Below the pieces are notes generated by a model. It searched no databases. It had not been told where the DNA came from and saw nothing but the letters and a program-made list of their open reading frames with translations. Both the position numbers and the translations under genes were made by a program. Shown piece by piece: positions 1-64,000 of a stretch of DNA of 64,000 nucleotides. The DNA is from Gracilinema caldarium DSM 7334 (lineage in GTDB: Bacteria; Spirochaetota; Spirochaetia; Treponematales; Breznakiellaceae), in assembly GCF_000219725.1 (NCBI RefSeq), contig NC_015732.1, forward strand, positions 1,240,001-1,304,000. Direction: 5' to 3'. Every line of letters begins with the position of its first letter. Position 1 is the first letter of the stretch.

Positions 1-352
1 GGACCAGACTAAAAGGAGTATAAGTGCCTGCAATTAACAGATAGATGGAACTATGATCTAATACTCGAAATACCCGTTTTGCCCCCTCATGCTGAATTGC
101 ATGATAGAGGGTGGACGCGATAAACATGATGATAAGGGATGCAGTATAGATGCAGAAAGTTGTAATTGCCAGCGCCCCCCCACCGCTGCCACCAAGATAC
201 CCATTGGCTCTTAGCACCAGTAAAATAAGCCCTGCAATAGAAAGAAGCGCCCCGATACCATGTAAAATGGAGTTGGCAATTTCTTCTCCTGGAGTCTGAA
301 AGGGAAGGGGTTCAGGAAGTTTCCTGTTTTGTATTAGTGGTTTCTTACTCAT
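1..352 (-). CDS. Hemolysin III / PAQR-type membrane protein, 5' part only
   Basis: This gene runs off the left edge; about 117 N-terminal codons are visible on the minus strand. The translated piece begins MSKKPLIQNRK and has the pattern of the hemolysin III (YqfA/TrhA) family: an EEIANSILHGIGA segment, two hydrophobic helices, the STLYHAIQH motif with a conserved Ser and His, then DHSSIYLLIAGTYTPF. Family members are seven-helix inner-membrane proteins with metal-binding His, Asp and Ser residues, related to adiponectin receptors; the name hemolysin is historical. The start ATG is at 350-352, 40 bases past the end of rlmJ on the same strand, so the two may be co-transcribed. No strong Shine-Dalgarno is visible. 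The family call is firm; the function is not. Confidence 0.85.
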   Translation of the reverse strand, partial: MSKKPLIQNRKLPEPLPFQTPGEEIANSILHGIGALLSIAGLILLVLRANGYLGGSGGGALAITTFCIYTASLIIMFIASTLYHAIQHEGAKRVFRVLDHSSIYLLIAGTYTPFSLV

Positions 353-392
353 GGCAAATTAGACATATAAATATAAAAAAGGTTTCAAGAAT

Positions 393-1268
393 TTAGGTGA
401 AAAATTGGAATCGGCAGGCTGGGATGCTTGGGCTGGTTTCATCCTCAGTACCATCTGCTCTAAGTTCTGACCCAGTTTCCCGCAGGATTTTTGTCAGTAC
501 CGGGATCGCTTCAGGTAGCAGTTGTTGTAAGGCCCATGGAGGATTAAGTAATACCAGACCACTGCCATACATACCCCGTTCCCGTTTGTGTTCGGTTTGT
601 ATTTCCACGTGCAACCTGTTACCTGGGTACAATGAAAGGAGTTCTTTTGGTAAGGCTTGGGCTGTTTCTTTTGCAAGCAGGGGATACCAGATTATATAGG
701 TCCCTGTGGCAAAACGCCGCAGCCCTTCCTTAAGCGCGGCTACTACCTTACCATAATCACTGGGCATTTCATAGGAAGGGTCGATAAAGATGCAAGCCCG
801 GCGGGAAGGGGGAGGCAAAAAGGCTTTAATTCCCTCAAATCCATCAGATCGTAGGATAGATACCTGTTTAGACCCTTCAAAGTATTGTTGTAGGGCTTCA
901 TAATCTGTAGGATGCAGTTCATAGAAAACTCGGCGGTCCTGAGTTCTCAATATACGATCCGCAATCAGAGGAGAGCCTGGATAACGTCCGCAATCAGCGA
1001 TGCATTGTTCTAGGAAATCTTTAAATTGCTGGATACTGGCTGGTATCGGCCCTGGATAATCTAAAAGCCGTTGGAATCCTGTACGCCATTCTTCATTTTG
1101 GGTAGCATATCCGGAGTGCAGACTGTACGCACCTGAACCTGCATGGGTATCCATATAAAGAAGAGGCACATCCTTTTGTATCATATAGCTCAAACTGTGG
1201 AATAAGAAGAAGTGCTTTAAGATGTCTGCATGATTTCCTGCATGAAAGGCGTGCCGATAAGCTAACAT
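393..1268 (-). CDS. rlmJ: 23S rRNA (adenine-2030-N6)-methyltransferase RlmJ
   Basis: This 291-residue protein matches the RlmJ (YhiR) family over its full length. The family uses SAM to methylate A2030 of 23S rRNA. The N-terminus MLAYRHAFHAGNHADILKH is the family signature, followed by the SAM-site region MDTHAGSGAYSL (about residues 39-50). The catalytic motif of amino-methyltransferases appears as DPSYE (about residue 164), equivalent to the DPPY form. Length is normal for the family, about 280 residues. The start ATG has AGGA seven bases upstream. It lies downstream of the sigma-like protein on the same strand with a 66-base gap. In some bacteria the family has been linked to use of external DNA as a nutrient; nothing here supports that role. 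Confidence 0.93.
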   Translation of the reverse strand: MLAYRHAFHAGNHADILKHFFLFHSLSYMIQKDVPLLYMDTHAGSGAYSLHSGYATQNEEWRTGFQRLLDYPGPIPASIQQFKDFLEQCIADCGRYPGSPLIADRILRTQDRRVFYELHPTDYEALQQYFEGSKQVSILRSDGFEGIKAFLPPPSRRACIFIDPSYEMPSDYGKVVAALKEGLRRFATGTYIIWYPLLAKETAQALPKELLSLYPGNRLHVEIQTEHKRERGMYGSGLVLLNPPWALQQLLPEAIPVLTKILRETGSELRADGTEDETSPSIPACRFQFFT

Positions 1269-1334
1269 AATTGTATCCTACTATGCTTTCTAGGCTCAGC
1301 TCAAGGTACGATATGTTCTGTGCGGCCTGTTTTT

Positions 1335-2183
1335 TTAATTGTAAAGGTCCTGTATATTTTTATATTTCTGTTTCAGGACGAACAGTGTCGCATCTACGGT
1401 TCCCTTGGGAATCTGAAGAACCTCCGCAAGTTCCTGATTACTGGCAGATTTCTTGATTTTATGAAGTCGCTCGGTGAGTTTCTCTAAACGTCGTACATTT
1501 TTTGCAGCCCGTACTTCTAGTTGTATCCTTACAATGGGGTCCAGGTCTGTTATAGTAAGTTGTCCCTCGTACCGTAATTTTTTTATATAACACACCTGTA
1601 TCTCTGTTTGCAGAGAATTGATGCGTTCATCAATTTTTAAACGTTTTAGTTTTAGCATATGGAACCACTGTTCCAGTTTACAGGGATCAATCCCTAAGGC
1701 GTGAGCAATCCGTTGTGAAAAGTCTGGTGATATATATCGATAGGATTTGAGAGCAAGGAGTAGTATTTGCCGGGGATTTCGGATTTTCATGGAAATCTCA
1801 GGGGGCATATAGGGTTGTTCAGTATCAAGGACAAGTTCTGTTTCTCCATTATCGCTCCATTTCGACTGATGCCACAGCTGAATTTCATCATCCTGATTAA
1901 GCTGTTCTTCTTTTTTATAATCCCGCAGGGCATACTGAATACTGCGATGGATGTAAGCATCAAAACTATGACCAGTGTCATGATAATGTTCAATCGACCT
2001 CCGTAAACGGGGGAAATAAAAGGCTATAAAATCAATGCGATCCTCCGGATGCAGTGTTGTAAGACTGAATCGGTGGGGATTATTTAGTAGGTATTGTATA
2101 ACCCGTTGTTCAAAGTCCCTTTGGTTTGATACACCTGCTCTGAATTCTTGCAGCAGCTGTTCCATTGTATTATTTTCACCCAT
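1335..2183 (-). CDS. Sigma-70 region-2-like protein with C-terminal helix-turn-helix
   Basis: This 282-residue protein is not one I can name. Its first 85 residues read like a diverged sigma-70 region 2: LLQEFRAG, FEQRVIQYLL, DFIAFYFPRLRR, SFDAYIHRSIQYALRDYKK. This corresponds to the helices that bind the -10 element in extracytoplasmic-function sigma factors. The middle is charged and coiled, and residues about 250-282 (SNQELAEVLQIPKGTVDATL) resemble a helix-turn-helix. The ATG at 2183 is preferred over an upstream in-frame start at 2234 because GGAGG at 2190-2194 sits six bases upstream, and because the predicted sigma-54 promoter at 2238-2254 would start transcription near 2227, inside the longer ORF. 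It could be a divergent sigma factor or a DNA-binding relative that lost promoter function. Confidence 0.55.
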   Translation of the reverse strand: MGENNTMEQLLQEFRAGVSNQRDFEQRVIQYLLNNPHRFSLTTLHPEDRIDFIAFYFPRLRRSIEHYHDTGHSFDAYIHRSIQYALRDYKKEEQLNQDDEIQLWHQSKWSDNGETELVLDTEQPYMPPEISMKIRNPRQILLLALKSYRYISPDFSQRIAHALGIDPCKLEQWFHMLKLKRLKIDERINSLQTEIQVCYIKKLRYEGQLTITDLDPIVRIQLEVRAAKNVRRLEKLTERLHKIKKSASNQELAEVLQIPKGTVDATLFVLKQKYKNIQDLYN

Positions 2184-2237
2184 GGTTGGCCTCCGTATTA
2201 CATTTTTATAAGGTAGCTCATAGCCCTGCTCCAAAAA

Positions 2238-2254
2238 AGCAAATACTGTGCCAA
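2238..2254 (-). promoter_or_regulatory. Sigma-54 (RpoN) -24/-12 promoter
   Basis: On the minus strand this reads TTGGCAC-AGTAT-TTGCT. It matches the RpoN consensus TGGCAC-N5-TTGC(A/T) with GG and GC exactly ten bases apart. The predicted start of transcription is about 2227, giving a 44-base leader before the ATG at 2183. No upstream activator site was identified. The match is seen in the sequence; its activity is inferred. Confidence 0.65.
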
Positions 2255-2340
2255 CTTTTTGGTACTATGAAAAATACAACATTATTTGCTTAATTGATAA
2301 TGAAATAGATTGATGAATTGCTCGTCGTGAGCCTGTTCTG

Positions 2341-2425
2341 GTTACAATTTGTTACAAAAATACTACGCCCCTGCAGTATCTGCAGGGGATGCAGCGTTGT
2401 TATGTTACAATTTGTTACAAAAATA
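2341..2425 (-). repeat. 22-bp direct repeat pair flanking a 9-bp-stem hairpin
   Basis: The same 22 bases (GTTACAATTT followed by GTTACAAAAATA) occur at 2341-2362 and 2404-2425. Each copy holds two GTTACAA heptamers ten bases apart, one helical turn. Between the copies, CCCCTGCAG at 2368-2376 pairs with CTGCAGGGG at 2380-2388 around a 3-base loop. On the minus strand the hairpin is followed, after six bases, by five T's supplied by the first repeat, so it could terminate the operon ending at 2442. The doubled heptamers could also bind a regulator of the sigma-54 gene downstream. Confidence 0.6.
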
Positions 2426-2441
2426 GCGAACCCAAGGTCCC

Positions 2442-3404
2442 CTAGAGAACCTCTGCAAATGCCCTGATAAGCCTTTCTTTGAGGGGAGCTATGGTCCCTT
2501 GAGCGGTAAAACCTGAGGCTTGCTTATGCCCTCCACCACCAAACTGAACCGCTATGGCAGATACATCAACCTTGTCTATGGACCTGAGCCCTACCGTACA
2601 GGATGTTGGACTTTCTTGCCGGATAACCGCTACAGCTTCAACGCCGGCTACGGAAAGGAGTAATTGATACAACATGTCTGAATCCCTCCCCTGAAGTCCA
2701 AAGCGTTCCGTATCTTCTAAGTTCTCATAGGAAACCAGGAGTTTCCCATGGTAATAGGACTCTGTTCTGCTTAAAATAAGACCGAGGAGTATGCGAGATT
2801 CAAGACTTTTACCGCCATTAATCTTCTGAAACGTCCTTTTTGGACTGGCGCCAGCGCTGATAAGGCGGCTTGCAATATCAAAGGTGAATGCTCCACCATA
2901 ATCAACATGACGAAAAAAGCCTGTATCGGTACATAGACCAAAAAAGAGTAGTTCCGCTTCTTCCTTTGTTGGCGTAAGCCCCAGGGCTTCGATGAGTAAA
3001 AGGGTTAAAGCGGTAACTGATGGAGATGTGGGTTCTAAAAAGATCACATCCCCCGTAGGTTTTGCAGCTGCATGGTGGTCAATTATCGCCAGGGGGAGTC
3101 CCATGATGTAGGGTTCTAGGTCTCCGGTCCTTTCTAAACTGGAACAGTCCATAACAATGACACGACTTTCGGGTTCTCGAGGAGGGGTGGAGGTAAATCC
3201 TTCGGCATAGGATACGATTTCGGGCCGCTTAAAGGGTCCTGCTGAGCATGGAATTGCCTGTTTTCCCAATCGATTAAGTACTGAACAAAGCGCAAGCTGG
3301 CTCCCAACACAGTCACCATCTGGCTCTTTATGGCCAGCAATTAAAAACTTGGAACCCTCACGAATAAAGGTGAGCAAACTTTGGGGAACCTGAATGTTAG
3401 TCAT
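2442..3404 (-). CDS. DHH/DHHA1 phosphoesterase, NrnA-like
   Basis: This 320-residue protein belongs to the DHH family of bifunctional oligoribonuclease / pAp phosphatases (NrnA type), which degrade short RNA or DNA oligomers and 3'-phosphoadenosine 5'-phosphate, or hydrolyse linear cyclic-dinucleotide products. Visible motifs are the metal-binding GHKEPDGDCVGSQ near residue 24, VMDCSS, the hallmark IDHHAAAKP near residue 110, and the C-terminal DHHA1 loop FGGGGHKQASGF near residue 290. Length is typical. It is the last gene of the unit 5017-2442, six bases after the M24 peptidase. A second, distinct DHH protein lies at 45587-46576, so the substrates may be divided. Which nucleotide it cleaves cannot be read from the sequence. 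Confidence 0.88.
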   Translation of the reverse strand: MTNIQVPQSLLTFIREGSKFLIAGHKEPDGDCVGSQLALCSVLNRLGKQAIPCSAGPFKRPEIVSYAEGFTSTPPREPESRVIVMDCSSLERTGDLEPYIMGLPLAIIDHHAAAKPTGDVIFLEPTSPSVTALTLLLIEALGLTPTKEEAELLFFGLCTDTGFFRHVDYGGAFTFDIASRLISAGASPKRTFQKINGGKSLESRILLGLILSRTESYYHGKLLVSYENLEDTERFGLQGRDSDMLYQLLLSVAGVEAVAVIRQESPTSCTVGLRSIDKVDVSAIAVQFGGGGHKQASGFTAQGTIAPLKERLIRAFAEVL

Positions 3405-3410
3405 AGATCC

Positions 3411-4580
3411 TCACTGCGGTGTAAGTAAGGCAAACTGCCTCATTTTCCCAGAAACATAGGCTTGATGTTGCTGAATATATACATCAATTTCCGTCCTAAA
3501 TCCATATTCAGAAAAATAAAGCCCTGGTTCAATGGAAAAGCAGGCCCCATCCAGAAGCTTTCGTTCATCGGGAAATTCTACTGAATCGATATTTACCCCC
3601 GAACCATGACATTCTGTGTCTATTCCATGGCCGGTTCGATGTTTTATTGCCCCCTCATAACCTCTGTTCACAAGAAATTTTCTGACTTCCCGGTCTACCG
3701 CCGCCCCTGTCGGTCGAAGGCCCTGATTAAGCTGGGCTGTAATAAAACTGAGCGCTGCTTCGCGGCTATCGACCAAATCCTGAAAAATTTTTTGTATATG
3801 CTGGGGAATCTCTGTTCCGTAGTATCCTACCCAGGAAATATCTGCATATATGGAATGGTTTTCTATTTCCTTTGCCCAGAGGTCCAGTTGTATGACATCT
3901 CCAAACTGAATCAGGCGTCCATGACTCGTAACCTCATAGTGGGGATCTCCTGCATGGGAACCTGCGGCAACAATAGGCGGATGGTCGGTGACCAAGTTCC
4001 GCTCTTTCATCCCAACCAGAATAGCCTGTTGCAGGTCTCCTTCGTACAGGGGTTGTTTAGTTCTATAATGCTTTGAAACAAGAGCCCAGATGTCTTCTAC
4101 GATTTCATACAGTCCAATCGCAGCCCTTTTGTGGCTGGCTAGGTCTTCATCTGAAAGTATTCCTTTAATTCGCTGAATGAGGGATGCCGCACTAACAGTT
4201 TGAATACCTGCTTGTACCAAATTTTGCATAGTGCCTGCATCAAGATAAGAGATCACTGGCAGATTTACATCTGCATGTACTGCAAGCGTTTTACCAGCAA
4301 AACACTGCAAAGCCTTGGTAATCCCATCCCTTCCAGAATAGACAAGGCTACTACCAGAGAGCTGGTCCAAAATATGGGCTTCTATAGCATGAACTATCTT
4401 TATCGGTTCTCCTTCCCTTGGAACCATATAGAACCAGGGGCGTGAATTGGTTGAGTCCCTGCTTAATCCAAGAAGTTCATCCGAAAGTGGGTCTCGGTGG
4501 TGAAAATTATAAAAAAGCCATCCGTCTACAGCCTCTTCCCGGATGGCTTTCTGAAGGTTTTCAATGGTTAGCGCTGTCAT
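3411..4580 (-). CDS. M24 family metallopeptidase (Xaa-Pro aminopeptidase-like)
   Basis: This 389-residue protein has the pita-bread fold of M24 peptidases in its C-terminal half and a creatinase-type N-terminal domain. The five metal ligands can be assigned: two Asp in IQLDLWAKE and IYADISWVG, His in GHGIDTECHG, and Glu in FSIEPGLYF and FRTEIDVYI. Members remove an N-terminal residue ahead of proline or cleave Xaa-Pro dipeptides in the cytoplasm. It has no signal peptide. Its ATG overlaps the stop of the secreted-protein gene by one base (TAATG), which suggests coupled translation, and it is followed closely by the DHH gene. Aminopeptidase P versus prolidase cannot be decided from the visible residues. 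Confidence 0.88.
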   Translation of the reverse strand: MTALTIENLQKAIREEAVDGWLFYNFHHRDPLSDELLGLSRDSTNSRPWFYMVPREGEPIKIVHAIEAHILDQLSGSSLVYSGRDGITKALQCFAGKTLAVHADVNLPVISYLDAGTMQNLVQAGIQTVSAASLIQRIKGILSDEDLASHKRAAIGLYEIVEDIWALVSKHYRTKQPLYEGDLQQAILVGMKERNLVTDHPPIVAAGSHAGDPHYEVTSHGRLIQFGDVIQLDLWAKEIENHSIYADISWVGYYGTEIPQHIQKIFQDLVDSREAALSFITAQLNQGLRPTGAAVDREVRKFLVNRGYEGAIKHRTGHGIDTECHGSGVNIDSVEFPDERKLLDGACFSIEPGLYFSEYGFRTEIDVYIQQHQAYVSGKMRQFALLTPQ

Positions 4581-5017
4581 TAAAATTCGATTTTTATTTC
4601 CTCTACCTTAAATTTATCAGCTATGTTTGCATCGGGTGGTAAAATACCCCAGGACGGATGGGATTTATCCCGTTTCACATACAATCTGACATGGCTGAAT
4701 TTACCATCTTTGTAAAAAATTACAAGGTAAGGCCAGGTTGTACTGGCATCCATTTTAATGAGATCACCCTTCCCACCAGAAGCGGCAAACCATGCATCGG
4801 GCAGGTAGAGTCTGCCAAGCTCGTTATCAGCCTTCTGGTATAGGACCAAAAAACCCAACGTATGAGGATAAATTTTAACGATTGGGACATTGATATAAAA
4901 TAGATTAGCCCAGTTGTCCGGGTTTGTGTCCGCCGGAATCCGTGCATCCTGTGCGATTCCAGGCAGTATACTGATAAAGAGCATTACAACCATAAGCAGT
5001 ACATGTCGAGTTTTCAA
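4580..5017 (-). CDS. Small secreted protein of unknown function
   Basis: The gene encodes 145 residues. The first 22 form a classic Sec signal peptide: KTRH, a hydrophobic stretch through ISILPG, then likely cleavage after IAQ. The mature part is about 120 residues, with WANLFYINVPIVKIYPH, a WFAASGGKGD turn and a charged C-terminal end KVEEIKIEF; it is likely a small beta-rich periplasmic or surface protein. I recognise no family. A sigma-70 promoter with a palindrome at the predicted start of transcription lies upstream, making this the first gene of the unit 5017-2442 with the M24 peptidase and DHH protein. Coupling to cytoplasmic enzymes gives no clear functional clue. Confidence 0.7.
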   Translation of the reverse strand: MKTRHVLLMVVMLFISILPGIAQDARIPADTNPDNWANLFYINVPIVKIYPHTLGFLVLYQKADNELGRLYLPDAWFAASGGKGDLIKMDASTTWPYLVIFYKDGKFSHVRLYVKRDKSHPSWGILPPDANIADKFKVEEIKIEF

Positions 5018-5056
5018 CGGGAGCCTCCCTTCCTTGGAAATTTCCTTTGAGAAACA

Positions 5057-5073
5057 CAGAAGCGTCGCTTCTG
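5057..5073. promoter_or_regulatory. Perfect palindrome at the predicted transcription start
   Basis: CAGAAGCG-T-CGCTTCTG is a perfect inverted repeat with 8-bp arms. It begins about three bases downstream of the predicted +1 of the 5083-5111 promoter, a common repressor position. It could also form a 7-bp hairpin in the leader or a weak terminator for the ornithine carbamoyltransferase transcript; the following TGTTTCTC is a poor U-run. Confidence 0.45.
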
Positions 5074-5082
5074 CTGCTCTAC

Positions 5083-5111
5083 AGTATAATACGCACAGCG
5101 GCTCTTCGCAA
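5083..5111 (-). promoter_or_regulatory. Sigma-70 promoter of the 5017-2442 operon
   Basis: On the minus strand TTGCGA (5106-5111), a 17-base spacer and TATACT (5083-5088). It lies directly after the stop of the ornithine carbamoyltransferase gene, giving the secreted-protein operon its own start. Confidence 0.5.
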
Positions 5112-5117
5112 GGATTT

Positions 5118-6059
5118 TTATTGTATTGTAGCCAGCATAATAGCTTTTATTGTGTGTTTCCTATTTTCTGCCTGATCCCATGCCCGACTTTGAGGCCCGT
5201 CGATCACATCCTGGGTTACCTCTTCGCCTTTTACGGCAGGTAGACAATGTAAAAAGATTGTGTCTGATCGACCGGTTGTATCCATGAGTTCCTGGTTGAC
5301 CTGATAGGCTTTTAAAAGCCGGTACCTTTCTTCACGGGCTGCCTCTTCTCCCATGGACACCCATACATCGGTATAGATTGCATCCACGCCTTTTACAACC
5401 TGGATATCATCGGTAATCTCGATTGTACACCCGCTCTCTGCTCCATATTGATGACAGAGGCTCTGTAATGCTGCATCTGGTTGTAATACCTTCGGAGTAA
5501 CTACGGTAAAATGAATACCCAGCTTAGAACAAATAACCATGAGGGAACGAGCCACATTGTTTCTACCATCACCAACAAAACAAAGTTTTTTTCCTTTACT
5601 CGTTCCAAATACTTCTTCGAGGGTCATAATATCAGCAAGAACCTGAGTTGGATGAAATTGATCGGTGAGACCGTTATAAACGGGGACACCTGAATAAGCT
5701 GCAAGTTTTTCCACCGTTTCTTGTTTAAACCCACGGAACTCTATCGCATCGAACATCCTGCCCAATACCCGGGCTGTATCTTCAATCGATTCCTTTGCGC
5801 CCAATTGAATATCCTGGGTAGATAGAAATACGGGATGCCCACCCTCTTCGCCAAAAGCCGTCTCAAAGGCACATCTTGTACGGGTTGAACGTTTTTCAAA
5901 AATCATAGCAAGGGTTTTACCTGCAAAACGTTGATGAAGTTCTCCCCGTTTTTTTTGCTGTTTGACTTCTTGAGAAAGATCCAGTAAGTACCGGATTTCA
6001 TCGGACGTATAATCTTTCCAGGTAAGAAGTGACCGACCTTTGAACATTTCGGGATTCAT
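5118..6059 (-). CDS. Ornithine carbamoyltransferase
   Basis: This 313-residue protein transfers the carbamoyl group between carbamoyl phosphate and ornithine/citrulline. Signature motifs are all present: carbamoyl-phosphate site STRTR, FHPTQVLADIMT, ornithine-loop residues in the DVWVSMGEE region, and the catalytic HCLPA. Length is standard for the trimeric enzyme. The ATG at 6059 is chosen over an upstream start at 6110 because GGAGG lies four bases before it and the family N-terminus begins near FKGRSLLT. With no arc or arg neighbours, the sequence does not say whether it is biosynthetic (ArgF) or catabolic (ArcB). Overlapping ARG-box-like elements in its promoter hint at arginine control. 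Confidence 0.93.
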   Translation of the reverse strand: MNPEMFKGRSLLTWKDYTSDEIRYLLDLSQEVKQQKKRGELHQRFAGKTLAMIFEKRSTRTRCAFETAFGEEGGHPVFLSTQDIQLGAKESIEDTARVLGRMFDAIEFRGFKQETVEKLAAYSGVPVYNGLTDQFHPTQVLADIMTLEEVFGTSKGKKLCFVGDGRNNVARSLMVICSKLGIHFTVVTPKVLQPDAALQSLCHQYGAESGCTIEITDDIQVVKGVDAIYTDVWVSMGEEAAREERYRLLKAYQVNQELMDTTGRSDTIFLHCLPAVKGEEVTQDVIDGPQSRAWDQAENRKHTIKAIMLATIQ

Positions 6060-6080
6060 AGTGCCTCCAATATGTGGATA

Positions 6081-6111
6081 TATATACAATAAAAATGTAT
6101 TTTTATGCAAT
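6081..6111 (-). promoter_or_regulatory. Carbamoyltransferase promoter overlapping two ARG-box-like sites
   Basis: On the minus strand TTGCAT (6105-6110), 18 bases, TATATA (6081-6086). Two 18-bp windows, 6084-6101 and 6094-6111, each fit the ARG-box pattern wnTnAATwwwwATTnAnw with two mismatches at conserved positions. They overlap by eight bases rather than being spaced 2-3 bp apart as in well-studied operators, and the region is AT-rich, so the ArgR assignment is tentative. Confidence 0.35.
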
Positions 6112-6163
6112 AGGTGTAAAGCCTCTTTATTTACAGAATTAATTGTACGATGATAAAATCAAT

Positions 6164-8884
6164 ATGATTTCAATGTTGTTTACGATAAGGTTTTATTCTC
6201 AATTCCACCGAACACAGCCTGATATGGTGAAATCCATACAGCAGGAAGTGCAGACTCTGGTCCATAGTTCTGGAGGAAAGATTATACGTCTTGGGCGAGA
6301 AACTATTGCAGAATTTTCTGAACAGTCCTTTACGTTTTCTATTCAATTTTTTACGTTTATTCAACAATTAATACCTTTCTGTCAAAAACTTCGAAAACTT
6401 TTACTGGGATATTCGATATATTTTTATACCGAAGATACTTTTGCGAATGATACCTGTGTAAAAAGGCTTGTACATCATAAAGACAGCATCGGAATTTTTT
6501 GCAGCCCTGAGCTTGTTACAATCTTTGCTCCACTCTTTGCAGTAGAATCTCTCCCCGACACAAATATCTTCCAACTTAAAGACTTAAAAAAAATTAAGGA
6601 ATTACCACTTCCGGACATTGACACTCTTATTCCACGATTTCGAACTGAACTTGATAGTTCCGCTGCTCGTTGTAAAATATTGCTTGGTAAAAACAGAGCT
6701 CTTCTCATGCTTTTAAACAACACCTATATAGAGCAACAATATAAAGATGTTCTTCAATTTTATATCAGCTTTAATCCCGCAGGACCATCTTTGAATGGGT
6801 TTATTGAGCTTTTTATACAAAGTATTCAAGAAAGAGATGAATTTTCACAACCATATAAAGAAAAATTGGCATTGCTCAAGGCTGAACGGTTACATGAACA
6901 GTATAATGAGACAATACAATCTCACCTGAAAGAGCTCTTGAATCTTTGGAACAGCATATATGAGACTATACCCCTTGTGCTTCATATTGATTATCTTGAT
7001 GCTCTCCACGATACATTACAGACGATATGTAGGCAATTCCTTGTCGCTTTTTTGCAGTCCCCCATACATCGTGTTCATATTTTTGCTACAGATAGGAAAT
7101 CCTTATCTTGGATTGATGAAATTGACCGTCATTTTGTTTTTATCCAGTCTCCTGAGCGCTCATGGAATGGCTTACTCGACGAAACAGACCAATATCTCAA
7201 TCCCAGGATTATAGTACCCGCTGCCTATCTTTGTCATAAACTATCCTCAATCTATTCAAAATCTGAACTCTCACTGCAACTGGAACGGAGTGGGTTTTCT
7301 AAAAGCAGTATCCAGTGGTTGTTTGAGGTTTTTAATAAAACCGGAATATTTCCAGTTGGAGCAGCGGATTTTATTATTTCTTCAGGAACCGAATCGATGC
7401 TCACAAACTATCTACAAGAGAAAGATTCGCATCTCGTGAACAGTATTGTCCAGGAACGGCTGCGTGAAAGTGTATCGAAACATGAGCTGCTTCCCAGTAT
7501 GGGCTTATTAGTCTGTTACATAGGTGTAGAAGGAAACGCTGACCCCGATTTTATTCTGGATTGTATTATCCATGATTTACAAAATGATTACTTTGTTGAA
7601 TTAGATCGATCTATTCAATCGGAACGGCTTATACAACTCATTGGCAACGAATTGTTTCCGGCACTATATTATATCCTGATCACGGATCATTTAGTAACCA
7701 CTGGTTCACCTCAAGATCTTCTTAATGCGGTACACAATACTGTTCCTTCTACTATTAGCAATAATCGAATAAAGGCCTTCTGCCATATCAATGCTGCTCT
7801 ATTGAATCTTGTTTCGGGGGATCTTGGTGTAGCTTCTGAGAACATAAAAACCGCACTTTTATTATTACAGGATTATAAAAATAAACAGGGCTTGGAAAAA
7901 GTGTTCCGAATTTTTGGATTATTAAAATTAGCGCAACATAATATCGAAGACAGCATTGAATATTTAACCTTTGCTCTGGATTCAGCACAGGAATGTGCAA
8001 ATACCTGTGAACGAGCTTATTCGAGTTATTACATCAGTGTAGCGTATTTCTTACAGGGTAATTTTCCTCGGGCTATCTTCTTTATTAATATGGCAATACA
8101 GCTATTCCATAATCTGGATAATCAACAATGGGAAGAAAAAAGCCTGTTTCTACTTGGCAGACTTCAATTTTCTTTGGGAAATTATGAAAAGGCTTTAGAA
8201 GCGTTTGATCTGATTCATGGTGTAGATATAGCTAGTTTATGGCGTCTGAGAGCAACACTCTATGCATCTATAGGTAATACCATTGCTATGAAACGTATAG
8301 CTGAATCATATGCAACGCTGCATATACAAGACCCCATGTTGGAAATTGAGCTACACTTTTTTCTTGGAAATTATGAAGCATGTTCCCGTCGCTGTGATGC
8401 CATGCTTATGAGTGAACCTGTATCTTTATTGAGAGTGACTGAGCAAGTGGATTGGACCGACGGATATGCGCAAATTGAATCGCTGCTTTTTCCCCGGCGG
8501 GATTTTTTATACCGTCATGCAATCTGCTTTAGAGCATTATCACAAAGTACTCTTTATCCAGAGGATCGTACTATTATTGCCATGCTTGATAAACTCATAA
8601 ATGATCTTAAGCCGATCAATAATTCCGGAATGTACGAATCTGGAGGCTATGAGGCAAGGATCTTTGATCCTTATGATGTTTTTTACTACACCTGTTATTA
8701 CTTGGTGCTGCAACGACTCGATTCTACAGAGATTGACCGGGCAACCGCTTTAAGTAGTGCTTTTAAACGCTTACAAAAACGGGCCAGCCGGATTGAAGAT
8801 GCAGAGATTCGGCGTCACTACTTAACTGCCAACTACTGGAATGGACTACTCAGTAGTGCTGCAAAATTGCATAATTTAATTTAA
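6164..8884 (+). CDS. Large TPR protein with cyclase-like N-terminus
   Basis: The product is about 906 residues with no recognised family name. The first 160 residues follow the layout of a class III nucleotide cyclase domain: LFTIRFYSQFHR, SSGGKIIRLGRETIAEF, then IGIFCSPELVTIF and FQLKDLKKI. The catalytic Asp pair expected in such domains is not evident. Next comes LLGKNRALLMLL, which resembles the entry to a STAND ATPase, but no Walker A motif follows. From about residue 540 onward are TPR-like helical pairs, for example SIEYLTFALDSAQECA and YEKALEAFDLIHG. This is the layout of cyclase-ATPase-TPR signalling proteins with apparently inactive enzyme parts. The ATG at 6164 is chosen by default; TTG at 6143 or ATG at 6173 are possible and none has a Shine-Dalgarno. 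The gene is more AT-rich than its neighbours. Confidence 0.6.
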   Translation: MISMLFTIRFYSQFHRTQPDMVKSIQQEVQTLVHSSGGKIIRLGRETIAEFSEQSFTFSIQFFTFIQQLIPFCQKLRKLLLGYSIYFYTEDTFANDTCVKRLVHHKDSIGIFCSPELVTIFAPLFAVESLPDTNIFQLKDLKKIKELPLPDIDTLIPRFRTELDSSAARCKILLGKNRALLMLLNNTYIEQQYKDVLQFYISFNPAGPSLNGFIELFIQSIQERDEFSQPYKEKLALLKAERLHEQYNETIQSHLKELLNLWNSIYETIPLVLHIDYLDALHDTLQTICRQFLVAFLQSPIHRVHIFATDRKSLSWIDEIDRHFVFIQSPERSWNGLLDETDQYLNPRIIVPAAYLCHKLSSIYSKSELSLQLERSGFSKSSIQWLFEVFNKTGIFPVGAADFIISSGTESMLTNYLQEKDSHLVNSIVQERLRESVSKHELLPSMGLLVCYIGVEGNADPDFILDCIIHDLQNDYFVELDRSIQSERLIQLIGNELFPALYYILITDHLVTTGSPQDLLNAVHNTVPSTISNNRIKAFCHINAALLNLVSGDLGVASENIKTALLLLQDYKNKQGLEKVFRIFGLLKLAQHNIEDSIEYLTFALDSAQECANTCERAYSSYYISVAYFLQGNFPRAIFFINMAIQLFHNLDNQQWEEKSLFLLGRLQFSLGNYEKALEAFDLIHGVDIASLWRLRATLYASIGNTIAMKRIAESYATLHIQDPMLEIELHFFLGNYEACSRRCDAMLMSEPVSLLRVTEQVDWTDGYAQIESLLFPRRDFLYRHAICFRALSQSTLYPEDRTIIAMLDKLINDLKPINNSGMYESGGYEARIFDPYDVFYYTCYYLVLQRLDSTEIDRATALSSAFKRLQKRASRIEDAEIRRHYLTANYWNGLLSSAAKLHNLI

Positions 8885-8902
8885 TTCGGTTCTGAAAAGT
8901 AA

Positions 8903-8931
8903 TTGACATACTTACTACTTTTTGATATGTT
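8903..8931 (+). promoter_or_regulatory. Sigma-70 promoter of tRNA-Met
   Basis: TTGACA (8903-8908), a 17-base spacer and TATGTT (8926-8931). Transcription would start near 8938, five bases before the mature tRNA. Confidence 0.7.
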
Positions 8932-8942
8932 CATCCCATCAC

Positions 8943-9015
8943 GGCGGCATAGCTCAGTCGGTAGAGCAAACGGCTCATATCCGTTCGGTCATAGGTTCAA
9001 GTCCTATTGCCGCTA
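8943..9015 (+). tRNA. tRNA-Met (CAT)
   Basis: A full cloverleaf can be drawn: acceptor GGCGGCA/TGCCGCT (a G-U first pair), D-arm GCTC...GAGC, anticodon stem AACGG/CCGTT with loop CTCATAT, T-arm ATAGG-TTCAAGT-CCTAT. The anticodon CAT is at 8976-8978. The anticodon stem lacks the three G-C pairs of initiators, so this is an elongator Met tRNA, or an Ile tRNA read through lysidine. The 3' CCA is not encoded. Confidence 0.93.
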
Positions 9016-9024
9016 GACCTCCTA

Positions 9025-9063
9025 AAAACCTGTCAAGGCTTTGCCTGGCAGGTTTTGTTTTTT
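9025..9063 (+). terminator. Terminator of tRNA-Met, overlapping the nrdG 3' end
   Basis: AAAACCTGTCAAGG (9025-9038) pairs with CCTGGCAGGTTTT (9044-9056) around CTTTG, with one G-U pair and one bulge, then GTTTTTTA. The stem contains the last codons and stop (9033) of the convergent nrdG gene, and five T's on the other strand suggest it works in both directions. Confidence 0.75.
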
Positions 9064-9761
9064 ATACCCCTGAGATAGGCAGTCTTACCATGGCTTAGAG
9101 CTATCTCAGTTAGGTGCACAATCTCTTCAACTGCTGGTTCAGTAAAGGAATTCCAGGTGCTGTCTAGGCATGTCCCTGGTTTAAAAGGGCTGAAATACCA
9201 GGGACTCTTTTCATCAACCAGTTGGGCGATGATTTTGATATCCTGTTCTGTAAGATAACCCTGGGGAAGTACAATAGTTCTATATTCATGGGCTATACCA
9301 CTTTCCTGTATGATGATGCTGCTTTTTTTAATAGACTCTTCGTTCCCCCCAATTTCTGGATAACGATGAGGGGCGAGTTTCAGGTCAAGGGCAATATAAT
9401 CGGGACGGGTTGTCTCCCGGGCAAAAATATATTCCAGAACTTCAGGCCTACTCCCATTGGTATCAAGCTTTACCTTGTAACCTAGCATTTTATAGTACTG
9501 AATCATTTCCGGAAGTTCCCGAGTAAGGGTTGGTTCTCCCCCTGTAATAACAACCCCTTCCAGAACAGAACGACGTTTTTTTAAATGCTCGTTAATAATC
9601 TGTATAGGAAGCAAAGATGCTTCAGCTACTGACGCAGGTAGTACAAGGTTTCCATTATGGCACCAGGGACAGCGGAAGTTGCAATAGGGAAGAAATACAA
9701 CAGCCGCCAGTATCCCTGGGTAATCAATGAGACTTGTTTTCTGGAAACCCGCCAGTACCAT
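9033..9761 (-). CDS. nrdG: Anaerobic ribonucleotide reductase activating enzyme NrdG
   Basis: This 242-residue radical-SAM protein carries the cluster motif CNFRCPWC at residues 27-34 (Cys27, Cys31, Cys34), followed by VVITGGEPTL for SAM binding. It cleaves SAM reductively and abstracts a hydrogen from the radical glycine of the class III reductase. The N-terminus MVLAGFQKTSLIDYPG is typical of the longer NrdG form found with NrdD enzymes of thermophiles and clostridia. It is the last gene of the unit nrdR-nrdD-glycyl-radical ORF-nrdG, 11 bases after the preceding stop. Here its target glycine would be on the separate protein encoded immediately upstream (9773-10318), not on NrdD itself. Confidence 0.92.
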   Translation of the reverse strand: MVLAGFQKTSLIDYPGILAAVVFLPYCNFRCPWCHNGNLVLPASVAEASLLPIQIINEHLKKRRSVLEGVVITGGEPTLTRELPEMIQYYKMLGYKVKLDTNGSRPEVLEYIFARETTRPDYIALDLKLAPHRYPEIGGNEESIKKSSIIIQESGIAHEYRTIVLPQGYLTEQDIKIIAQLVDEKSPWYFSPFKPGTCLDSTWNSFTEPAVEEIVHLTEIALSHGKTAYLRGIKNKTCQAKP

Positions 9762-9772
9762 GCTTAATGAAC

Positions 9773-10318
9773 CTATACAGCCTTATCTAACTGAGAGGAA
9801 CCCTGTTTTGCGAAGGCCAGGATAGACTTAGCATCCCTTGCCCGAGCCAATTCTTTGCCTGATGGGTCGAGAAGAATTGCAGTAGGGGTAGATAGCACAT
9901 TGTGACGGGCCGCAGCGGAAAGTCCTTCTGCAGTGTCCGCATCGACAAAGTCTACAGGAATGCCTAGTTTTTGCGCGGCATCCTTTGCTGGGGGACAGGC
10001 CGGGCATGCGGAGCGGACAAAAAGTAAAAGCTTGCTCTGGTCATGGAAAGGTAAAGTTTGTAAGGGATTTTGGGATATGTTTGTTTCGGAAGTATAGATT
10101 TTAGATGTCCCATGAGCGTATTGATTATCAAGGTCTTCTGCCACTATGCGGAACATCTTTCGCTCTGCATATTCTTGTCGTTTCCCCTTATTCCAATTAC
10201 GAACTGATCGGTAATACCCAACAATGCGGGTGTACACTTCTGTGGTGGTACCTTGCACCTGGTTCAGGGCTTCCCGGGCTTCTGCTAATTCCTTTTCAAT
10301 TTGTTCGAGGGTCCTCAT
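9773..10318 (-). CDS. Detached NrdD glycyl-radical loop fused to a thioredoxin-like domain
   Basis: This 181-residue protein has three parts. Residues 1-23 are a charged helix likely to form a coiled coil. Residues 26-55 match the C-terminal radical loop of class III reductases: the stretch around YTRIVGYYRSV and NWNKGKRQEYAER aligns with the E. coli RVCGYLG loop and its downstream N-x-GK-x-x-E motif, making Gly34 the predicted radical glycine. Residues about 94-165 form a thioredoxin/glutaredoxin-like domain with active site CPAC and a cis-Pro in STPT. The ATG overlaps the nrdD stop (ATGA) and has its own AGGAG, so it looks like a real coupled gene rather than a sequencing error. It likely completes NrdD in trans and supplies its reductant. 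I know of no name for this arrangement. Confidence 0.8.
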   Translation of the reverse strand: MRTLEQIEKELAEAREALNQVQGTTTEVYTRIVGYYRSVRNWNKGKRQEYAERKMFRIVAEDLDNQYAHGTSKIYTSETNISQNPLQTLPFHDQSKLLLFVRSACPACPPAKDAAQKLGIPVDFVDADTAEGLSAAARHNVLSTPTAILLDPSGKELARARDAKSILAFAKQGSSQLDKAV

Positions 10319-12375
10319 TTTGTAACTCCTTGTACTATTGCGTTGCGTTCTGCTTCGAGAGCGCTAATTCGTGCCTGTATTGCTGCTTCCTGTTCAGATT
10401 TGCAAATTGGACAGGTAAAGTGTTCTCCCGCCAGATACCCGTGGACGGGACATACTGAGAAGGTGGGGGAAATGGTGAAGTAGGGGATGCGGTAGTTATG
10501 GGCAATGGCTTTTACTAGATTCCGGCAGCTACGCCAGTCTTCGATGGCTTCACCAAGAAATGCATGGAACACCGTGCCCCCTGTATAAGCAGTTTGAAGG
10601 CTTTCCTGAAGGTCCAGGGCATCGAAGATATCATCGGTCAACATAACCGGCAGCTGGGTTGAGTTTGTGTAGTAGGGTTCATCGGTTCCTGCGGTAATGA
10701 TATCGGGGTATCGTTTTTTATCATGTTTTGCAAGCCGATAAGAAGTGGATTCTGCAGGGGTAGCTTCCAGATTAAAGAGTTCTCCGGTCTCTTCCTGATA
10801 GTCTGCCAATCGGTTCCGCATAACCTGCAGGGTTTTCAGAGCAAAGGCCTGCCCTCGTTCTGTCGCAATAGTACAGTCAGCACCGAAAAAGTTCTGCAGA
10901 CATTCATTCATGCCGACGAGGCCGATGGTATTAAAATGATTATTCAATGTTTTAAGATACCGCTTGGTGTAGGGGAATAACCCCGCGTCAAGCAGTCGAT
11001 TAACAACCTTACGTTTAGTTATAAGGCTTTCCTTGGCCAGGTCCATCAGGCGGCCCAAGCGTCGGTAAAAATCATCTTCATCCTTGGCAAGGTAGCCAAT
11101 CCGGGGTAGGTTGATGGTTACCACCCCTATGGATCCGGTAAGCTCATCGGATCCGAAAAGGCCACCCCCCCGTTTTCGCAGTTCTCGCTTATCCAGCTGT
11201 AAACGGCAGCACATTGAACGGACATCGCTGGGATTCAAATCGGAATTGACAAAGTTTTGAAAATAGGGTGTTCCATATCGGCTGGTCATTTCAAAAAGTA
11301 GTTTTGCGTTGTCACTTTCCCAGTTAAAATCAGCGGTAATATTGTACGTGGGAATAGGGTATTGAAAGCCCCTACCTTCTGCATCGCCTTCTAACATCAA
11401 TTCAATGAATATCCGGTTAACCCGGTCCATCTCTTGTTGGCAGTCGCCGTAGGTAAAGTTCTGTTCTTTGCCGCCCACAATAGCAGGTTTATCCCGCAAG
11501 TCCTGTGGTACGGACCAATCCAGGGTGATGTTGGTAAAAGGCGCCTGACTCCCCCAGCGGCTCGGGGTATTAACACCAAAGATAAAGCTTTGCAGGCATT
11601 GTTTCAGTTCTTTATCAGTCAACTTGTCTGCCTTTACAAAGGGGGCTATATAGGTATCGAAGGAGCTGAAGGCCTGGGCGCCGGCCCATTCATTTTGCAG
11701 GCAGCCTAGAAAATTGACCGCCTGCTGCATCAGGGTACTCAGGTGCCGGGCTGGTTTGGAAGTGATTTTGTCGGGAACGCCGCCCAGGCCTTCCTGGATA
11801 AGCTGTCTCAAGGACCAGCCGGCACAGTAACCGGAAAACATGGATAGGTCATGAATATGAAAATCTGCATTTCGGTGAGCTTCAGCTACTGCTTCAGAAT
11901 AGATATTCTTCAGCCAATAATTGGCGGTAATAGTTCCTGAATTATGCAGGATAAGTCCTCCCAGGGAGTAATTAACATTAGCATTCTCGTTTACCCGCCA
12001 ATCTGACTGATTAAGGTAGCCATCCATGGTGGCGTCAATATCAAGCATGAGCTTTTGGGTGTCCCGGATTGCCTCATGGCGGGACCGGTACAAAATATAG
12101 GCTTTAGCTACCGGGACTTCCTGGGATTCTATGAGTGCGGTTTCTACCAGGTCCTGTATTTCTTCTATAGCTGGAATGGAATTAGGGTGCCGCTGCTGCA
12201 TCATCCGGGTCAATAGTTCTTCCACCCGATTGACAATAGCTTGCACCTTATTGGTTCCATTCTTATCCATTTCTGGAACTCCAACCGCCTTAAAGGCCTT
12301 ACCAACGGCGGCTTCAATTTTGAGCCTGTCATAGGCTTCGATATGACCAGACCGTTTTACCACCTGCTTAATCAT
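10315..12375 (-). CDS. nrdD: Class III ribonucleotide reductase catalytic chain NrdD without its radical loop
   Basis: This 686-residue chain makes deoxyribonucleotides from ribonucleoside triphosphates without oxygen. Residues 1-95 are an ATP-cone (VKRSGHIEAYDRLKIE). The barrel shows FHIHDLSMFSGYCAG, FLGCLQNEWAGAQAF, the active-site cysteine region SMCCRLQLD near residue 388, and NTIGLVGMNECLQNFFG. The chain ends with the zinc site CPVHGYLAGEHFTCPIC near residue 641, then a helical tail and a stop. The radical-glycine segment that normally follows the zinc site is absent and appears on the next ORF. The overlaps with nrdR (ATGA at 12372-12375) and with the following ORF (ATGA at 10315-10318) indicate tight translational coupling. 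The CPxHGYxxGEHxxCPxC ending is of the kind served by redoxins rather than formate. Confidence 0.93.
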   Translation of the reverse strand: MIKQVVKRSGHIEAYDRLKIEAAVGKAFKAVGVPEMDKNGTNKVQAIVNRVEELLTRMMQQRHPNSIPAIEEIQDLVETALIESQEVPVAKAYILYRSRHEAIRDTQKLMLDIDATMDGYLNQSDWRVNENANVNYSLGGLILHNSGTITANYWLKNIYSEAVAEAHRNADFHIHDLSMFSGYCAGWSLRQLIQEGLGGVPDKITSKPARHLSTLMQQAVNFLGCLQNEWAGAQAFSSFDTYIAPFVKADKLTDKELKQCLQSFIFGVNTPSRWGSQAPFTNITLDWSVPQDLRDKPAIVGGKEQNFTYGDCQQEMDRVNRIFIELMLEGDAEGRGFQYPIPTYNITADFNWESDNAKLLFEMTSRYGTPYFQNFVNSDLNPSDVRSMCCRLQLDKRELRKRGGGLFGSDELTGSIGVVTINLPRIGYLAKDEDDFYRRLGRLMDLAKESLITKRKVVNRLLDAGLFPYTKRYLKTLNNHFNTIGLVGMNECLQNFFGADCTIATERGQAFALKTLQVMRNRLADYQEETGELFNLEATPAESTSYRLAKHDKKRYPDIITAGTDEPYYTNSTQLPVMLTDDIFDALDLQESLQTAYTGGTVFHAFLGEAIEDWRSCRNLVKAIAHNYRIPYFTISPTFSVCPVHGYLAGEHFTCPICKSEQEAAIQARISALEAERNAIVQGVTK

Positions 12376-12833
12376 TTATTCCCTCCCAACTTTTGTATTT
12401 CCTGAACAAATTCTTCCAGATCTTTGAAATGGCGGTATACCGAGGCAAAGCGGATATAAGCTACCTTATCGATTGCCCCAAGTTTTTCGAGTACCAGTTC
12501 TCCAATTTCGGTGGTTGGAATTTCATGATTTGCCTTACCGGCAATGACCACCGCATCTTCAATTTCATTAACAATATTTTCTATGGTCATTTGAGAAACG
12601 GGCCGTTTTTCCAGAGCTCGCTGAACTCCCCGTTCGATTTTTGTTCTGTCAAAGGGTTCCCGCCGTCCATCCCGCTTAATAACCATGAATTGCTTATCTT
12701 CAATCCGTTCATAGCTTGTAAAACGATAGCCACATCCATTACATTCTCTGCGGCGCCGGATTGCTTCGCCGTTGGCAAGAGTTCGGGATTCTATTACTTT
12801 GTCATCGAAGTTGCCACAATGGGGGCATCTCAT
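12372..12833 (-). CDS. nrdR: Transcriptional repressor NrdR
   Basis: The product has 153 residues: a zinc ribbon with Cys3, Cys6, Cys31 and Cys34, then an ATP-cone (VIKRDGRREPFDRTKIERGV) that senses ATP/dATP. NrdR represses ribonucleotide reductase genes through 16-bp NrdR boxes. It heads the operon containing nrdD and nrdG, and a good NrdR box lies between its predicted promoter and start codon, so it probably represses itself and the reductase together. AGGAG sits nine bases before the ATG. Length and sequence are normal for the family. Confidence 0.95.
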   Translation of the reverse strand: MRCPHCGNFDDKVIESRTLANGEAIRRRRECNGCGYRFTSYERIEDKQFMVIKRDGRREPFDRTKIERGVQRALEKRPVSQMTIENIVNEIEDAVVIAGKANHEIPTTEIGELVLEKLGAIDKVAYIRFASVYRHFKDLEEFVQEIQKLGGNK

Positions 12834-12880
12834 GCTATACTACTCCTGATAAAAAGACTATAAAAATAAGCCTTGTAAGG

Positions 12881-12896
12881 GCGCTATATATAGTGT
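12881..12896. promoter_or_regulatory. NrdR box
   Basis: On the minus strand this reads ACACTATATATAGCGC, matching the 16-bp NrdR consensus ACACwATATmTwGTGT except near its 3' end. It lies 48 bases upstream of the nrdR start. A much weaker second match (10 of 16) is at 12921-12936, overlapping the promoter spacer, 40 bases away rather than the usual 31-32. Confidence 0.55.
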
Positions 12897-12914
12897 TTTA
12901 TATGCGATATGATT

Positions 12915-12943
12915 ATTTTATCACGCTATCTGTTGCGTAGCAA
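12915..12943 (-). promoter_or_regulatory. Sigma-70 promoter of the nrdR operon
   Basis: On the minus strand TTGCTA (12938-12943), a 17-base spacer and TAAAAT (12915-12920). Transcription would begin near 12908, placing the strong NrdR box just downstream of the start, a position suited to repression. Confidence 0.5.
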
Positions 12944-13107
12944 GAGGTGTGTGAAAAAAAAGAACATCTAAGCCAGTTTGGAAACAACCTTTTGACACAT
13001 TGGCTAGATGACGGGGTTTTCTAAAAAATCCTGATTTTAAAGGTCTCAAGACTATAAATAAGTTGATCTTTGCATCAAAGTTATGTTTGTTACCAAGGAG
13101 TTGATCC

Positions 13108-14247
13108 ATGAAGATTGGAATAGATACCTTTGCCTGCGATGGGGGGAAATCTGGAGTTGGGGTATATCTTACTCAATTGTTGCGTCGGATGCCCCGATCT
13201 CTAGCTGGAATGGAGCTCTTTGGCTGGGAATTTGATAAATATGCTTATACCGATGTAGCTGAAGATCTGGAATTTATTTCCCAGTCATTTAAAACAAGCA
13301 GAACTGCCAGTTCCCTTTGGCATATTTTTAAATACCCGGATTTTGCAAAGTCTAGGAATTATGGGGTTACGTTTTTTCCCGCTGCTCATCGAGTATTACC
13401 ATACCATTCTCCTTGTCCTACCGTAGGAACTGTTCATGATATGGCGGCCTATCGTGGGCCCTGGCGAAGCAGGGAGCATCTAGGAGCGGTACTGCGGCTT
13501 GTATTCCCCGATTCCTTACGAAATTTGGACCGAATTATTGCGGTTAGCGAATGGGTAAAACAAGAATTGGTCGAAGTTGCTCAAGTTAAAGCATCCAGAA
13601 TCGAAGTTATTCCTAATGGGATTGATCTTTCAGCTTTTTATCCCCGACCGCGAAATGAAGAAAGTGTTATTCTCATACAACCCTTTAGTTTTCGCCGTCC
13701 CTATATTCTCTATGTATCCCGTATTGATTATCCTGTTAAAAATCATATCAAGCTGATCGAAGCCTTCGCAATCTTTAAAGAACGAACCAAGTATCCTCAC
13801 CGTTTGGTACTGGCAGGATCTGATTCAAAACATGCTGATAAGGTAAAAAAAGCGGCAGCCCGTTCAAAATATAAAAATGATATTTTCTTCACTGGACATT
13901 TTCCGCTGAAAAATTTGCCGGAACTCTATGCAGGGTCTGAGATGGTAGTCTTTCCTTCAAAATATGAAGGGTTTGGTATGGGAGTTCTGGAAGCTATGGC
14001 CTGTGGTGTGCCGGTAGCCTGTGCCCGATCAGCATCCTTACCAGAAACTGCAGAACATGCGGCCCTGTATTTTGATCCGAACTCAGCGGAAGATATGGCC
14101 GATCGAATGGTGACCCTGGCAACCAACCGGGAGGTGTATAAGGAATGCCGCCAGCGTGGTCTCGAGCGGGCCCAGCTCTTTTCCTGGGAGCGCTGTGCGG
14201 AACAAACCTTTAAGGTTATAATGGAAACCGCAGGTAAGACTATATAA
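13108..14247 (+). CDS. GT4-family glycosyltransferase
   Basis: This 379-residue protein has the GT-B fold of family 4. It begins MKIGIDTFACDGGKSGVGVYL, the acceptor-side loop. In the C-terminal half, YVSRIDYPVKNHIKLIEAF is the donor-domain start, and EGFGMGVLEAMACGVPVACA carries the E-x7-E nucleotide-sugar motif. GT4 enzymes transfer a sugar from a nucleotide donor, often for lipid-linked or surface glycans; no membrane helix is present, so it would act at the cytoplasmic face. AAGGAG precedes the ATG by eight bases. It stands alone between the divergent nrdR operon and the convergent lon gene, with no glycan cluster to suggest donor or acceptor. Confidence 0.88.
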   Translation: MKIGIDTFACDGGKSGVGVYLTQLLRRMPRSLAGMELFGWEFDKYAYTDVAEDLEFISQSFKTSRTASSLWHIFKYPDFAKSRNYGVTFFPAAHRVLPYHSPCPTVGTVHDMAAYRGPWRSREHLGAVLRLVFPDSLRNLDRIIAVSEWVKQELVEVAQVKASRIEVIPNGIDLSAFYPRPRNEESVILIQPFSFRRPYILYVSRIDYPVKNHIKLIEAFAIFKERTKYPHRLVLAGSDSKHADKVKKAAARSKYKNDIFFTGHFPLKNLPELYAGSEMVVFPSKYEGFGMGVLEAMACGVPVACARSASLPETAEHAALYFDPNSAEDMADRMVTLATNREVYKECRQRGLERAQLFSWERCAEQTFKVIMETAGKTI

Positions 14248-14279
14248 GGGCGAAGTGAGCGGGTGATCTATCACCGAGC

Positions 14280-16646
14280 TCAGGTAAAGATTGATGGCTC
14301 AAAAAGGAGCTCAAAAGCCTCTGTTGCCTGTTCAATGCTATGAATGATCAGGGCTTCCCGAATATCCCGATCCAGTTCTTCAAGATCGTCCATATTTCCT
14401 TTTGGAATAATGACATCGGTTAAGCCGTTCCGGATAGCCGCCAAGAGTTTTTCCTTTAGACCGCCAATGGGAAGCACCCTGCCGGTCAGGGTTAACTCAC
14501 CGGTCATGGCAAACCCGCCTTTCACCGGTCGCTGACTAAGGGTAGAAAGGAGAGAAACTGCAAGGGTAATACCTGCTGAAGGCCCATCCTTTGGAATCGC
14601 CCCTTCAGGGACATGAATATGAAAGTCGGTTTTCCCGATATCTTCAATTGCCAGGGTTATTTTGGGACTGATACTTCTCAGGTAGGAGAGGGCTGTCCGG
14701 GCACTTTCCTTCATTACATCACCCAAATTACCGGTCATAATGAGCTCTCCCGAACCTTCAAAGGTAACCGTTTCTATGGGTAGTATGGTGCCTCCCGTTT
14801 CAGTCCAGGCAAGACCGTAGCAGACCCCAATCCGTTGTTCCTTGTATACCACATCGTGTTTGTATTTCCTTTTTCCAAGAAGGGTATCCAAAGTCGTAAG
14901 CCGGATTGTTTTTTTAAAATCCCCAATCGCCTTTTCTTTTCCGTATCCCTGTTCAACCGCAGACTTAGCCAGCTTTCTGATACAATGGGCAATTTCCCGT
15001 TCAAGGCCCCGAACCCCCGATTCCATGGTTCGATACCGAATGATATCTCGAATTGCCTCATCCTGAAATTTAACCGAAGCCTGAGCAAGTCCATGCTCTT
15101 CGAGCTGTTTGGGTATTAAGAATCTTTTTGCAATCTGCAGTTTTTCTCCCTCACCGTATCCAGGAATGTCGATGACCTCCATGCGGTCGAGTAAAGGGTG
15201 AGGAATCGTATGGAGCGAGTTAGCGGTGGCGATGAAAAGTACCTTCGAAAGATCATAGGGTACTTCCAAATAGTGGTCGGTAAAGGTTGAATTTTGTTCC
15301 GGGTCGAGTACTTCCAGCAAGGCCGATGCAGGGTCCCCTCGAAAATCGCTTGATAGTTTATCAATCTCATCAAGCAAAAAAACTGGATTTATAGATTTAG
15401 CTCTGCGCATGGATTGAATGATTTTTCCTGGTAAGGCTCCTACATAGGTTTTTCGGTGTCCGCGAATTTCAGCCTCATCCCGGACACCACCGAGGGAAAT
15501 ACGGACAAAATTCCTTCCCAGGGCTCGGGCCACTGATTTCCCAAGACTCGTTTTACCCGTACCAGGGGGACCTACAAAACAAAGAATAGGCCCCTTAATC
15601 TGGCTTGTAAGCTGACGGACTGCCAAATATTCAATAATCCGTTCCTTGGGCTTTTTCATATCATAGTGGTCCCGGTTCAGAATTTCCTCTGCCAGGGCAA
15701 GATCCGTTGAGTCAGTGGTAGCTTCATTCCAAGGAAGGTCGATGATCCATTCCAGGTACGTTCGCAGCACTCCCGCTTCAGGAGAAAGACTTTGGAGTTT
15801 TTTTAGGCGATTAAGCTCCTTCTTAGCTTTAGATAGCACTTCTTCTGGGGGATTTTTTGCTTCAAGGGCTTTTTCGATTTCGGTAAATTCATCTTCCCCC
15901 GTGTCACGGCCCAGTTCTTTATTTATTTCTTTAAGTTGTTCATTCAGGATATATTCACGTTGGGTCTTTTCCATGCGGCTTTTTACCTTACCGGTAATTT
16001 TCCGCTGTAGCGCAATGATTTCATTTTCCAGTTCCAGATGTTCAAGGAGAGTCTGGAGCCGTTTTTTGCTGTCATCGATTTCAAGTAGCTCAAGTTTCTT
16101 TTCTATTTTGATGGGTAAGGCATTGGCCGCCACATTGCAGAGTTTCTCCGCATTTTCTGCCCGCTCAACCGCAGCAAGCACTTCGGTGCTTATCTTTTTA
16201 GACAGTTCAGCGAATTGATTAAATGAGCGCTGTACTGCCCGCATAAGTGCTTCGATCTCTGCCGATTCCCCTTCTAAAACCGGGATTCCCTGAATTGGTT
16301 GTACGGTGACAAGGCGCACCTGGTCCAGTAATGAACTAGTCCCGATTCGTCCCCGATATTCACCATGTAAAACTACCCGATAAGAGCCATCGGGTAGTTT
16401 TAACTGTTGAACGATATGAGCAACTGTCCCAGTCGGATAGGTATCTTCATCGTTTGTAGTATCTTTGCGACAAGCTGCAAAAAGCCGCTGATCCCGCTTC
16501 AGAGCCTCTTCCAGGGCTTTAATCCCGGCAGGATAGGTAATAAAGAGGGGGATCATGGTATGGGGAAAGACAACGAACTCCCTCACCGGCATGAGAGGGA
16601 GTTCATCCTTGGAATTCCTGCTTTTGAATGCAGAAAGGAGACTCAT
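14280..16646 (-). CDS. lon: ATP-dependent protease Lon
   Basis: This 788-residue LonA protease has the LAN substrate-binding domain (residues 17-205), a long coiled-coil, the AAA+ module with Walker [10 protein letters not shown] near residue 356 and Walker [11 protein letters not shown], and the protease domain with catalytic Ser in [10 protein letters not shown] near residue 688 and the partner Lys in [10 protein letters not shown]. It degrades misfolded and regulatory proteins in the cytoplasm. Length is typical. Its ATG overlaps the clpX stop by four bases, so clpP, clpX and lon form a tightly coupled unit. It converges on the glycosyltransferase gene with 32 bases between stops; that gap holds a small hairpin without a T-run. 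Confidence 0.97.
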
Positions 16647-17896
16647 GCGCTTTTCTGAAGAGGTATTATTTCAGGACGTTCTGATTTCAGAACCACATCC
16701 TTAGTGACCACTACCCGTTTTTTCCCCTCAAGAGAAGGTATTTCAAACATGATATCGGTCATCATCCGTTCTACAATAGCACGCAGTCCCCGGGCTCCGG
16801 TTTTCTGTTTGATCGCAGTGTCGGCGATAGCATCGATAGCTTCTTCGGTGAAAACCAGCTCTACATCATCGATGGCAAGGGATGCCTGATATTGTTTCAG
16901 GATAGCATTCCGAGGTTCGGTAATAATTCGTTTTAGATCCTCTTTCTTAAGGTCATCCAGGGTGACTGTAATGGGGAGCCGTCCGATAAATTCGGGAATC
17001 ATACCGAAGCGGATTAAATCATCGGGATGCAAATTACTGTAGAGTTCTTGCAGGTTCTTATCTTTCCGTTCCCGTACATCAGCGCCAAAGCCCAGTGGAT
17101 GCTGGGATATTCGCTGTTCAATGAATTTGTCCAACCCGACAAAGGCTCCCCCGCAGATAAAGAGAATATTGGTGGTGTCGATGCGGATCATTTCCTGATT
17201 TGGATGTTTTCGCCCACCCTGAGGAGGTACGGAAGCAATGGTCCCTTCGATGATTTTAAGCAGGGCCTGTTGGACACCCTCACCGGATACATCCCGGGTT
17301 ATCGAAACATTCTCGCCTTTCCGGGCAATCTTATCAATTTCATCAATATAGACGATGCCCCGCTCTGCGGCTGCAATGTTTCCCCCCGCATTCTGAATCA
17401 GTTTGAGGAGGATGTTTTCTACGTCCTCACCGACATATCCAGCCTCAGTGAGGGTGGTGGCATCCGCAATAGCAAAGGGAACCTTGAGCTTCCGCGCCAG
17501 GGTCTTTGCCAGGAGTGTTTTACCGGTACCGGTCGGTCCAATAAGGAGCACATTGGATTTTTCTATTTCAACGTCATCCGGTGTTTTTGCAGGGTTCGCT
17601 ATTCGCTTATAATGATTATACACCGCCACAGAAAGGGCCTTTTTGGCCGCATCCTGACCAATAATAAACTGGTCCAGGTAGTCCTTAATTTCCCTTGGTG
17701 TAGGGATATCCCCGGTAAACTGGGTTGAAAGGTCATGATCTTCTTCTGCAAGAATTTTCTGACAGACCTCGACACATTCGTCGCAGATATAGATATCGTT
17801 CGGACCGGCAATAAGACGCCGGGCCATGTCAGCACTCTTACCGCAGAAAGAGCAGGATCGTTCGTGTATTCCAGAGCCATTACGAAGCCGTGCCAT
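16643..17896 (-). CDS. clpX: ATP-dependent Clp protease ATPase subunit ClpX
   Basis: This 417-residue unfoldase has an N-terminal C4 zinc-binding domain (CSFCGKS and CDECVEVC), Walker [16 protein letters not shown] near residue 118, Walker [11 protein letters not shown], and the LGFGA loop region that contacts ClpP. It unfolds tagged proteins and feeds them to ClpP. Its start lies inside the last 17 bases of clpP, so translation is probably coupled; GGGAG lies five bases before the ATG. The following lon gene overlaps its stop. Confidence 0.97.
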
Positions 17897-18494
17897 GTTT
17901 CTCCCTCGTCAGAATTTTGTCTGCTACGCCGTAAGCAACCGCATCCTGGGCAGACATGAAGAAATCCCGTTCCATATCCTGGGCTATCTGCGCTTCAGTT
18001 TTACCGGTATGTTTTGCAAAGTATTCGATGGTCAGTTTTTTTAGTCGACCAATTTCTTTAGCCTGTATACCAATATCCTTTGCCTGCCCTTGGGCACCAC
18101 CCCAGGGCTGGTGAATGAGGATTCGGGAAGAGGGGAGGGCAAAACGTTTCCCCGCAGTTCCCGCTGCGAGAATGAGGGCGGCCATGCTTGCAGCCTGTCC
18201 GAGACAGATGGTCTGGACAGCGCATTTAATGTACTGCATGGTATCATAAATCGCCAGCCCCGCAGTAACGGAACCACCCGGTGAATTTATGTACAGACTA
18301 ATATCCTTTTCAGGATCCTGGCCTTCAAGGAAGAGCATCTGGGCAACTACCAGATCGGCGGTGACATCGTTAATTTCACCATCCAAAAAGATAATTCTAT
18401 CCTTGAGCAACCGGGAATAAATATCATAGGATCGTTCACCAATGCCGGTCTGTTCTACGACGATCGGTACCAAATTATTCATCTGTTCATTCAT
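17880..18494 (-). CDS. clpP: ATP-dependent Clp protease proteolytic subunit ClpP
   Basis: This 204-residue serine peptidase forms the double-heptamer chamber used by ClpX. The catalytic triad can be placed at Ser in [11 protein letters not shown] (about residue 101), His in [12 protein letters not shown] (about 126) and Asp in MERDFFMSA (about 175). The N-terminus [22 protein letters not shown] is canonical. It follows tig by nine bases and overlaps clpX, in the widely conserved order tig-clpP-clpX-lon. Confidence 0.97.
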
Positions 18495-18503
18495 GGGTAT
18501 AAT

Positions 18504-19871
18504 TTACCTATTATTTCCCATCAGGTCCAGATATTTCTGCTTCTTTCCCTTTTTCACCTTTGCCTCTGCGATGAGGGTGTCAAAGAGTTTTCGCTCTTTT
18601 ATATCTTCCCTGAGGTATTCCTTCATCTGATCCTGTTCGTAATACTTCTTAACCTCATCGATAGAGGTATTCATGCCCTCTGCCATGGACTGCATTTCTG
18701 CTTCCAGTTCCTCATCGGTGGCGGTGATGCCCAGGTCCTTAATGAGGGTATCCACAATGAGCCGGCTTTTAAGTGCCTTTTCTACATCGGGCCGCCATTC
18801 AGCAAGCATATCTTCATAGCTCTTACCCATGGACTGAATGATAGAAAGGAGCTGATCTTCGCTGGAGTTAAAGCGGCGGGCCAAATTGCGCCACCGGCTT
18901 TCCAGTTCTAGCCGGATCATGGATTCGGGAAGGTCAATCTGGGTGGTGGTAAGAACCTTCTCCAGGATATCATTGACCTTGAGTTCTCTTAGCCGCTGTT
19001 CAAGGGTTTTTTCCAGATTCTTTTTAAGGTCCGCCTTGAGCTCCGCCAGGGTCTTGTATTTTTCATTCACGTCCTGGGCAAAGTCATCATCCAGATCGGG
19101 AAGTTTCTTTTCCTTTATGGCAGTGACGGTAACCGAAATGGTCTTGGTTTTCCCGGCAAGTTCGGGGTATTCAAAGTCTGCAGGGAAGGTTTTGGTTATA
19201 ACCTTTGTTTCACCTTTTTTCATACCGATGATATCATCATCAATCTTATAAATATTAGCTCCCGAACCTACGGTAAATACAAAGTCCTGCCGTTCGCTTC
19301 CCTTGATGACTTCTTTATTTTCATCAAGCTCAGCATAGTTGATGGTTACCACATCGTTCTTAGCAACCACAGCGCCCTCGCTCTTATCGATCACGATGGC
19401 ATTCCGTTCCTGAAGCTGTTCCAGTTCCCGCTTTACGTCATCATCGGTTACTTCGACTACAGGGCTTTCGATTTCAATACCCTTCCAGGAACCAACGGTA
19501 ACCGTGGGGAATACATCGTATTTGACGGTAAAGGTAAGATCCTTCTGTAAATCGAGAACCGGTTCTTCTACGAGTTCAGGCTGTGCATAGGCAATAGGTT
19601 TATCCTGGGCAGGAAAATCTTCTGCGTCGAAGAGCTCATGCAGCGCTTTTTCGAGGATACGGCCGAGAGCATCCGCTTTGAGCCCTTCACCGAGTTTTCG
19701 TTCAACGATATCTTTGGGAGCCTTGCCCTTCCGGAAGCCGGGTAACTGGATATTCTTTGCATAATAGGCAACGAGATCGTCGTATTCTTTGCGTACATCC
19801 GCATTAGCAACGGTTGCGGTAAGTTGAACTTGAGAATGTTCTTTTCTGGTGATTTCTTTGGATACTACCAC
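18504..19871 (-). CDS. tig: Trigger factor
   Basis: This 455-residue ribosome-bound chaperone and peptidyl-prolyl isomerase has the N-terminal ribosome-binding domain with the GFRKGKAPKD signature near residue 45, an FKBP-type isomerase domain (residues about 150-245), and the helical C-terminal chaperone arms. A longer ORF begins at 19913, but the family N-terminus starts at VVSKEI, so the GTG at 19869-19871 is chosen; GAGG lies nine bases upstream. It heads the tig-clpP-clpX-lon series. A strong terminator lies between it and the tRNA-Gly gene upstream, so it likely has its own promoter in the short gap, which I could not identify. Confidence 0.95.
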   Translation of the reverse strand: MVVSKEITRKEHSQVQLTATVANADVRKEYDDLVAYYAKNIQLPGFRKGKAPKDIVERKLGEGLKADALGRILEKALHELFDAEDFPAQDKPIAYAQPELVEEPVLDLQKDLTFTVKYDVFPTVTVGSWKGIEIESPVVEVTDDDVKRELEQLQERNAIVIDKSEGAVVAKNDVVTINYAELDENKEVIKGSERQDFVFTVGSGANIYKIDDDIIGMKKGETKVITKTFPADFEYPELAGKTKTISVTVTAIKEKKLPDLDDDFAQDVNEKYKTLAELKADLKKNLEKTLEQRLRELKVNDILEKVLTTTQIDLPESMIRLELESRWRNLARRFNSSEDQLLSIIQSMGKSYEDMLAEWRPDVEKALKSRLIVDTLIKDLGITATDEELEAEMQSMAEGMNTSIDEVKKYYEQDQMKEYLREDIKERKLFDTLIAEAKVKKGKKQKYLDLMGNNR

Positions 19872-19936
19872 GGTATTTCCTCTTTGTGTGGGATATTGCG
19901 CCAGATAATCCATAATCAGGATAATTTGACGTAGTA

Positions 19937-19993
19937 ATAAAAAAGGCGATTCGAAACATTCGCTTCGCCGCAGCGTATGTTCCGGATCGCCTT
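19937..19993 (-). terminator. Terminator after the tRNA-Leu/tRNA-Gly unit
   Basis: The 17-base arms 19943-19959 and 19977-19993 pair except for one mismatch and one G-U, enclosing a smaller GC-rich hairpin, then six T's on the minus strand. It should separate tRNA transcription from tig. Confidence 0.75.
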
Positions 19994-20001
19994 CCGTTAA
20001 G

Positions 20002-20073
20002 AGCGGGAAACGGGAGTCGGACCCGCGACATCCACCTTGGCAAGGTGGCGCTCTACCACTGAGCTATTCCCGC
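20002..20073 (-). tRNA. tRNA-Gly (GCC), copy 1
   Basis: A minus-strand cloverleaf with acceptor GCGGGAA/TTCCCGC, anticodon stem CCACC/GGTGG with loop TTGCCAA and anticodon GCC, and T-loop TCCGACT. It is identical to the copy at 20405-20476. CCA is not encoded. Confidence 0.95.
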
Positions 20074-20120
20074 ATAACAGTTGCTCCTGGGCCTTCTGTG
20101 CCTGCTCCACAGATTCAGCA

Positions 20121-20201
20121 TGCGAGAGAAGGGATTTGAACCCTTACGCCGGAGGCACTAGATCCTAAGTCTAGCGTGTCTACCAATTTCACCACTCTCG
20201 C
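20121..20201 (-). tRNA. tRNA-Leu (TAG)
   Basis: A minus-strand 81-base tRNA with acceptor GCGAGAG/CTCTCGC, anticodon loop CTTAGGA (anticodon TAG) and the long variable arm TGCCTCCGGCG expected of leucine tRNAs. It shares a predicted promoter at 20257-20285 with tRNA-Gly copy 1. Confidence 0.95.
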
Positions 20202-20256
20202 GTCCCAACACAGCGGTCTCCAGCGATGCATCTGAAAGGCACCACAGATCGTTAAA

Positions 20257-20285
20257 ATAATAACGAAAAGGTCAGCCTATGTCAA
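20257..20285 (-). promoter_or_regulatory. Sigma-70 promoter of tRNA-Leu and tRNA-Gly
   Basis: On the minus strand TTGACA (20280-20285), 17 bases, TATTAT (20257-20262), close to consensus. Transcription would start about 50 bases before tRNA-Leu. Confidence 0.75.
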
Positions 20286-20370
20286 GAGGCCGCAAATTTT
20301 TCAACTACCTATTGGTGAAATTGCAGACTTCCTGTCCAGCAAAGCATCTGCACGGAAGCTGTCAGAAGCT

Positions 20371-20401
20371 ATAAAAAAGGACCATCCTTTGGATAGTCCT
20401 T
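20371..20401 (-). terminator. Terminator after the tRNA-His/Arg/Lys/Gly unit
   Basis: AAGGACTATCC and GGATGGTCCTT pair over 11 positions with one G-U around AAA, followed by a T-run on the minus strand. It begins three bases after tRNA-Gly copy 2. Confidence 0.85.
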
Positions 20402-20404
20402 AAA

Positions 20405-20476
20405 AGCGGGAAACGGGAGTCGGACCCGCGACATCCACCTTGGCAAGGTGGCGCTCTACCACTGAGCTATTCCCGC
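20405..20476 (-). tRNA. tRNA-Gly (GCC), copy 2
   Basis: Identical in all 72 bases to copy 1 at 20002-20073, with anticodon GCC. It is the last gene of the four-tRNA unit. Confidence 0.95.
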
Positions 20477-20484
20477 AAAAATCA

Positions 20485-20557
20485 TGAGCCGCGAAGGGTT
20501 CGAACCTTCGACCCGCAGATTAAGAGTCTGCTGCTCTGCCAGCTGAGCTAGCGGCCC
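20485..20557 (-). tRNA. tRNA-Lys (CTT)
   Basis: A minus-strand cloverleaf with acceptor GGGCCGC/GCGGCTC, anticodon stem CAGA/TCTG with anticodon CTT, T-arm GAAGG-TTCGAAC-CCTTC. A second lysine tRNA with TTT anticodon lies at 62254-62326, so both lysine codons have dedicated tRNAs. Confidence 0.95.
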
Positions 20558-20606
20558 AAAAACCATACCTGCATAATTGCGTTCGTCATGAGTGATAGAA
20601 CACTCC

Positions 20607-20680
20607 TGCGTCCGGAGGGATTCGAACCCCCGGCCTACGGATTCGAAGTCCGTCGCTCTATCCAGCTGAGCTACGAACGC
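20607..20680 (-). tRNA. tRNA-Arg (TCG)
   Basis: A minus-strand cloverleaf with acceptor GCGTTCG/CGGACGC (one G-U), anticodon loop CTTCGAA (anticodon TCG) and T-arm GGGGG-TTCGAAT-CCCTC. Confidence 0.95.
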
Positions 20681-20716
20681 ATGTATTGTCAGAGCGCCGG
20701 ATCCGAGAATCGGATG

Positions 20717-20790
20717 GGTGGATGACGGGGCTCGAACCCGCGACACCCAGATCCACAGTCTGGCGCTCTACCAACTGAGCTACATCCACC
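20717..20790 (-). tRNA. tRNA-His (GTG)
   Basis: A minus-strand cloverleaf with acceptor GTGGATG/CATCCAC plus the extra 5' G paired to C73 that marks histidine tRNAs. The anticodon is GTG. It is the first gene after the promoter at 20809-20837. Confidence 0.95.
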
Positions 20791-20808
20791 GTCGAACTGA
20801 CGGGGCCT

Positions 20809-20837
20809 ACTATGCCAATAAATGAGTATTTCGTCAA
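20809..20837 (-). promoter_or_regulatory. Sigma-70 promoter of the four-tRNA unit
   Basis: On the minus strand TTGACG (20832-20837), 17 bases, CATAGT (20809-20814). Transcription would run His-Arg-Lys-Gly. Confidence 0.65.
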
Positions 20838-20910
20838 GATGTTTTATCAATATTTTTTTTAAAATTTAATGCACTATCCACAGAAAGACGGTAAAAACGG
20901 ACATCACAAA

Positions 20911-21038
20911 GATCGTCCATGGGCAAGCCGTCATCGAGGTGGTTGACCATGGATAAGCCGGCATCACAGAGATCGTCCATGGGTAAGCGGGCATCGCAGC
21001 GATCGTCCATGGGTAAGCGGGCATCGCAGCGATCGTCC
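20911..21038. repeat. 30-bp tandem repeat upstream of the flg operon
   Basis: Four 30-bp units begin at 20911, 20941, 20971 and 21001, plus eight bases of a fifth. The last two full units are identical (GATCGTCCAT-GGGTAAGCGG-GCATCGCAGC); the first two are diverged, and traces of a fifth lie further upstream. Units are close to three helical turns long. The array fills most of the 318-base gap between the tRNA promoter and the sigma-28-type promoter of flgN. Short ORFs can be read through it on both strands, but neither has a convincing start signal, so I treat it as non-coding. Confidence 0.8.
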
Positions 21039-21057
21039 GGGCTTTTCAATAATTTGA

Positions 21058-21085
21058 TTAACCTGCGCCTTCATTCTGCCGATAG
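21058..21085 (+). promoter_or_regulatory. Sigma-28-type flagellar promoter of the flgN-csrA operon
   Basis: TTAA (21058-21061), 16 bases, GCCGATAG (21078-21085), close to the FliA consensus TAAA-N15-GCCGATAA. The predicted start near 21093 leaves a 16-base leader that includes GGAGG before the flgN-like ATG. The spacing equals that of both flaB promoters. Confidence 0.6.
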
Positions 21086-21108
21086 ACAATTAAAGGTGGA
21101 GGCTTTAT

Positions 21109-21630
21109 ATGAAAACCCTCGATGTGACCTACACGGATACAAAAGTTTATGAATGTATTGCTTTGCTGCAGAAAGAAATTGCCCTTCTTGAACGTCTCGC
21201 ATTCGCTCAGGATGTAGTAAGTCAGGCTGTATGTTCACGGGATTGGACCGATATAGATGCCCTCTTTAAAAGGCTTGATGAATATAATAAAGAATTTGAT
21301 GCCCTTGAAAAGGATCGTTCCCAGTTGTTTATCGAATTAAGTCAAGCACTGGGGTTTGACCAAGAAAAACCAGGGTTTTACGTGCTGGCTACCCGGCTCG
21401 ATCCAGAGAATCGCCGGCAAATGACCGACCTGTACCGTCGTCTTAAGCTTGATGTCCTTAAGATTCGGCTCTCCAATGATACACTACAGCACTATATCGC
21501 AACAAACCGGGCAGTCATTTCAGAATTTTTACAGGCTGCTTTCCCCGACCGGAAGGGAAAGCTCTATTCCCGCCATGGCAGGGAAATTCATGCGGAGATG
21601 CGCAGTATCGTTTTAGACCGCAGTTTTTAA
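21109..21630 (+). CDS. FlgN-like flagellar export chaperone
   Basis: This 173-residue helical protein starts the operon that continues with flgK and flgL. FlgN chaperones bind the C-termini of these two hook-filament junction proteins and deliver them to the export gate, and the gene is often next to them. Sequence support is the helical layout only: LLQKEIALLERLAFAQDVV, a charged middle (FDALEKDRSQLFIELSQAL) and amphipathic helices to the end. There is no strongly conserved motif to check, so the call rests mainly on position and size. GGAGG lies six bases before the ATG. Confidence 0.6.
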   Translation: MKTLDVTYTDTKVYECIALLQKEIALLERLAFAQDVVSQAVCSRDWTDIDALFKRLDEYNKEFDALEKDRSQLFIELSQALGFDQEKPGFYVLATRLDPENRRQMTDLYRRLKLDVLKIRLSNDTLQHYIATNRAVISEFLQAAFPDRKGKLYSRHGREIHAEMRSIVLDRSF

Positions 21631-21652
21631 TTGACATTGAGAGGAGTCACCC

Positions 21653-23530
21653 ATGCAGTCAACCTTTACGGGAGTAGAAATTGGAAAACGTTCCATGGTT
21701 GCCCATCAAACCGGCATGACTACCATTGGCCATAACCTGTCAAATGCTTCCACTGAAGGCTATTCCCGTCAGCGGGTTGAATTTTCTCCCTTTGAGCCGA
21801 TCTATCTTCCCGGCTTAAACCGGGAAGAAACTCCCGGCCAGATTGGTCAGGGAACGGTGGTTGAACGGATACAACGGGTCCGGGATGAGCTTCTTGATAA
21901 ACGGATCATTGCTCAGGGAAGTGGTGAGGGCTATTGGGATACCCGGGACAAATATGTTCTGCAACTGGAACGGCTCTATAATGAGCCTGCAGATGTTTCA
22001 ATCCGGGGGCGGATGGACGCCTTCTGGGATGCCTGGCAGGAACTTTCCCTGCATCCGGCGGATTCAGCGCCAAGAAAGGCGGTCATAGAACGGGGAAAGA
22101 CCCTTATCGACAGCATAAAAGAACGATACAAGGGGCTTACAAGCCTGCAAAACATGGCCGAGGAAGATATCCAGGGTACGGTAAAGCGGGTCAATGAATT
22201 GTCCCGCCAAATTGCCGGCTTGAATGAACAAATTCAGAAAATAAAAGCCCAGGGAGATAATCCCAACGACCTCTATGACCGGCGGGACCTCCTGGTAGAA
22301 AAGCTTTCCTCAATTATCGATATCACCACCGATTACCGGGATCCGGATGAGTTTATCATCCATACCGCTGGCAATGTGCTGGTTCAGGGGCGGATCGGCC
22401 GGCAGTTCGATCTAGTCTCTGGGATTGATACGGAAGGCTTTTCCCATGTGGTCTGGAAGGAATCCGGTGAAGAAGCCCATTTTGCAAGCGGCAGCCTCAA
22501 GGCCCTTATCGAAATGCGGGATGTTACCCTGAGAAACGAAATCCAAAGCCTGGACTCAATGACCATGAATTTTATCGATCTGGTTAACGAAGCCCATCGC
22601 CCGGGGTATGGTACCAACGGTAAAACCGGACTCGATTTCTTTACCGAGCACCCCTTTGTTACCAATGTGGCGGGTAACTATGACCGCAACGGCGATGGGG
22701 TCTATGACGCTACCTACATTTTCCGGATGACCGGCCAGAATAAACTGGACAGCCGGGCCCAGATTGGTCTTGAAGGTACTTTAAGCCTTTCCGGCCAGAG
22801 CGGTCTTGTTCAGGTTCCCTATTATGCGACCGACACGGTGGCCGATGTGGTCCGCCGGATCAATAATTCCGGTGCTGAAGTGGTGGCACGGCTGGACCGG
22901 GAAGGGCGGCTTACGCTGAAAGGAACCCCCGCCGCAGATCCGGCAAATCCGGATTTTGTTATTCGGCATGTGGAAGACTCAGGCCGTTTCCTCGAAGGCT
23001 ATGCGGGGCTCCTCCAGAACCGGGGCCCCGAGGGGGCCTTCCGCTGGGACCAGGCTGACAGTGCATTACAATTGCAGGGAACTGCTGCTGACTATGCGGT
23101 CGCCCCGATTGCCCATCCTTCGGGCTGGATCGAAGTAAACCCTGCGTTGGTCAAAGAACCCGCTTCCATCGCTTCCGGATACGGCGAAAATGGAAAGCCC
23201 GCAAATCCCGGTAATGGGGAGGCTGCCCTTGCCATAGCATCGATCAGGAATTCAGACGTGATGGTAGGAAAGCTCGGCACCTTCGATGACTATTTTGCCG
23301 ATGCGGTTGCCCGGGTCGGCCTTATGGGAGAGCAGAGCGACCGAGCCCTGGAAACCCAGAATCTCATTATGAAGCAGCTTAAGGATATGCGGGACTCCAT
23401 AAGCGGCGTTAATATTGATGAAGAGCTGTCTCAGATGATCAAGTACCAGCATGGATACGCCGCCGCGGCCCGGTTTATTTCGACAGTGAATGAAATGCTC
23501 GATACGATCATTAACCGCATGGGAGTGTAA
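21653..23530 (+). CDS. flgK: Flagellar hook-associated protein 1 FlgK
   Basis: This 625-residue protein forms the first ring of the hook-filament junction. The N-terminus has the rod/hook signature GHNLSNASTEGYSRQRVEF, the coiled segments needed for D0/D1 assembly follow, and the C-terminus NIDEELSQMIKYQHGYAAAA is the matching D0 helix. The central 250 residues are the variable surface domain. It is followed after three bases by flgL and preceded by the flgN-like gene. A weak GAGGAG Shine-Dalgarno is present. Confidence 0.96.
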   Translation: MQSTFTGVEIGKRSMVAHQTGMTTIGHNLSNASTEGYSRQRVEFSPFEPIYLPGLNREETPGQIGQGTVVERIQRVRDELLDKRIIAQGSGEGYWDTRDKYVLQLERLYNEPADVSIRGRMDAFWDAWQELSLHPADSAPRKAVIERGKTLIDSIKERYKGLTSLQNMAEEDIQGTVKRVNELSRQIAGLNEQIQKIKAQGDNPNDLYDRRDLLVEKLSSIIDITTDYRDPDEFIIHTAGNVLVQGRIGRQFDLVSGIDTEGFSHVVWKESGEEAHFASGSLKALIEMRDVTLRNEIQSLDSMTMNFIDLVNEAHRPGYGTNGKTGLDFFTEHPFVTNVAGNYDRNGDGVYDATYIFRMTGQNKLDSRAQIGLEGTLSLSGQSGLVQVPYYATDTVADVVRRINNSGAEVVARLDREGRLTLKGTPAADPANPDFVIRHVEDSGRFLEGYAGLLQNRGPEGAFRWDQADSALQLQGTAADYAVAPIAHPSGWIEVNPALVKEPASIASGYGENGKPANPGNGEAALAIASIRNSDVMVGKLGTFDDYFADAVARVGLMGEQSDRALETQNLIMKQLKDMRDSISGVNIDEELSQMIKYQHGYAAAARFISTVNEMLDTIINRMGV

Positions 23531-23533
23531 TAG

Positions 23534-24781
23534 ATGAGACGAATCAGTACCAATATGCCCAATGATGATATCCAGTTCAGACTTCGCCGTCATGAACAGG
23601 CCCTCTCATCAATCCAGGCGAAAATGGCCAGCCAGCAGAAAATCCAGGATCTGCGGGACGACCCCCTCGGAGCAAGCCATGCGGTCCGCTATGAATCCTA
23701 TCTGGCTCGCCTCCAGCGTTTTGAACAAAACACCCAATATGCCCAGGACCACTACAAGGTGGTCGATGGTTATTTACGGCAGGCCCAGGACATTTATCAG
23801 CGCATTCGGGAACTGGCTGTTCAGGGGGCTAACGGCACCTACACCAAGGATGACATGAAGGCCATGGCGGTGGAAGTCAATGAACTTTTAAAAGAGGTGG
23901 TTCAGATATCCAACGCCCTGGGACCCGATGGGAAACGGCTCTTTGCGGGGGACAAGGCCTATACCGAACCATTCCGGATTGTGGAAGGCACGCCGACCAA
24001 TGCGGGTGAATCGATGGTGGTTCGGGTCGAATACCAGGGAGCCGGAGCAAACCGGAATGCAGAAATTGATGAAAATGCCTACAGCAATCTGGATATTTCT
24101 GGTGGAGAAGCCTTCTGGGCTGAACGAATGCAGATTTTTTCTTCCTATGATGCGACAGCTTATCGGGTTGAAAAGGCTGGCGCTTTTTATATTGATGGCC
24201 AACGAATAGAAGTGAAGCCTGGCGACACCATTGGTGCTATCGTTGCCAAAATTAACGAATCCCCTGCACCGGTCAAGGCCTATATAGATCCTACAACCAA
24301 AGGCCTGGCTTTGGAAGGCACTAATCCCCATCTCATCCGTATGGAAGATGAAGCAGGTTCGACAGTCCTTAAGGATCTGGGAATACTCCGGCCTACCAGC
24401 GATCCTGCTGCCCCTAACTGGAACCCCACAGCCCGGGTTTCAGGCGGTTCCGCCTTTGATATGATCATTCGGCTCAGGGATACCCTGTTGCAGGGTAATG
24501 CCGAAGTGGTCGGCAGTCAGGGTATTGCAGGAATCGACCTGGCTCTGGATAATATCGGAAGCAGACTTGCAGAGGTTGGCAGTCGGCAGGAACGGGCAGA
24601 GATGACCTGGAAACGGCTTAATCAGCAGATCCCCGATGTGACGGCGAATCTGGCTTCCGTCTCTTCTCTCGACTTTGCCCAGGCTGCTACGGATCTCAGT
24701 ATGCTGGAATTTGCCCATAAAGCGGCATTACAAACCGCTGCTAAAATAAACCAGCACACGTTGCTGGACTTCTTACGTTAG
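23534..24781 (+). CDS. flgL: Flagellar hook-associated protein 3 FlgL
   Basis: This 415-residue protein forms the second junction ring, onto which flagellin assembles. It begins MRRISTNMPNDDIQFRL and has flagellin-like N-terminal helices (IQAKMASQQKIQDLRDDPLGASHAVRYES written across two helices) and a C-terminal D0 helix LDFAQAATDLSMLEFAHKAA. The insertion between them is larger than in enteric FlgL. Position directly after flgK supports the call. Confidence 0.93.
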   Translation: MRRISTNMPNDDIQFRLRRHEQALSSIQAKMASQQKIQDLRDDPLGASHAVRYESYLARLQRFEQNTQYAQDHYKVVDGYLRQAQDIYQRIRELAVQGANGTYTKDDMKAMAVEVNELLKEVVQISNALGPDGKRLFAGDKAYTEPFRIVEGTPTNAGESMVVRVEYQGAGANRNAEIDENAYSNLDISGGEAFWAERMQIFSSYDATAYRVEKAGAFYIDGQRIEVKPGDTIGAIVAKINESPAPVKAYIDPTTKGLALEGTNPHLIRMEDEAGSTVLKDLGILRPTSDPAAPNWNPTARVSGGSAFDMIIRLRDTLLQGNAEVVGSQGIAGIDLALDNIGSRLAEVGSRQERAEMTWKRLNQQIPDVTANLASVSSLDFAQAATDLSMLEFAHKAALQTAAKINQHTLLDFLR

Positions 24782-24789
24782 GAGTGTAC

Positions 24790-25239
24790 ATGAAGGTAGC
24801 TACCAAAGCTTATGGTGTGGTGGAGGTAGATGAACGGCAGAAAATTCAATTTCCCTTGGGTCTGCTGGGCTTCGAACAGTTAAAAGACTATGTTTTGCTT
24901 GATGCGGAACAACAGCCCTTTTATTGGCTTCAGTCTATCGATGTGGAACGGGTAGCCTTTATTCTCGTAAACCCCTTTTTATTTAGACCGGACTATGAAT
25001 TGGATATTGCAGACCAGGAATTACAGGATATTGGGATTGTGGACCCCAAGGATGCACTGGTCTTTGCCATTGTAACCATCCCTGCAGATGGTTCCCCCAT
25101 GACCGCCAACTTACAGGGCCCCCTGGTAATCAATAAGGATGCCCATGTGGGAAAACAGATGATCCTCATGGATGGCCGATGGAAGACAAAACATGACATA
25201 GTGGCCGAACTGAATGCGGCAAGGAAGGCCCCATGCTGA
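24790..25239 (+). CDS. fliW: Flagellar assembly factor FliW
   Basis: This 149-residue protein matches Fli[41 protein letters not shown] and the C-terminal GPLVIN segment. FliW binds free flagellin; when flagellin is low it instead binds CsrA and lifts CsrA repression of flagellin translation. The ATG at 24790 is chosen because GGAG (24781-24784) lies five bases before it; an in-frame GTG at 24784 overlaps that Shine-Dalgarno. Its stop overlaps the csrA start, so the two partners are produced together. The expected target, flagellin mRNA, is encoded about 7 kb away. Confidence 0.95.
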
Positions 25240-25469
25240 TCCTTTCCCGCAAAATTAATGAAAAAATCATGATTGGGGACGACATTTCTGTGTCGGTGAT
25301 TGAAATTCGCGGTGATCAGGTGAAACTTGGCGTGGAAGCCCCCCGAACAGTGAAGGTGTTCAGGCAGGAAGTATTTGATGCAATCCGGACTGAAAATAAG
25401 GCTGCAGCGGAATCGGTGCCGGTTTTACCAGCCTTAGAGCTTTTAAACAAAAGCAAAACGGAAACTTGA
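25233..25469 (+). CDS. csrA: Carbon storage / translational regulator CsrA
   Basis: This 78-residue RNA-binding dimer begins [18 protein letters not shown] and has the RNA-contact strand and VFRQEV segment of the family. CsrA blocks Shine-Dalgarno sequences that contain GGA, especially when a second GGA is held in a hairpin loop. It overlaps the fliW stop by seven bases. The C-terminal 20 residues are a variable tail. Both flaB leaders carry matching hairpins (33351-33364 and 34452-34473). Its stop is 13 bases from the convergent HD-GYP gene. Confidence 0.97.
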
Positions 25470-25482
25470 TTAAGTCGGCTGC

Positions 25483-26580
25483 TTAGGTTTCATCCTCATC
25501 AGTGTTATCCGCATAAATCCGTTCAAATTCACCGTGAATGGTCATGAAAATGTCAAACAGAGCGGGGTCAAAATTTTTACCCCGCCAGGCTTTCATTTTT
25601 TCGATACTTGTATTGTGATCAAAGGCCTCTTTGTAGCTTCGTTTCATCCGTAGAGCATCATAGACGTCAGCGATTGTTACAATACGGGCTGAGAGGGGGA
25701 TCATTTCTCCTTCCAGCTGGAAGGGATAGCCCGTGCCATCCCATCGTTCATGGTGATTGAGAGCAATTTCACGGGCCATGGGGTTAGGATAGGTTGATAA
25801 AATGAAGGCGCCGTTTTTTGTGTGTTCCTTCATGATGGTCCATTCCCAATCTGAGAGGGGCCCTTCTTTATTAAGAATATCATCGGGGGTGCCGATTTTA
25901 CCCACGTCATGCATCGATGCAAGAAATCCAATATCTTCGATAAAATCCCGATCTACCTCTTCATAGCCAGGACGGTTATAGAGTTCTTTCGCCAGCCGCT
26001 CTGAATAAAAATTAACCCGAACAATATGTTTCCCCGTATCGTTATCTTTCAGCTTAGATGCTTCCAAGAGGCTGATAAAGACGCTTTGAAGGAGCTTCTT
26101 ATTTTCCTCAGTGACATCGTCGAAGAGTACGATAAAATTATCCGGTGCTTGGTTCCCCTGAATGATCGGGAAAAGGTATACCTTCGTCTGGAGGGTTCCC
26201 GCTTCCCTTGTTTTTGTTTTTATTGAGCCTTTCCAGGAATACCCATGGGCTCCATAGAGAACCGCTGCTCTGATATCTTTGAGGGCTTCTGTTCCCAGAC
26301 TTTTACCGAACACATCAAAAAAAAGGCTGTTCTGAAGATAAAAATATCCGGTAAAAAGATTGTTACAGGCACCATTCGCATAAAGAATTCGGAAATCCGT
26401 ATTAATAAGCAGGACGGGGAAAATACTATTTACAAAGGGTCTCATGACAAGCGGTACATCCTGGGATGTGGAAACAAAAGTATGTTTTAATACTTCCGAT
26501 TGAGGTGATAACTCTTCCAGCGATTCAAGTGAATCAAGGCTATCTGCTATATCTTCTGGATCATTGCTATTTCGATTCAT
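25483..26580 (-). CDS. PAS-HD-GYP cyclic-di-GMP phosphodiesterase-like protein
   Basis: This 365-residue protein has an N-terminal PAS-like sensor region (about 50-160, INTDFRILYANGACNNLF) and a C-terminal HD-GYP domain. Metal and catalytic motifs are present: HIVRV, MHDVGKIGTPD, the helix LNHHERWDGTGYP that carries GYP, and IVTIADVYDAL. HD-GYP proteins hydrolyse cyclic di-GMP to GMP. No membrane helix is seen. It is the last gene of the flaG-fliD-pilZ operon and overlaps tsaB by four bases. The PilZ gene upstream, a likely cyclic-di-GMP receptor, suggests a motility-linked circuit. Confidence 0.88.
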   Translation of the reverse strand: MNRNSNDPEDIADSLDSLESLEELSPQSEVLKHTFVSTSQDVPLVMRPFVNSIFPVLLINTDFRILYANGACNNLFTGYFYLQNSLFFDVFGKSLGTEALKDIRAAVLYGAHGYSWKGSIKTKTREAGTLQTKVYLFPIIQGNQAPDNFIVLFDDVTEENKKLLQSVFISLLEASKLKDNDTGKHIVRVNFYSERLAKELYNRPGYEEVDRDFIEDIGFLASMHDVGKIGTPDDILNKEGPLSDWEWTIMKEHTKNGAFILSTYPNPMAREIALNHHERWDGTGYPFQLEGEMIPLSARIVTIADVYDALRMKRSYKEAFDHNTSIEKMKAWRGKNFDPALFDIFMTIHGEFERIYADNTDEDET

Positions 26581-27275
26581 TCCACACCTCTAGAAAGCTC
26601 TGCATCACTTTTTCTTATGTATACTGGTCCTGATGAATCCGAACTACCTCTTCCTTCTATTGTAAACCTCTTTTTAGCTAAAACAAGCAATTCTTTTGCT
26701 TTTCCCTTTCGGTGCCAAGAATCTAGCACAATCTGGTCTGGGGAAATTGGTGATAGTTGGTTGTTAACCATTAATTCTTGAACATCTGTGGCATCAGACC
26801 CGGTCATTAATAGTGGTAGTGGTGCTTTTTGGCTTGCTAGGTATGGAACTATATCGGTAATAGGTGCATCCATATAATCGGATATTCGGTGTCCCCTGCT
26901 ATAGATCGCCCAAAAATAACAATTTTTTTTTGCATCAATAACTGGAATTACCGAACCGGGCCAGAATTCCCATCCATAGGCCATACAATCCAGTGTTGGA
27001 ATAGCAATAAAAGGAATACTTAAAGCCAAAGCCATACCTTTAACTGTGGCAAATCCAATTCTCAGTCCCGTAAAAGATCCGGGTCCTTCCATACAGGCAA
27101 GCAGGTTCAGGTCCTGTTTGTTCGTACCGCTTTGTATGAGCAGTGTGTCGACCATCGAGATGAGCCGTTCTGAATGGTGTAAGCCCGCATCACTTTCTAT
27201 GAACCATGTTCCCTGATTGGTTTCAAGGGCAATTGAGAGGATATCTGTTGCAGTATCTATAGCGAGAATATTCAT
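26577..27275 (-). CDS. tsaB: tRNA threonylcarbamoyladenosine biosynthesis protein TsaB
   Basis: This 232-residue protein begins MNILAIDTATDILSIALE and contains LLACMEGPGSFTGLRIGFATVKG, both hallmarks of TsaB. It is the non-catalytic partner of TsaD in forming t6A at tRNA position 37. It overlaps tsaE upstream and the HD-GYP gene downstream by four bases each, so the t6A genes sit in the flagellar operon. The catalytic subunit TsaD and TsaC are not in this window. Confidence 0.93.
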   Translation of the reverse strand: MNILAIDTATDILSIALETNQGTWFIESDAGLHHSERLISMVDTLLIQSGTNKQDLNLLACMEGPGSFTGLRIGFATVKGMALALSIPFIAIPTLDCMAYGWEFWPGSVIPVIDAKKNCYFWAIYSRGHRISDYMDAPITDIVPYLASQKAPLPLLMTGSDATDVQELMVNNQLSPISPDQIVLDSWHRKGKAKELLVLAKKRFTIEGRGSSDSSGPVYIRKSDAELSRGVE

Positions 27276-27706
27276 AAGAGAGCCTCGAGTTCTGGACCGG
27301 TAATCTTAATGTTGCGTTCACCCTCGGCAAGAACCTTCATTACAATTCTAATAGTATATTCAGGCAGAAGACTGTGTATTCGTTCGCTCCATTCGATAAC
27401 ACAAATCCCATCCCCATATATCAATTCATCCATACCTATTGCTATGGCATCTTCTTCACCTTCGAGCCGGTAGCAATCTATATGATAAAGGGGGTATATA
27501 CCGTTGTATTCACTTATAATCGTATAGGTAGGGCTTGTAACTGGTTCTGTAATACCCAAGCTCTGGGCAATCCCTTTGGTGAAGGTTGTTTTCCCAGCGG
27601 CAAGGCCCCCTTCAAGAGCAAGCACCGATCCCCTTGTAAGCACGCTACCAATCCGCATCCCTAAGGCGATGGTTTCATCTTCGGTCCGGGTAATGTATTC
27701 GATCAG
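27272..27706 (-). CDS. tsaE: tRNA threonylcarbamoyladenosine biosynthesis ATPase TsaE
   Basis: TsaE is a small P-loop ATPase that cycles the TsaB-TsaD complex. The Walker A region GGLAAGKTTFTKGIA and the TSPTYTI switch are clear. An ATG at 27658 would give 128 residues but has no Shine-Dalgarno and omits the conserved N-terminal strand. In the same frame the codons upstream read IEYITRTEDETIALG, which matches the family N-terminus, and no ATG, GTG or TTG precedes it. The likely start is CTG at 27704-27706, sharing CTGA with the stop of the previous gene, with GAGGGGG seven bases upstream. This start is inferred; if wrong, the gene is 27272-27658. Confidence 0.85.
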   Translation of the reverse strand: MIEYITRTEDETIALGMRIGSVLTRGSVLALEGGLAAGKTTFTKGIAQSLGITEPVTSPTYTIISEYNGIYPLYHIDCYRLEGEEDAIAIGMDELIYGDGICVIEWSERIHSLLPEYTIRIVMKVLAEGERNIKITGPELEALL

Positions 27707-27963
27707 GGCAGGGCCCCCTCGGCATCGAGTTCGGCAATTTTGGTACGCAGGCTGTGAATGAGTGGTAAAAGGGGATATTCAACATGGTCCATGAGAGAAA
27801 CGGAAATATGCTTTTTCCCCATGGGATTAGTTTCTATGACAAATTCTATGCGTTTTTCGACCGGTTTATGCATTAGTTCCATTACCGCTGTCCCATAAAA
27901 AACACGGCGATAATAAATATGGGTTTCTTTACGGTTAATATCTTTTAGCTCTACTATCTTCAT
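27703..27963 (-). CDS. Small conserved-looking protein of unknown function
   Basis: This encodes about 86 residues (MKIVELKDINRKETHIYYRR and on) with no motif I recognise. It is basic in the first half and has no signal peptide or membrane segment. It lies between the PilZ gene and tsaE in the fliD operon. The ATG at 27963 is chosen because it leaves a normal 34-base gap after the PilZ stop; in-frame starts at 28011 and 28029 would overlap the PilZ gene, and none has a convincing Shine-Dalgarno. Its stop TGA lies within CTGA, the inferred start of tsaE. Confidence 0.6.
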   Translation of the reverse strand: MKIVELKDINRKETHIYYRRVFYGTAVMELMHKPVEKRIEFVIETNPMGKKHISVSLMDHVEYPLLPLIHSLRTKIAELDAEGALP

Positions 27964-27997
27964 CGTATCTAAATTGTACGGTTTCCTATATTCTCCG

Positions 27998-29092
27998 TCA
28001 ATCCTGGTCATACTCAAAAACCAGAGCATTTATGGTATTTAAGGTTTTTCGGGGTAATTTAACAAATTGGATATGCATGATACCGCCAATTCCACCGGTT
28101 TTATTGGTCCGGATCACTCTGCCTAGGGCTGCATGGCTTCGGTCATGGTCATCATCAAATTCGATTTTAAGGTAATTCCCAGGAGGCAGGGCAGCGGCAC
28201 TTTTTATTGCACAGCCGCCCGCTGAAATATCAAGGATGGTTCCAAGGCTTCTTCTATCATCGACGAGGGTCTTTTTTTCAATCTTTCTGCCAACCTGCCG
28301 CTGTTCTATTCTGACTAAAGAAAAGAAACAAGAGATATGGGTTTGTTTCCGTTTAAAACGCCGGTTTGGTAAGGCTTCTATTTTTTCTGAATGGGCTAAT
28401 TGTAGAGCTGGCCCTCGGGGAGTATCAATAGTCGCAATGACTCTGCTTTCCATTCGGTAACCCTGGCTTGACTTTGAATAGAATGAAAGCTGTATCTTCG
28501 CACCCCTTGAAAGGCGGATAGGAGTTCCAACCGCACTGCGAGGGCTTTCTACAAGTAATTCTTCTCCTTTAGCAGATATAATTTTAACCGGATAGGTTTC
28601 CCCCTTAGGACTGGTAAGGGTAGCGGGCATATTATCAGGTAATTTCCTACTAGAAGTTATTTTTCCAGTGTTGCTCCGTACTGCCTCTACCCGATTCCGA
28701 ATTGAGAACAGCAAAGATTTTTGTTCCTCTGCTATGGTTTCTGTTTCTGCACCTTTTTCAATAGCTCGGAATGCATGTTTAAATGTCTTATCAAGCAATG
28801 TTGGATTAGTAAGGGTAATTTCAGGATCCGTTATCCCTTCGGTTCTAAACGCCCATTCTAAAAGATTTATTTGATCACGATTAAGCCCTAAAGCAGTTGC
28901 AGCCCTACGGAGGGCAAATTTACTGAATCTTCTTGGGCTCGTTCCCTTTTTACTAGAGGTTTTTCCAATTCCATTCCGGGCAATATTAATAGTGCTCATC
29001 ACAATGATAAAGACAACAATAATAACCAGAACGATGATCATGCTTCTGGGATCATTTTCCTTGAAATAGGGCGATTGCAACAAAAAGATCAT
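27998..29092 (-). CDS. Membrane-anchored PilZ-domain protein
   Basis: This 364-residue protein has one hydrophobic helix at about residues 18-38, then a long basic region and a C-terminal PilZ domain. The cyclic-di-GMP binding elements are visible: RRFKRKQTHI as the RxxxR-type switch and DISAGGCAIKS as the DxSxxG motif. An upstream region (about 165-240) resembles the YcgR-N beta domain. YcgR-type proteins slow flagella when cyclic di-GMP rises; here a membrane anchor would keep it near the motor. It is the third gene after fliD. AGGAAG lies about ten bases before the ATG. Confidence 0.82.
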   Translation of the reverse strand: MIFLLQSPYFKENDPRSMIIVLVIIVVFIIVMSTINIARNGIGKTSSKKGTSPRRFSKFALRRAATALGLNRDQINLLEWAFRTEGITDPEITLTNPTLLDKTFKHAFRAIEKGAETETIAEEQKSLLFSIRNRVEAVRSNTGKITSSRKLPDNMPATLTSPKGETYPVKIISAKGEELLVESPRSAVGTPIRLSRGAKIQLSFYSKSSQGYRMESRVIATIDTPRGPALQLAHSEKIEALPNRRFKRKQTHISCFFSLVRIEQRQVGRKIEKKTLVDDRRSLGTILDISAGGCAIKSAAALPPGNYLKIEFDDDHDRSHAALGRVIRTNKTGGIGGIMHIQFVKLPRKTLNTINALVFEYDQD

Positions 29093-29106
29093 AATAGATA
29101 TACTTC

Positions 29107-29922
29107 CTAAGAGCTTGCAATAAGGGGAGCCAAAGCTCCCTGTAGGGATCTCAGCCGGGGGGCAATTTCATATTCGGCAAGATCGCCCACAAGTACTGTA
29201 TCTTTTACTTCATACGCAGCAAGCAATTCCTGCAATATGGTCCCAATTTCCTCGAGGAGCGGTTTGAGCGAGTCTGTTTTAATTTCTAAAAAGGTGAGAA
29301 GCGGAAGCAATCTAAAGAACTTGCCCATAATAACGGTGAAGATCTGAAGGCTTTCAATAACATGCCGATCTTTACCGGTCTGAAGGTCGAGGGGAAGGTT
29401 TTCCATTCTTTGTATTGTTTCATCAAGCAGTTTATGAACCATCTGAGCCGCCTGCAGAGGGTCTTCTAATTCACCAAGTCGTTCTAAAATAATACTTTCA
29501 AGCCCATTAAAGGTTATACCTTGTCCCGAGCATGCATTGTTTAAAAATTGTCCGAGTTCAGCGTCTCGATCCATAATAAAACGCATGCTTACTGAATCGG
29601 ACCAGCTTTTTATCAATTCCTGCCGTTCCTGAAAGGATGCATCCTGAAGTTGCTGCACAAGTTTTAATGCTTCTTGTAAAGCCTGATGATATAATTCAAC
29701 CCAGCTCGAAGCTTGAATATCGAGTTGTTCTATCTTTTCCAGATCCATGCTATACAGTTGTTCCAATGCATCTGCACCTATAGAAGAACCATTTATGGAA
29801 AGTCCGCTGACGCTAAACCCCCGATTTTCAAGCCAGAGTTCCAGATTGATAAGCAATTCTCCGAGTGTTTTTTCCGTTTCTACTACCAGATCTGTACTAT
29901 TACCATTAATAGTTACCTGCAT
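29107..29922 (-). CDS. Unknown protein of the fliD operon
   Basis: The 271-residue product has no family I can name. The first 50 residues (MQVTINGNSTDLVVETEKTL) look like a small ubiquitin-like beta-grasp fold; the remainder is acidic amphipathic helix, with a VIMGKFFRLLPLLTFLEI segment that is hydrophobic but not a clear membrane helix. It starts eight bases after the fliD stop and is followed by the PilZ gene. In other bacteria this slot often holds the FliD chaperone FliT or the flagellin chaperone FliS; neither is otherwise visible in this window, so a chaperone role is a reasonable but unproven guess. Confidence 0.6.
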   Translation of the reverse strand: MQVTINGNSTDLVVETEKTLGELLINLELWLENRGFSVSGLSINGSSIGADALEQLYSMDLEKIEQLDIQASSWVELYHQALQEALKLVQQLQDASFQERQELIKSWSDSVSMRFIMDRDAELGQFLNNACSGQGITFNGLESIILERLGELEDPLQAAQMVHKLLDETIQRMENLPLDLQTGKDRHVIESLQIFTVIMGKFFRLLPLLTFLEIKTDSLKPLLEEIGTILQELLAAYEVKDTVLVGDLAEYEIAPRLRSLQGALAPLIASS

Positions 29923-29930
29923 AGCTGCTC

Positions 29931-31901
29931 CTACTGATTCGATGATTTACTGAATTGATCAAGGGATGATGAGGTCTTTTCCATGCTGTTTAAAGCGCCT
30001 TCCATTTTCCCATATTGCTGTTTGAGACTTTGTTCTTTTGCCGCGAGCTGTTTATCGAGGTTTTCTATCCGTTTTTCTTCCTGGCTTATTCTACTGTCCA
30101 GTCCGCTGGTTTTAAGTGCTATGATGCCCCCTGTTTGGACATAGGGGCGGATAAGGCTGTCCAGCGCATAGGCAAAACCGGAATCGACAATTAGGTCGCC
30201 GTCTGTATCCTTGCCAAACAGTTCCTTAACTGCTGGCAGCTTACTTTGCAATGCCTGGTCGAGCACTTTTTCGTCAATTTCAAGGTAGCCCCTGAGCCGG
30301 CTTGCATCATAACCCTGGCTGGAACCGGCCTTTCGGACATCGGTACTGACTCCAATCTGGGCCAGCATGGCCATATCCCGTTCCAGAGATGTGGGGTAAC
30401 TTGAGGTCGCCAGCCGTTGCAGGGTAGATTTAACAGTATTCAGGGTAGAATCCCCTTGCAGGGTTCCCAGTTTCTTTTTAAGCTCTTCCTGTTCATCCTT
30501 GGTGAGGTAGCTTAACTCTTGAATTATTTTATCATCATTTCTGGTTAGAACGTTCAGATCTGCTAAGAGCCGATTATAGTTCGCTACAAGACCAATGATG
30601 GCATCCTTGGAAGCCTGACGGTCCGGTTCCACGTTCAGTTTTACAGGCTTATCGCTTGAGCCTTTCAACGTTAAGGTAACTGAAGGGATAAGATCATCGA
30701 TGGTATTAGATGAACGAGTAACCTGGATTCCATCCATCGAAAGCATCGCATCACCAGCGGTGGATACGGCATGGAGAGGCCTTAGTCCTTCATTGGCTTC
30801 ACTGTCATAAATACGAAGATTTTGTAAGGCGATGTCCCGATGCGTATTTTTATTGATGACCGAAATAGAAGCAATAGTTTTTCCATCGCTGATATCGGTA
30901 ACTTTATATTGATAGCTCTTATATTCATTGCTATCGCTTATGGGCGGAAGCAATTTTGTGGTCCCATCGGTAAATGCCAGCTGTATGACATCCAGCGTAT
31001 CAACCCGCTTTGGCTGGGGTGGGGGAGTATAGGGAGGCAAGGTAATAGCTACCGGATCGTTTTCTATGGTTATACCGCCATAGGTTATGCTTCCGGGAAT
31101 GGGAATTTCCGGCCCCGATGGCGGGCCAGGGTCCTGGTTTGAAGTATCAGGTTTTACGTTGGTTGCGATTTCATAGGAAAGCATGAGCCCACTACGATTC
31201 GGGAGGGCTGGACTAATGACAAATTGTTTGGTCGAACCTGCGGGTATGGTTAGCGGGTCTTTTGCCAGGGTTCTGCTGACCGAGTCTATCCGTTCTACCA
31301 TGCCGGAATTCAAGGCTAGTTTTTCTGCATCCTCTTTAAAAGTCAGCCTATTTCCAGAACCAGTTTTTAAAGACTCGATAAGTAACGACTTCGTTCCTGG
31401 TTCAACCGTAATGACATCTGCCCGCAGTATATCCCGGCCCCGTTTATTCAGGGCTTCGGCGAAATCTTTAAGGCTTCCGCCGCGGTAGGTAAAGCTAAGG
31501 CTATCCTTACCGACTCCAAGCGTATAGTTCCCGGGGGCGACTGTATAATTTTCAGGTAATGGGTTTGATAAAAAGCGATCTGCCGTTGCAATCTGCTTAA
31601 CAATAAAAGAACGTTCCTGTTCTGCTGCATCCCGGCCTGCAGTACCGGTAATAACCGATTCGTCCGCAGACTTTACAATCCGTTCGGTAAAGGGACTTTG
31701 AAAAGAGTAGAGATTCCGGGCACTTTCCCGGAGACTGGTCATACGACGGCCGATATCCTGCCAGGTGGTTTTTTCAGTTTTTAAATTTTCTACGTTTTTT
31801 TGAGCCCGTTCCTTTGGTATCCGTTCGACCTTCATCAGGTCTTCGATGAGTTTATCGGTATCGTAACGGCTTTTAACTCCGGGAATATATATGTCCGACA
31901 T
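29931..31901 (-). CDS. fliD: Flagellar filament cap protein FliD (HAP2)
   Basis: This 656-residue protein caps the flagellar filament and directs flagellin folding at the tip. It begins MSDIYIPGVKSRYDTDKLIEDLMKVE, the FliD N-terminal coil, and ends with the C-terminal coil containing LDSRISQEEKRIENLDKQLA. The central region is variable, with a proline-rich patch near residues 285-300 (PPYTPPPQP). It follows flaG by 26 bases. Confidence 0.94.
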   Translation of the reverse strand: MSDIYIPGVKSRYDTDKLIEDLMKVERIPKERAQKNVENLKTEKTTWQDIGRRMTSLRESARNLYSFQSPFTERIVKSADESVITGTAGRDAAEQERSFIVKQIATADRFLSNPLPENYTVAPGNYTLGVGKDSLSFTYRGGSLKDFAEALNKRGRDILRADVITVEPGTKSLLIESLKTGSGNRLTFKEDAEKLALNSGMVERIDSVSRTLAKDPLTIPAGSTKQFVISPALPNRSGLMLSYEIATNVKPDTSNQDPGPPSGPEIPIPGSITYGGITIENDPVAITLPPYTPPPQPKRVDTLDVIQLAFTDGTTKLLPPISDSNEYKSYQYKVTDISDGKTIASISVINKNTHRDIALQNLRIYDSEANEGLRPLHAVSTAGDAMLSMDGIQVTRSSNTIDDLIPSVTLTLKGSSDKPVKLNVEPDRQASKDAIIGLVANYNRLLADLNVLTRNDDKIIQELSYLTKDEQEELKKKLGTLQGDSTLNTVKSTLQRLATSSYPTSLERDMAMLAQIGVSTDVRKAGSSQGYDASRLRGYLEIDEKVLDQALQSKLPAVKELFGKDTDGDLIVDSGFAYALDSLIRPYVQTGGIIALKTSGLDSRISQEEKRIENLDKQLAAKEQSLKQQYGKMEGALNSMEKTSSSLDQFSKSSNQ

Positions 31902-31927
31902 CGGTCCTTCTATGGTTCCGCTTGTGA

Positions 31928-32302
31928 TTATACGGTCTGGTCAAAAAGAAGCCCCAGGGTTTCTTTTATACGTTGATGTAATCTTTGCATCTCTTCAGGC
32001 GGAAGTTCCTTAATCACCTTATCGGTAGAAGGATCAATAACCTTGACAATCACTTCTTTTGTCTTGTAATCCACGACAAAGCGCAGTTTTCTGCTGAAGG
32101 CAAGGCTGATTTTTTCCAGCTCATCAGCAATATTTTGCAGATCATGTACTGAAGTGGTTCCCGACAAGGATGCTTCAAAGGAGGAAGGGGCTTCCATGCT
32201 GCCTTCCGTAACAGGTATATGGGCCTGGGGAACAGGTCCACGGTCTTGCGGGAGTCCTATCGCAGGATATCCGTATCCTACGGTACTTATGTGCATACCC
32301 AT
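31928..32302 (-). CDS. flaG: FlaG family protein
   Basis: The product has 124 residues. The C-terminal 85 are the FlaG domain: ISLAFSRKLRFVVDY, VIVKVIDPSTDKVIKELPPEEMQRL. FlaG affects filament length in several bacteria and commonly precedes fliD. The ATG at 32302 is chosen over an ORF start at 32341 because GGGGG lies five bases upstream. The gene lies after the terminator of the flagellin gene, so it probably starts the long flaG-fliD-...-HD-GYP transcript; I could not assign a clear promoter. Confidence 0.9.
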   Translation of the reverse strand: MGMHISTVGYGYPAIGLPQDRGPVPQAHIPVTEGSMEAPSSFEASLSGTTSVHDLQNIADELEKISLAFSRKLRFVVDYKTKEVIVKVIDPSTDKVIKELPPEEMQRLHQRIKETLGLLFDQTV

Positions 32303-32375
32303 AGGTACCCCCTTATACAAAATGAATAAAAGCACTTCCAAAAACAGTCATGTTTTTAAAGCGCTCTTTATTGCA

Positions 32376-32411
32376 AGAAAAACGAGGGAAGGGCGCGAAC
32401 TTCCCCCGTTC
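32376..32411 (-). terminator. Terminator after the downstream flaB gene
   Basis: On the minus strand an 11-12 bp stem built on GGGGGAAG/CTTCCCTC with a TTCGCGCC loop, then GTTTTTC. It separates flagellin from the flaG-fliD operon. Confidence 0.7.
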
Positions 32412-32469
32412 TTCGCTTTCCAAAAGACGACGTCCAGATGTCTCTTGGGTAGCTTAATTATTTTTTTAA

Positions 32470-33324
32470 TTAACCAAGAAGCTGCATGACCGACTGGGTC
32501 CGGGTGTTAGCCTGGGCCAGCATCGCTGTACCTGCCTGAGACAGGATCTGATTCTTGGTATACTCGACCATTTCCGACGCCATGTTGACATCCCTAATCC
32601 GGGATTCAGAAGCCTGAAGATTTTCAGCAGCAATAGCAACGCCCTTGGCAGCCATTTCAAAGCGGTTCTGATATGCGCCAAGATCGGCCCGCTGTTTGGA
32701 TACCTGCTTTAATGCTGAATCCAGTTTGCCAATGGTCTGATTTGCCGCTTCAGGTGTGGCGATGGAAACAATCCCTGCATCACCCTGAGCACCCTGAAGA
32801 CCAAGGGCCTGTGCGGTCATGGTTCCAATGTAAACCCGCTCGTTCTGGTCCATATTTGCGCCAACCTGTAATTGCATCACCCGATTCACTGCAGAATCCC
32901 GGGCGAACGCACCGGTCAGAATGTTCATACCATTGAACTGGGCATGGCTGGCAATCCGGTTGATTTCATCGACCAACTGGGAAACTTCGACCTGGATCTG
33001 CATGCGGTCTTCATCGGTATAGATACCGTTGGCAGACTGTACCGAGAGTTCCCGGATCCGGTGCAGGATGTCCTGGGTTTCCTGGAGGTATCCTTCAGTG
33101 GTCTGGATGAAGGATACACCATTTTCTATATTGCGCTGTGCCTGGTTTAAGCCCCGGATCTGTCCCCGCATTTTTTCGGAAACAGCAAGCCCGGATGCAT
33201 CGTCCCCAGCTTTGTTAATACGCTGACCGGAACTCAGCTTCTCGATGTTTTTTGCTACATCGGCCTGAGTAACACCAAGCTGACGGTTGGCGTACATGGC
33301 GCTCATGTTGTGATTAATGATCAT
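32470..33324 (-). CDS. flaB: Flagellin FlaB, core filament subunit (copy A)
   Basis: This 284-residue flagellin forms the core of the periplasmic flagellum. It starts [17 protein letters not shown], the spirochaetal FlaB N-terminus, has [20 protein letters not shown] in the D1 helix, a short middle region with [16 protein letters not shown], and ends [16 protein letters not shown]. It lacks a surface D2/D3 domain, as usual for periplasmic filaments. The ATG at 33324 has GGAGG five bases upstream; a longer ORF from 33378 runs back into the leader. It shares most of its sequence with copy B. Its 150-base leader has a sigma-28-type promoter and a GGA-loop hairpin. Confidence 0.96.
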
Positions 33325-33350
33325 ATGACCCTCCTTGCGATAGTACCTTT

Positions 33351-33364
33351 GGCTATCCGTAGCC
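33351..33364 (-). promoter_or_regulatory. Putative CsrA-binding hairpin in the flaB copy A leader
   Basis: The mRNA reads GGCTA-CGGA-TAGCC: a 5-bp stem with GGA in a 4-base loop, the shape preferred by CsrA. It ends 17 bases before the AGGAGGG Shine-Dalgarno, which contains a second GGA. Confidence 0.5.
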
Positions 33365-33482
33365 TTCGGTCGCTCCATAGGTTTGGAATTGTCCTTGGGG
33401 GGTCGCGCCTATCCCTGAACAGTTCCAACACGGAACGGAGCAGTCTTCGATACCTCAAAGGCTACTCTATACCGCCCCATGG

Positions 33483-33510
33483 TTATCGTGAGGGTGTTTT
33501 TCAAAGATCA
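33483..33510 (-). promoter_or_regulatory. Candidate sigma-28 promoter of flaB copy A
   Basis: On the minus strand TGAT, 16 bases, CACGATAA. The -10 fits GCCGATAA at six of eight positions; the -35 is weak. The start would be near 33475, giving a leader of about 150 bases. Confidence 0.4.
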
Positions 33511-33513
33511 TGC

Positions 33514-33544
33514 TAGGGGGTGCTGTACTATCACAGTCCCCCTA
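33514..33544 (-). other. Hairpin between the two flaB genes
   Basis: TAGGGGG pairs with CCCCCTA over seven base pairs, with an inner CTGT/ACAG stem. No T-run follows, so it may protect the 3' end of the copy B message rather than terminate it. Confidence 0.45.
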
Positions 33545-33565
33545 ATTACCTAATAATGTACTACG

Positions 33566-34426
33566 CTACTGGAGAAGTTGCAAGACCGAATTTGTTCTCT
33601 GGTTTGCCTGAGCCAGCATAGCAGTACCAGACTGGGAGAGAATCTGATTCTTCATATAAGATACCATCTGGTTAGCCATATCAGTATCACGGATACGGGA
33701 TTCGGCAGCCTGCAGATTCTCCGCCCCAATGTCGATACCGCGGATCGCATGTTCAAGCCGGTTCTGGTAGGCCCCAAGGTCAGCCCGCTGCTTGTTGACC
33801 TTCTTAAGAGCTTCGTCCAGGGTTCCGATGGACCGGTTTGCACTATCGGGGCTGGCAAGGGACAGGATGGTTCCATCACCGAAGTTCCGAATGCCCAAAC
33901 CGGAAGCGGTCATGGTCCCGATATAGACCCGTTCACGCTGGTCCATGTTGGCCCCGATATGGAACCACATAGATGCGGTAACCACATTTTCGCCGGTGGC
34001 ACGAGCAAAGCGTCCGGTGAGCATGTTCATGCCGTTGAACTGGGCATGGCTTGCAATGCGGTCAATTTCATCCACGAGCTGGGAAACTTCCACCTGGATC
34101 TGCATCCGGTCTTCATCGGTATAGATACCGTTTGCGGACTGGACTGCCAGTTCACGGAGCCGCTGGATGATGTCCTGGGTTTCCTGGAGGTAGCCTTCGC
34201 TGGTCTGGATAAAGGAAATGCCGTTAGCCGCATTGGTTGATGCTTGGTTTAAACCCCGGATCTGGCTCCGCATTTTTTCGGAAACCGCGAGGCCGGAAGC
34301 ATCGTCGCCGGCGCGATTGATTCTTAGTCCAGAGGAAAGTTTTTCCATATCCTTGGACAAAGCCGATTGGGTAACCTTGAGGGAGCGGTCTGCGTACATC
34401 GCGCTCAGGTTGTGGTTGATGATCAT
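33566..34426 (-). CDS. flaB: Flagellin FlaB, core filament subunit (copy B)
   Basis: This 286-residue flagellin begins [17 protein letters not shown] and ends [16 protein letters not shown]. It carries the [19 protein letters not shown] segment typical of treponemal FlaB. The ATG at 34426 has AAGGAGGA four bases upstream; the longer ORF from 34486 extends into the leader. It precedes copy A with a 241-base gap that holds copy A's promoter and leader, so each gene can be expressed on its own. Spirochaetes commonly carry two or three FlaB paralogues with different abundance. Confidence 0.96.
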
Positions 34427-34451
34427 GTCATCCTCCTTGATAGTATGATCA

Positions 34452-34473
34452 GCGGAGGCATCCGTGTCTCCGC
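34452..34473 (-). promoter_or_regulatory. Putative CsrA-binding hairpin in the flaB copy B leader
   Basis: The mRNA has GCGGAG pairing with CTCCGC around the loop ACACGGATGC. The loop fits the CsrA consensus ACAnGGAnGU except for the last base. The hairpin ends 12 bases before AAGGAGGA, the Shine-Dalgarno, which contains further GGA triplets. Confidence 0.6.
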
Positions 34474-34583
34474 ATAAATCCCACAAAAAATGCTCAATAT
34501 TTTGTCAAATACGCCGATCTTCCTACTAGGGGAAGTTCGTCATGTTCGTCCCTTTGGAGGGACCCCATGATGAAGCATTTCCA

Positions 34584-34611
34584 TTATCGGAAAGTTGGCT
34601 CAGAAACTTGA
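34584..34611 (-). promoter_or_regulatory. Sigma-28 promoter of flaB copy B
   Basis: On the minus strand TCAAGTTT (34604-34611) and TCCGATAA (34584-34591), with 16 bases between TCAA and the -10 element. This is seven of eight at both elements of the FliA consensus, with one base more spacing. The start would be near 34576, giving a leader of about 150 bases. Confidence 0.65.
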
Positions 34612-34618
34612 GCTTTTT

Positions 34619-34951
34619 TTACGATTTTTTCAGGGTGGATAGATACGACAAGGCCCGTTCCAGGGCTTTAATACGGAACGACTCATAATGCTGAGGCTGG
34701 GCGAGGTGTTCTAAAGTATGGTGTTGAGAGCCAAGCTGTTCTGTTAAAATAACATCCCCCAGAATCGTATGTTCCAGATTGATGGCATAAAAGGGGGCTT
34801 TTGCGCCGGGTTCAAAAAAGAGAAGCCGATACTGGTAGGTTGCGCCTTTCGAGCCCGACACAGCAACCACCGAGTATCCCGCCACTTCGAAGCGTTCCAG
34901 GGTCCCAAGGGCAACCTGGGACATCCATGACAGATCTTTGATCTCTTCCAT
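34619..34951 (-). CDS. Unknown 110-residue protein
   Basis: The gene encodes MEEIKDLSWMSQVALGTLER and on, with a predicted mixed alpha/beta fold, no signal peptide and no membrane segment. The middle (YQYRLLFFEPGAKAPFYAINLE) alternates hydrophobic residues like a beta sheet, and the C-terminus is helical. I recognise no family. It lies between rarA and flaB copy B on the same strand; the flaB promoter overlaps its 3' flank. Position suggests only a treponemal lineage gene. Confidence 0.6.
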   Translation of the reverse strand: MEEIKDLSWMSQVALGTLERFEVAGYSVVAVSGSKGATYQYRLLFFEPGAKAPFYAINLEHTILGDVILTEQLGSQHHTLEHLAQPQHYESFRIKALERALSYLSTLKKS

Positions 34952-35041
34952 GCCATTCTCTCTGGTTTAACTGTAGGACCCTTGAGCTGGGGATGCAAGG
35001 GGAAGGTCACTAATTATGATCTTCGGAAAAGCTCCTTAGGA

Positions 35042-37324
35042 TTATACCTTAGTCGCATGGATCAGTATGGCCTCCCACTTCCAGCTTAGGGGGCCTAGTT
35101 TTACCAGGTTTTGCATCAGATTCCTCATGTTCTCAAAGGCCTCTGTTCCCAATTCGGCGGCCATATGTTTACCCCAGGATGACTTTTCTGGGTCAAACCA
35201 GGATCGCAGGTCTGTTTCGCTGATAAGCCGTTCCTCAGTTCGGGATATCCGACGGCTTTCCAGGCTGAACCCGGCTTCTTGCAGCAGCTTTTCCAGTTGT
35301 TCTTCTTCCCATGCATGGATGTAGTGATCCCAGAAGGCTGCTTCCGCTTCTTTGAAACGCTGAAGGAGCCATCCCTCAAGCCCATATCCTGTTGCTTCGA
35401 GCCGGTTTGCTTCCTGTTCCAGGAGGTTTGCAAGCCGCTGGCCCCGTTTTGGCGGATTGGCAATGAGTGCAAGCTGGCCGCCCTGTACCAGGAGGGCTCG
35501 GGCTCGTTGTGCAAAGGCCTCGAGCCGTTCTTGTATGGTTTTATTCCCCCAGGGCCGCCTGAAAAGATCCCGGGCAAGGATGTATTCAAAGGTTGATGTA
35601 TCGAAGATTTGTTCTGCTGTTTCCGCTTCGGGTACGTCCTGGCCGGGAAGAACAAGCAGCCGGGGCAGTTCCTCTTCTGAGAGGTTCGGCATGGTCTGCT
35701 TGGCAAAGTGGAGCAGGGTTTGGCGGCTCTGTTCGCTCTGAACGATTCCTGCAGAAAGCCCCTCCGGGGCCTGCCGCAGGGCTTCCCACAAAATGATCCC
35801 CTCATCGGCATTACAAACAAGGATCCGGTCATGCCGCTGTACTGACAAACCTGCAAACAGCAGGTCCCGATCTTCGAGCAGGGTGCGGGATCGGCTCGAT
35901 TCAAGCCGCTTAAACCAGCCCTCTCTGCCCCGGCTTGCGGCGGACCAGGAAAGTCCCTCCGCTTCTGCGGTTCCCCGTTCCAGGTCCTGTAAAATAACCG
36001 CCGCCTGCAGTTCCCGTTTCCGGAGTACCTCATCTCTGATGCGGCCTTCATAGCCAACTTCGGAGGGGCTGTAAAAGGTCTTACCCCGGAGGGCTGCAGG
36101 CAGATACTGTTGGGCGGCCCAATGTTCCCGGTATGCATGGGGGTAGACATAGCCTTCCCCATGGCCAAAGCCTTCCTTATCCCGGTTCCCATCCTTAAGG
36201 TGCTTGGGAACCTCCGCATCTTCCTTTTCAACTTCCGCCAGGGCATCGAAGAACGCCAGGGTGCTGTTCGATTTGGGAGCAGTAGCCAGATACAGGGCTG
36301 CCTGGGCGAGGGGAAAATTCCCCTCCGGGAAGCCGATGCGGTCAAAGGCTTCTGCGCAGGAAATCACCACATTGATCGCATTGGGGTCCGCCAGTCCCAC
36401 ATCTTCGCTGGCGAGGATAATCATGCGCCTGAAAATAAAGGCCGGGTCCTCGCCAGCCCGTACCATCTTGGCAAGCCAGTAGAGGGTCGCGTCGGGGTCG
36501 CTCCCCCGGACGCTTTTAATAAAGGCACTTATGGTATCAAAATGATAATCCCCGTCCTTATCATAAAGGACTGCCCGGCGCTGAATGCTTTCTTCAGCGG
36601 CTTCCAGGCTGATGAAAATCTCCGTCCCTTCCGCTGGCGGCCAGTGGGGTGGAGTAGTCTCTACCGCCAGTTCCAGGGCATTTAAAAGACTGCGGGCATC
36701 CCCCGAGGCCACTTCTACCAGGTGTTCCAGGGCTCCTTCTGCAAAGCGCACCTGCCAGCGGCCATAGCCCCGTTCCCGGTCCGAGAGGGCCCGCTGGGCA
36801 GTTTCAAAGAGAGCGTCGCGGGTCAGGCTTTTCAGCTGAAAGATCCGGCTCCGGCTCACCAGGGCCCGGTTTACTTCAAAAAAGGGATTTTCTGTGGTTG
36901 CACCGATGAGGATCACCGTGCCGTTTTCTACCCAGGGGAGGAGGGCATCCTGCTGGGCCTTGTTCCATCGGTGCACCTCATCCACAAAGAGGATCGTTCG
37001 CTGGCCATAGAGCCGCCGCCGGTCATCGGCCCGGTCTATGGCTTCCCGGATGTCTTTGACCCCCGCCAGAACCGCATTCAGGCTTTCGAAACTGCTTTTC
37101 GTGGTATTGGCGATGACCCGGGCCAGGCTTGTCTTTCCCGTACCCGGCGGTCCGTAGAATATGATGGATGAAAGGCGGTCCGCCTGTATGGACCGGCGGA
37201 GAAGGCGGCCCGGGCCGACAATATGGTCCTGGCCGATGACTTCATCCAGGGTTCGGGGCCGCATCCGGTCCGCCAGGGGGCCGCTCGGCGGTCCTGACCC
37301 TTCGGCGGTAAAGAGGTCGTCCAT
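35042..37324 (-). CDS. rarA: RarA/MgsA-type AAA+ ATPase fused to a methyltransferase-like domain
   Basis: This 760-residue protein has RarA in residues 1-445: Walker [13 protein letters not shown], Walker [21 protein letters not shown], sensor 1 [12 protein letters not shown], and the C-terminal MgsA segment LATAPKSN. RarA acts at stalled replication forks. After residue 450 comes about 300 residues resembling a Rossmann-type SAM methyltransferase ([38 protein letters not shown]). The fusion is one continuous ORF and I recall the same fusion in other spirochaetes and cyanobacteria. The methyltransferase-like part lacks an obvious catalytic NPPY; the NPPKRG sequence is not in the usual context. 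The gene is GC-rich relative to the flagellar genes nearby. Confidence 0.9.
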
Positions 37325-37397
37325 AGTTATGGTTTATACCTGAGTCTTGTGCCAGCCAGGACCATGGGCTATGACAGGGCCTCGAGCCCTTGCAGGG

Positions 37398-38513
37398 CTA
37401 TTCCTCTGCATTCCATTCCCCATTTCGGTATGACCAGAGGCCATCCAGTGATGTGCTGGCAAAAAGGGTTGTTCCCAAAGTTCCACCTGGTGCCTGGTAC
37501 AGGGCGGTAACAACCTTCTGGCCCAGTGACTGCTCGTAGGTGTCTTCATCGCTTACCGTACTGGGGCTGCTTTCACCCGGTACCTTAGGGCTCACCGTAC
37601 CAGGAAGGTTGCCGCCGGTGAGTACGATTTCCCAGTAGCCGTTGGTATAGGTACTGTACCGGCGGCCCACGAGTAACAGTGAATCTGACCCGTTGGTCCA
37701 CACCGCCAGGGCCCCCGTATAGGGGTAATCATCGTCATAGGCCCCGGAGACTTCGGAGAAACTGGTGCTGCTACCAGCAAGCATATAGCCCCCGCTCCCG
37801 ACGGCTACGACCTCGCTACTCAAAGCAATTAAGCCATTGAGCCGGTATTTGGTATCGGCGGTGCCGGAAATGAGGCTGGCTGAGCTGAAATTTGTAGAAT
37901 TGGACGCATACACCCCCATGCCGGTGACGGCCAGATAGTAGTTGCCACTCATTTCTACCGCTCCGGCTAGGGTCCCCGGGACGCTGTCGCTGATAGCAAT
38001 GTTGTCGAGGGCTACAGTAAGATTTCCGTTGTCATACAGCACCGCCGCCTTGCTATTGTCGCTGTTCCGGGCTCCCACAAAGAGGGTATCCCCCGCACCA
38101 AAGAGGCCGCCCCCCAATATGGGATAGCCGGATGTATTGCTTACCGCGGTCCAGTTAGTTCCGTCGGTGCTTTTATACAGGGTGGTGCTCAGACTGTCGG
38201 TCCCATCCACCGTCAGGGCATAGAGCGCCTTATTGGCTCCGGTAGTTGCCGCCACGTCCCGGACGTTGCCGGCAGGCTGGCTCGCAAGCTTAGTCCAGTT
38301 TGTACCGTCATAGACCCAGATTTTGCCGTTGGCAATGTAGAGCCACGATTGTCCGGACACATCAGAGGCAACAATTTTTGAAGGGGCTCCCTGGATAACC
38401 GGGTCCTTGGGAGGTGTTTCTTTAGAAATGTAATAGAAAAGGGGGCTCTGGTTACAGGAAAGAACCATGAGGACTGCCGTAATCAGGGCTGTATTCATCA
38501 ATATGCGTTTCAT
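37398..38513 (-). CDS. Lipoprotein with repeated beta-propeller-like segments
   Basis: The product is 371 residues. The signal peptide MKRILMNTALITAVLMVLSC ends in a lipobox with the lipidated Cys at residue 20. The mature part is rich in Ser, Gly and Thr and has repeats such as WLYIANGKIWVYDGTNWTKL and ALYALTVDGTDSLSTTLYKS, typical of propeller blades. The ATG at 38513 is chosen over 38546 because GGGAG precedes it and the signal peptide begins there. It starts ten bases after the barrel protein gene, so the two are probably co-expressed as an envelope pair. The ligand is unknown. Confidence 0.75.
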   Translation of the reverse strand: MKRILMNTALITAVLMVLSCNQSPLFYYISKETPPKDPVIQGAPSKIVASDVSGQSWLYIANGKIWVYDGTNWTKLASQPAGNVRDVAATTGANKALYALTVDGTDSLSTTLYKSTDGTNWTAVSNTSGYPILGGGLFGAGDTLFVGARNSDNSKAAVLYDNGNLTVALDNIAISDSVPGTLAGAVEMSGNYYLAVTGMGVYASNSTNFSSASLISGTADTKYRLNGLIALSSEVVAVGSGGYMLAGSSTSFSEVSGAYDDDYPYTGALAVWTNGSDSLLLVGRRYSTYTNGYWEIVLTGGNLPGTVSPKVPGESSPSTVSDEDTYEQSLGQKVVTALYQAPGGTLGTTLFASTSLDGLWSYRNGEWNAEE

Positions 38514-38523
38514 AGATGCTCCC

Positions 38524-39198
38524 TTAGAAGTGATACCGGGCGCCAATCGTTATGCCCAGGAAGTTGCCGTACATGGTGTGGCTTGGGTCTGAAAACCACT
38601 GGGGCAGCCACCACCAGTCCATATTCAATCCGAAGGACCAGTCGGGATTAAAGCGCCAGTATACTGCAGCGGAGGGTTTCAGCATGAATCCGAAATATCC
38701 CTTATTTAAATATCCCTGGTTTGCTGCACCGATGGTGATGGCCAGGGGAAATTCAAAACGATTGTAAACAAATTGATAACCAAACCGGACTCCGAAAGGA
38801 ACAAGGTAGAGCATGTTTTCTCCTACCGTTGCAGAAAAACTTCCACCCAGTTCACCGCCTATAGAGAAATGGGAATTAAGGAAATAATTATAATTTAAAT
38901 ACCCTGTTCCGCCTAAGGCTACATTTGTCTCATGGAAACCGTCGCTGTTATAATAAAAAAGAGGTTGCAGTATTCCTAGAGCTATAACAAAGGTTTGGTC
39001 TCCCTTTGAATAGGTTTCTATTTTTATCTTGCTCCAATCTGTTGTAATGGGCAGCTCAGAACTGTCTTCGTTTGATTCTGGTCCTTGTTCGTTGTCCGAA
39101 TGAGGGCTTTCCTGGGCAACAAGGATGCCGGGAAAACCTATACAAGCACCGATAAGGCAAAGAGCTGTGAGGGTTAACAATCGACTGCGTATGGACAT
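38524..39198 (-). CDS. Putative outer-membrane beta-barrel protein
   Basis: This 224-residue protein has a signal peptide with cleavage expected after ILVAQ. From residue 68 onward it shows alternating strands with aromatic girdles (FVIALGILQPLFYYN, HFSIGGELGGSFSATV, SFGLNMDWWWLPQW) and ends GARYHF with the C-terminal Phe expected of BAM substrates. The size suits an eight-stranded barrel. The N-terminal acidic stretch before the barrel (SDNEQGPESNEDSSELP) is likely periplasmic or disordered. Upstream is a good sigma-70 promoter with an inverted repeat over its -35. Confidence 0.75.
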   Translation of the reverse strand: MSIRSRLLTLTALCLIGACIGFPGILVAQESPHSDNEQGPESNEDSSELPITTDWSKIKIETYSKGDQTFVIALGILQPLFYYNSDGFHETNVALGGTGYLNYNYFLNSHFSIGGELGGSFSATVGENMLYLVPFGVRFGYQFVYNRFEFPLAITIGAANQGYLNKGYFGFMLKPSAAVYWRFNPDWSFGLNMDWWWLPQWFSDPSHTMYGNFLGITIGARYHF

Positions 39199-39231
39199 GC
39201 ACCATCTCCTTCTGTTTGCGGTTACCAGTTC

Positions 39232-39274
39232 ACTATATAGAAAGAATCGAAGCCTGACAACAGCGCTGTTTGTC
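39232..39274 (-). promoter_or_regulatory. Promoter of the barrel/lipoprotein pair with overlapping inverted repeat
   Basis: On the minus strand TTGTCA (39255-39260), 17 bases, TATAGT (39232-39237). An inverted repeat at 39256-39274 (GACAACAGC / GCTGTTTGTC, one extra base) covers the -35 element, which suggests a repressor site. Confidence 0.5.
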
Positions 39275-39410
39275 TTAGTGGGGTACCGCTTGTCCCAACC
39301 ATGGTGGTCATGGTAGAACGTATCACAACAAATTAAAAAATGCCAAGGTTACGGATGACCGCTTGTTTACTACAAAAAGTGGTCAAAAACTACATTGCAG
39401 GGGGTATACT

Positions 39411-40292
39411 ATGCCAGCACAATTGATAGATGGAAAAGCCATAGCCTTAAAAATCCGACAGGATGCGGCGGAACGGACGAAAAAATTGCTTGTCCAGGGC
39501 ATTCAGCCCTGTCTTGCGGTCATTCTGGTAGGCGAAGACCCGGCGAGCATTTCCTATGTGACTGCCAAAGAAAAGGCCCTGGAAGAAGCGGGCATGGCCA
39601 GCCAGGATATCAGACTGCCTAAGAATACTAGTGAAACAGAACTGCTTGGGCTTATTGATAAACTGAACCAGGACCCTCTGGTGCATGGTATCCTGGTTCA
39701 ACTGCCCCTGCCACAACATATCAATGAAGATCGGATTATCACCGCCATAGACCCCGCTAAGGATGTGGACGGCTTTCACCCCGTCTCGGTGGGCAACATG
39801 GTACTGGGCCGGCCCGGATTTTTACCCTGCACACCCCATGGGGTGCTGGTTCTGCTCAGGGAACTGCACATCCCCACCAGCGGAGCCCATGCGGTGGTGG
39901 TGGGCCGGTCCAATATTGTGGGAAAACCCCTGGCAAACCTGTTAACCCGCCGGGATATCAATGCTACAGTGACGGTTTGCCATACGGGCACCCGGGACCT
40001 GGCAGAACATTGCCGCCGGGCGGACATTCTCATTGCCGCCGCGGGCAGGCCGGGCCTCATCACCGCCGACATGGTAAAGCCAGGAGCGGTGGTCATCGAT
40101 GTGGGGGTAAATAGGGTAGAAGATCCAGAGTCCAAGAAGGGTTACCGCCTTGTGGGAGATGTGGACTTTGAAGGTAGTAAGGATGTCGCCTCCTATATCA
40201 CCCCCGTACCAGGTGGGGTGGGCCCCATGACCATTGCCATGCTGATACAGAATGTGGTGCAGGCCGCAGAACATCGGCTGCAGGGAGTGTAA
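39411..40292 (+). CDS. folD: Bifunctional methylene-THF dehydrogenase / methenyl-THF cyclohydrolase FolD
   Basis: This 293-residue enzyme interconverts 5,10-methylene-, methenyl- and 10-formyl-tetrahydrofolate. The family signatures [49 protein letters not shown] and the NADP-site [17 protein letters not shown] are present, with [15 protein letters not shown] near the C-terminus. The ATG at 39411 follows AGGGGG by six bases; an ORF extension to 39363 lacks any start signal. It begins the plus-strand series folD-folE2-membrane protein-miaB. Confidence 0.97.
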
Positions 40293-40295
40293 AAT

Positions 40296-41111
40296 ATGGC
40301 AGAAACCTGCTCCTGCCTGATGGAGGATGTGCAGAACCAGCGGGATGACCGGGATGTACCCCTTTCCAAGGTGGGCATTAAGGGAGTCCGTTATCCCATA
40401 CGGGTTCTGGATAAAGCCAAATCGGTTCAGCACACCACCGCCACGGTAGACCTCTATGCGGATCTGCCCCGGCATTTTAAGGGAACCCACATGAGCCGCT
40501 TTATCGAGGTTCTGGAACGGCATAAGGCGGACCTCTCCATGCCCCGGTTCCTGCAGATGCTTGATGAAATCCGCACCGACTTGGAAGCCGAATCGGCCTT
40601 CGGAGCCATAGCCTTCCCCTACTTTATAGAAAAGGCCGCTCCGGTGTCGGGCCTCACCAGTTCTATGGTTTACGAATGCCGTTATGAAGGGAGCGTCAAT
40701 TCCCGGGAAAAACACTTTATTGTCCAGGTTTCGGTGCCCGTTACGACGGTGTGCCCCTGTTCCAAGGCAATCAGCGACCGGGGGGCTCATAACCAGCGGG
40801 GTATTGTTCGGGTAGAAGTTGAACTGGGTCCCTTTTTTTGGATCGAGGACCTGATCGATATCGTAGAACAGTCCGCATCCAGCCCGGTTTATACCCTGCT
40901 GAAACGGGAGGATGAAAAGTTCATCACCGAACAGGCCTACGATAATCCCAAGTTTGTTGAAGATCTGGTCCGGGATGTGTATATTGGAATAAAGGCTCTC
41001 AATAAATTCCCGCGCTTCTCCGTGGAGGCGGAAAATTTTGAGAGTATCCATAATCATAGTGCCTTCGCATACGCCGAGTATGGGAGGCAGAAGGAGCAGA
41101 ACCATGAATGA
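40296..41111 (+). CDS. folE2: GTP cyclohydrolase I type 2 (FolE2)
   Basis: This 271-residue protein belongs to the prokaryote-specific GTP cyclohydrolase IB family, which converts GTP to dihydroneopterin triphosphate and can work with Mn or other metals in place of zinc. Recognisable parts are VGIKGVRYPIRVLDKA, the catalytic cysteine region VPVTTVCPCSKAISDRGAHNQRG, and FSVEAENFESIHNHSAFA. It starts three bases after folD, so the two probably supply folate together, though FolE2 product can also feed queuosine. The start of the small membrane gene overlaps its end. Confidence 0.95.
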   Translation: MAETCSCLMEDVQNQRDDRDVPLSKVGIKGVRYPIRVLDKAKSVQHTTATVDLYADLPRHFKGTHMSRFIEVLERHKADLSMPRFLQMLDEIRTDLEAESAFGAIAFPYFIEKAAPVSGLTSSMVYECRYEGSVNSREKHFIVQVSVPVTTVCPCSKAISDRGAHNQRGIVRVEVELGPFFWIEDLIDIVEQSASSPVYTLLKREDEKFITEQAYDNPKFVEDLVRDVYIGIKALNKFPRFSVEAENFESIHNHSAFAYAEYGRQKEQNHE

Positions 41112-41454
41112 TATCGTTCCTACCAATGTCCTGGCTAAACAGGGCGTAGCCGCGGTCGGAGGCATTGCCGGCGGTATTGGGCTCATGATACTGGGTGGCT
41201 TGCCTTCGCTTTTTGGCATCATTGCCGGCGGGGTTGTTGGACTTATTGGTTTAGGCGCCATGGGGTCCCATGACCCGGCGGATAAACGGGCAGGGCTTAT
41301 TGCCCTGGTGGCAGGAGGCCTGACGATACTGTCAAAGGTTGGTATTTTTTCCGGCCTGGCCAGTGGGTTCCTCGGACTCGCCACGGTGGGCCTCTTTGGT
41401 ATGGGAGTCTGGAATGCATTTAAATTTTACAAAGGATTAAAGAGCCGAGCGTGA
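41104..41454 (+). CDS. Small glycine-rich membrane protein
   Basis: The product has 116 residues and three hydrophobic segments: GVAAVGGIAGGIGLMILGG, LFGIIAGGVVGLIGLGAM and GLIALVAGGLTILSKVG, with a fourth near the C-terminus. It is probably an inner-membrane protein with no recognised domain. The ATG at 41104 has AAGGAG seven bases before it and overlaps the folE2 stop; the ORF opens earlier at 41038 but without start signals. Its stop overlaps the miaB GTG start by four bases. Confidence 0.65.
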   Translation: MNDIVPTNVLAKQGVAAVGGIAGGIGLMILGGLPSLFGIIAGGVVGLIGLGAMGSHDPADKRAGLIALVAGGLTILSKVGIFSGLASGFLGLATVGLFGMGVWNAFKFYKGLKSRA

Positions 41455-42779
41455 CCTATTTTTTCGAAACCTATGGCTGTCAGATGAACATTGCCGAATC
41501 AGCAGCCCTGCAGATGATATTAAAAGAACGGGGCTGGAAGGAAGCCAGCTCCGCAGAAACAGCGGATTTAATACTGCTCAATACCTGTTCAGTCCGGGCT
41601 ACTGCGGAAAAGCGGGTTATGGGCCGCCTTGCCCAGTACCAGGCAGATAAACGAAAGCGCCCCTTTACGCTGATTGTTGCGGGTTGTATGGCAGAGCGGC
41701 TCGGGGAAAAGCTTAAAGAAAAGATCCCCGCCGTGGACTATGTCATGGGAACTCAAAGCCGGTCTGTATTCCCTCTGATTCTTGATGCTATTGAGGGGGG
41801 TAAGCCTCTGGTCCTTACAGACGAGAAGCCTGCGTTTTCTTTCTCTTCCTCCCATCTAGAAGAAGGCCAGTTCCGCAGTTTTATTCCCATCATGCATGGG
41901 TGTAATAATTTCTGTTCCTATTGTATCGTCCCCTATGTCCGGGGCCGGGAAATATCCCGGGATCCCCAATCCATAGTTGATGAAATTAATCTATTGGCGG
42001 ACCGAGGGGTGCGGGAAATAACCCTCTTAGGGCAAAATGTAAACTCTTATCTCTGGAAGCAGGATTCCCACAGCCTCGACTTCCCGGATCTTCTGGAGCT
42101 GGTAGCCACCACGGTAGAAAAGACTCCCATCCGCTGGGTTCGATTCCTTTCAAGCCATCCGAAGGACCTGTCTTCCCGGGCTATTGAGGTTATGGCCCGT
42201 CACCGGGTTTTTGCCCGTCATCTACATCTCTGTGTCCAGCATGGCTCTGACCGCATACTGGCTGCCATGAACCGCCGCTACACTCGCAGCCGTTACCTGG
42301 AATTGGTGCAGGAAATCCGCAGAGCCATGCCGGACATCAGTCTTTCTACGGATATCCTCATTGGTTTTCCTGGCGAAACTGAAGAAGACCTTCAAGCTAC
42401 GCTCAACCTTATGGAAGAAGTACAGTTTCTCTATTCCTATATGTACCACTATAACCCCCGGGAAGGGACCGCTGCCTATGAGCTTCCAAACCGAATACCT
42501 GAACCGGTTAAAAAAGAACGGCTCGCTCGGGTAATCGAACTGCAGAAACAGCATACCAAAGCCCAGCTGAAAAGCCGGGTAGGGCAGAAAACAACAATAC
42601 TTCTTGAAGGAATTTCACGCAAAAATGCCGATGAGTTATTAGGGCGTACAGAACGGGACGAAATGGTAGTGGTCCCCGGTTCACCCCAGTTTATCGGAAC
42701 CTTTGTGGAAGTGACCCTTTCATCCTTGCGGGGCAATACCTTCCATGCCAAGGAGTTTGTACCATGCCAGGACGTCTGA
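41451..42779 (+). CDS. miaB: tRNA-2-methylthio-N6-dimethylallyladenosine synthase MiaB
   Basis: This 442-residue radical-SAM methylthiotransferase converts i6A37 to ms2i6A37. It has the N-terminal UPF0004 cluster domain (FFETYGCQMNIAES), the radical-SAM motif MHGCNNFCSYCIVPYVRGRE, and a C-terminal TRAM domain with LEGISRKNADELLGRT. The start is GTG at 41451, overlapping the previous stop (GTGA). The related enzyme MtaB is at 58777-60207; the two are told apart by the YGCQMN versus LGCKLN openings. Confidence 0.96.
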   Translation: MTYFFETYGCQMNIAESAALQMILKERGWKEASSAETADLILLNTCSVRATAEKRVMGRLAQYQADKRKRPFTLIVAGCMAERLGEKLKEKIPAVDYVMGTQSRSVFPLILDAIEGGKPLVLTDEKPAFSFSSSHLEEGQFRSFIPIMHGCNNFCSYCIVPYVRGREISRDPQSIVDEINLLADRGVREITLLGQNVNSYLWKQDSHSLDFPDLLELVATTVEKTPIRWVRFLSSHPKDLSSRAIEVMARHRVFARHLHLCVQHGSDRILAAMNRRYTRSRYLELVQEIRRAMPDISLSTDILIGFPGETEEDLQATLNLMEEVQFLYSYMYHYNPREGTAAYELPNRIPEPVKKERLARVIELQKQHTKAQLKSRVGQKTTILLEGISRKNADELLGRTERDEMVVVPGSPQFIGTFVEVTLSSLRGNTFHAKEFVPCQDV

Positions 42780-43117
42780 TCGGAATTGCCATAGGTATTG
42801 GATTACTAGTCGCCTTTATTAGTCTAAATCTTCACAATGTCACCGATATTTCTTTTGGCTTTTTTACTCTGACCAGCATTCCTGTGTTTCTGACAATTCT
42901 GGCGTCCTTCGCACTGGGGCTCATCGCCGCTCTGCCCACTGTTTTTTCCGCATGGCTCTATGCACATCGGCTTTCCAAACAAGTTCAGAATCAAATTCCA
43001 ACAGAATCCCAATCTCATACAAAACAAAAACGGCAGAGAAGAAGTACTTCGAAGGAATCCGCTAGGGATTCTATTAGAGATTCTATTATTGATGAAAAAG
43101 ACTATGGTATTGATTAG
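42764..43117 (+). CDS. LapA-like membrane protein (DUF1049 type)
   Basis: This 117-residue protein has two membrane helices (LIGIAIGIGLLVAFISLNL and IPVFLTILASFALGLIAALP) joined by NVTDISFGFFTLTS, the pattern of the LapA/DUF1049 family, which affects lipopolysaccharide assembly in enterics. The C-terminal 45 residues are charged and cytoplasmic. The role is uncertain in spirochaetes, many of which lack classical LPS. The gene overlaps miaB by 16 bases. Confidence 0.72.
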   Translation: MPGRLIGIAIGIGLLVAFISLNLHNVTDISFGFFTLTSIPVFLTILASFALGLIAALPTVFSAWLYAHRLSKQVQNQIPTESQSHTKQKRQRRSTSKESARDSIRDSIIDEKDYGID

Positions 43118-43129
43118 GTTGGTTTTTTG

Positions 43130-44077
43130 ATGAGATACCTTGTGTCCCTATCCATCATACTCTGTATACTCAATACTGCTTTACTCTTAGCCCAAACTCA
43201 GTCTGTTTCTGAACTGAAGAGTCTCGCCCAGGATCTCGAACAATATCAGAAACTGGTACAGACTAAGGATCTGCCAGGCCCCCAAAAGAAGGCAGCCTGG
43301 CTATCCTTGGCACAATTGCAGGTTGTAAACGGAGAATATATGTTAGCCGCCACTGGCTTTACAGAGGCAGCATTTTCTGTAACTGGCAGTCGGGATGACA
43401 AAGCCCTTGTAAAGGCAGCCCAATGTTATCTTTATGCTGGTGATGTTGAACACGCTTCATCCCATGTAAAAACGCTCTTGCTTACGTCCCAAGATAGTCA
43501 GGTTATCGAAGAGGCCCAGCGTCTAGGACTCCTGATTGACATACTTCGGGGAGAGAACAACGCTCTGCAGCATCTTGAACAAATTAGACAAAGCTCGAAA
43601 TCCTTCGAGCAAAAACCAATCTTATTATATATTTTATATATACTTACTGGTAAAGAGGAATACGCGGATATTCTTAAAAAGAACTACACTGACAGCATAG
43701 AGACAGCCATGTTAGAAAATAAGCGGGTGGTATTCAAGTATTCTCCCCTCTGGCTGTTGAGATTATCTGATGTGAATTTACAGCCCCTTACAGATGCAAC
43801 ATCAACTGTAAAAGTCCCTGAAAATGAGCGTACAACACAACAGGAGCAAAAGAACTCCTCAGAAGTATTATTACAGGTCGGGCTTTTTAGTCAGCAAAAT
43901 AACGCTCAGCAAATGGCAGACCGGTTACAAAAAAAAGGATTTACAGCAACAATCGGTAAACGAACCCTAAAGGATACCTCCTATTGGGTGGTAACCATAC
44001 CCGGTGGGACTCATTACAACGATACCCTAATGCAGCTTAAGGATGCTGGTTTCGAAGCGTTTCCGCTTTTTAATTAA
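43130..44077 (+). CDS. Exported SPOR-domain protein
   Basis: The product is about 315 residues. It has a signal peptide (cleavage expected after LLLAQ), a helical middle of TPR-like character (WLSLAQLQVVNGEYMLAATG), and a C-terminal SPOR domain from about residue 246 (VLLQVGLFSQQNNAQQMADRL, then YWVVTIPGG). SPOR domains bind denuded peptidoglycan glycan strands, often at division sites. The ATG at 43130 is used; a TTG lies just before it. It follows the LapA-like gene by 12 bases and converges on the gene ending at 44091. Confidence 0.8.
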   Translation: MRYLVSLSIILCILNTALLLAQTQSVSELKSLAQDLEQYQKLVQTKDLPGPQKKAAWLSLAQLQVVNGEYMLAATGFTEAAFSVTGSRDDKALVKAAQCYLYAGDVEHASSHVKTLLLTSQDSQVIEEAQRLGLLIDILRGENNALQHLEQIRQSSKSFEQKPILLYILYILTGKEEYADILKKNYTDSIETAMLENKRVVFKYSPLWLLRLSDVNLQPLTDATSTVKVPENERTTQQEQKNSSEVLLQVGLFSQQNNAQQMADRLQKKGFTATIGKRTLKDTSYWVVTIPGGTHYNDTLMQLKDAGFEAFPLFN

Positions 44078-44090
44078 CGTTATATAGCTT

Positions 44091-45590
44091 TCACTGTCGA
44101 ATGAGCGTATAAAGCAGCGTTCCTTCATTGTAATTTTCTATTCCTTTCACGCTAAGCTGAACCCTGGTTAATTCCATAACCTGTTGTGGTACAGATCCTT
44201 TGCTAATCTGTCGTCGAGCTACCTTATATACTTCTCGATTTGTTGAACTGGTAATTCCTGAATAACGCAATTCTAATAATTCAACACCATCCTGCAAATA
44301 GAACGAATAATTTCCTTTTATCGATTTCCCCTGGCTTATTTTTTCAAACATACCGTTGGTATCAAACAACAGAGTACCTGTACTACCCTCGTATCGGGCA
44401 GAAATCCAGGAAGGTACCGATTTGGCTTCGGGATTGAATGTTGTAGTTTGGCTCACTTTTTGATATACCCCATCCCAATGGCCGCTAATACCAATTTTTA
44501 ATTGTACATCCTCAAAAATGCGGATAGCGATACTATCCCGGGATTCAAGACTAATATCTATTAAGCGCCGTAAGGTAGTAACCGAAAGATTCTGACTGCT
44601 TATGTAAACGCCATATCTGGTGGGACTTGAATTTTGCCAGCGGTAAATTTCCTGGGTCGTATCTTCATGAAAGATTATTTCTCGTTTTACAGGATCAAAA
44701 TAAACATACCGTTTTGCATCTTCCTGAGAACCAGTATAAAACCAGAGCCCAGAGAGGAACTGTTCAAATTTCCCAGCGGTACCATCCAGCAGTTCCCGGA
44801 TTTGCCGTTGTTCTATTTGATTCCCCGCAATTCTTGCAGTCCCAATCCGTTCGTAGACACCGGACTCATTATTATAGGCGTATTTTATTTCGATCTGATC
44901 CATAAGATTGGTTGATTCCAAATCTCTGCCATAGGTCGAAATTGTAAAAGCTGATCCTGATGCAATTCCCAATTGATACGCCTGGCTCCGTTCTGCCTCA
45001 TTAATGACAATAGAACCATCAACCTTGAGTTCTGCAATCTTACGTAGTACATTACCAGAACTTGGCAAAAGAAATGCAGTTAGTGTTTGTTCGCCCGAAT
45101 CATTAAGTCCTTCTAGGATAATACAATTACTTCTGTTCCCTAAAAGATCTTTAATGAGAAGCCGTGCTGTTCTTGGCTTTGTGGCAATCGAAGGCTGTTC
45201 CCATACTTTTTTATAAATACCGGTACTTTCATCAAAATCAATATATGCAATACTCAATGTTGAAGCCGTATCAGTATTTTTTCTGAAAGCAATAACCTGT
45301 TCATCCTGGGGATCACTATCCAAATTTTGAGTGATGATTGCAACTACTTGTTCATCACTAGCCAAAGCAATCTTAGAAAGGTTTAAATCTTCAAAGGCCA
45401 TCAGTTCTGCAGCAGAATCTTCTACCGTATCGGCTTTCTCAGTTTGTAATTGGGGCGTAATAACCCTTGCTTGACGAGTCAATTCAACTTGATTAGAAAA
45501 ATGTTGTTTATTGATGAGAAAAAAAACAATAACACCCGCCGTTATAATGAAAAAGAGGGGAACAAATAAATTGATATGCCTATGTTTCAT
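44091..45590 (-). CDS. Membrane-anchored protein at the pallilysin (Tp0751) position
   Basis: This 499-residue protein has an N-terminal membrane anchor (LFVPLFFIITAGVIVFFLI) and a large extracytoplasmic part. A region at about 85-215 has alternating beta segments (VIAFRKNTDTASTLSIAYIDF, RTARLLIKDLLGNRSNCIIL), and about 350-500 looks like a beta-barrel or lipocalin-type fold. By gene order it stands where T. pallidum has Tp0751 (pallilysin) next to the vWA protein Tp0750. It is longer and contains no HEXXH metalloprotease motif, so protease activity is not supported. The orthology is position-based and recalled from memory. Its start overlaps the DHH gene by four bases. Confidence 0.55.
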   Translation of the reverse strand: MKHRHINLFVPLFFIITAGVIVFFLINKQHFSNQVELTRQARVITPQLQTEKADTVEDSAAELMAFEDLNLSKIALASDEQVVAIITQNLDSDPQDEQVIAFRKNTDTASTLSIAYIDFDESTGIYKKVWEQPSIATKPRTARLLIKDLLGNRSNCIILEGLNDSGEQTLTAFLLPSSGNVLRKIAELKVDGSIVINEAERSQAYQLGIASGSAFTISTYGRDLESTNLMDQIEIKYAYNNESGVYERIGTARIAGNQIEQRQIRELLDGTAGKFEQFLSGLWFYTGSQEDAKRYVYFDPVKREIIFHEDTTQEIYRWQNSSPTRYGVYISSQNLSVTTLRRLIDISLESRDSIAIRIFEDVQLKIGISGHWDGVYQKVSQTTTFNPEAKSVPSWISARYEGSTGTLLFDTNGMFEKISQGKSIKGNYSFYLQDGVELLELRYSGITSSTNREVYKVARRQISKGSVPQQVMELTRVQLSVKGIENYNEGTLLYTLIRQ

Positions 45591-46576
45591 GCCATTCCTA
45601 AAGCTGCCAGTACCTTTTGTATCACCATTGTACGGGTTTCTTCAAGTCCCAAACTGCTTTTAAAGCCAGCGGCCATTTTATGACCTCCCCCGTTAAACTG
45701 TTGGGCCAATAATGACACATTCACTTTCCCTTTAGACCGAAGCGAACAACGTACCAAACCTTCCCGATTCTGTTTAATAAGAATAGATACTTCTATTTCT
45801 TTAATTTGTAATGGAATATTGATGAAATTTTCTGCATCTTCATAGGAGGCATTGGTTTCTTCCAAATCCTTCTTTGTCATGACCTGTACCGCAAGACTAC
45901 CATTTCCGAGGATTTCAAGACTCGAGAGGACCCTTTTTTGTAATAAAAGCACGGAAATACTATTGCTTTCAAATAAATCTCGGTAAATTTCGTGGGGTAT
46001 TGCACCGGATTGTACCAATAAAAGGGCAGTTTCAAAGGTCTTTGCGGTAGTTTTTGAATAGATAAAGGACCCGGTATCATAAAGTAAGCCCGCATAGGCA
46101 GGAATAGCTACATCTTTGGTAATGGGAAGATCCGCAGCTTGAACCAGATCGATAAGTATTTGGGTCGTCGATGCGGCACTCGCATCTATGTAACCATCAA
46201 GATGAGTGAAGGGGCTTTGCTCATGGTGATCAATGATATACACCCCTTGCGCGTGAGGCAAAGCCTCATCAAGCATGCAGCCGAGGTTAAATTCATCAGA
46301 GGTGTCTACAATGATTATCCCACCAAGTTCGGGAAGATGAAAATGCCGGCTGCTATCCCAATGTTCGATAATGCCATCGGGATCTAAAAAGGCAAAACGG
46401 ATCGGAACAGGATCAGCATTAATCACATGAACGCGCTTTTGCATTGTTTTTAATAGATGATACATGATAATCTCAGCACCTATACCATCTGCATCTGGCC
46501 CTGTATGGGTTGTAATAATGAATGAATCATAGGTATTAATGAATCCGAGAATATCCCGAACCGTTTTCAAAGTCAT
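45587..46576 (-). CDS. DHH/DHHA1 phosphoesterase, second paralogue
   Basis: This 329-residue protein shows DSFIITTHTGPDADGIGAEI (metal-binding HxGPDADG), IIVDTSDE, the DHH triad in VYIIDHHEQSPF, and the DHHA1 loop QQFNGGGHKMAAGFKSSL. It is of the NrnA type, like the protein at 2442-3404, but the two share little outside the motifs. Its ATG is 11 bases after the vWA gene and it overlaps the following gene by four bases. Association with envelope-protein genes is unexpected for a nucleotide phosphatase and may reflect only lineage synteny. Confidence 0.85.
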   Translation of the reverse strand: MTLKTVRDILGFINTYDSFIITTHTGPDADGIGAEIIMYHLLKTMQKRVHVINADPVPIRFAFLDPDGIIEHWDSSRHFHLPELGGIIIVDTSDEFNLGCMLDEALPHAQGVYIIDHHEQSPFTHLDGYIDASAASTTQILIDLVQAADLPITKDVAIPAYAGLLYDTGSFIYSKTTAKTFETALLLVQSGAIPHEIYRDLFESNSISVLLLQKRVLSSLEILGNGSLAVQVMTKKDLEETNASYEDAENFINIPLQIKEIEVSILIKQNREGLVRCSLRSKGKVNVSLLAQQFNGGGHKMAAGFKSSLGLEETRTMVIQKVLAALGMA

Positions 46577-46587
46577 ATCCTTTGGTA

Positions 46588-47199
46588 TTAATTTCGCTGC
46601 TCTAGAGAATTCAGAAAAGCCTGATATTCTGTAGTTGCAGCCTTAATTTTTCCATCTAAATTAAGACCAATAACAACGAGTTTCCAGCCAGGAAAATCAT
46701 CTACTTTGGAATATCGTAAAAGATCTTCCAATTCCTTGTCATTTTTCTCATGAACCGCTGTTGTGTTATCTGTTCCAGTAATTAAAAGTGCAACCCCAAG
46801 AGCCTTAGGATGGACTTTTGTGAGATCCCTTCGTCTTGCCTCTTTAATTGCGCCTGCCAGATTTGCATATGCATCTTGGAGCCTAATACTTTGTAAGGAT
46901 TTTTCAAGACCCTGGGAACTTTCTGGACCTGTAAAGGTGATGTCAGATAGAATGTGTGTTGTTGTTCCTGCGCTGATAATGGTGATCATATCATCTTTTT
47001 GCAGTATGGAATCCAAGAGGCTGCTGCGTATCCAGGACAGGGCTTCTGCATAATGGCTTGAGAGGGAAGAACTTGTATCTATAATGAGATACAAATCGAT
47101 AGGACCGCTCCGTACATCTTCAGCATAATTAAAAAAACTGAAGCAAAAGAGCATAAAAAAAGATATCCAAAATCGTCTACTTCGTGTTATACTTCTCAT
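46588..47199 (-). CDS. Exported von Willebrand factor A domain protein (Tp0750-like position)
   Basis: This 203-residue protein has an N-terminal signal sequence ending near FFNYA and a vWA domain. The metal-ion-dependent adhesion site is complete at its first element, D41-T-S43-S-S45 (LYLIIDTSSSLSSHY), followed by an Asp-rich TGTDN loop as the third element. It sits immediately upstream of a DHH gene and the pallilysin-position gene and divergent from cfpA, the same neighbourhood as Tp0750 in T. pallidum as I recall it. Tp0750 was reported to degrade host proteins; nothing in this sequence proves such activity here. Confidence 0.72.
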   Translation of the reverse strand: MRSITRSRRFWISFFMLFCFSFFNYAEDVRSGPIDLYLIIDTSSSLSSHYAEALSWIRSSLLDSILQKDDMITIISAGTTTHILSDITFTGPESSQGLEKSLQSIRLQDAYANLAGAIKEARRRDLTKVHPKALGVALLITGTDNTTAVHEKNDKELEDLLRYSKVDDFPGWKLVVIGLNLDGKIKAATTEYQAFLNSLEQRN

Positions 47200-47255
47200 A
47201 TATCCTTACTTTAACACATTTTTGCGTAAAGATGGCACAAAAAAATAAAAAACGC

Positions 47256-47283
47256 TTTACATTTTTACGCCAATGTTGATAAT
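47256..47283 (+). promoter_or_regulatory. Sigma-70 promoter of cfpA
   Basis: TTTACA (47256-47261), 16 bases, GATAAT (47278-47283). The leader of about 50 bases ends with AAGGAG before the cfpA start. Confidence 0.55.
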
Positions 47284-47340
47284 CTAATAGAGTAAGGATT
47301 GTAAATCAAACGGAATCACCGTTAATAAGGAGTCAGGATT

Positions 47341-49386
47341 ATGGGAGCCATTGACCTGCCCAAGAGCCCGAATGTATTTCATCCCGAGAAACCGAGTGCT
47401 GTAGGTTCACGGAACTCGTTAGCCCAGGAATACCGGGACCAGCAGAAGGAAGTGAACCAACTCCTCGAAGAGGAAACGAATAAAGTACTCCACCATCTCC
47501 AGGCCAAACTTCCGAAGGAAGTACTGGAACGGTTGGATGTTATGGGTGGTATTAAGGAGAAGTTGTATAACTACTTCAACCAGAATTACCAGAACATGTT
47601 CAATCGGTACATGGTAACCGCCGAAGATGAAATGGTCAAAAAAATCCGGAACTATATCGACAAGGAAGAAACAAAGGTCCTTGCCCGGTATACTCCCAAG
47701 GAAATTGCAGACCTTCTCGACCAGGTCGGTGGTGCGGATAAGTTCAATACCGGTGAAATCGAAAAGTCCATCGTTAATATGTATGGACACCTGCAGGGGC
47801 ATATCCAGCGGGGTATCAATGACCTGGAGAACCTTACCAACAGCCTGCTTCGCCAGAAAACTGACGTTGGTGCCTTTATTCGGGGTGAAAACGCCTACTC
47901 TGTTGTAAAATGTGCCTTTAAGGACAACATTGTAAAACCCAAGACCGTAACCGATGTAAAGCTTTCAGTGAACATTCTGGATTCCGAGCTTATTAGCCCA
48001 ATTTTCCATTATCAGGTAACCGTCGAATACCTCATTAAAGATCTCATTTCCAAACATATTATCGATACCATCGATAAGGAAATCGAGAAGCTTAAAGATG
48101 AGCGGATTGATCAGGGCCTTGATGAGCTTTCAGACAGTGAAATTATCTTCGCCAAGATCAATAAGGTAGAAAATTACACCGATGACAAGGCTGATGATCC
48201 CAAGTCTAAGCGGTACAGCATTATTGCCAAAGCGCTCATGGATCGGATCAATGACCTCCGTGCAGAAATTGACCCTGCCACCTTTGATCAGCTCAATGTC
48301 CGGGAAAATATCAAGAAAATTGTGGATATGGAAAATATCCGTAACCGGGGTTTCAATACAGCCATCAACTCGATTACCTCTATTCTGGATACTTCCAAAA
48401 TGGGGTATCAGTACATCGAAAACCTCAAGAATGCCCGGGAACTCATTATCCGGGAATATGAAGACACCGATGTGGCCAACCTTCCCGATGAACGGTATCA
48501 GATCAGGCTTCGTTATTATGATAATGCCCAGCTTATCGAAGAACGGAAAGCCTATGATGTCCAGCTCAAGAGCTTCGAAACTGAAGTTCAACATCTGTGG
48601 GATGTGCTGGATATGATCTATGAAGATTCCAAGTTCCTTACCCGGGTAACTGACTTTGCAGATCTGGCTAAGATTTACAAGAAGAAGATCCGCAAGAACA
48701 TTAAGGAACGGACCGGTGATCCTCTGTACGAAGATATCGCCAAGGTATGGGACGAAATTTCCTTCATAAAACCCGCTGAAACAGAAGTTGAACGGATGAA
48801 CCGCACCTATCTCTACGAAAAGGACAAGCTGCGGCACAAGCTGATTCTAATGCGGGAAAAAATGAAGAATATGTATGGATATCAGTATCCGATTCAGCGC
48901 CGGGTTATGGAAGAACGGCTTAACTTCCTTGAAAAGGAATTTAACCGCTTTGATTATATGATTAACCCCTATCATATCCAGCCCGGTTTGCTTTTGGATG
49001 TGGATATTACTTCCATTAAGCGGAAAAAGGCTACCTTGGATGGTATGGCCAACGTGCTCAATGAATTCCTCCATGGTGTATCCAAGGGATTCCAGGATGC
49101 AGCTTTTGCTTCCTTCAGCCGCCGCCGGTCTACGGTCCGTCAGGATATTGCCCAGTCCTTTGCTGCAACTCCTGAAGAAGGACCGGCTGCTCTTGACCCA
49201 GGTAAGGCATACCTGGATATGCTGAACGCTGAAGATAATAAAAATCTTGTTTCTACCTTAGCTGAACCTGCTCCTAAGGTATCGAAACCCCGCGGTAGGG
49301 CTGCTAAAGGTGTAGTTGATGCAAAACCTGCAAAACGGGGTCGAAAATCCCGTTCTGCCGGAAGTGATGGCTTAAAAGAAGTCTAA
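47341..49386 (+). CDS. cfpA: Cytoplasmic filament protein CfpA
   Basis: This 681-residue protein matches the treponemal CfpA, the subunit of the ribbon-like filaments that run the length of the cell beneath the inner membrane. It begins [15 protein letters not shown] and is almost entirely charged alpha-helix, with long coiled-coil stretches, for example [19 protein letters not shown]. The last 60 residues are a basic, low-complexity tail ([19 protein letters not shown]). AAGGAG precedes the ATG. A strong terminator follows immediately. Length agrees with the roughly 680 residues I recall for T. pallidum and T. denticola CfpA. Confidence 0.93.
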
Positions 49387-49406
49387 GCTCGAACGGCTCA
49401 ATGATG

Positions 49407-49433
49407 ACGCCCCCTAAAATGGGGGCGTTTTTT
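49407..49433 (+). terminator. Terminator after cfpA, touching the next Shine-Dalgarno
   Basis: ACGCCCCC (49407-49414) pairs with GGGGGCGT (49421-49428) around TAAAAT, then a run of T's. The Shine-Dalgarno of the next gene (GGAGG, 49437-49441) begins only a few bases past the T-run, so the downstream genes are probably reached by read-through. Confidence 0.85.
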
Positions 49434-49448
49434 CTAGGAGGCTACTAT

Positions 49449-50456
49449 ATGACACAGATGGCGGGATCTTTGGATGTTTTATCCACACGAAATGGTTTTA
49501 ACACTGCAGTACGGCATATAAAAAAAACCTTATCCATTATCGATACTCTTTCGACAAGCACTAACCTTGCAGATATTTTAGAAGAAGAAGGCGAAGATCT
49601 TACAAATGAACAGCGACCAGTAATTTTAAGGATGCTATTAGCTGATAAAATGGGCTATAAAACTGCATCGGCAAATCTTACTGACGTTGCTAAAGACATT
49701 TCAAGTTTCACAGACGAAATTGCCCGCTGGAAGGCAGTTGATATTGTTATAACTTATTATCACCCTGATATGGGGGTGTTAATTGCAAACCCGAAAAGAA
49801 AAGAAAGTTTGTTATCTCTAGGAACTTTAAAAAAACATGAACTATTAGTTGTTTTTGTTGGTAAAATGGGAAAACCAACCGATGAGCTCTGTGAAAGGGC
49901 AGCACAACTTGTATTGGCCATGTTTCAGGACATGAAAGTAAAAATTCCAGAAGCGTTATATAAGGGTGAATTCACCGTTAAACAACCAAAGGCTCAAAAA
50001 AAGTCTGAAACAGTAAAACCGGTAGGAAATACAATAAAATCTCGAAAAGGTATACAAGAAAAGAAAGAAAAAACACCTGTCCAAACTACTGCTCCTGTAG
50101 CACAGGGCTCATCACAAACCTCTGCACTACGTATGACCCCTATGTATTCAGTGGTTGTACAAAACGAACTATTTCACAATGGTAATGTAGAAGCATGGAA
50201 ACGTATTATTGAAAGCTATAAAACCAAATATCCTGATCTCGAAGTTTATATTTATTATGAAGGAGAACGGATCATCAATATAAATTCCCTGTTCAAATGG
50301 GGAAAGGTAAAACATGGGAGTACTATCCAGTTTGCCGTTGCTGGTAAAGATATAAAAGATGTTGCAAAATTACAGCGATATCTTATGCAAGGCGCCAGTC
50401 CACAATTTGAAGCGTTTCTAAAAGGGCCGGTTAGTACTGTTTTAAAGTTGTTCTAA
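49449..50456 (+). CDS. Unknown cytoplasmic protein beside cfpA
   Basis: The gene encodes 335 residues beginning MTQMAGSLDVLSTRNGFN. It has two folded regions (about 1-175 and 230-335) joined by a Lys/Pro/Thr-rich linker (KPVGNTIKSRKG and KKEKTPVQTTAPVAQ). No signal peptide or known domain is seen; the C-terminal region (YSVVVQNELFHNGNVEAWKR) is mixed alpha/beta. The ATG at 49449 follows GGAGG by seven bases; the ORF opens at 49401 but that start lies inside the cfpA terminator. It corresponds in position to Tp0747 between cfpA and ppdK. A role with the filament is a guess from synteny. Confidence 0.65.
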   Translation: MTQMAGSLDVLSTRNGFNTAVRHIKKTLSIIDTLSTSTNLADILEEEGEDLTNEQRPVILRMLLADKMGYKTASANLTDVAKDISSFTDEIARWKAVDIVITYYHPDMGVLIANPKRKESLLSLGTLKKHELLVVFVGKMGKPTDELCERAAQLVLAMFQDMKVKIPEALYKGEFTVKQPKAQKKSETVKPVGNTIKSRKGIQEKKEKTPVQTTAPVAQGSSQTSALRMTPMYSVVVQNELFHNGNVEAWKRIIESYKTKYPDLEVYIYYEGERIININSLFKWGKVKHGSTIQFAVAGKDIKDVAKLQRYLMQGASPQFEAFLKGPVSTVLKLF

Positions 50457-50471
50457 GTTCAGGAGGATTAA

Positions 50472-53105
50472 ATGGATAACCGTATACATTTCTTTAGTTC
50501 CCTCGATGTGATTCCTAAAAAAGTTGATAGCGAATTATTAGGCATTCGTGGTAGACAGGCCAACGAATTTGCTGAACTTGGTTTTCCAATTCTTCCTGGT
50601 TTTATCATAAATACGCAATTAGCGTCTCAGCTCGATAAAGTTGATATTAAAAAGGATGTTAAATTTTTATTGGAAAAATGTGCTTCGATTGTTGGAAAAA
50701 AGTTTGGGGATCCTGAGAATCCTATGCTTATTAAAATTGTTGTCTCTTCGAACCTTGCTGTTTCTAATTATCCTACACTGCATAATTTTGGTCTTGTACG
50801 ATCGGTGATTCCAGGTTTTGCAAAATGGGTTGGAGAAACCTTCGCCGCCCATGAAGTTCTTTTTATGGTAAGGGGTATTTTAAAAATAGAAGAACAACTA
50901 GCATCAATCGTGAATGATACTGAAAAATTAACTACTTATAAGGATTTACTTGCTAAACTCGCTAAGGAAATTGATTCGGAACATCCTGCAAAATCAGCTC
51001 TGGAATATATGGATTTTTATGGCCCCTATGTGCCAGCGGAATTTTTTGACTCCGCCGATAATCAGCTCATGATTACCCTTCGAGAGCTCTCAAAATTGCT
51101 TTCTTTGGATAGTCAAAATGATAATGATACAGCTCTCATGATTCAGCCTATGGTGTACGGAAACTATGGCAAGGATTCCTGTTCTGGGGCTTTTTTCAGC
51201 AGAAACATCGTAACCGGTGAAAAAAAACTGCAGGGTGAATTTTATCGTGAAAAATTTAATGAAATAGGAGCGACAGGACAAGATATTGAAAAAATTGGTC
51301 CGGAACATTTAAAACAACTTCAGAAAATCGCCTGGACCTTAGAGGATAAATTTAAAGAAATTCGTCAAATTCGCTTCACCGTAGAGAAGGGTAAACTGTG
51401 GCTGATTGAACAACGTCCGGTAGATCAGAAATCTACCCAGGCAGATATTAAATTGTTGCTCGATCTTGCTAAGCGTAAAATTATAGATAATACCTATGTG
51501 GTCAAAGCAATTCAACCACCTCGGCTGAATGAAATACTCCATCCGATCATCGATCCTTCAGCGATAAAGGGACTTCCCAAATGGAGTGGAGGTATCGCAG
51601 GAGCTCCTGGAGCTGCTATTGGGCGGGTATATTTCAGCACCGATGCACTTCTAGAAGCCCATAAAGTAGCATTGCAGAAAAATGAAGACCATCGATTCAT
51701 TCTAGTAATGCCAGCAACCTTTGCTGATGATGTTAAAGCCATTGAGGTTGCTACGGGGGTTCTTTCCTGTGAAGGTGGTTATTCGGCCCATGCTTCAGTC
51801 GTAGCTCGCCAGTATGGGAAGGTATCGGTTGTTATTCCTGCCATGAAAATTCGGGGGAAGAAAGCAACGATTGGGGATATCAGTTTCTCAGAAGGTGATT
51901 ATATTACCTTGAACGTACCCTATTATGGTGATCCAACGGTGTATCTGGGGCAAGCTAAATTGATAGAACCGGATCCTTCTGAATCAGGCCTTCTTGAGTT
52001 TATTTCCATTGCTAAACAGTTTGTCAATGGTTTCCATGTACGGGCGAATGCTGATAGTCCGCGGGATGCCAATCTGGCGCTCTCCTTTGGAGCAGAGGGT
52101 ATAGGTCTCTGCCGGACCGAACATATGTTTTTCCATAAGGATCGGATTAACGTGTTTAGGGAAATGATTTTATCAGATTCTCTGGAAGAACGTTCTACTG
52201 TTTTGGAAAAACTTCGACCAATGCAGCGGGATGATTTTTATGGGATCTTTAAGGCTATGGCCGGCAAAGAGGTCACCATCCGGCTCCTGGATGCACCACT
52301 GCATGAGTTCCTGCCTCACAATGATGAAGAGCTTGCTGCATTTATGACCTATCTAGAAAAAACTAAAGGCAAGAAACCTAATAAAGCTGAATTATTGGCA
52401 AGGATCGAAGCCCTTGCAGAATTTAATCCGATGTTGGGGCATCGGGGCTGTCGTATTGCCGTTTCCTATCCAGAAATTTATGCAATGCAGGTAAAGGCAA
52501 TTTTCGAAGCTGCTTTTAAGTTGCGCGATGAAAAAATTGAAGTATTCCCTGAAATCATGGTTCCTATTGTGATGAATGCCAATGAACTCAAACTTATTGC
52601 CTTTGGTAAAAAGATTGAAGGGAAAAATTATCATGGTATTGTTGATGTAGAAGAGGAGATCCGAAGTGAATTACAGAAAAAACCGATTCCTTATCGAATT
52701 GGTACCATGATTGAATTGCCTGCTGCCGCCCTTGGGGCTGGTGAAATTGCAAAATATGGCCAATTCTTCAGTTTTGGTACCAATGATCTTACCCAAACCA
52801 CCCTTGGCATTTCCCGTGATGACTTTACCTCCTTTATGCCTGACTATACCCTCTTTGATCTCCTGGAAGGGAATCCCTTTAGCACCCTGGATCCTCGGGT
52901 TAAGGAACTCATCGTTATGGCTGTAGAGCGGGGTAGGATGACAAGACCCGATCTGGTCTGTGGGCTTTGCGGTGAACATGGTGCAAATCCAGCCAATGTC
53001 CGGTTCTGTATTGATGCAGGATTGAATTATGTATCCTGTTCATCCTATTCAGTTCCTATAGCGTTGCTTGCAGTTGCTCAGGCAGAACTTGAAAGGACAA
53101 ATTAG
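50472..53105 (+). CDS. Pyruvate phosphate dikinase-like protein with altered ATP site
   Basis: This 877-residue protein has the PPDK layout: N-terminal ATP-grasp (1-340), mobile phosphohistidine domain (about 380-500) with the His in GGYSAHASVVAR (His440), and a PEP/pyruvate TIM barrel with GIGLCRTEHMFF, MIELPAAALGAGEIA, FFSFGTNDLTQTT and the acid/base Cys in GLCGEHGANP (Cys833). The ATP-grasp part looks damaged: the usual GGKGA lysine is Arg26 (GIRGRQ), the VRSGA arginine motif reads VVSSNL, and the DIEF acidic pair reads QIRF. It could therefore phosphorylate His440 from PEP but probably not from ATP. It ends the cfpA neighbourhood, matching Tp0746 in position. Confidence 0.85.
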   Translation: MDNRIHFFSSLDVIPKKVDSELLGIRGRQANEFAELGFPILPGFIINTQLASQLDKVDIKKDVKFLLEKCASIVGKKFGDPENPMLIKIVVSSNLAVSNYPTLHNFGLVRSVIPGFAKWVGETFAAHEVLFMVRGILKIEEQLASIVNDTEKLTTYKDLLAKLAKEIDSEHPAKSALEYMDFYGPYVPAEFFDSADNQLMITLRELSKLLSLDSQNDNDTALMIQPMVYGNYGKDSCSGAFFSRNIVTGEKKLQGEFYREKFNEIGATGQDIEKIGPEHLKQLQKIAWTLEDKFKEIRQIRFTVEKGKLWLIEQRPVDQKSTQADIKLLLDLAKRKIIDNTYVVKAIQPPRLNEILHPIIDPSAIKGLPKWSGGIAGAPGAAIGRVYFSTDALLEAHKVALQKNEDHRFILVMPATFADDVKAIEVATGVLSCEGGYSAHASVVARQYGKVSVVIPAMKIRGKKATIGDISFSEGDYITLNVPYYGDPTVYLGQAKLIEPDPSESGLLEFISIAKQFVNGFHVRANADSPRDANLALSFGAEGIGLCRTEHMFFHKDRINVFREMILSDSLEERSTVLEKLRPMQRDDFYGIFKAMAGKEVTIRLLDAPLHEFLPHNDEELAAFMTYLEKTKGKKPNKAELLARIEALAEFNPMLGHRGCRIAVSYPEIYAMQVKAIFEAAFKLRDEKIEVFPEIMVPIVMNANELKLIAFGKKIEGKNYHGIVDVEEEIRSELQKKPIPYRIGTMIELPAAALGAGEIAKYGQFFSFGTNDLTQTTLGISRDDFTSFMPDYTLFDLLEGNPFSTLDPRVKELIVMAVERGRMTRPDLVCGLCGEHGANPANVRFCIDAGLNYVSCSSYSVPIALLAVAQAELERTN

Positions 53106-53115
53106 GGGGTCTTAA

Positions 53116-53149
53116 AAAAGAGGGGCTGTCCATGAGTAAGGACAGCCCC
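53116..53149 (-). terminator. Hairpin terminator between convergent genes
   Basis: GGGGCTGTCC (53122-53131) pairs perfectly with GGACAGCCCC (53140-53149). On the minus strand TCTTTTTT follows, a good U-run for the 53226-53792 gene; on the plus strand the T-run is poor, though the stem may still slow transcription after the PPDK-like gene. Confidence 0.65.
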
Positions 53150-53225
53150 GTTCATTTCGAATACACAAAATCAACTTTACCATTTTTAATACATAAATAT
53201 TCCCGGATAATTGCTATATTTTAAA

Positions 53226-53792
53226 TTATTCCTGGTTAAAATCGCCGGTAAAATTCATAGTATTTTTAATTATATCCACAGTTTTCACCGCGGCTTTTTT
53301 TGCATCGGCCATGGGAACTCCTGCTTCTTTGTTGTAGGTTTTTTCGAAGAATATGGCAAGGGTGTCATATAAATCAGGTAAACTATAAAAGGCTAAGGCA
53401 AAGTTAATGCCAGTTGGTTTTAAAATGGTAAATGATGAAAATGAAATGATCGGTTTTTTTGCAATCATAACCCTGGTCTGGTTCTTAGCAATTATCTGTT
53501 CTAATTCACTGAACCGTAAAGGAATCTGTTCATGGGATGACCGAACATAGGGCTCTATAGCTTTGTGAGGATAATTTGGTGGTTCAATAAGTACGTGTAA
53601 TTTTTTGCCATTGGTCTGAAAGGTTAGTCCTTCATCGGTTAAATAAATTGATTTGACCCCAGAATATGAAACAATTTCATATCGTGAGTAGGCCGACGTA
53701 TTGCTGAAAAATGAGGAAATAATATATCCCTCATCTTTTGGTAGTTTATCTTGAGCGTATGCTTCGAAGAGATCCATCGCTTTGCTTGGCAT
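53226..53792 (-). CDS. Unknown 188-residue protein
   Basis: The product begins MPSKAMDLFEAYAQDKLPKD and has no signal peptide or membrane helix. It contains beta-like segments (YEIVSYSGVKSIYLTDEGLTF) then helices (LYDTLAIFFEKTYNKEAGVP). I recognise no family. GGAGG lies six bases before the ATG. It follows the TPR gene on the opposite side of a short gap and shares its strand, and ends at the bidirectional hairpin. Function is unknown. Confidence 0.6.
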   Translation of the reverse strand: MPSKAMDLFEAYAQDKLPKDEGYIISSFFSNTSAYSRYEIVSYSGVKSIYLTDEGLTFQTNGKKLHVLIEPPNYPHKAIEPYVRSSHEQIPLRFSELEQIIAKNQTRVMIAKKPIISFSSFTILKPTGINFALAFYSLPDLYDTLAIFFEKTYNKEAGVPMADAKKAAVKTVDIIKNTMNFTGDFNQE

Positions 53793-53811
53793 TGTTTCCT
53801 CCAGTTCCTAA

Positions 53812-55761
53812 TTATAGTTTTTTTTTCGAATTCGGCAACTTATTTTTTACGTTTTCCCGTATTTTTGCCTCATTCTCATACCGATCGGCCATTTCTACAA
53901 TTCCTTGTTTTTTGTATATATAGGCCATTCGATGATATGGCCGTGGATCCAGAGTATTCCGGGCAGCTGCTTCTCGATAAGCATCCAGGGCTTGTTCAAT
54001 TTTTTTATCCCGATGTGCGGCGTCCCCAAAGGCAAGGGCAACCTCTACAGATTGTTTAAAATGTTTTACAGCTTTTTCAAGTATAGCATAGGAGTATTGT
54101 TTCATGTTTGATCTGTCCAGACAACCGATGAATTCGAGAAGAACTGGTATGTTTTGTGGGTCTTCTTTAAGTACTCCCTTAAGAAGTATAGCCGCATCCC
54201 GATACCGTCGATTTTTACGATATACATACGCCAGGAGCCGCCTGAGGGTGGTATTGGTAACATCCCATGTAAACAGTGATTCCAATTCAGTCTGAGCCAT
54301 TTCAAACTGCCCATGTTTTATAAGGAAGAGGGCGTATTCTCTGCGAATGTTTCGATTATCGGGCCAACGTTCAAGATAGGACTTATAGCGTTCTATCAAT
54401 TGTTCCACCGCATCCTTTTCATCATCCTGTACCAGCTGTTCCAATGATGCAATAGAACCAAGATAGGCCCGTTCATGGTTGGGCTGTACTTGTATGGTTC
54501 GTTTATACCATCCCTCTGCAAGCTCAGGTAATCCGACATGGAAATATCGTTGTGCAAGGGCAAACATAAGCTCCGGACTTGGACCAGTCGTCCGAATCGC
54601 TTGCTGAAGTTGGGTAATTACAGTCTTGTCATCCTGAGATGTATGGTCAATCAAAAGAGCTGTGAATCGCTGAATAATTGCTGGATCACCATGTAACCGC
54701 TGTAGGATTGTAAGGGTTTTGTGGAGTGTATTCCAATCTTCCCGTTCCCAGGCAAGCATGAGTTGGGCATAACGGAGTTCTACTTGCTGGCCAGCCATCT
54801 CCAGAGCTTTGGAAAGGTGATTATGTGCAGTTTCAAGATCCCCCATATTGCGAAGAGCTTCTGCGTACATGGCATGAATCATAGGGTCAGAGCCTCGTTT
54901 CCTCAACCAAAGTCCGCAGGCTTTGGCAGCCCTGCTCCATGCACCTTCGGCAAGAAAAGACCGAATCATAAACCGTTCAACTAATTCGGCATTCCAACTC
55001 AGTTCCGGTACTTCACCGCCGAGTTCCCGTATGGTTTCAATTTCTTCCAATGCATCCTGGGTCTTGTTCAAAGCCATAAGTAGCGTAGCCCGATACCATC
55101 GAATACTGACATCATCTGGAGCTAGTTTACATGCAGCAGAATAGTGTCCAAGTGCAAGATCATAGTGACCTGACTCCCGATATATACGACCCAGTTCAAG
55201 ATGGGGAAGGGGGGCTTCAAGGCCGTTATCCAGCACAAACTGAAGCATCTGGGTCCCAAGATCGGTTTCTCCCAATCTACAAAGTTTAATTCCCCTCACA
55301 AGGAGTGCATTGAGATAGGAGCGATAGAATTTCTGATTTTCCGGTGCGAGTTCAACTGCCTTTTGTAAATATTCTACTGCTTCTCTGGATCGCTTGTTTT
55401 TAAGGCAGGCAATCCCAAGCATAGCCAGTATCTGAGGCTCATTGGGGCGAAGATCCAGAGCTTTTCGTAAGAGGGGTAATGCATGCTGGTTCATCCCCAG
55501 AGCAAGGTATGTCCTCCCTGCAAAGAAATAACCTAGTGCAGTGTTCGGTTCTAGGCGAATATAATCGCGAAACAATGCCAACGCTCGGGGATATTGTTGT
55601 AAGGTATGGTACGCTCTGCCCAGAAGCAGTACAACTTCCGGTTCTACCGCTTCCTGCTGGGCGAGCACTTCTTCCAGAAGCTGGGCTGCACCGGAATAAT
55701 CTCTTTGCCGTCCCAGCTCTAAGGCTTTCTGAATATAATTGGTTTCGTTGTTCCTTTGCAC
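53812..55761 (-). CDS. Large tetratricopeptide-repeat protein
   Basis: This 649-residue protein consists almost wholly of TPR helix pairs: EPEVVLLLGRAYHTLQQYPRA, ALGYFFAGRTYLALGMNQHA, PQILAMLGIACLKNKRSREAV, PYHRMAYIYKKQGIVEMADR and others, about 15 units. It has no signal peptide, so it is probably a cytoplasmic scaffold. The start is GTG at 55761, seven bases after the pta stop, with AAGAG upstream. TPR proteins mediate protein contacts; the partner is not apparent. Confidence 0.8.
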   Translation of the reverse strand: MQRNNETNYIQKALELGRQRDYSGAAQLLEEVLAQQEAVEPEVVLLLGRAYHTLQQYPRALALFRDYIRLEPNTALGYFFAGRTYLALGMNQHALPLLRKALDLRPNEPQILAMLGIACLKNKRSREAVEYLQKAVELAPENQKFYRSYLNALLVRGIKLCRLGETDLGTQMLQFVLDNGLEAPLPHLELGRIYRESGHYDLALGHYSAACKLAPDDVSIRWYRATLLMALNKTQDALEEIETIRELGGEVPELSWNAELVERFMIRSFLAEGAWSRAAKACGLWLRKRGSDPMIHAMYAEALRNMGDLETAHNHLSKALEMAGQQVELRYAQLMLAWEREDWNTLHKTLTILQRLHGDPAIIQRFTALLIDHTSQDDKTVITQLQQAIRTTGPSPELMFALAQRYFHVGLPELAEGWYKRTIQVQPNHERAYLGSIASLEQLVQDDEKDAVEQLIERYKSYLERWPDNRNIRREYALFLIKHGQFEMAQTELESLFTWDVTNTTLRRLLAYVYRKNRRYRDAAILLKGVLKEDPQNIPVLLEFIGCLDRSNMKQYSYAILEKAVKHFKQSVEVALAFGDAAHRDKKIEQALDAYREAAARNTLDPRPYHRMAYIYKKQGIVEMADRYENEAKIRENVKNKLPNSKKKL

Positions 55762-55767
55762 AGGCTC

Positions 55768-56766
55768 TTATTTAACCCTTGCAAGGGTGACTGCAGCGGT
55801 TACCACGATATCTTCTACAGAACAGCCCCGTGAAAGATCGCTGATTGGTTTTGCAAAACCCTGCAGGAAGGGCCCGAAGGCTTCCGCTTTTCCAAGCCGT
55901 TGAACCAATTTATAACCAATATTGCCTGCTCCAAGGTCAGGGAATACGAGGGTATTCACCTTGCCCCGTATTGGACTGCCGGGCGCTTTCTTATCAGTTA
56001 CTGAAGGTACCAGAGCGGCATCGGCTTGCATTTCACCATCTATGAGGAGTGAAGGATCTCGTTTCTTTGCTAGTTCCAGAGCTTCCCGTACCTTAAGAAC
56101 ATCGGGGTGGTCTCCTCCTGAACCTTTCGTGGAGAAAGAAAGAAGCGCTACAGCAGGTTCTGCCCCGAGAAATTCCCGGCAAGACTGAGCTGCAGAAAGG
56201 GCGATTTCTGCTAGCTGCTCTGCAGTGGGATCGGGAACTACGGCGCAGTCAGAGAAAATCAGTGCCCCATCGACACCCCAGGTTTTATCGGGGCTCTGCA
56301 TGACAAAGCAGGAAGATGCGGTCTTGGAACCGGGAACGGTGCCGATAATGGCTAGCCCTGCCCGCAGCACATCGGCGGTGGTGCTCTCAGCACCAGCCAC
56401 CATAGCATCCGCATCCCCTCGATGAACCATCATGGCTCCCCAGCGGAGTTGAGCTGTAATATCAGTTTTGGCCTGTTCCGGGGTCATTCCCTTATGTTTT
56501 CTCAGTTCGTAATAGGTCTGTGCATACTGGTCTTTTTTGTCTGATGTGGAGGGATCTACAATGATGATCCCCTGGAGGGATACCCCTTCCTTTTCTGCCA
56601 CAGCCTTAACAGCGTCTGTAGCGCCAACCAGGGTAACTGAAGAAGCCAGATGTTCATCAAGAATAATACGGGCAGCCCGTACGGTGCGGTATTCGGTTCC
56701 TTCCGCAAGTACTAGCCGTTTCTGCATTTTTTTTGCTTTTTCTTTCATCTCTTTAACAAAATCCAT
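55768..56766 (-). CDS. pta: Phosphate acetyltransferase
   Basis: This 332-residue enzyme converts acetyl-CoA and phosphate to acetyl phosphate, the step before ATP formation by acetate kinase in fermentation. Family signatures are present: [20 protein letters not shown] at the start, [40 protein letters not shown] and the C-terminal [18 protein letters not shown]. Length fits the short, single-domain Pta. The acetate kinase gene is not in this window. The promoter overlaps a 9-bp inverted repeat. Confidence 0.95.
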
Positions 56767-56786
56767 GATGGACTCCTTGTAAAAAT

Positions 56787-56827
56787 TGTATACATGGTAC
56801 CAAACAATGCATCAATCTATTGTTTGG
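56787..56827 (-). promoter_or_regulatory. pta promoter inside a 9-bp inverted repeat
   Basis: On the minus strand TTGATG (56810-56815), 17 bases, TATACA (56787-56792). CCAAACAAT (56800-56808) and ATTGTTTGG (56819-56827) are perfect inverted arms around a 10-base spacer that contains the -35. This looks like an operator. On the plus strand the arms are followed by TCTTTTT, so a terminator role in that direction is possible but has no gene to serve. Confidence 0.5.
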
Positions 56828-56945
56828 TCTTTTTAGAATACTCTTCTTTAAGCGCTCCTGCAAGTCGCCCCGGGGTGCTCTTCTCTAAGTCACCCTATGA
56901 TAGACCTGTTCATAAAATGCTACTGCACGACTTAGGTGACTCCTC

Positions 56946-56974
56946 TTGTGAAGGGGCCTTACTTTCTATATACT
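56946..56974 (+). promoter_or_regulatory. Sigma-70 promoter of tyrA, predicted leaderless
   Basis: TTGTGA (56946-56951), 17 bases, TATACT (56969-56974). The tyrA ATG begins at 56982, eight bases after the -10 element, so transcription would start at or next to the initiation codon. No Shine-Dalgarno is present. Confidence 0.5.
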
Positions 56975-56981
56975 TTCATCT

Positions 56982-57773
56982 ATGACAGTTGGTGTATTTG
57001 GGTTGGGCCGTTTTGGATCCTTCTGGGCAAGTCTTTTATCAGAACGTTTTTCTGTGATCGCCTATGATCGGGATCCGGATATTAAGCCGCCTCAGAGGGT
57101 ACGTCGGGTAAGTTTGGAAGCATTAGGAAACTGTCCTATAGTATTTCTTTGTGTTACCATTCGTGCAGTTCCTGAGGTGTTACAGGTTATAGCGCCTTAC
57201 CTGGCGAAAAATACTATTATTGCTGATACCTGTTCGGTAAAGGTTTTACCAGGAAAATGGCTCCTGGAATACCTGCCTCAGGAGACACCAATTTTGGCAA
57301 CCCATCCCATGTTTGGTCCTGAATCTGCTAAGGATGGTCTTGAGGGACTTGCCATTATGATAGATCCCCTGAGGCTTGATGCAAGGCAGGCCCAGTTTTG
57401 GGAAGATGTCTTTGCTGGTTTGGGTCTCACCGTGGTACGGATGACCTGTGAAGAACATGATCGTGAAGCGGCCTATAGCCAGGCATTGACCCACTTTGTG
57501 GGTCGGTCGCTGTATCGAATCGGTTTGCCTGAGACCCCCATTGCGACCCGATGGTACAAAAAATTGCATAGTGTAGCGAAACAATGCGTTCGAGATTCCC
57601 ATGTACTTTTTGAAGATATGCAGACATTGAATCCCTTTGCTCAAGAAATGAGACGCCGGGTAGTACAGGGTTTTATTGATACTCTGCAAGACTTGGGTGA
57701 CCCTTCTACACAACAACTCATACAAATTGATGAAAAAATCCGGGAGGAGCCACATGACCGATGTTCAGAATGA
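56982..57773 (+). CDS. tyrA: Prephenate dehydrogenase (TyrA-type)
   Basis: This 263-residue protein has an N-terminal NAD(P) Rossmann motif GVFGLGRFGSF and the TyrA signatures ADTCSVK and THPMFGPES, followed by the helical dimer domain. It oxidises prephenate to 4-hydroxyphenylpyruvate in tyrosine synthesis. It lacks an ACT domain, so feedback control must lie elsewhere. No other aromatic pathway gene is nearby. The bactofilin start lies inside its last codons (20-base overlap). The start at 56982 is firm because the nucleotide-binding motif begins at residue 4. Confidence 0.9.
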   Translation: MTVGVFGLGRFGSFWASLLSERFSVIAYDRDPDIKPPQRVRRVSLEALGNCPIVFLCVTIRAVPEVLQVIAPYLAKNTIIADTCSVKVLPGKWLLEYLPQETPILATHPMFGPESAKDGLEGLAIMIDPLRLDARQAQFWEDVFAGLGLTVVRMTCEEHDREAAYSQALTHFVGRSLYRIGLPETPIATRWYKKLHSVAKQCVRDSHVLFEDMQTLNPFAQEMRRRVVQGFIDTLQDLGDPSTQQLIQIDEKIREEPHDRCSE

Positions 57774-58119
57774 CAAATTAGACGATGAGGACTTTGATAC
57801 AATCCTATCCAGGGATATAGAATTCACCGGTACCCTTGAATGTGATAAACCCTATCTTATCAAGGGACATGTTACTGGCGAAATCCGGGCTAAGGATATC
57901 CTGGTAGTGGATGAAGGAGCGGTCGTTCAGGCTAATATCACCGGTAGTCGTATTATTATCAGCGGAAGCGTCACCGGTAACATAGAAGCCTCGGGCCGCG
58001 TGGAACTCACCGCTTCAGGAAAACTGGTTGGTAATGTTACCGCCCCAGAGGTGTATATGGAAACCGGATGTAATTTTAACGGTGCTTGCACCATGACTAA
58101 GGAAACTGCAACGGAATAA
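57754..58119 (+). CDS. Bactofilin
   Basis: This 121-residue protein has the bactofilin (DUF583) beta-helix core: GTLECDKPYLIKGHVTGEI, DILVVDEGAVVQANITGSRI, SVTGNIEASGRVELTASGKL and GNVTAPEVYME, successive rungs with Gly/Val pattern. Bactofilins self-assemble into membrane-associated filaments that organise cell shape and envelope synthesis. The ATG at 57754 has GGAGGAG six bases upstream and overlaps the tyrA end; an earlier ORF start at 57676 has none. With CfpA at 47341-49386 the window encodes two filament systems. Confidence 0.9.
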   Translation: MTDVQNDKLDDEDFDTILSRDIEFTGTLECDKPYLIKGHVTGEIRAKDILVVDEGAVVQANITGSRIIISGSVTGNIEASGRVELTASGKLVGNVTAPEVYMETGCNFNGACTMTKETATE

Positions 58120-58122
58120 TAC

Positions 58123-58773
58123 ATGGGTACTTTACAGAAACATTTATACTTGCGTGGATTATTTACGGTCCTTTTTTTTGTTAACCTATCGTTATTTTTA
58201 CAAGCCCAGGAAAAACCCGATGCACTTCAAGCGTATCGGAATGGTAATTATGAAGAAGCTATTGGGATCTGTAAGCAAGAAATACTGGAAAATTCCTCGA
58301 ATTTGGAATCCTACGTGGTTATGAGCTGGAGTCTCGTAAAGCTCGCCCGATATGACGAAGCCCTGGGATTTGCAAAAAAAGGCCTTGAATTAAATCGATA
58401 TGATGTGCGGGTTATCGAAATCCTGGGAGAAATCGCCTATTTTCAAGGTCGCAACAATGAAGCGGTCCGCTATTTTCAGCAGTATATAACCCTTGCTCCC
58501 GAGGGGAGTCGGATCGATGTGGTCTATTATTTTCTTGGTGAACTTTATATCCGTCTTGGTCGTTACCGCCATGCGGATATTGCCCTGACCACTGCGGTCC
58601 GGTATGTGCCAGGAAACGCCCTTTGGTGGAACAGGCTTGGATTTGCCCGGGAAAATGCTGGTGAAGTACGGAATGCCATAGCTGCCTATGAGAAAGCCCT
58701 CTCACTCAATCCGAATCTTGCCGATGCCCAGCGGGGACTGGAACGGTGCAAACAAAGCCTTACAGGCCGGTAA
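58123..58773 (+). CDS. Exported TPR protein
   Basis: The 216-residue product has a signal peptide (LFTVLFFVNLSLFLQAQ) and then TPR units: ALQAYRNGNYEEAIGICKQE, RYDEALGFAKKGLELNRYD, NNEAVRYFQQYITLAPEGS and NAIAAYEKALSLNPNLADAQ. It would sit in the periplasm, or be anchored by an uncleaved signal. It begins three bases after the bactofilin stop and is followed by mtaB after three bases. Periplasmic TPR proteins often bind envelope assembly partners; coupling to bactofilin fits such a role without proving it. Confidence 0.75.
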   Translation: MGTLQKHLYLRGLFTVLFFVNLSLFLQAQEKPDALQAYRNGNYEEAIGICKQEILENSSNLESYVVMSWSLVKLARYDEALGFAKKGLELNRYDVRVIEILGEIAYFQGRNNEAVRYFQQYITLAPEGSRIDVVYYFLGELYIRLGRYRHADIALTTAVRYVPGNALWWNRLGFARENAGEVRNAIAAYEKALSLNPNLADAQRGLERCKQSLTGR

Positions 58774-58776
58774 TAC

Positions 58777-60207
58777 ATGCTCAGCGTTTGCTTTCATACC
58801 CTGGGCTGTAAACTGAACCAGCTCGAAACCGAATCCATTGCCGAGTCCTTTAAAAAGGAAGGCTTTGCCCTGGTAGATTGGGGTGATGCTGCTGACATTT
58901 TTGTAATTAATACCTGTACCGTAACGAGTAAAGCAGAGCAGAAGGCCCGTCGCATGATCCGCAAAGCTCTCAGGGACAATCCTGCGGCCTGTCTCATTGC
59001 GACGGGATGTTATGCCCAGCTGGACGGCAAGGCCCTGGAAAGCCTCGCTTCGGATGGCCGTATCTTTGTCGTTTCTGGGGACCTAAAATCGGTTCTGCTC
59101 GATCTGCCGGCTTACCTCATGGACAATGGTTGTACATCGGTTAATGTCATCCCCTTGATGCACCGTTGGATATTGGATTGGTATGGGACCCAGGAAACGT
59201 CGGGAGCTGTTCCTCCTCAATCGGTAGACCCCTTCCGTTTTAATGTACAGGACTATTCCTTTCATAGCAGAGCTTTCCTTAAAATACAGGATGGATGTAA
59301 CAATGCTTGTGCCTTCTGTCGGGTTCGGCTTGCCCGGGGCCGCAGCGTAAGTTTATCTGCACCGCTGGTTTTGGAACGGCTCCAACAGTTGGAAGCCCAT
59401 GGTTTTGCCGAAGTGGTGCTCACCGGTGTGAATTTGAATCAATATAAAGATGGAGCGATGGATTTTACCGCCCTGCTGGAATATCTACTCGGAGGAACCA
59501 AAAGCATCGCCCTGCGCATTTCCAGTACCGAGCCAGAGGGGGTTGATGAACGGTTTTCAGCAGTTTTTGCCCATCCCCGGATACGGCCCCATATCCATCT
59601 TTCGGTGCAGTCCGGCAGTGATCGGATTTTACAGAAAATGCGTCGCCGGTACCGGGCAGAAAAGGTGAAAAAAGCGGTGGAATTACTGCGGCAGGCGAAG
59701 GGGGACCCCTTTATTGCTTGTGATATCATTACTGGTTTTCCTGGTGAAACCGATGATGACTTTGCAGAGACCTATGAACTGTGTAAACAGCTGGATTTTA
59801 GTTGGATCCATGCTTTTCCCTATTCACCCCGGCCTGGAACCGAAGCCTATACGATGCAGGACCGGGTCAGCGAAACGGTCTCAGGGCAACGGTTGGACCG
59901 GCTTCTGAAACTGGCTGAAGAGGGAAAGGCTGCTTACATAACGCGCTGGATCGGAAAGAAAGTGTCGGCCATTGTAGAACACAATCATAGCGATAATGGC
60001 TTTGTGGTGGTTACCGATAATTATTTAAAAGCTTGGATTCCTCTTGGGGCTGGATTGTCCCATCCCACCGCCAAGAAGAGCATTACCTGTACAATACAAA
60101 GGGCTATTGATTCTGTTGACCCTATAAATGATATCCCCCATGATAGTATAGATGTTGTAGCTCGATGTTTAGATACGCAGTATAACACGTTTTATGGATA
60201 TACATGA
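58777..60207 (+). CDS. mtaB: tRNA (N6-threonylcarbamoyladenosine-37)-methylthiotransferase MtaB
   Basis: This 476-residue radical-SAM enzyme adds a methylthio group to t6A37. The first cluster domain begins FHTLGCKLNQLETES with Cys in TCTVT and GCYAQ, the radical-SAM motif is DGCNNACAFCRVRLARGRS, and a C-terminal TRAM-like domain follows. The GCKLNQ form is typical of MtaB, as opposed to MiaB. The C-terminal tail of about 60 residues is longer than usual. Its substrate modification depends on TsaB and TsaE, encoded at 26577-27706. Confidence 0.92.
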   Translation: MLSVCFHTLGCKLNQLETESIAESFKKEGFALVDWGDAADIFVINTCTVTSKAEQKARRMIRKALRDNPAACLIATGCYAQLDGKALESLASDGRIFVVSGDLKSVLLDLPAYLMDNGCTSVNVIPLMHRWILDWYGTQETSGAVPPQSVDPFRFNVQDYSFHSRAFLKIQDGCNNACAFCRVRLARGRSVSLSAPLVLERLQQLEAHGFAEVVLTGVNLNQYKDGAMDFTALLEYLLGGTKSIALRISSTEPEGVDERFSAVFAHPRIRPHIHLSVQSGSDRILQKMRRRYRAEKVKKAVELLRQAKGDPFIACDIITGFPGETDDDFAETYELCKQLDFSWIHAFPYSPRPGTEAYTMQDRVSETVSGQRLDRLLKLAEEGKAAYITRWIGKKVSAIVEHNHSDNGFVVVTDNYLKAWIPLGAGLSHPTAKKSITCTIQRAIDSVDPINDIPHDSIDVVARCLDTQYNTFYGYT

Positions 60208-60297
60208 AAAGATTCCAGGGTTATATTTGATGATTTGTGCATAAATGGTATATACTTATAGTATGGAGCTAGTGAGCTGTCGTAGGGGAGGTTGAAA

Positions 60298-61017
60298 ATG
60301 GATTTTGCCCTCTTAAAAAAACACCTGTCTCTTTTTTTGATAGGTTTCATTTCTTTGCTTTTCTTAGGTTCCTGCAGACAGTTCTTTACAACGAGTCTTG
60401 CCCCCTGGGCAGCTCGGGATCCCTCATCTCTTATCCCGACCGTAAGTTCGGACAATATAAAAGAGCTTTTGGAAAAATCAGCCAACAACCCTGATCAGTC
60501 TCTCGCCCTGCTCGATAAGATTGCCGATGCGGTTGCTGCAGCTTCTGCCGCCGATGCGGCGGTTCTCCAGGCCGCAGCTCTCGAGGTTGCCTCGAACGCC
60601 AGCGGGGTGGCTACTGCGGTCCTGTCCAATACGGGGGACCTGCTGGAAGCGCTTGATAATGATGATGATATCATTCCAATAGTTTCCACCGCTATTGCAG
60701 GGTTATCAAATCTGGGGGAATCCGCAGCCCTCCTGGCTCAAATTTTGCCGGACCCAGGGACCGGCGCCTTTAATGCCTTTGTCGCTCAGGCTACCCCAGA
60801 AGCCTTGGCCATGGCGGCTATTGTACTCTTGGCAGCCGAAGCCCAGGCTTCAGGCGGGGTGGAGAGTTATATTAATAGTTTTGATCCCAATTCACCAGAT
60901 CCGGGTACAGAAACCCTTGCGGTCGCCCTGGCTGAGGCCGCCGCTACAGCCTATGCAGCCTCTGGCGGTACGGGGCCCTTGGCGGACATGCTCTCGGGCT
61001 TGAACTTGACACCATAG
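60298..61017 (+). CDS. Alanine-rich lipoprotein
   Basis: The product is 239 residues. A hydrophobic signal ending LFLGSC gives a lipobox with the Cys at about residue 26. The mature protein is extraordinarily rich in alanine (KIADAVAAASAADAAVLQAA, LAVALAEAAATAYAASGG), forming helical segments of low complexity broken by DDDD and DPGTG turns. No family recognised. The ATG at 60298 has GGAGG six bases upstream; a TTG at 60292 is in frame but overlaps it. It precedes the barrel protein by 15 bases. Confidence 0.75.
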   Translation: MDFALLKKHLSLFLIGFISLLFLGSCRQFFTTSLAPWAARDPSSLIPTVSSDNIKELLEKSANNPDQSLALLDKIADAVAAASAADAAVLQAAALEVASNASGVATAVLSNTGDLLEALDNDDDIIPIVSTAIAGLSNLGESAALLAQILPDPGTGAFNAFVAQATPEALAMAAIVLLAAEAQASGGVESYINSFDPNSPDPGTETLAVALAEAAATAYAASGGTGPLADMLSGLNLTP

Positions 61018-61032
61018 GACGGGAGGTCATCG

Positions 61033-62199
61033 ATGCGGCATCGCCTGGTTATGCAATACGCTATACGCGATCTGTTTCTGCTTTGTGTCTGGGCTCTTGG
61101 CGTGCTTATACCCCTCTTTGCCCTACCGGAGCGGCCCTTCGATTTCCCTAATGCCCGGCTTGCTGCCCTGGGGGGCCGCCATGGGACACTGGTAAATGAT
61201 TTTACCGCCCTCTTTACCAACCCAGCTGGTTTTATTGAGGCAAAGGAAGAATTTAGTGTTTCCGAATTGAGCCTTTCCGTATATGGTCCCGTCTTTGATA
61301 TAGCCGACACCTTGGTAAACTATTTTGGTTCCTCCGGATCCCTCGATATTTCTGGTATTGTAGGCCCGGGAGGGCTTGCAACGGGGCTTAACCTTTCAGG
61401 TCCCCTTGCTTTCGGCTGGGTTGGCCGGGGATTGGGGTTTGGCCTTTTTAATCGTACCGTAGCCGATGCGGCCACCCTTGGATCTACAATAAAGGTCCAA
61501 GCTGCCGAAGAATTTTTAATGACCGGTGGTTATTCATTCAGGGTAATAAATAGAGCTAATTCCATCTTGGATGTAGGATTTCTTGGGAAAGGCTTTGTTC
61601 GAGGACGTTTACCCTTACAGGCTTCCATTCTTTCTGTTACTGATTTATTCAATGGCAATCCCCTTGACACCCAACCCTTTACTAATATTTTAGGAGTAGG
61701 TATCGATTTAGGAATCCTGTATCAATATAATCGAAGTTATGCTGTTTCACTTGTCTACCATGATGCCTATTCACCGGTATTGGTGGTCCCCTATAGTTCT
61801 ACCAGTGCGTTTATTTCTGGAGATACTGCAAGCGGTTCCGGTACTTATAATACGATCAAGTCAAGTCTAGACATAGGTTTTTCGGTAACCCCTCAGTTCG
61901 ATATGCTTAATCGCTACGTATCACGATGTACCTTTATGGCTGATTATCGGGATATACTCGATCTTTGGGCCCTTATTCCTCGAAATCCCATTCTAAATAT
62001 CGGTGTAGGGATAGAAATGGTGGTTCTCGATGCGTTAAGTCTCAGGGCTGGAATCGCCGATGCCTTGCCTGCCCTTGGGTTTGGAATAGACTTTTCGGTG
62101 ATGCAGTTTGATTTTGCTATGCGAGGTGTTGAGCTCGGCCTTGATCCAGGGGTACAGACAACCTATGCGGTGGATCTGGGACTTATTTTTAGGTATTAA
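61033..62199 (+). CDS. FadL-like / UPF0164-type outer-membrane beta-barrel
   Basis: This 388-residue protein has a signal peptide (LFLLCVWALGVLIPLFALP) and a barrel that begins with ARLAALGGRHGTLVNDFTALF-TNPAGF, the N-terminal hatch motif seen in FadL and the treponemal UPF0164 family. Later strands alternate (RAGIADALPALGFGIDFSV, YAVDLGLIFRY), ending with an aromatic-basic-aromatic C-terminus suited to BAM. FadL proteins carry hydrophobic compounds across the outer membrane. GGGAGG precedes the ATG. It is paired with the Ala-rich lipoprotein. The fold is inferred from motif and pattern. Confidence 0.8.
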   Translation: MRHRLVMQYAIRDLFLLCVWALGVLIPLFALPERPFDFPNARLAALGGRHGTLVNDFTALFTNPAGFIEAKEEFSVSELSLSVYGPVFDIADTLVNYFGSSGSLDISGIVGPGGLATGLNLSGPLAFGWVGRGLGFGLFNRTVADAATLGSTIKVQAAEEFLMTGGYSFRVINRANSILDVGFLGKGFVRGRLPLQASILSVTDLFNGNPLDTQPFTNILGVGIDLGILYQYNRSYAVSLVYHDAYSPVLVVPYSSTSAFISGDTASGSGTYNTIKSSLDIGFSVTPQFDMLNRYVSRCTFMADYRDILDLWALIPRNPILNIGVGIEMVVLDALSLRAGIADALPALGFGIDFSVMQFDFAMRGVELGLDPGVQTTYAVDLGLIFRY

Positions 62200-62214
62200 A
62201 AAATAGAAAACCTA

Positions 62215-62243
62215 TTGACCAAATTTTAGCTTTCGTGTAGTGT
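62215..62243 (+). promoter_or_regulatory. Sigma-70 promoter of tRNA-Lys (TTT)
   Basis: TTGACC (62215-62220), 17 bases, TAGTGT (62238-62243). The start would be about 62250, four bases before the tRNA. Confidence 0.65.
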
Positions 62244-62253
62244 ACCGGAGCAC

Positions 62254-62326
62254 GGGCTGCTAGCTCAGTAGGTAGAGCAACGCCCTTTTAAGGCGTGGGT
62301 CACTGGTTCGAATCCAGTGCAGCTCA
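62254..62326 (+). tRNA. tRNA-Lys (TTT)
   Basis: A complete cloverleaf: acceptor GGGCTGC/GCAGCTC with one G-U, anticodon stem ACGCC/GGCGT with loop CTTTTAA (anticodon TTT), T-arm ACTGG-TTCGAAT-CCAGT. CCA is not encoded. Confidence 0.95.
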
Positions 62327-62332
62327 TGTAAT

Positions 62333-62366
62333 AAGCCGTCTTACCAATGTAAGACGGCTTTTTTAT
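62333..62366 (+). terminator. Terminator of tRNA-Lys
   Basis: AAGCCGTCTTAC (62333-62344) and GTAAGACGGCTT (62349-62360) form a perfect 12-bp stem with a CAAT loop, followed by TTTTATTTTA. Confidence 0.92.
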
Positions 62367-62531
62367 TTTAGAGGTACTTCTATATACTTCATTCTTGGAG
62401 GCGTCCTTATAACTTCCCATTAGATGTTTCCCTCAGTCCCCTATCATAACCTAACGCTGAATAAGAGTAATGTAATGATTGCCTATAAGGGTTTATAATG
62501 AATCTAAAGACCCGAAAGAGGAGTTTCTGAC

Positions 62532-63080
62532 ATGTCTACAAACCAGGTGAAAATAATTGAAGTTCTGAAAGGTGATATCACCTCCCTCAAGGTTGATGCG
62601 ATCGTAAATGCGGCCAACTCGAGCCTTCTAGGTGGGGGTGGAGTAGACGGAGCTATTCATCGTGCCGCAGGACCTCAATTGCTTGAAGAATGCCGGGTTA
62701 TTAACAGAACTCTGGGAGGCTGCCCCACAGGTAAGGCCGTCATCACCGGTGCAGGAAACCTGCCCTGTACCTATGTAATTCATACGGTGGGTCCCGTGTG
62801 GTATGGAGGTACGTATAATGAAGCAAATCTTCTAGCTTCCTGTTACCGCGAAAGTCTGCAGCTAGCCGAAGCTCATCACTGTACTAGCATAGCCTTTCCC
62901 AACATTAGTACCGGTGTGTATGGGTATCCCAAGCTTCTTGCCGCAGAGGTTGCACTACAAACTGTAAAACATGAATTAATTCGGTACAATTCTCTCAAAA
63001 AACTTGTTTTTATCTGTTATGACGATGAAAACTACCAAATCTATCTGAACTTGCTGGAATCTGATCGAATACACCTCTAA
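62532..63080 (+). CDS. Macrodomain ADP-ribose hydrolase (YmdB-like)
   Basis: This 182-residue protein is a single macrodomain of the MacroD/YmdB type. The signature region [27 protein letters not shown] contains the Asn and Gly-rich loop that binds ADP-ribose, here written in pieces [10 protein letters not shown] and [22 protein letters not shown] forms the second loop. Such enzymes remove ADP-ribose from aspartate or glutamate side chains or hydrolyse O-acetyl-ADP-ribose. GAGGAG lies seven bases upstream of the ATG. Size and motifs match. It stands alone. Confidence 0.92.
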
Positions 63081-63119
63081 CAATGGTTATATAAATAGGC
63101 GCTCTTTATTACTATATTA

Positions 63120-63419
63120 CTATTGATTCAATCCATCAATGCAAGTTTGCAGCGGTCCTAAGGCTTTGAGAGGTAACGCAAGGGTTTTAAGCCGGCTCTT
63201 GTCTCCCGAAACAAGTTTTATATGACTTTTTGAGCAGCCTGCCTTTTTAGCTAAAAAAGCAATGAGTTCTTCATTGGCCTTTCCGTTTTCCGGGGCAGCG
63301 GCTATAGTAATTCGAATTCTATTTTCTGCAAGTCCCTTAATTTCAGTTTTAGATGCCCCTGGTACAGCCTTAATATTAATAAGCGCCATATCATCGTTTA
63401 TTCGATACCAATTATCCAT
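63120..63419 (-). CDS. DUF167 / YggU family protein
   Basis: This 99-residue protein has the YggU pattern: INIKAVPGASKTEIKGLAEN, RIRITIAAAPENGKANEELIAFLAKK and HIKLVSGDKSRLKTLAL. The family is conserved in bacteria and archaea; its role is not established. It overlaps the next gene upstream by eight bases. Confidence 0.85.
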   Translation of the reverse strand: MDNWYRINDDMALINIKAVPGASKTEIKGLAENRIRITIAAAPENGKANEELIAFLAKKAGCSKSHIKLVSGDKSRLKTLALPLKALGPLQTCIDGLNQ

Positions 63420-63960
63420 GATGAGCCATCCAAATGGATTTTCCCAATTCCCAATGTAGTACTATTGATGAATAATTATTTTTCTTTTGCAAGGTAAAGG
63501 CAAGGTTTGCTACTGATCCCTGGCGAAAACGGAAGGGTTTGCTCTCATGATAGAGTTTTTGAGCAAGTGTTAGTGTCTGCTGATGAGCCCCAAGGGCGAG
63601 GATGAGAATAGGTGATGGTAGAACCGCATTGGTGGTGATCTGTGAAAGATTTAAGGAAAGTGGAAGTCCTAGGACTTTACCAACCTCTGGAATAGTAACA
63701 ATAGCAGGGCTCATTCCATCAATATAACCTTGTTTCCCCTCTAAGAGACTCTGTTGACGGATAATCTGAGCAATAGTCTTCCGGGTTTCCTCTCCTACAG
63801 GCTTTTCTACTGAGGTGAGAAAAGCTACTGGTGGTAAAAGTCGGCTTTCACAGATTCCCTGTTGCCAGAGACGGCGCTGCAGTTCTAAGATTGACTTGAG
63901 ACAATCTCGATGAGGGATGAGTACTAGCCAGCGGTGTATGTGATGGTTAGCTACAAACAT
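63412..63960 (-). CDS. Unknown 182-residue protein
   Basis: The product (MFVANHHIHRWLVLIPHRD and on) has no signal peptide or clear membrane helix. A faint resemblance to 2H (LigT-like) phosphoesterases is suggested by the HRWLVLIP start and a ...SSIVLHWELGKSIWM strand at the end, but the two HxT/S motifs of that family are absent, so I do not assign it. It is translationally coupled to the DUF167 gene. The ATG at 63960 is in view and no longer start is possible before the window end. Confidence 0.55.
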   Translation of the reverse strand: MFVANHHIHRWLVLIPHRDCLKSILELQRRLWQQGICESRLLPPVAFLTSVEKPVGEETRKTIAQIIRQQSLLEGKQGYIDGMSPAIVTIPEVGKVLGLPLSLNLSQITTNAVLPSPILILALGAHQQTLTLAQKLYHESKPFRFRQGSVANLAFTLQKKNNYSSIVLHWELGKSIWMAHHG

Positions 63961-64000
63961 ATTTTCAAAACGGTATAAGCATGATACAGTTAATGCATAC

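Follow-up and report, generated by a model that had tools for sequence, protein, structure and literature searches.

In strict anaerobes, DNA precursors are made by oxygen-sensitive class III ribonucleotide reductases (RNRs), and in all characterised examples that we found described, the glycine that carries the radical is part of the catalytic chain. In the window analysed here, a stretch of 64,000 nucleotides from Gracilinema caldarium DSM 7334, the catalytic chain NrdD ends before such a glycine, and the next gene, ORF2, encodes a small protein with a glycyl-radical loop and a thioredoxin-like domain. This raises the question of whether the locus encodes one enzyme built from two chains, a single gene that is read through a frameshift, or the remains of a reductase. 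We find that NrdD lacks the radical loop and that a separately translated small protein carries the loop together with the thioredoxin-like domain. Very probably, the two chains form a functional class III RNR in which the loop acts in trans and a thioredoxin-type domain sits on the small subunit.

Both genes belong to an intact operon on the minus strand with the order nrdR, nrdD, ORF2, nrdG. The transcriptional regulator gene nrdR (12372–12833; TIGR00244, E 3.4e-55) shares a 4-nt ATGA overlap with nrdD (10315–12375), which encodes a 686-aa chain with ATP-cone (PF03477, E 2e-18), barrel and zinc site (PF13597, E 8.7e-179; PRK08270, 1091 bits). A second ATGA, at 10315–10318, contains the nrdD stop and the start of the 181-aa ORF2 (9773–10318) and is preceded by an AGGAG. 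Eleven nucleotides separate ORF2 from nrdG (9033–9761), which has the same direction and encodes a radical-SAM activase of the NrdG2 type (TIGR02495, 158.6 bits at a cut-off of 131). Coordinates, strand, overlap and AGGAG are thus as given in the original prediction. An NrdR-box-like palindrome, ACACTATATATAGCGC, lies about 50 bp upstream of nrdR at the head of the operon (12881–12896, minus strand) as an exact match; the pattern is weak alone, since the window, with up to three mismatches allowed, contains three matches compared to 1.6 expected. Through this candidate site, NrdR may control the entire operon from nrdR to nrdG, its own gene included. On the plus strand, a 913-aa ORF (6143–8884) converges on nrdG, and a sequence similar to its C-terminus adjoins nrdD in another locus (L183).

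Profile comparisons place the break between the two chains at a domain border. NrdD matches the Pfam NRDD model (PF13597) at positions 1–539 of 562 and then ends, 28 residues past the zinc site, whereas ORF2 matches positions 533–562 (E 2.2e-8) and supplies the missing end. The NCBIfam model PRK08270 is divided likewise, with 2–657 of its 684 positions in NrdD and 648–683 in ORF2, which bears out the original reading that the loop lies on ORF2. Further features of a class III RNR are present, namely the PF13597 barrel, the finger-loop cysteine, the first-strand cysteine and the NrdG activase gene. Cys184 of the first strand (11824–11826; motif YCAGW) is nearly invariant in alignment A4. The double-cysteine finger-loop motif MCCR (residues 388–391; 11203–11214) is invariant in the same alignment, and so is Glu491 (10903–10905; motif GMNE), which aligns with GVWE of T. 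maritima and is the proton source expected in a thioredoxin-dependent NrdD. The zinc site CPVHGYLAGEHFTCPIC (residues 642–658; 10402–10452) aligns with that of T. maritima and is followed by a 28-residue helical tail (10318–10401), which we propose as a docking helix. With its second finger-loop cysteine and active-site glutamate, NrdD falls into the thioredoxin-capable NrdD2 subtype as defined previously (PMC4493059, PMC9669993). Enzymes with the MCCR finger loop, the first-strand cysteine and the glutamate appear able to use either formate or thioredoxin (PMC9669993).

ORF2 consists of four parts: a helical start (residues 1–23; 10250–10318), which is the second proposed docking helix, the radical loop (24–56; 10151–10249), a linker (57–92; 10043–10150) and a thioredoxin/glutaredoxin-like domain (93–169; 9812–10042). 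The loop has the sequence TEVYTRIVGYYRSV-NWNKGK with Gly34 at 10217–10219 and is preceded by a 25-residue helical segment; E-V-Y-x-R-I-V-G-Y-Y-R and N-W-N-x-G-K are invariant in alignment A1. The C-terminal domain resembles a protein disulfide oxidoreductase in the PDB (E 1.4e-5), and residues 98–137 give a sub-threshold glutaredoxin match. Its CPAC motif (C105–C108; 9995–10006) had been described together with Gly34, and both are found as described. C105, P106, C108, P145 and T146 are invariant in A1, which corresponds to the CxxC motif and to a Pro-Thr pair where the thioredoxin fold has its cis-proline. Compared pairwise between the window and two genus mates, the helix (dN 0.06–0.13), the loop (0.07–0.13) and the thioredoxin part have a dN well below dS, unlike the unconserved linker (1.4–1.7), whose length varies. 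The low dN/dS in both NrdD and the small subunit shows that both chains are under purifying selection. Elsewhere, two loop ORFs occur at one locus or contig (L133 and G085:C125), which suggests small-subunit duplication.

How the two chains could fit together was modelled with AlphaFold2 for a related locus (L103), whose single in-frame stop between the ORFs was read as a residue, giving a tethered chain. A first prediction from a narrow alignment had a loop pLDDT below 50 and was set aside; the loop improved once the alignment was broadened to include phage NrdDs. The resulting model has a pLDDT of 88 and high-confidence helices at both proposed docking segments. It superposes on solved class III structures, namely on residues 85–735 of P. 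copri NrdD (8p2s_B) with an rmsd of 2.8 over 553 and on 4u3e_B with an rmsd of 2.8 over 533, and the superposition reaches model residue 761–763, inside the ORF2-encoded loop, where the ranges give the ends only. As the prediction is of a tethered chain from an alignment that included single-chain homologues, it shows consistency with a trans loop, not docking or binding in trans.

By inference, the loop acts in trans and the thioredoxin-like domain is the electron donor. In the proposed mechanism, NrdD and the small subunit would dock through their two helices, the C-terminal tail of the former and the N-terminal segment of the latter, and the glycine loop would insert into the NrdD barrel at the site that a cis loop occupies in other NrdDs. 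NrdG would then generate the glycyl radical on Gly34 within the complex, and the radical would pass from Gly34 to the finger-loop cysteine of MCCR, followed by NTP reduction. After turnover, the tethered CPAC domain may reduce the active-site disulfide of NrdD with Glu491 as the proton source, similar to thioredoxin acting on the N. bacilliformis NrdD. This last step is the least certain one.

Its main competitor accepts the trans loop and assigns the thioredoxin-like domain another role, such as radical protection or redox sensing, so that formate or free thioredoxin would reduce NrdD. The methionine of the MCCR finger loop has been linked to formate use (PMC9669993), which leaves formate as a possible reductant, and the thioredoxin domain is missing from L045 and has been lost in L209 and the L075/L077 group. 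The losses in L075, L077 and L209 mean that the domain is not indispensable everywhere. Against this, the CxxC motif is retained in 127 of 135 ORF2 homologues, NrdD has both the glutamate and the double cysteine, and the glutaredoxin fused to the class I radical subunit NrdB of F. ignava is a working reductant (PMC6187632). We therefore regard a domain without a reductant function as rather unlikely, though it deserves to be taken seriously, and favor the tethered CPAC domain as the donor. In L075 and L077 (the Treponema-type g34 group), the loop protein is unlinked from nrdD, lacks the thioredoxin domain and has a short Cys-rich tail (GCDCPP).

Tethering of a redox domain to the radical-bearing part of an RNR has precedents, and the original prediction that a fusion of loop and donor would be new holds only in part. 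Besides F. ignava NrdB, one grx::nrdD fusion was noted in a Lachnospiraceae bacterium in 2018 (PMC6187632). However, these fusions involve a class I metal-radical subunit or NrdD itself and not a separate glycyl-radical subunit. The closest single-chain relatives, the NrdD2 enzymes of T. maritima and N. bacilliformis, share the PF13597 barrel, the double-cysteine finger loop, the glutamate, the zinc site and NrdG with our system. They differ in that the loop resides on a second gene here and that their finger loop reads SCCR instead of MCCR. Class II RNRs can also be split (PMC9669993), and NrdJa/NrdJb is likewise an RNR in two chains with C-terminal domains on the small one; it has no glycyl radical, and its small chain carries zinc-finger/IscU-like domains. 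Interrupted nrdD coding sequences are known from phages, where introns, inteins or homing endonucleases break the gene (PMC3653736). In contrast to such mobile-element insertions, the break described here falls at one domain border throughout the phylum, with added helices and no element in between. Our search of the openly licensed literature for a split NrdD retrieved just these phage intron, intein or homing-endonuclease breaks, one phage nrdD with an unexplained three-way break, and split class II enzymes. A class III RNR with a separate glycyl-radical subunit, with or without a thioredoxin domain, was not described in the openly licensed literature that we covered, where a subscription report could be missed. 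Thus, the trans arrangement of the glycyl-radical loop appears to be new.

A glycyl-radical domain on a separate small protein is also the hallmark of GrcA/YfiD and T4 Y06I, small free proteins that give such a domain to the barrel enzyme pyruvate formate-lyase. Spare parts validated so far are those of pyruvate formate-lyase alone (YfiD and T4 Y06I) according to PMC8683613, whose authors propose that others may exist for further glycyl-radical enzymes. By analogy, the ORF2 product could serve as a spare part for mending NrdD after cleavage by oxygen, and not as a permanent subunit, and some distant relatives do have extra solitary loop-only ORFs. But GrcA replaces the damaged cis domain of a complete enzyme, whereas the NrdD partner here never has a loop of its own that could be damaged, and the loop of the small protein is of the NrdD type and fused to a thioredoxin domain. 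With one barrel and one loop per genome and no full-length NrdD in the genome of the window, a role in repair is very improbable, and a permanent small subunit is the reading we retain. The solitary ORFs (L339, L340 (G222), L343, L344 (G244)), with frames of 54–67 aa, lie away from nrdD in genomes where NrdD already has an adjoining loop ORF; they are possible true spare parts for NrdD.

Is the split enzyme active? The complete genome of the window (a single contig of 3,239,340 bp) has no matches to the NRDD model other than the two halves, so that a second, full-length nrdD, which would have undermined the original prediction, is absent. The same genome encodes a class II RNR at 2198706–2200853 of its contig, and the split enzyme therefore need not be the sole supplier there. 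RNRs are needed for de novo dNTP synthesis. The wider survey included some incomplete MAGs; in 12 related genomes with a completeness of at least 95%, each with one split NrdD and one loop, a search with PF02867 found no class I or II RNR. PF02867 served as the test model for these classes, since PF00317 is uninformative and misses even the class II enzyme of G. caldarium. Where split NrdD is the sole RNR found, gene content suggests that it should be active. A decaying remnant in G. caldarium, its function taken over by the class II enzyme, would account for the presence of that enzyme, but it fits poorly with the low dN/dS in both chains, the intact operon and the split form as the sole RNR found in related genomes, and we give it hardly any credence compared to an active two-chain enzyme.

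The comparison across relatives also bears on whether the two ORFs are really two genes. A scan of a genome collection covered the best 80 of 569 relatives, and these 80 are all spirochaetes; ORF2 is present in 39 of the 58 relatives searched and is kept across Spirochaetota. The original prediction suggested looking for the same break in NrdDs of Treponema and other spirochaetes, and it indeed recurs throughout the phylum. The NrdD tail after the last zinc cysteine measures 25–36 residues (median 27; 68 loci), and the ORF2 proteins usually have exactly 25 residues in front of TEVYxR (70 loci). In single-chain NrdDs, the zinc site is followed by TEVYSR within about five residues, so the split forms contain two extra helices, one at the end of NrdD and one at the start of the ORF2 product. 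Among 125 linked loci, in which some genomes are counted twice, the spacing between the nrdD stop codon and the start of ORF2 ranges from −14 to +384 nt with a median of 63, the frame relations are spread over all three frames (49/41/35), and 122 match at least four of the six Shine-Dalgarno positions upstream of ORF2. Moreover, in four complete Treponema-type genomes, nrdD and the loop gene occupy distant sites on the same contig, and about 168 kb lie between them in T. vincentii OMZ 806. The −4 overlap, common to the window and its genus mates, is ordinary translational coupling. A programmed −1 frameshift at A-AAA could join the frames across the 4-nt overlap of the window and its genus, or a sequencing error at 10315–10340 could have split one gene, yet neither the overlap nor the frame relation is conserved, and variable gaps, three frames, own Shine-Dalgarno sequences and unlinked genes argue for two genes, so that comparison of these loci leaves the frameshift already refuted as a general mechanism and a single gene here very improbable. 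The relatives thus support two coupled genes, the second of which carries the loop fused to a thioredoxin domain. In a T. vincentii OMZ 806 locus (L180; G477:C1:1689617-1691222), the NrdD barrel itself lies in two overlapping pieces, possibly through a real or a sequencing frameshift.

To place the split in the evolution of NrdD, we used a quick maximum-likelihood tree of 145 barrels, drawn with a midpoint root and without L091 and L059, which the duplicate filter left out. All split forms with a thioredoxin domain fall into one group of 66 rows (SH-aLRT 95), whose members span many Spirochaetota families. Its sister is L204, a single-chain NrdD-Gly-Trx protein, and other such fusions are found nearby. 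In the simplest reading of this tree, a single-chain NrdD-Gly-Trx ancestor apparently split a single time, and the parts were re-fused occasionally later. Two apparent re-fusions lie inside the split group (L056 and L100) and keep an insert where the helices were. A third case, L045, has a barrel 82% identical to NrdD of the window and a near-identical loop in cis, without helices. This near-identity is good evidence for treating the trans loop as the counterpart of a cis loop. L045 comes from another family (f4) and its barrel nests beside the genus of the window, suggesting transfer followed by re-fusion.

Separate splits, beyond what had been predicted, are seen in other spirochaetes and in phages. 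In families f24, f35, f45, f51 and f52, NrdD ends in a CPYPHTE-like sequence and is accompanied by a loop-only ORF, and several phage NrdD groups have loop-only ORFs of their own. Such NrdD-type ORFs, about 50–100 aa long and with the loop only, occur on phage contigs of several separate lineages (L294, L296, L297, L305, L312, L313, L321, L323, L325, L326 and L218–L224), and in the first ten NrdD on the same contig lacks a loop. Other phage NrdDs (L257, L259, L261, L262, L264, L268) have a C-terminal glutaredoxin/thioredoxin-like domain in one chain, and two NrdD frames of about 1020 aa (L220, 910–3981; L230, 1064–4123) are about 300 longer than usual, possibly owing to an inserted element such as an intein. 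A phage search gave one match to the glycyl-thioredoxin subunit (33% identity, MT835493) and two short NrdD matches; a plasmid search returned nothing informative and PADLOC gave no result.

A two-chain form across much of Spirochaetota changes how nrdD genes ought to be annotated, as many of them seem truncated and would pass for broken genes. The finding also bears on an explicit question in the field, namely whether separate glycyl domains exist for enzymes beyond pyruvate formate-lyase (PMC8683613). The radical part of an essential enzyme becomes a separate component here, and this domain can be supplied, withheld or altered by mutation while the barrel stays intact. Moreover, the locus shows a radical carrier that nature has fused to its presumed reductant. 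More speculatively, and as a possibility that we consider somewhat less likely than not, class III RNR might have become a modular enzyme in a large part of Spirochaetota and, independently, in further spirochaetes and in phages. The oxygen-fragile radical domain would then be a small exchangeable subunit that can be produced, activated and replaced once oxygen has damaged it, and in the main lineage this subunit would bring its own electron donor, so that radical and reductant supply form one part.
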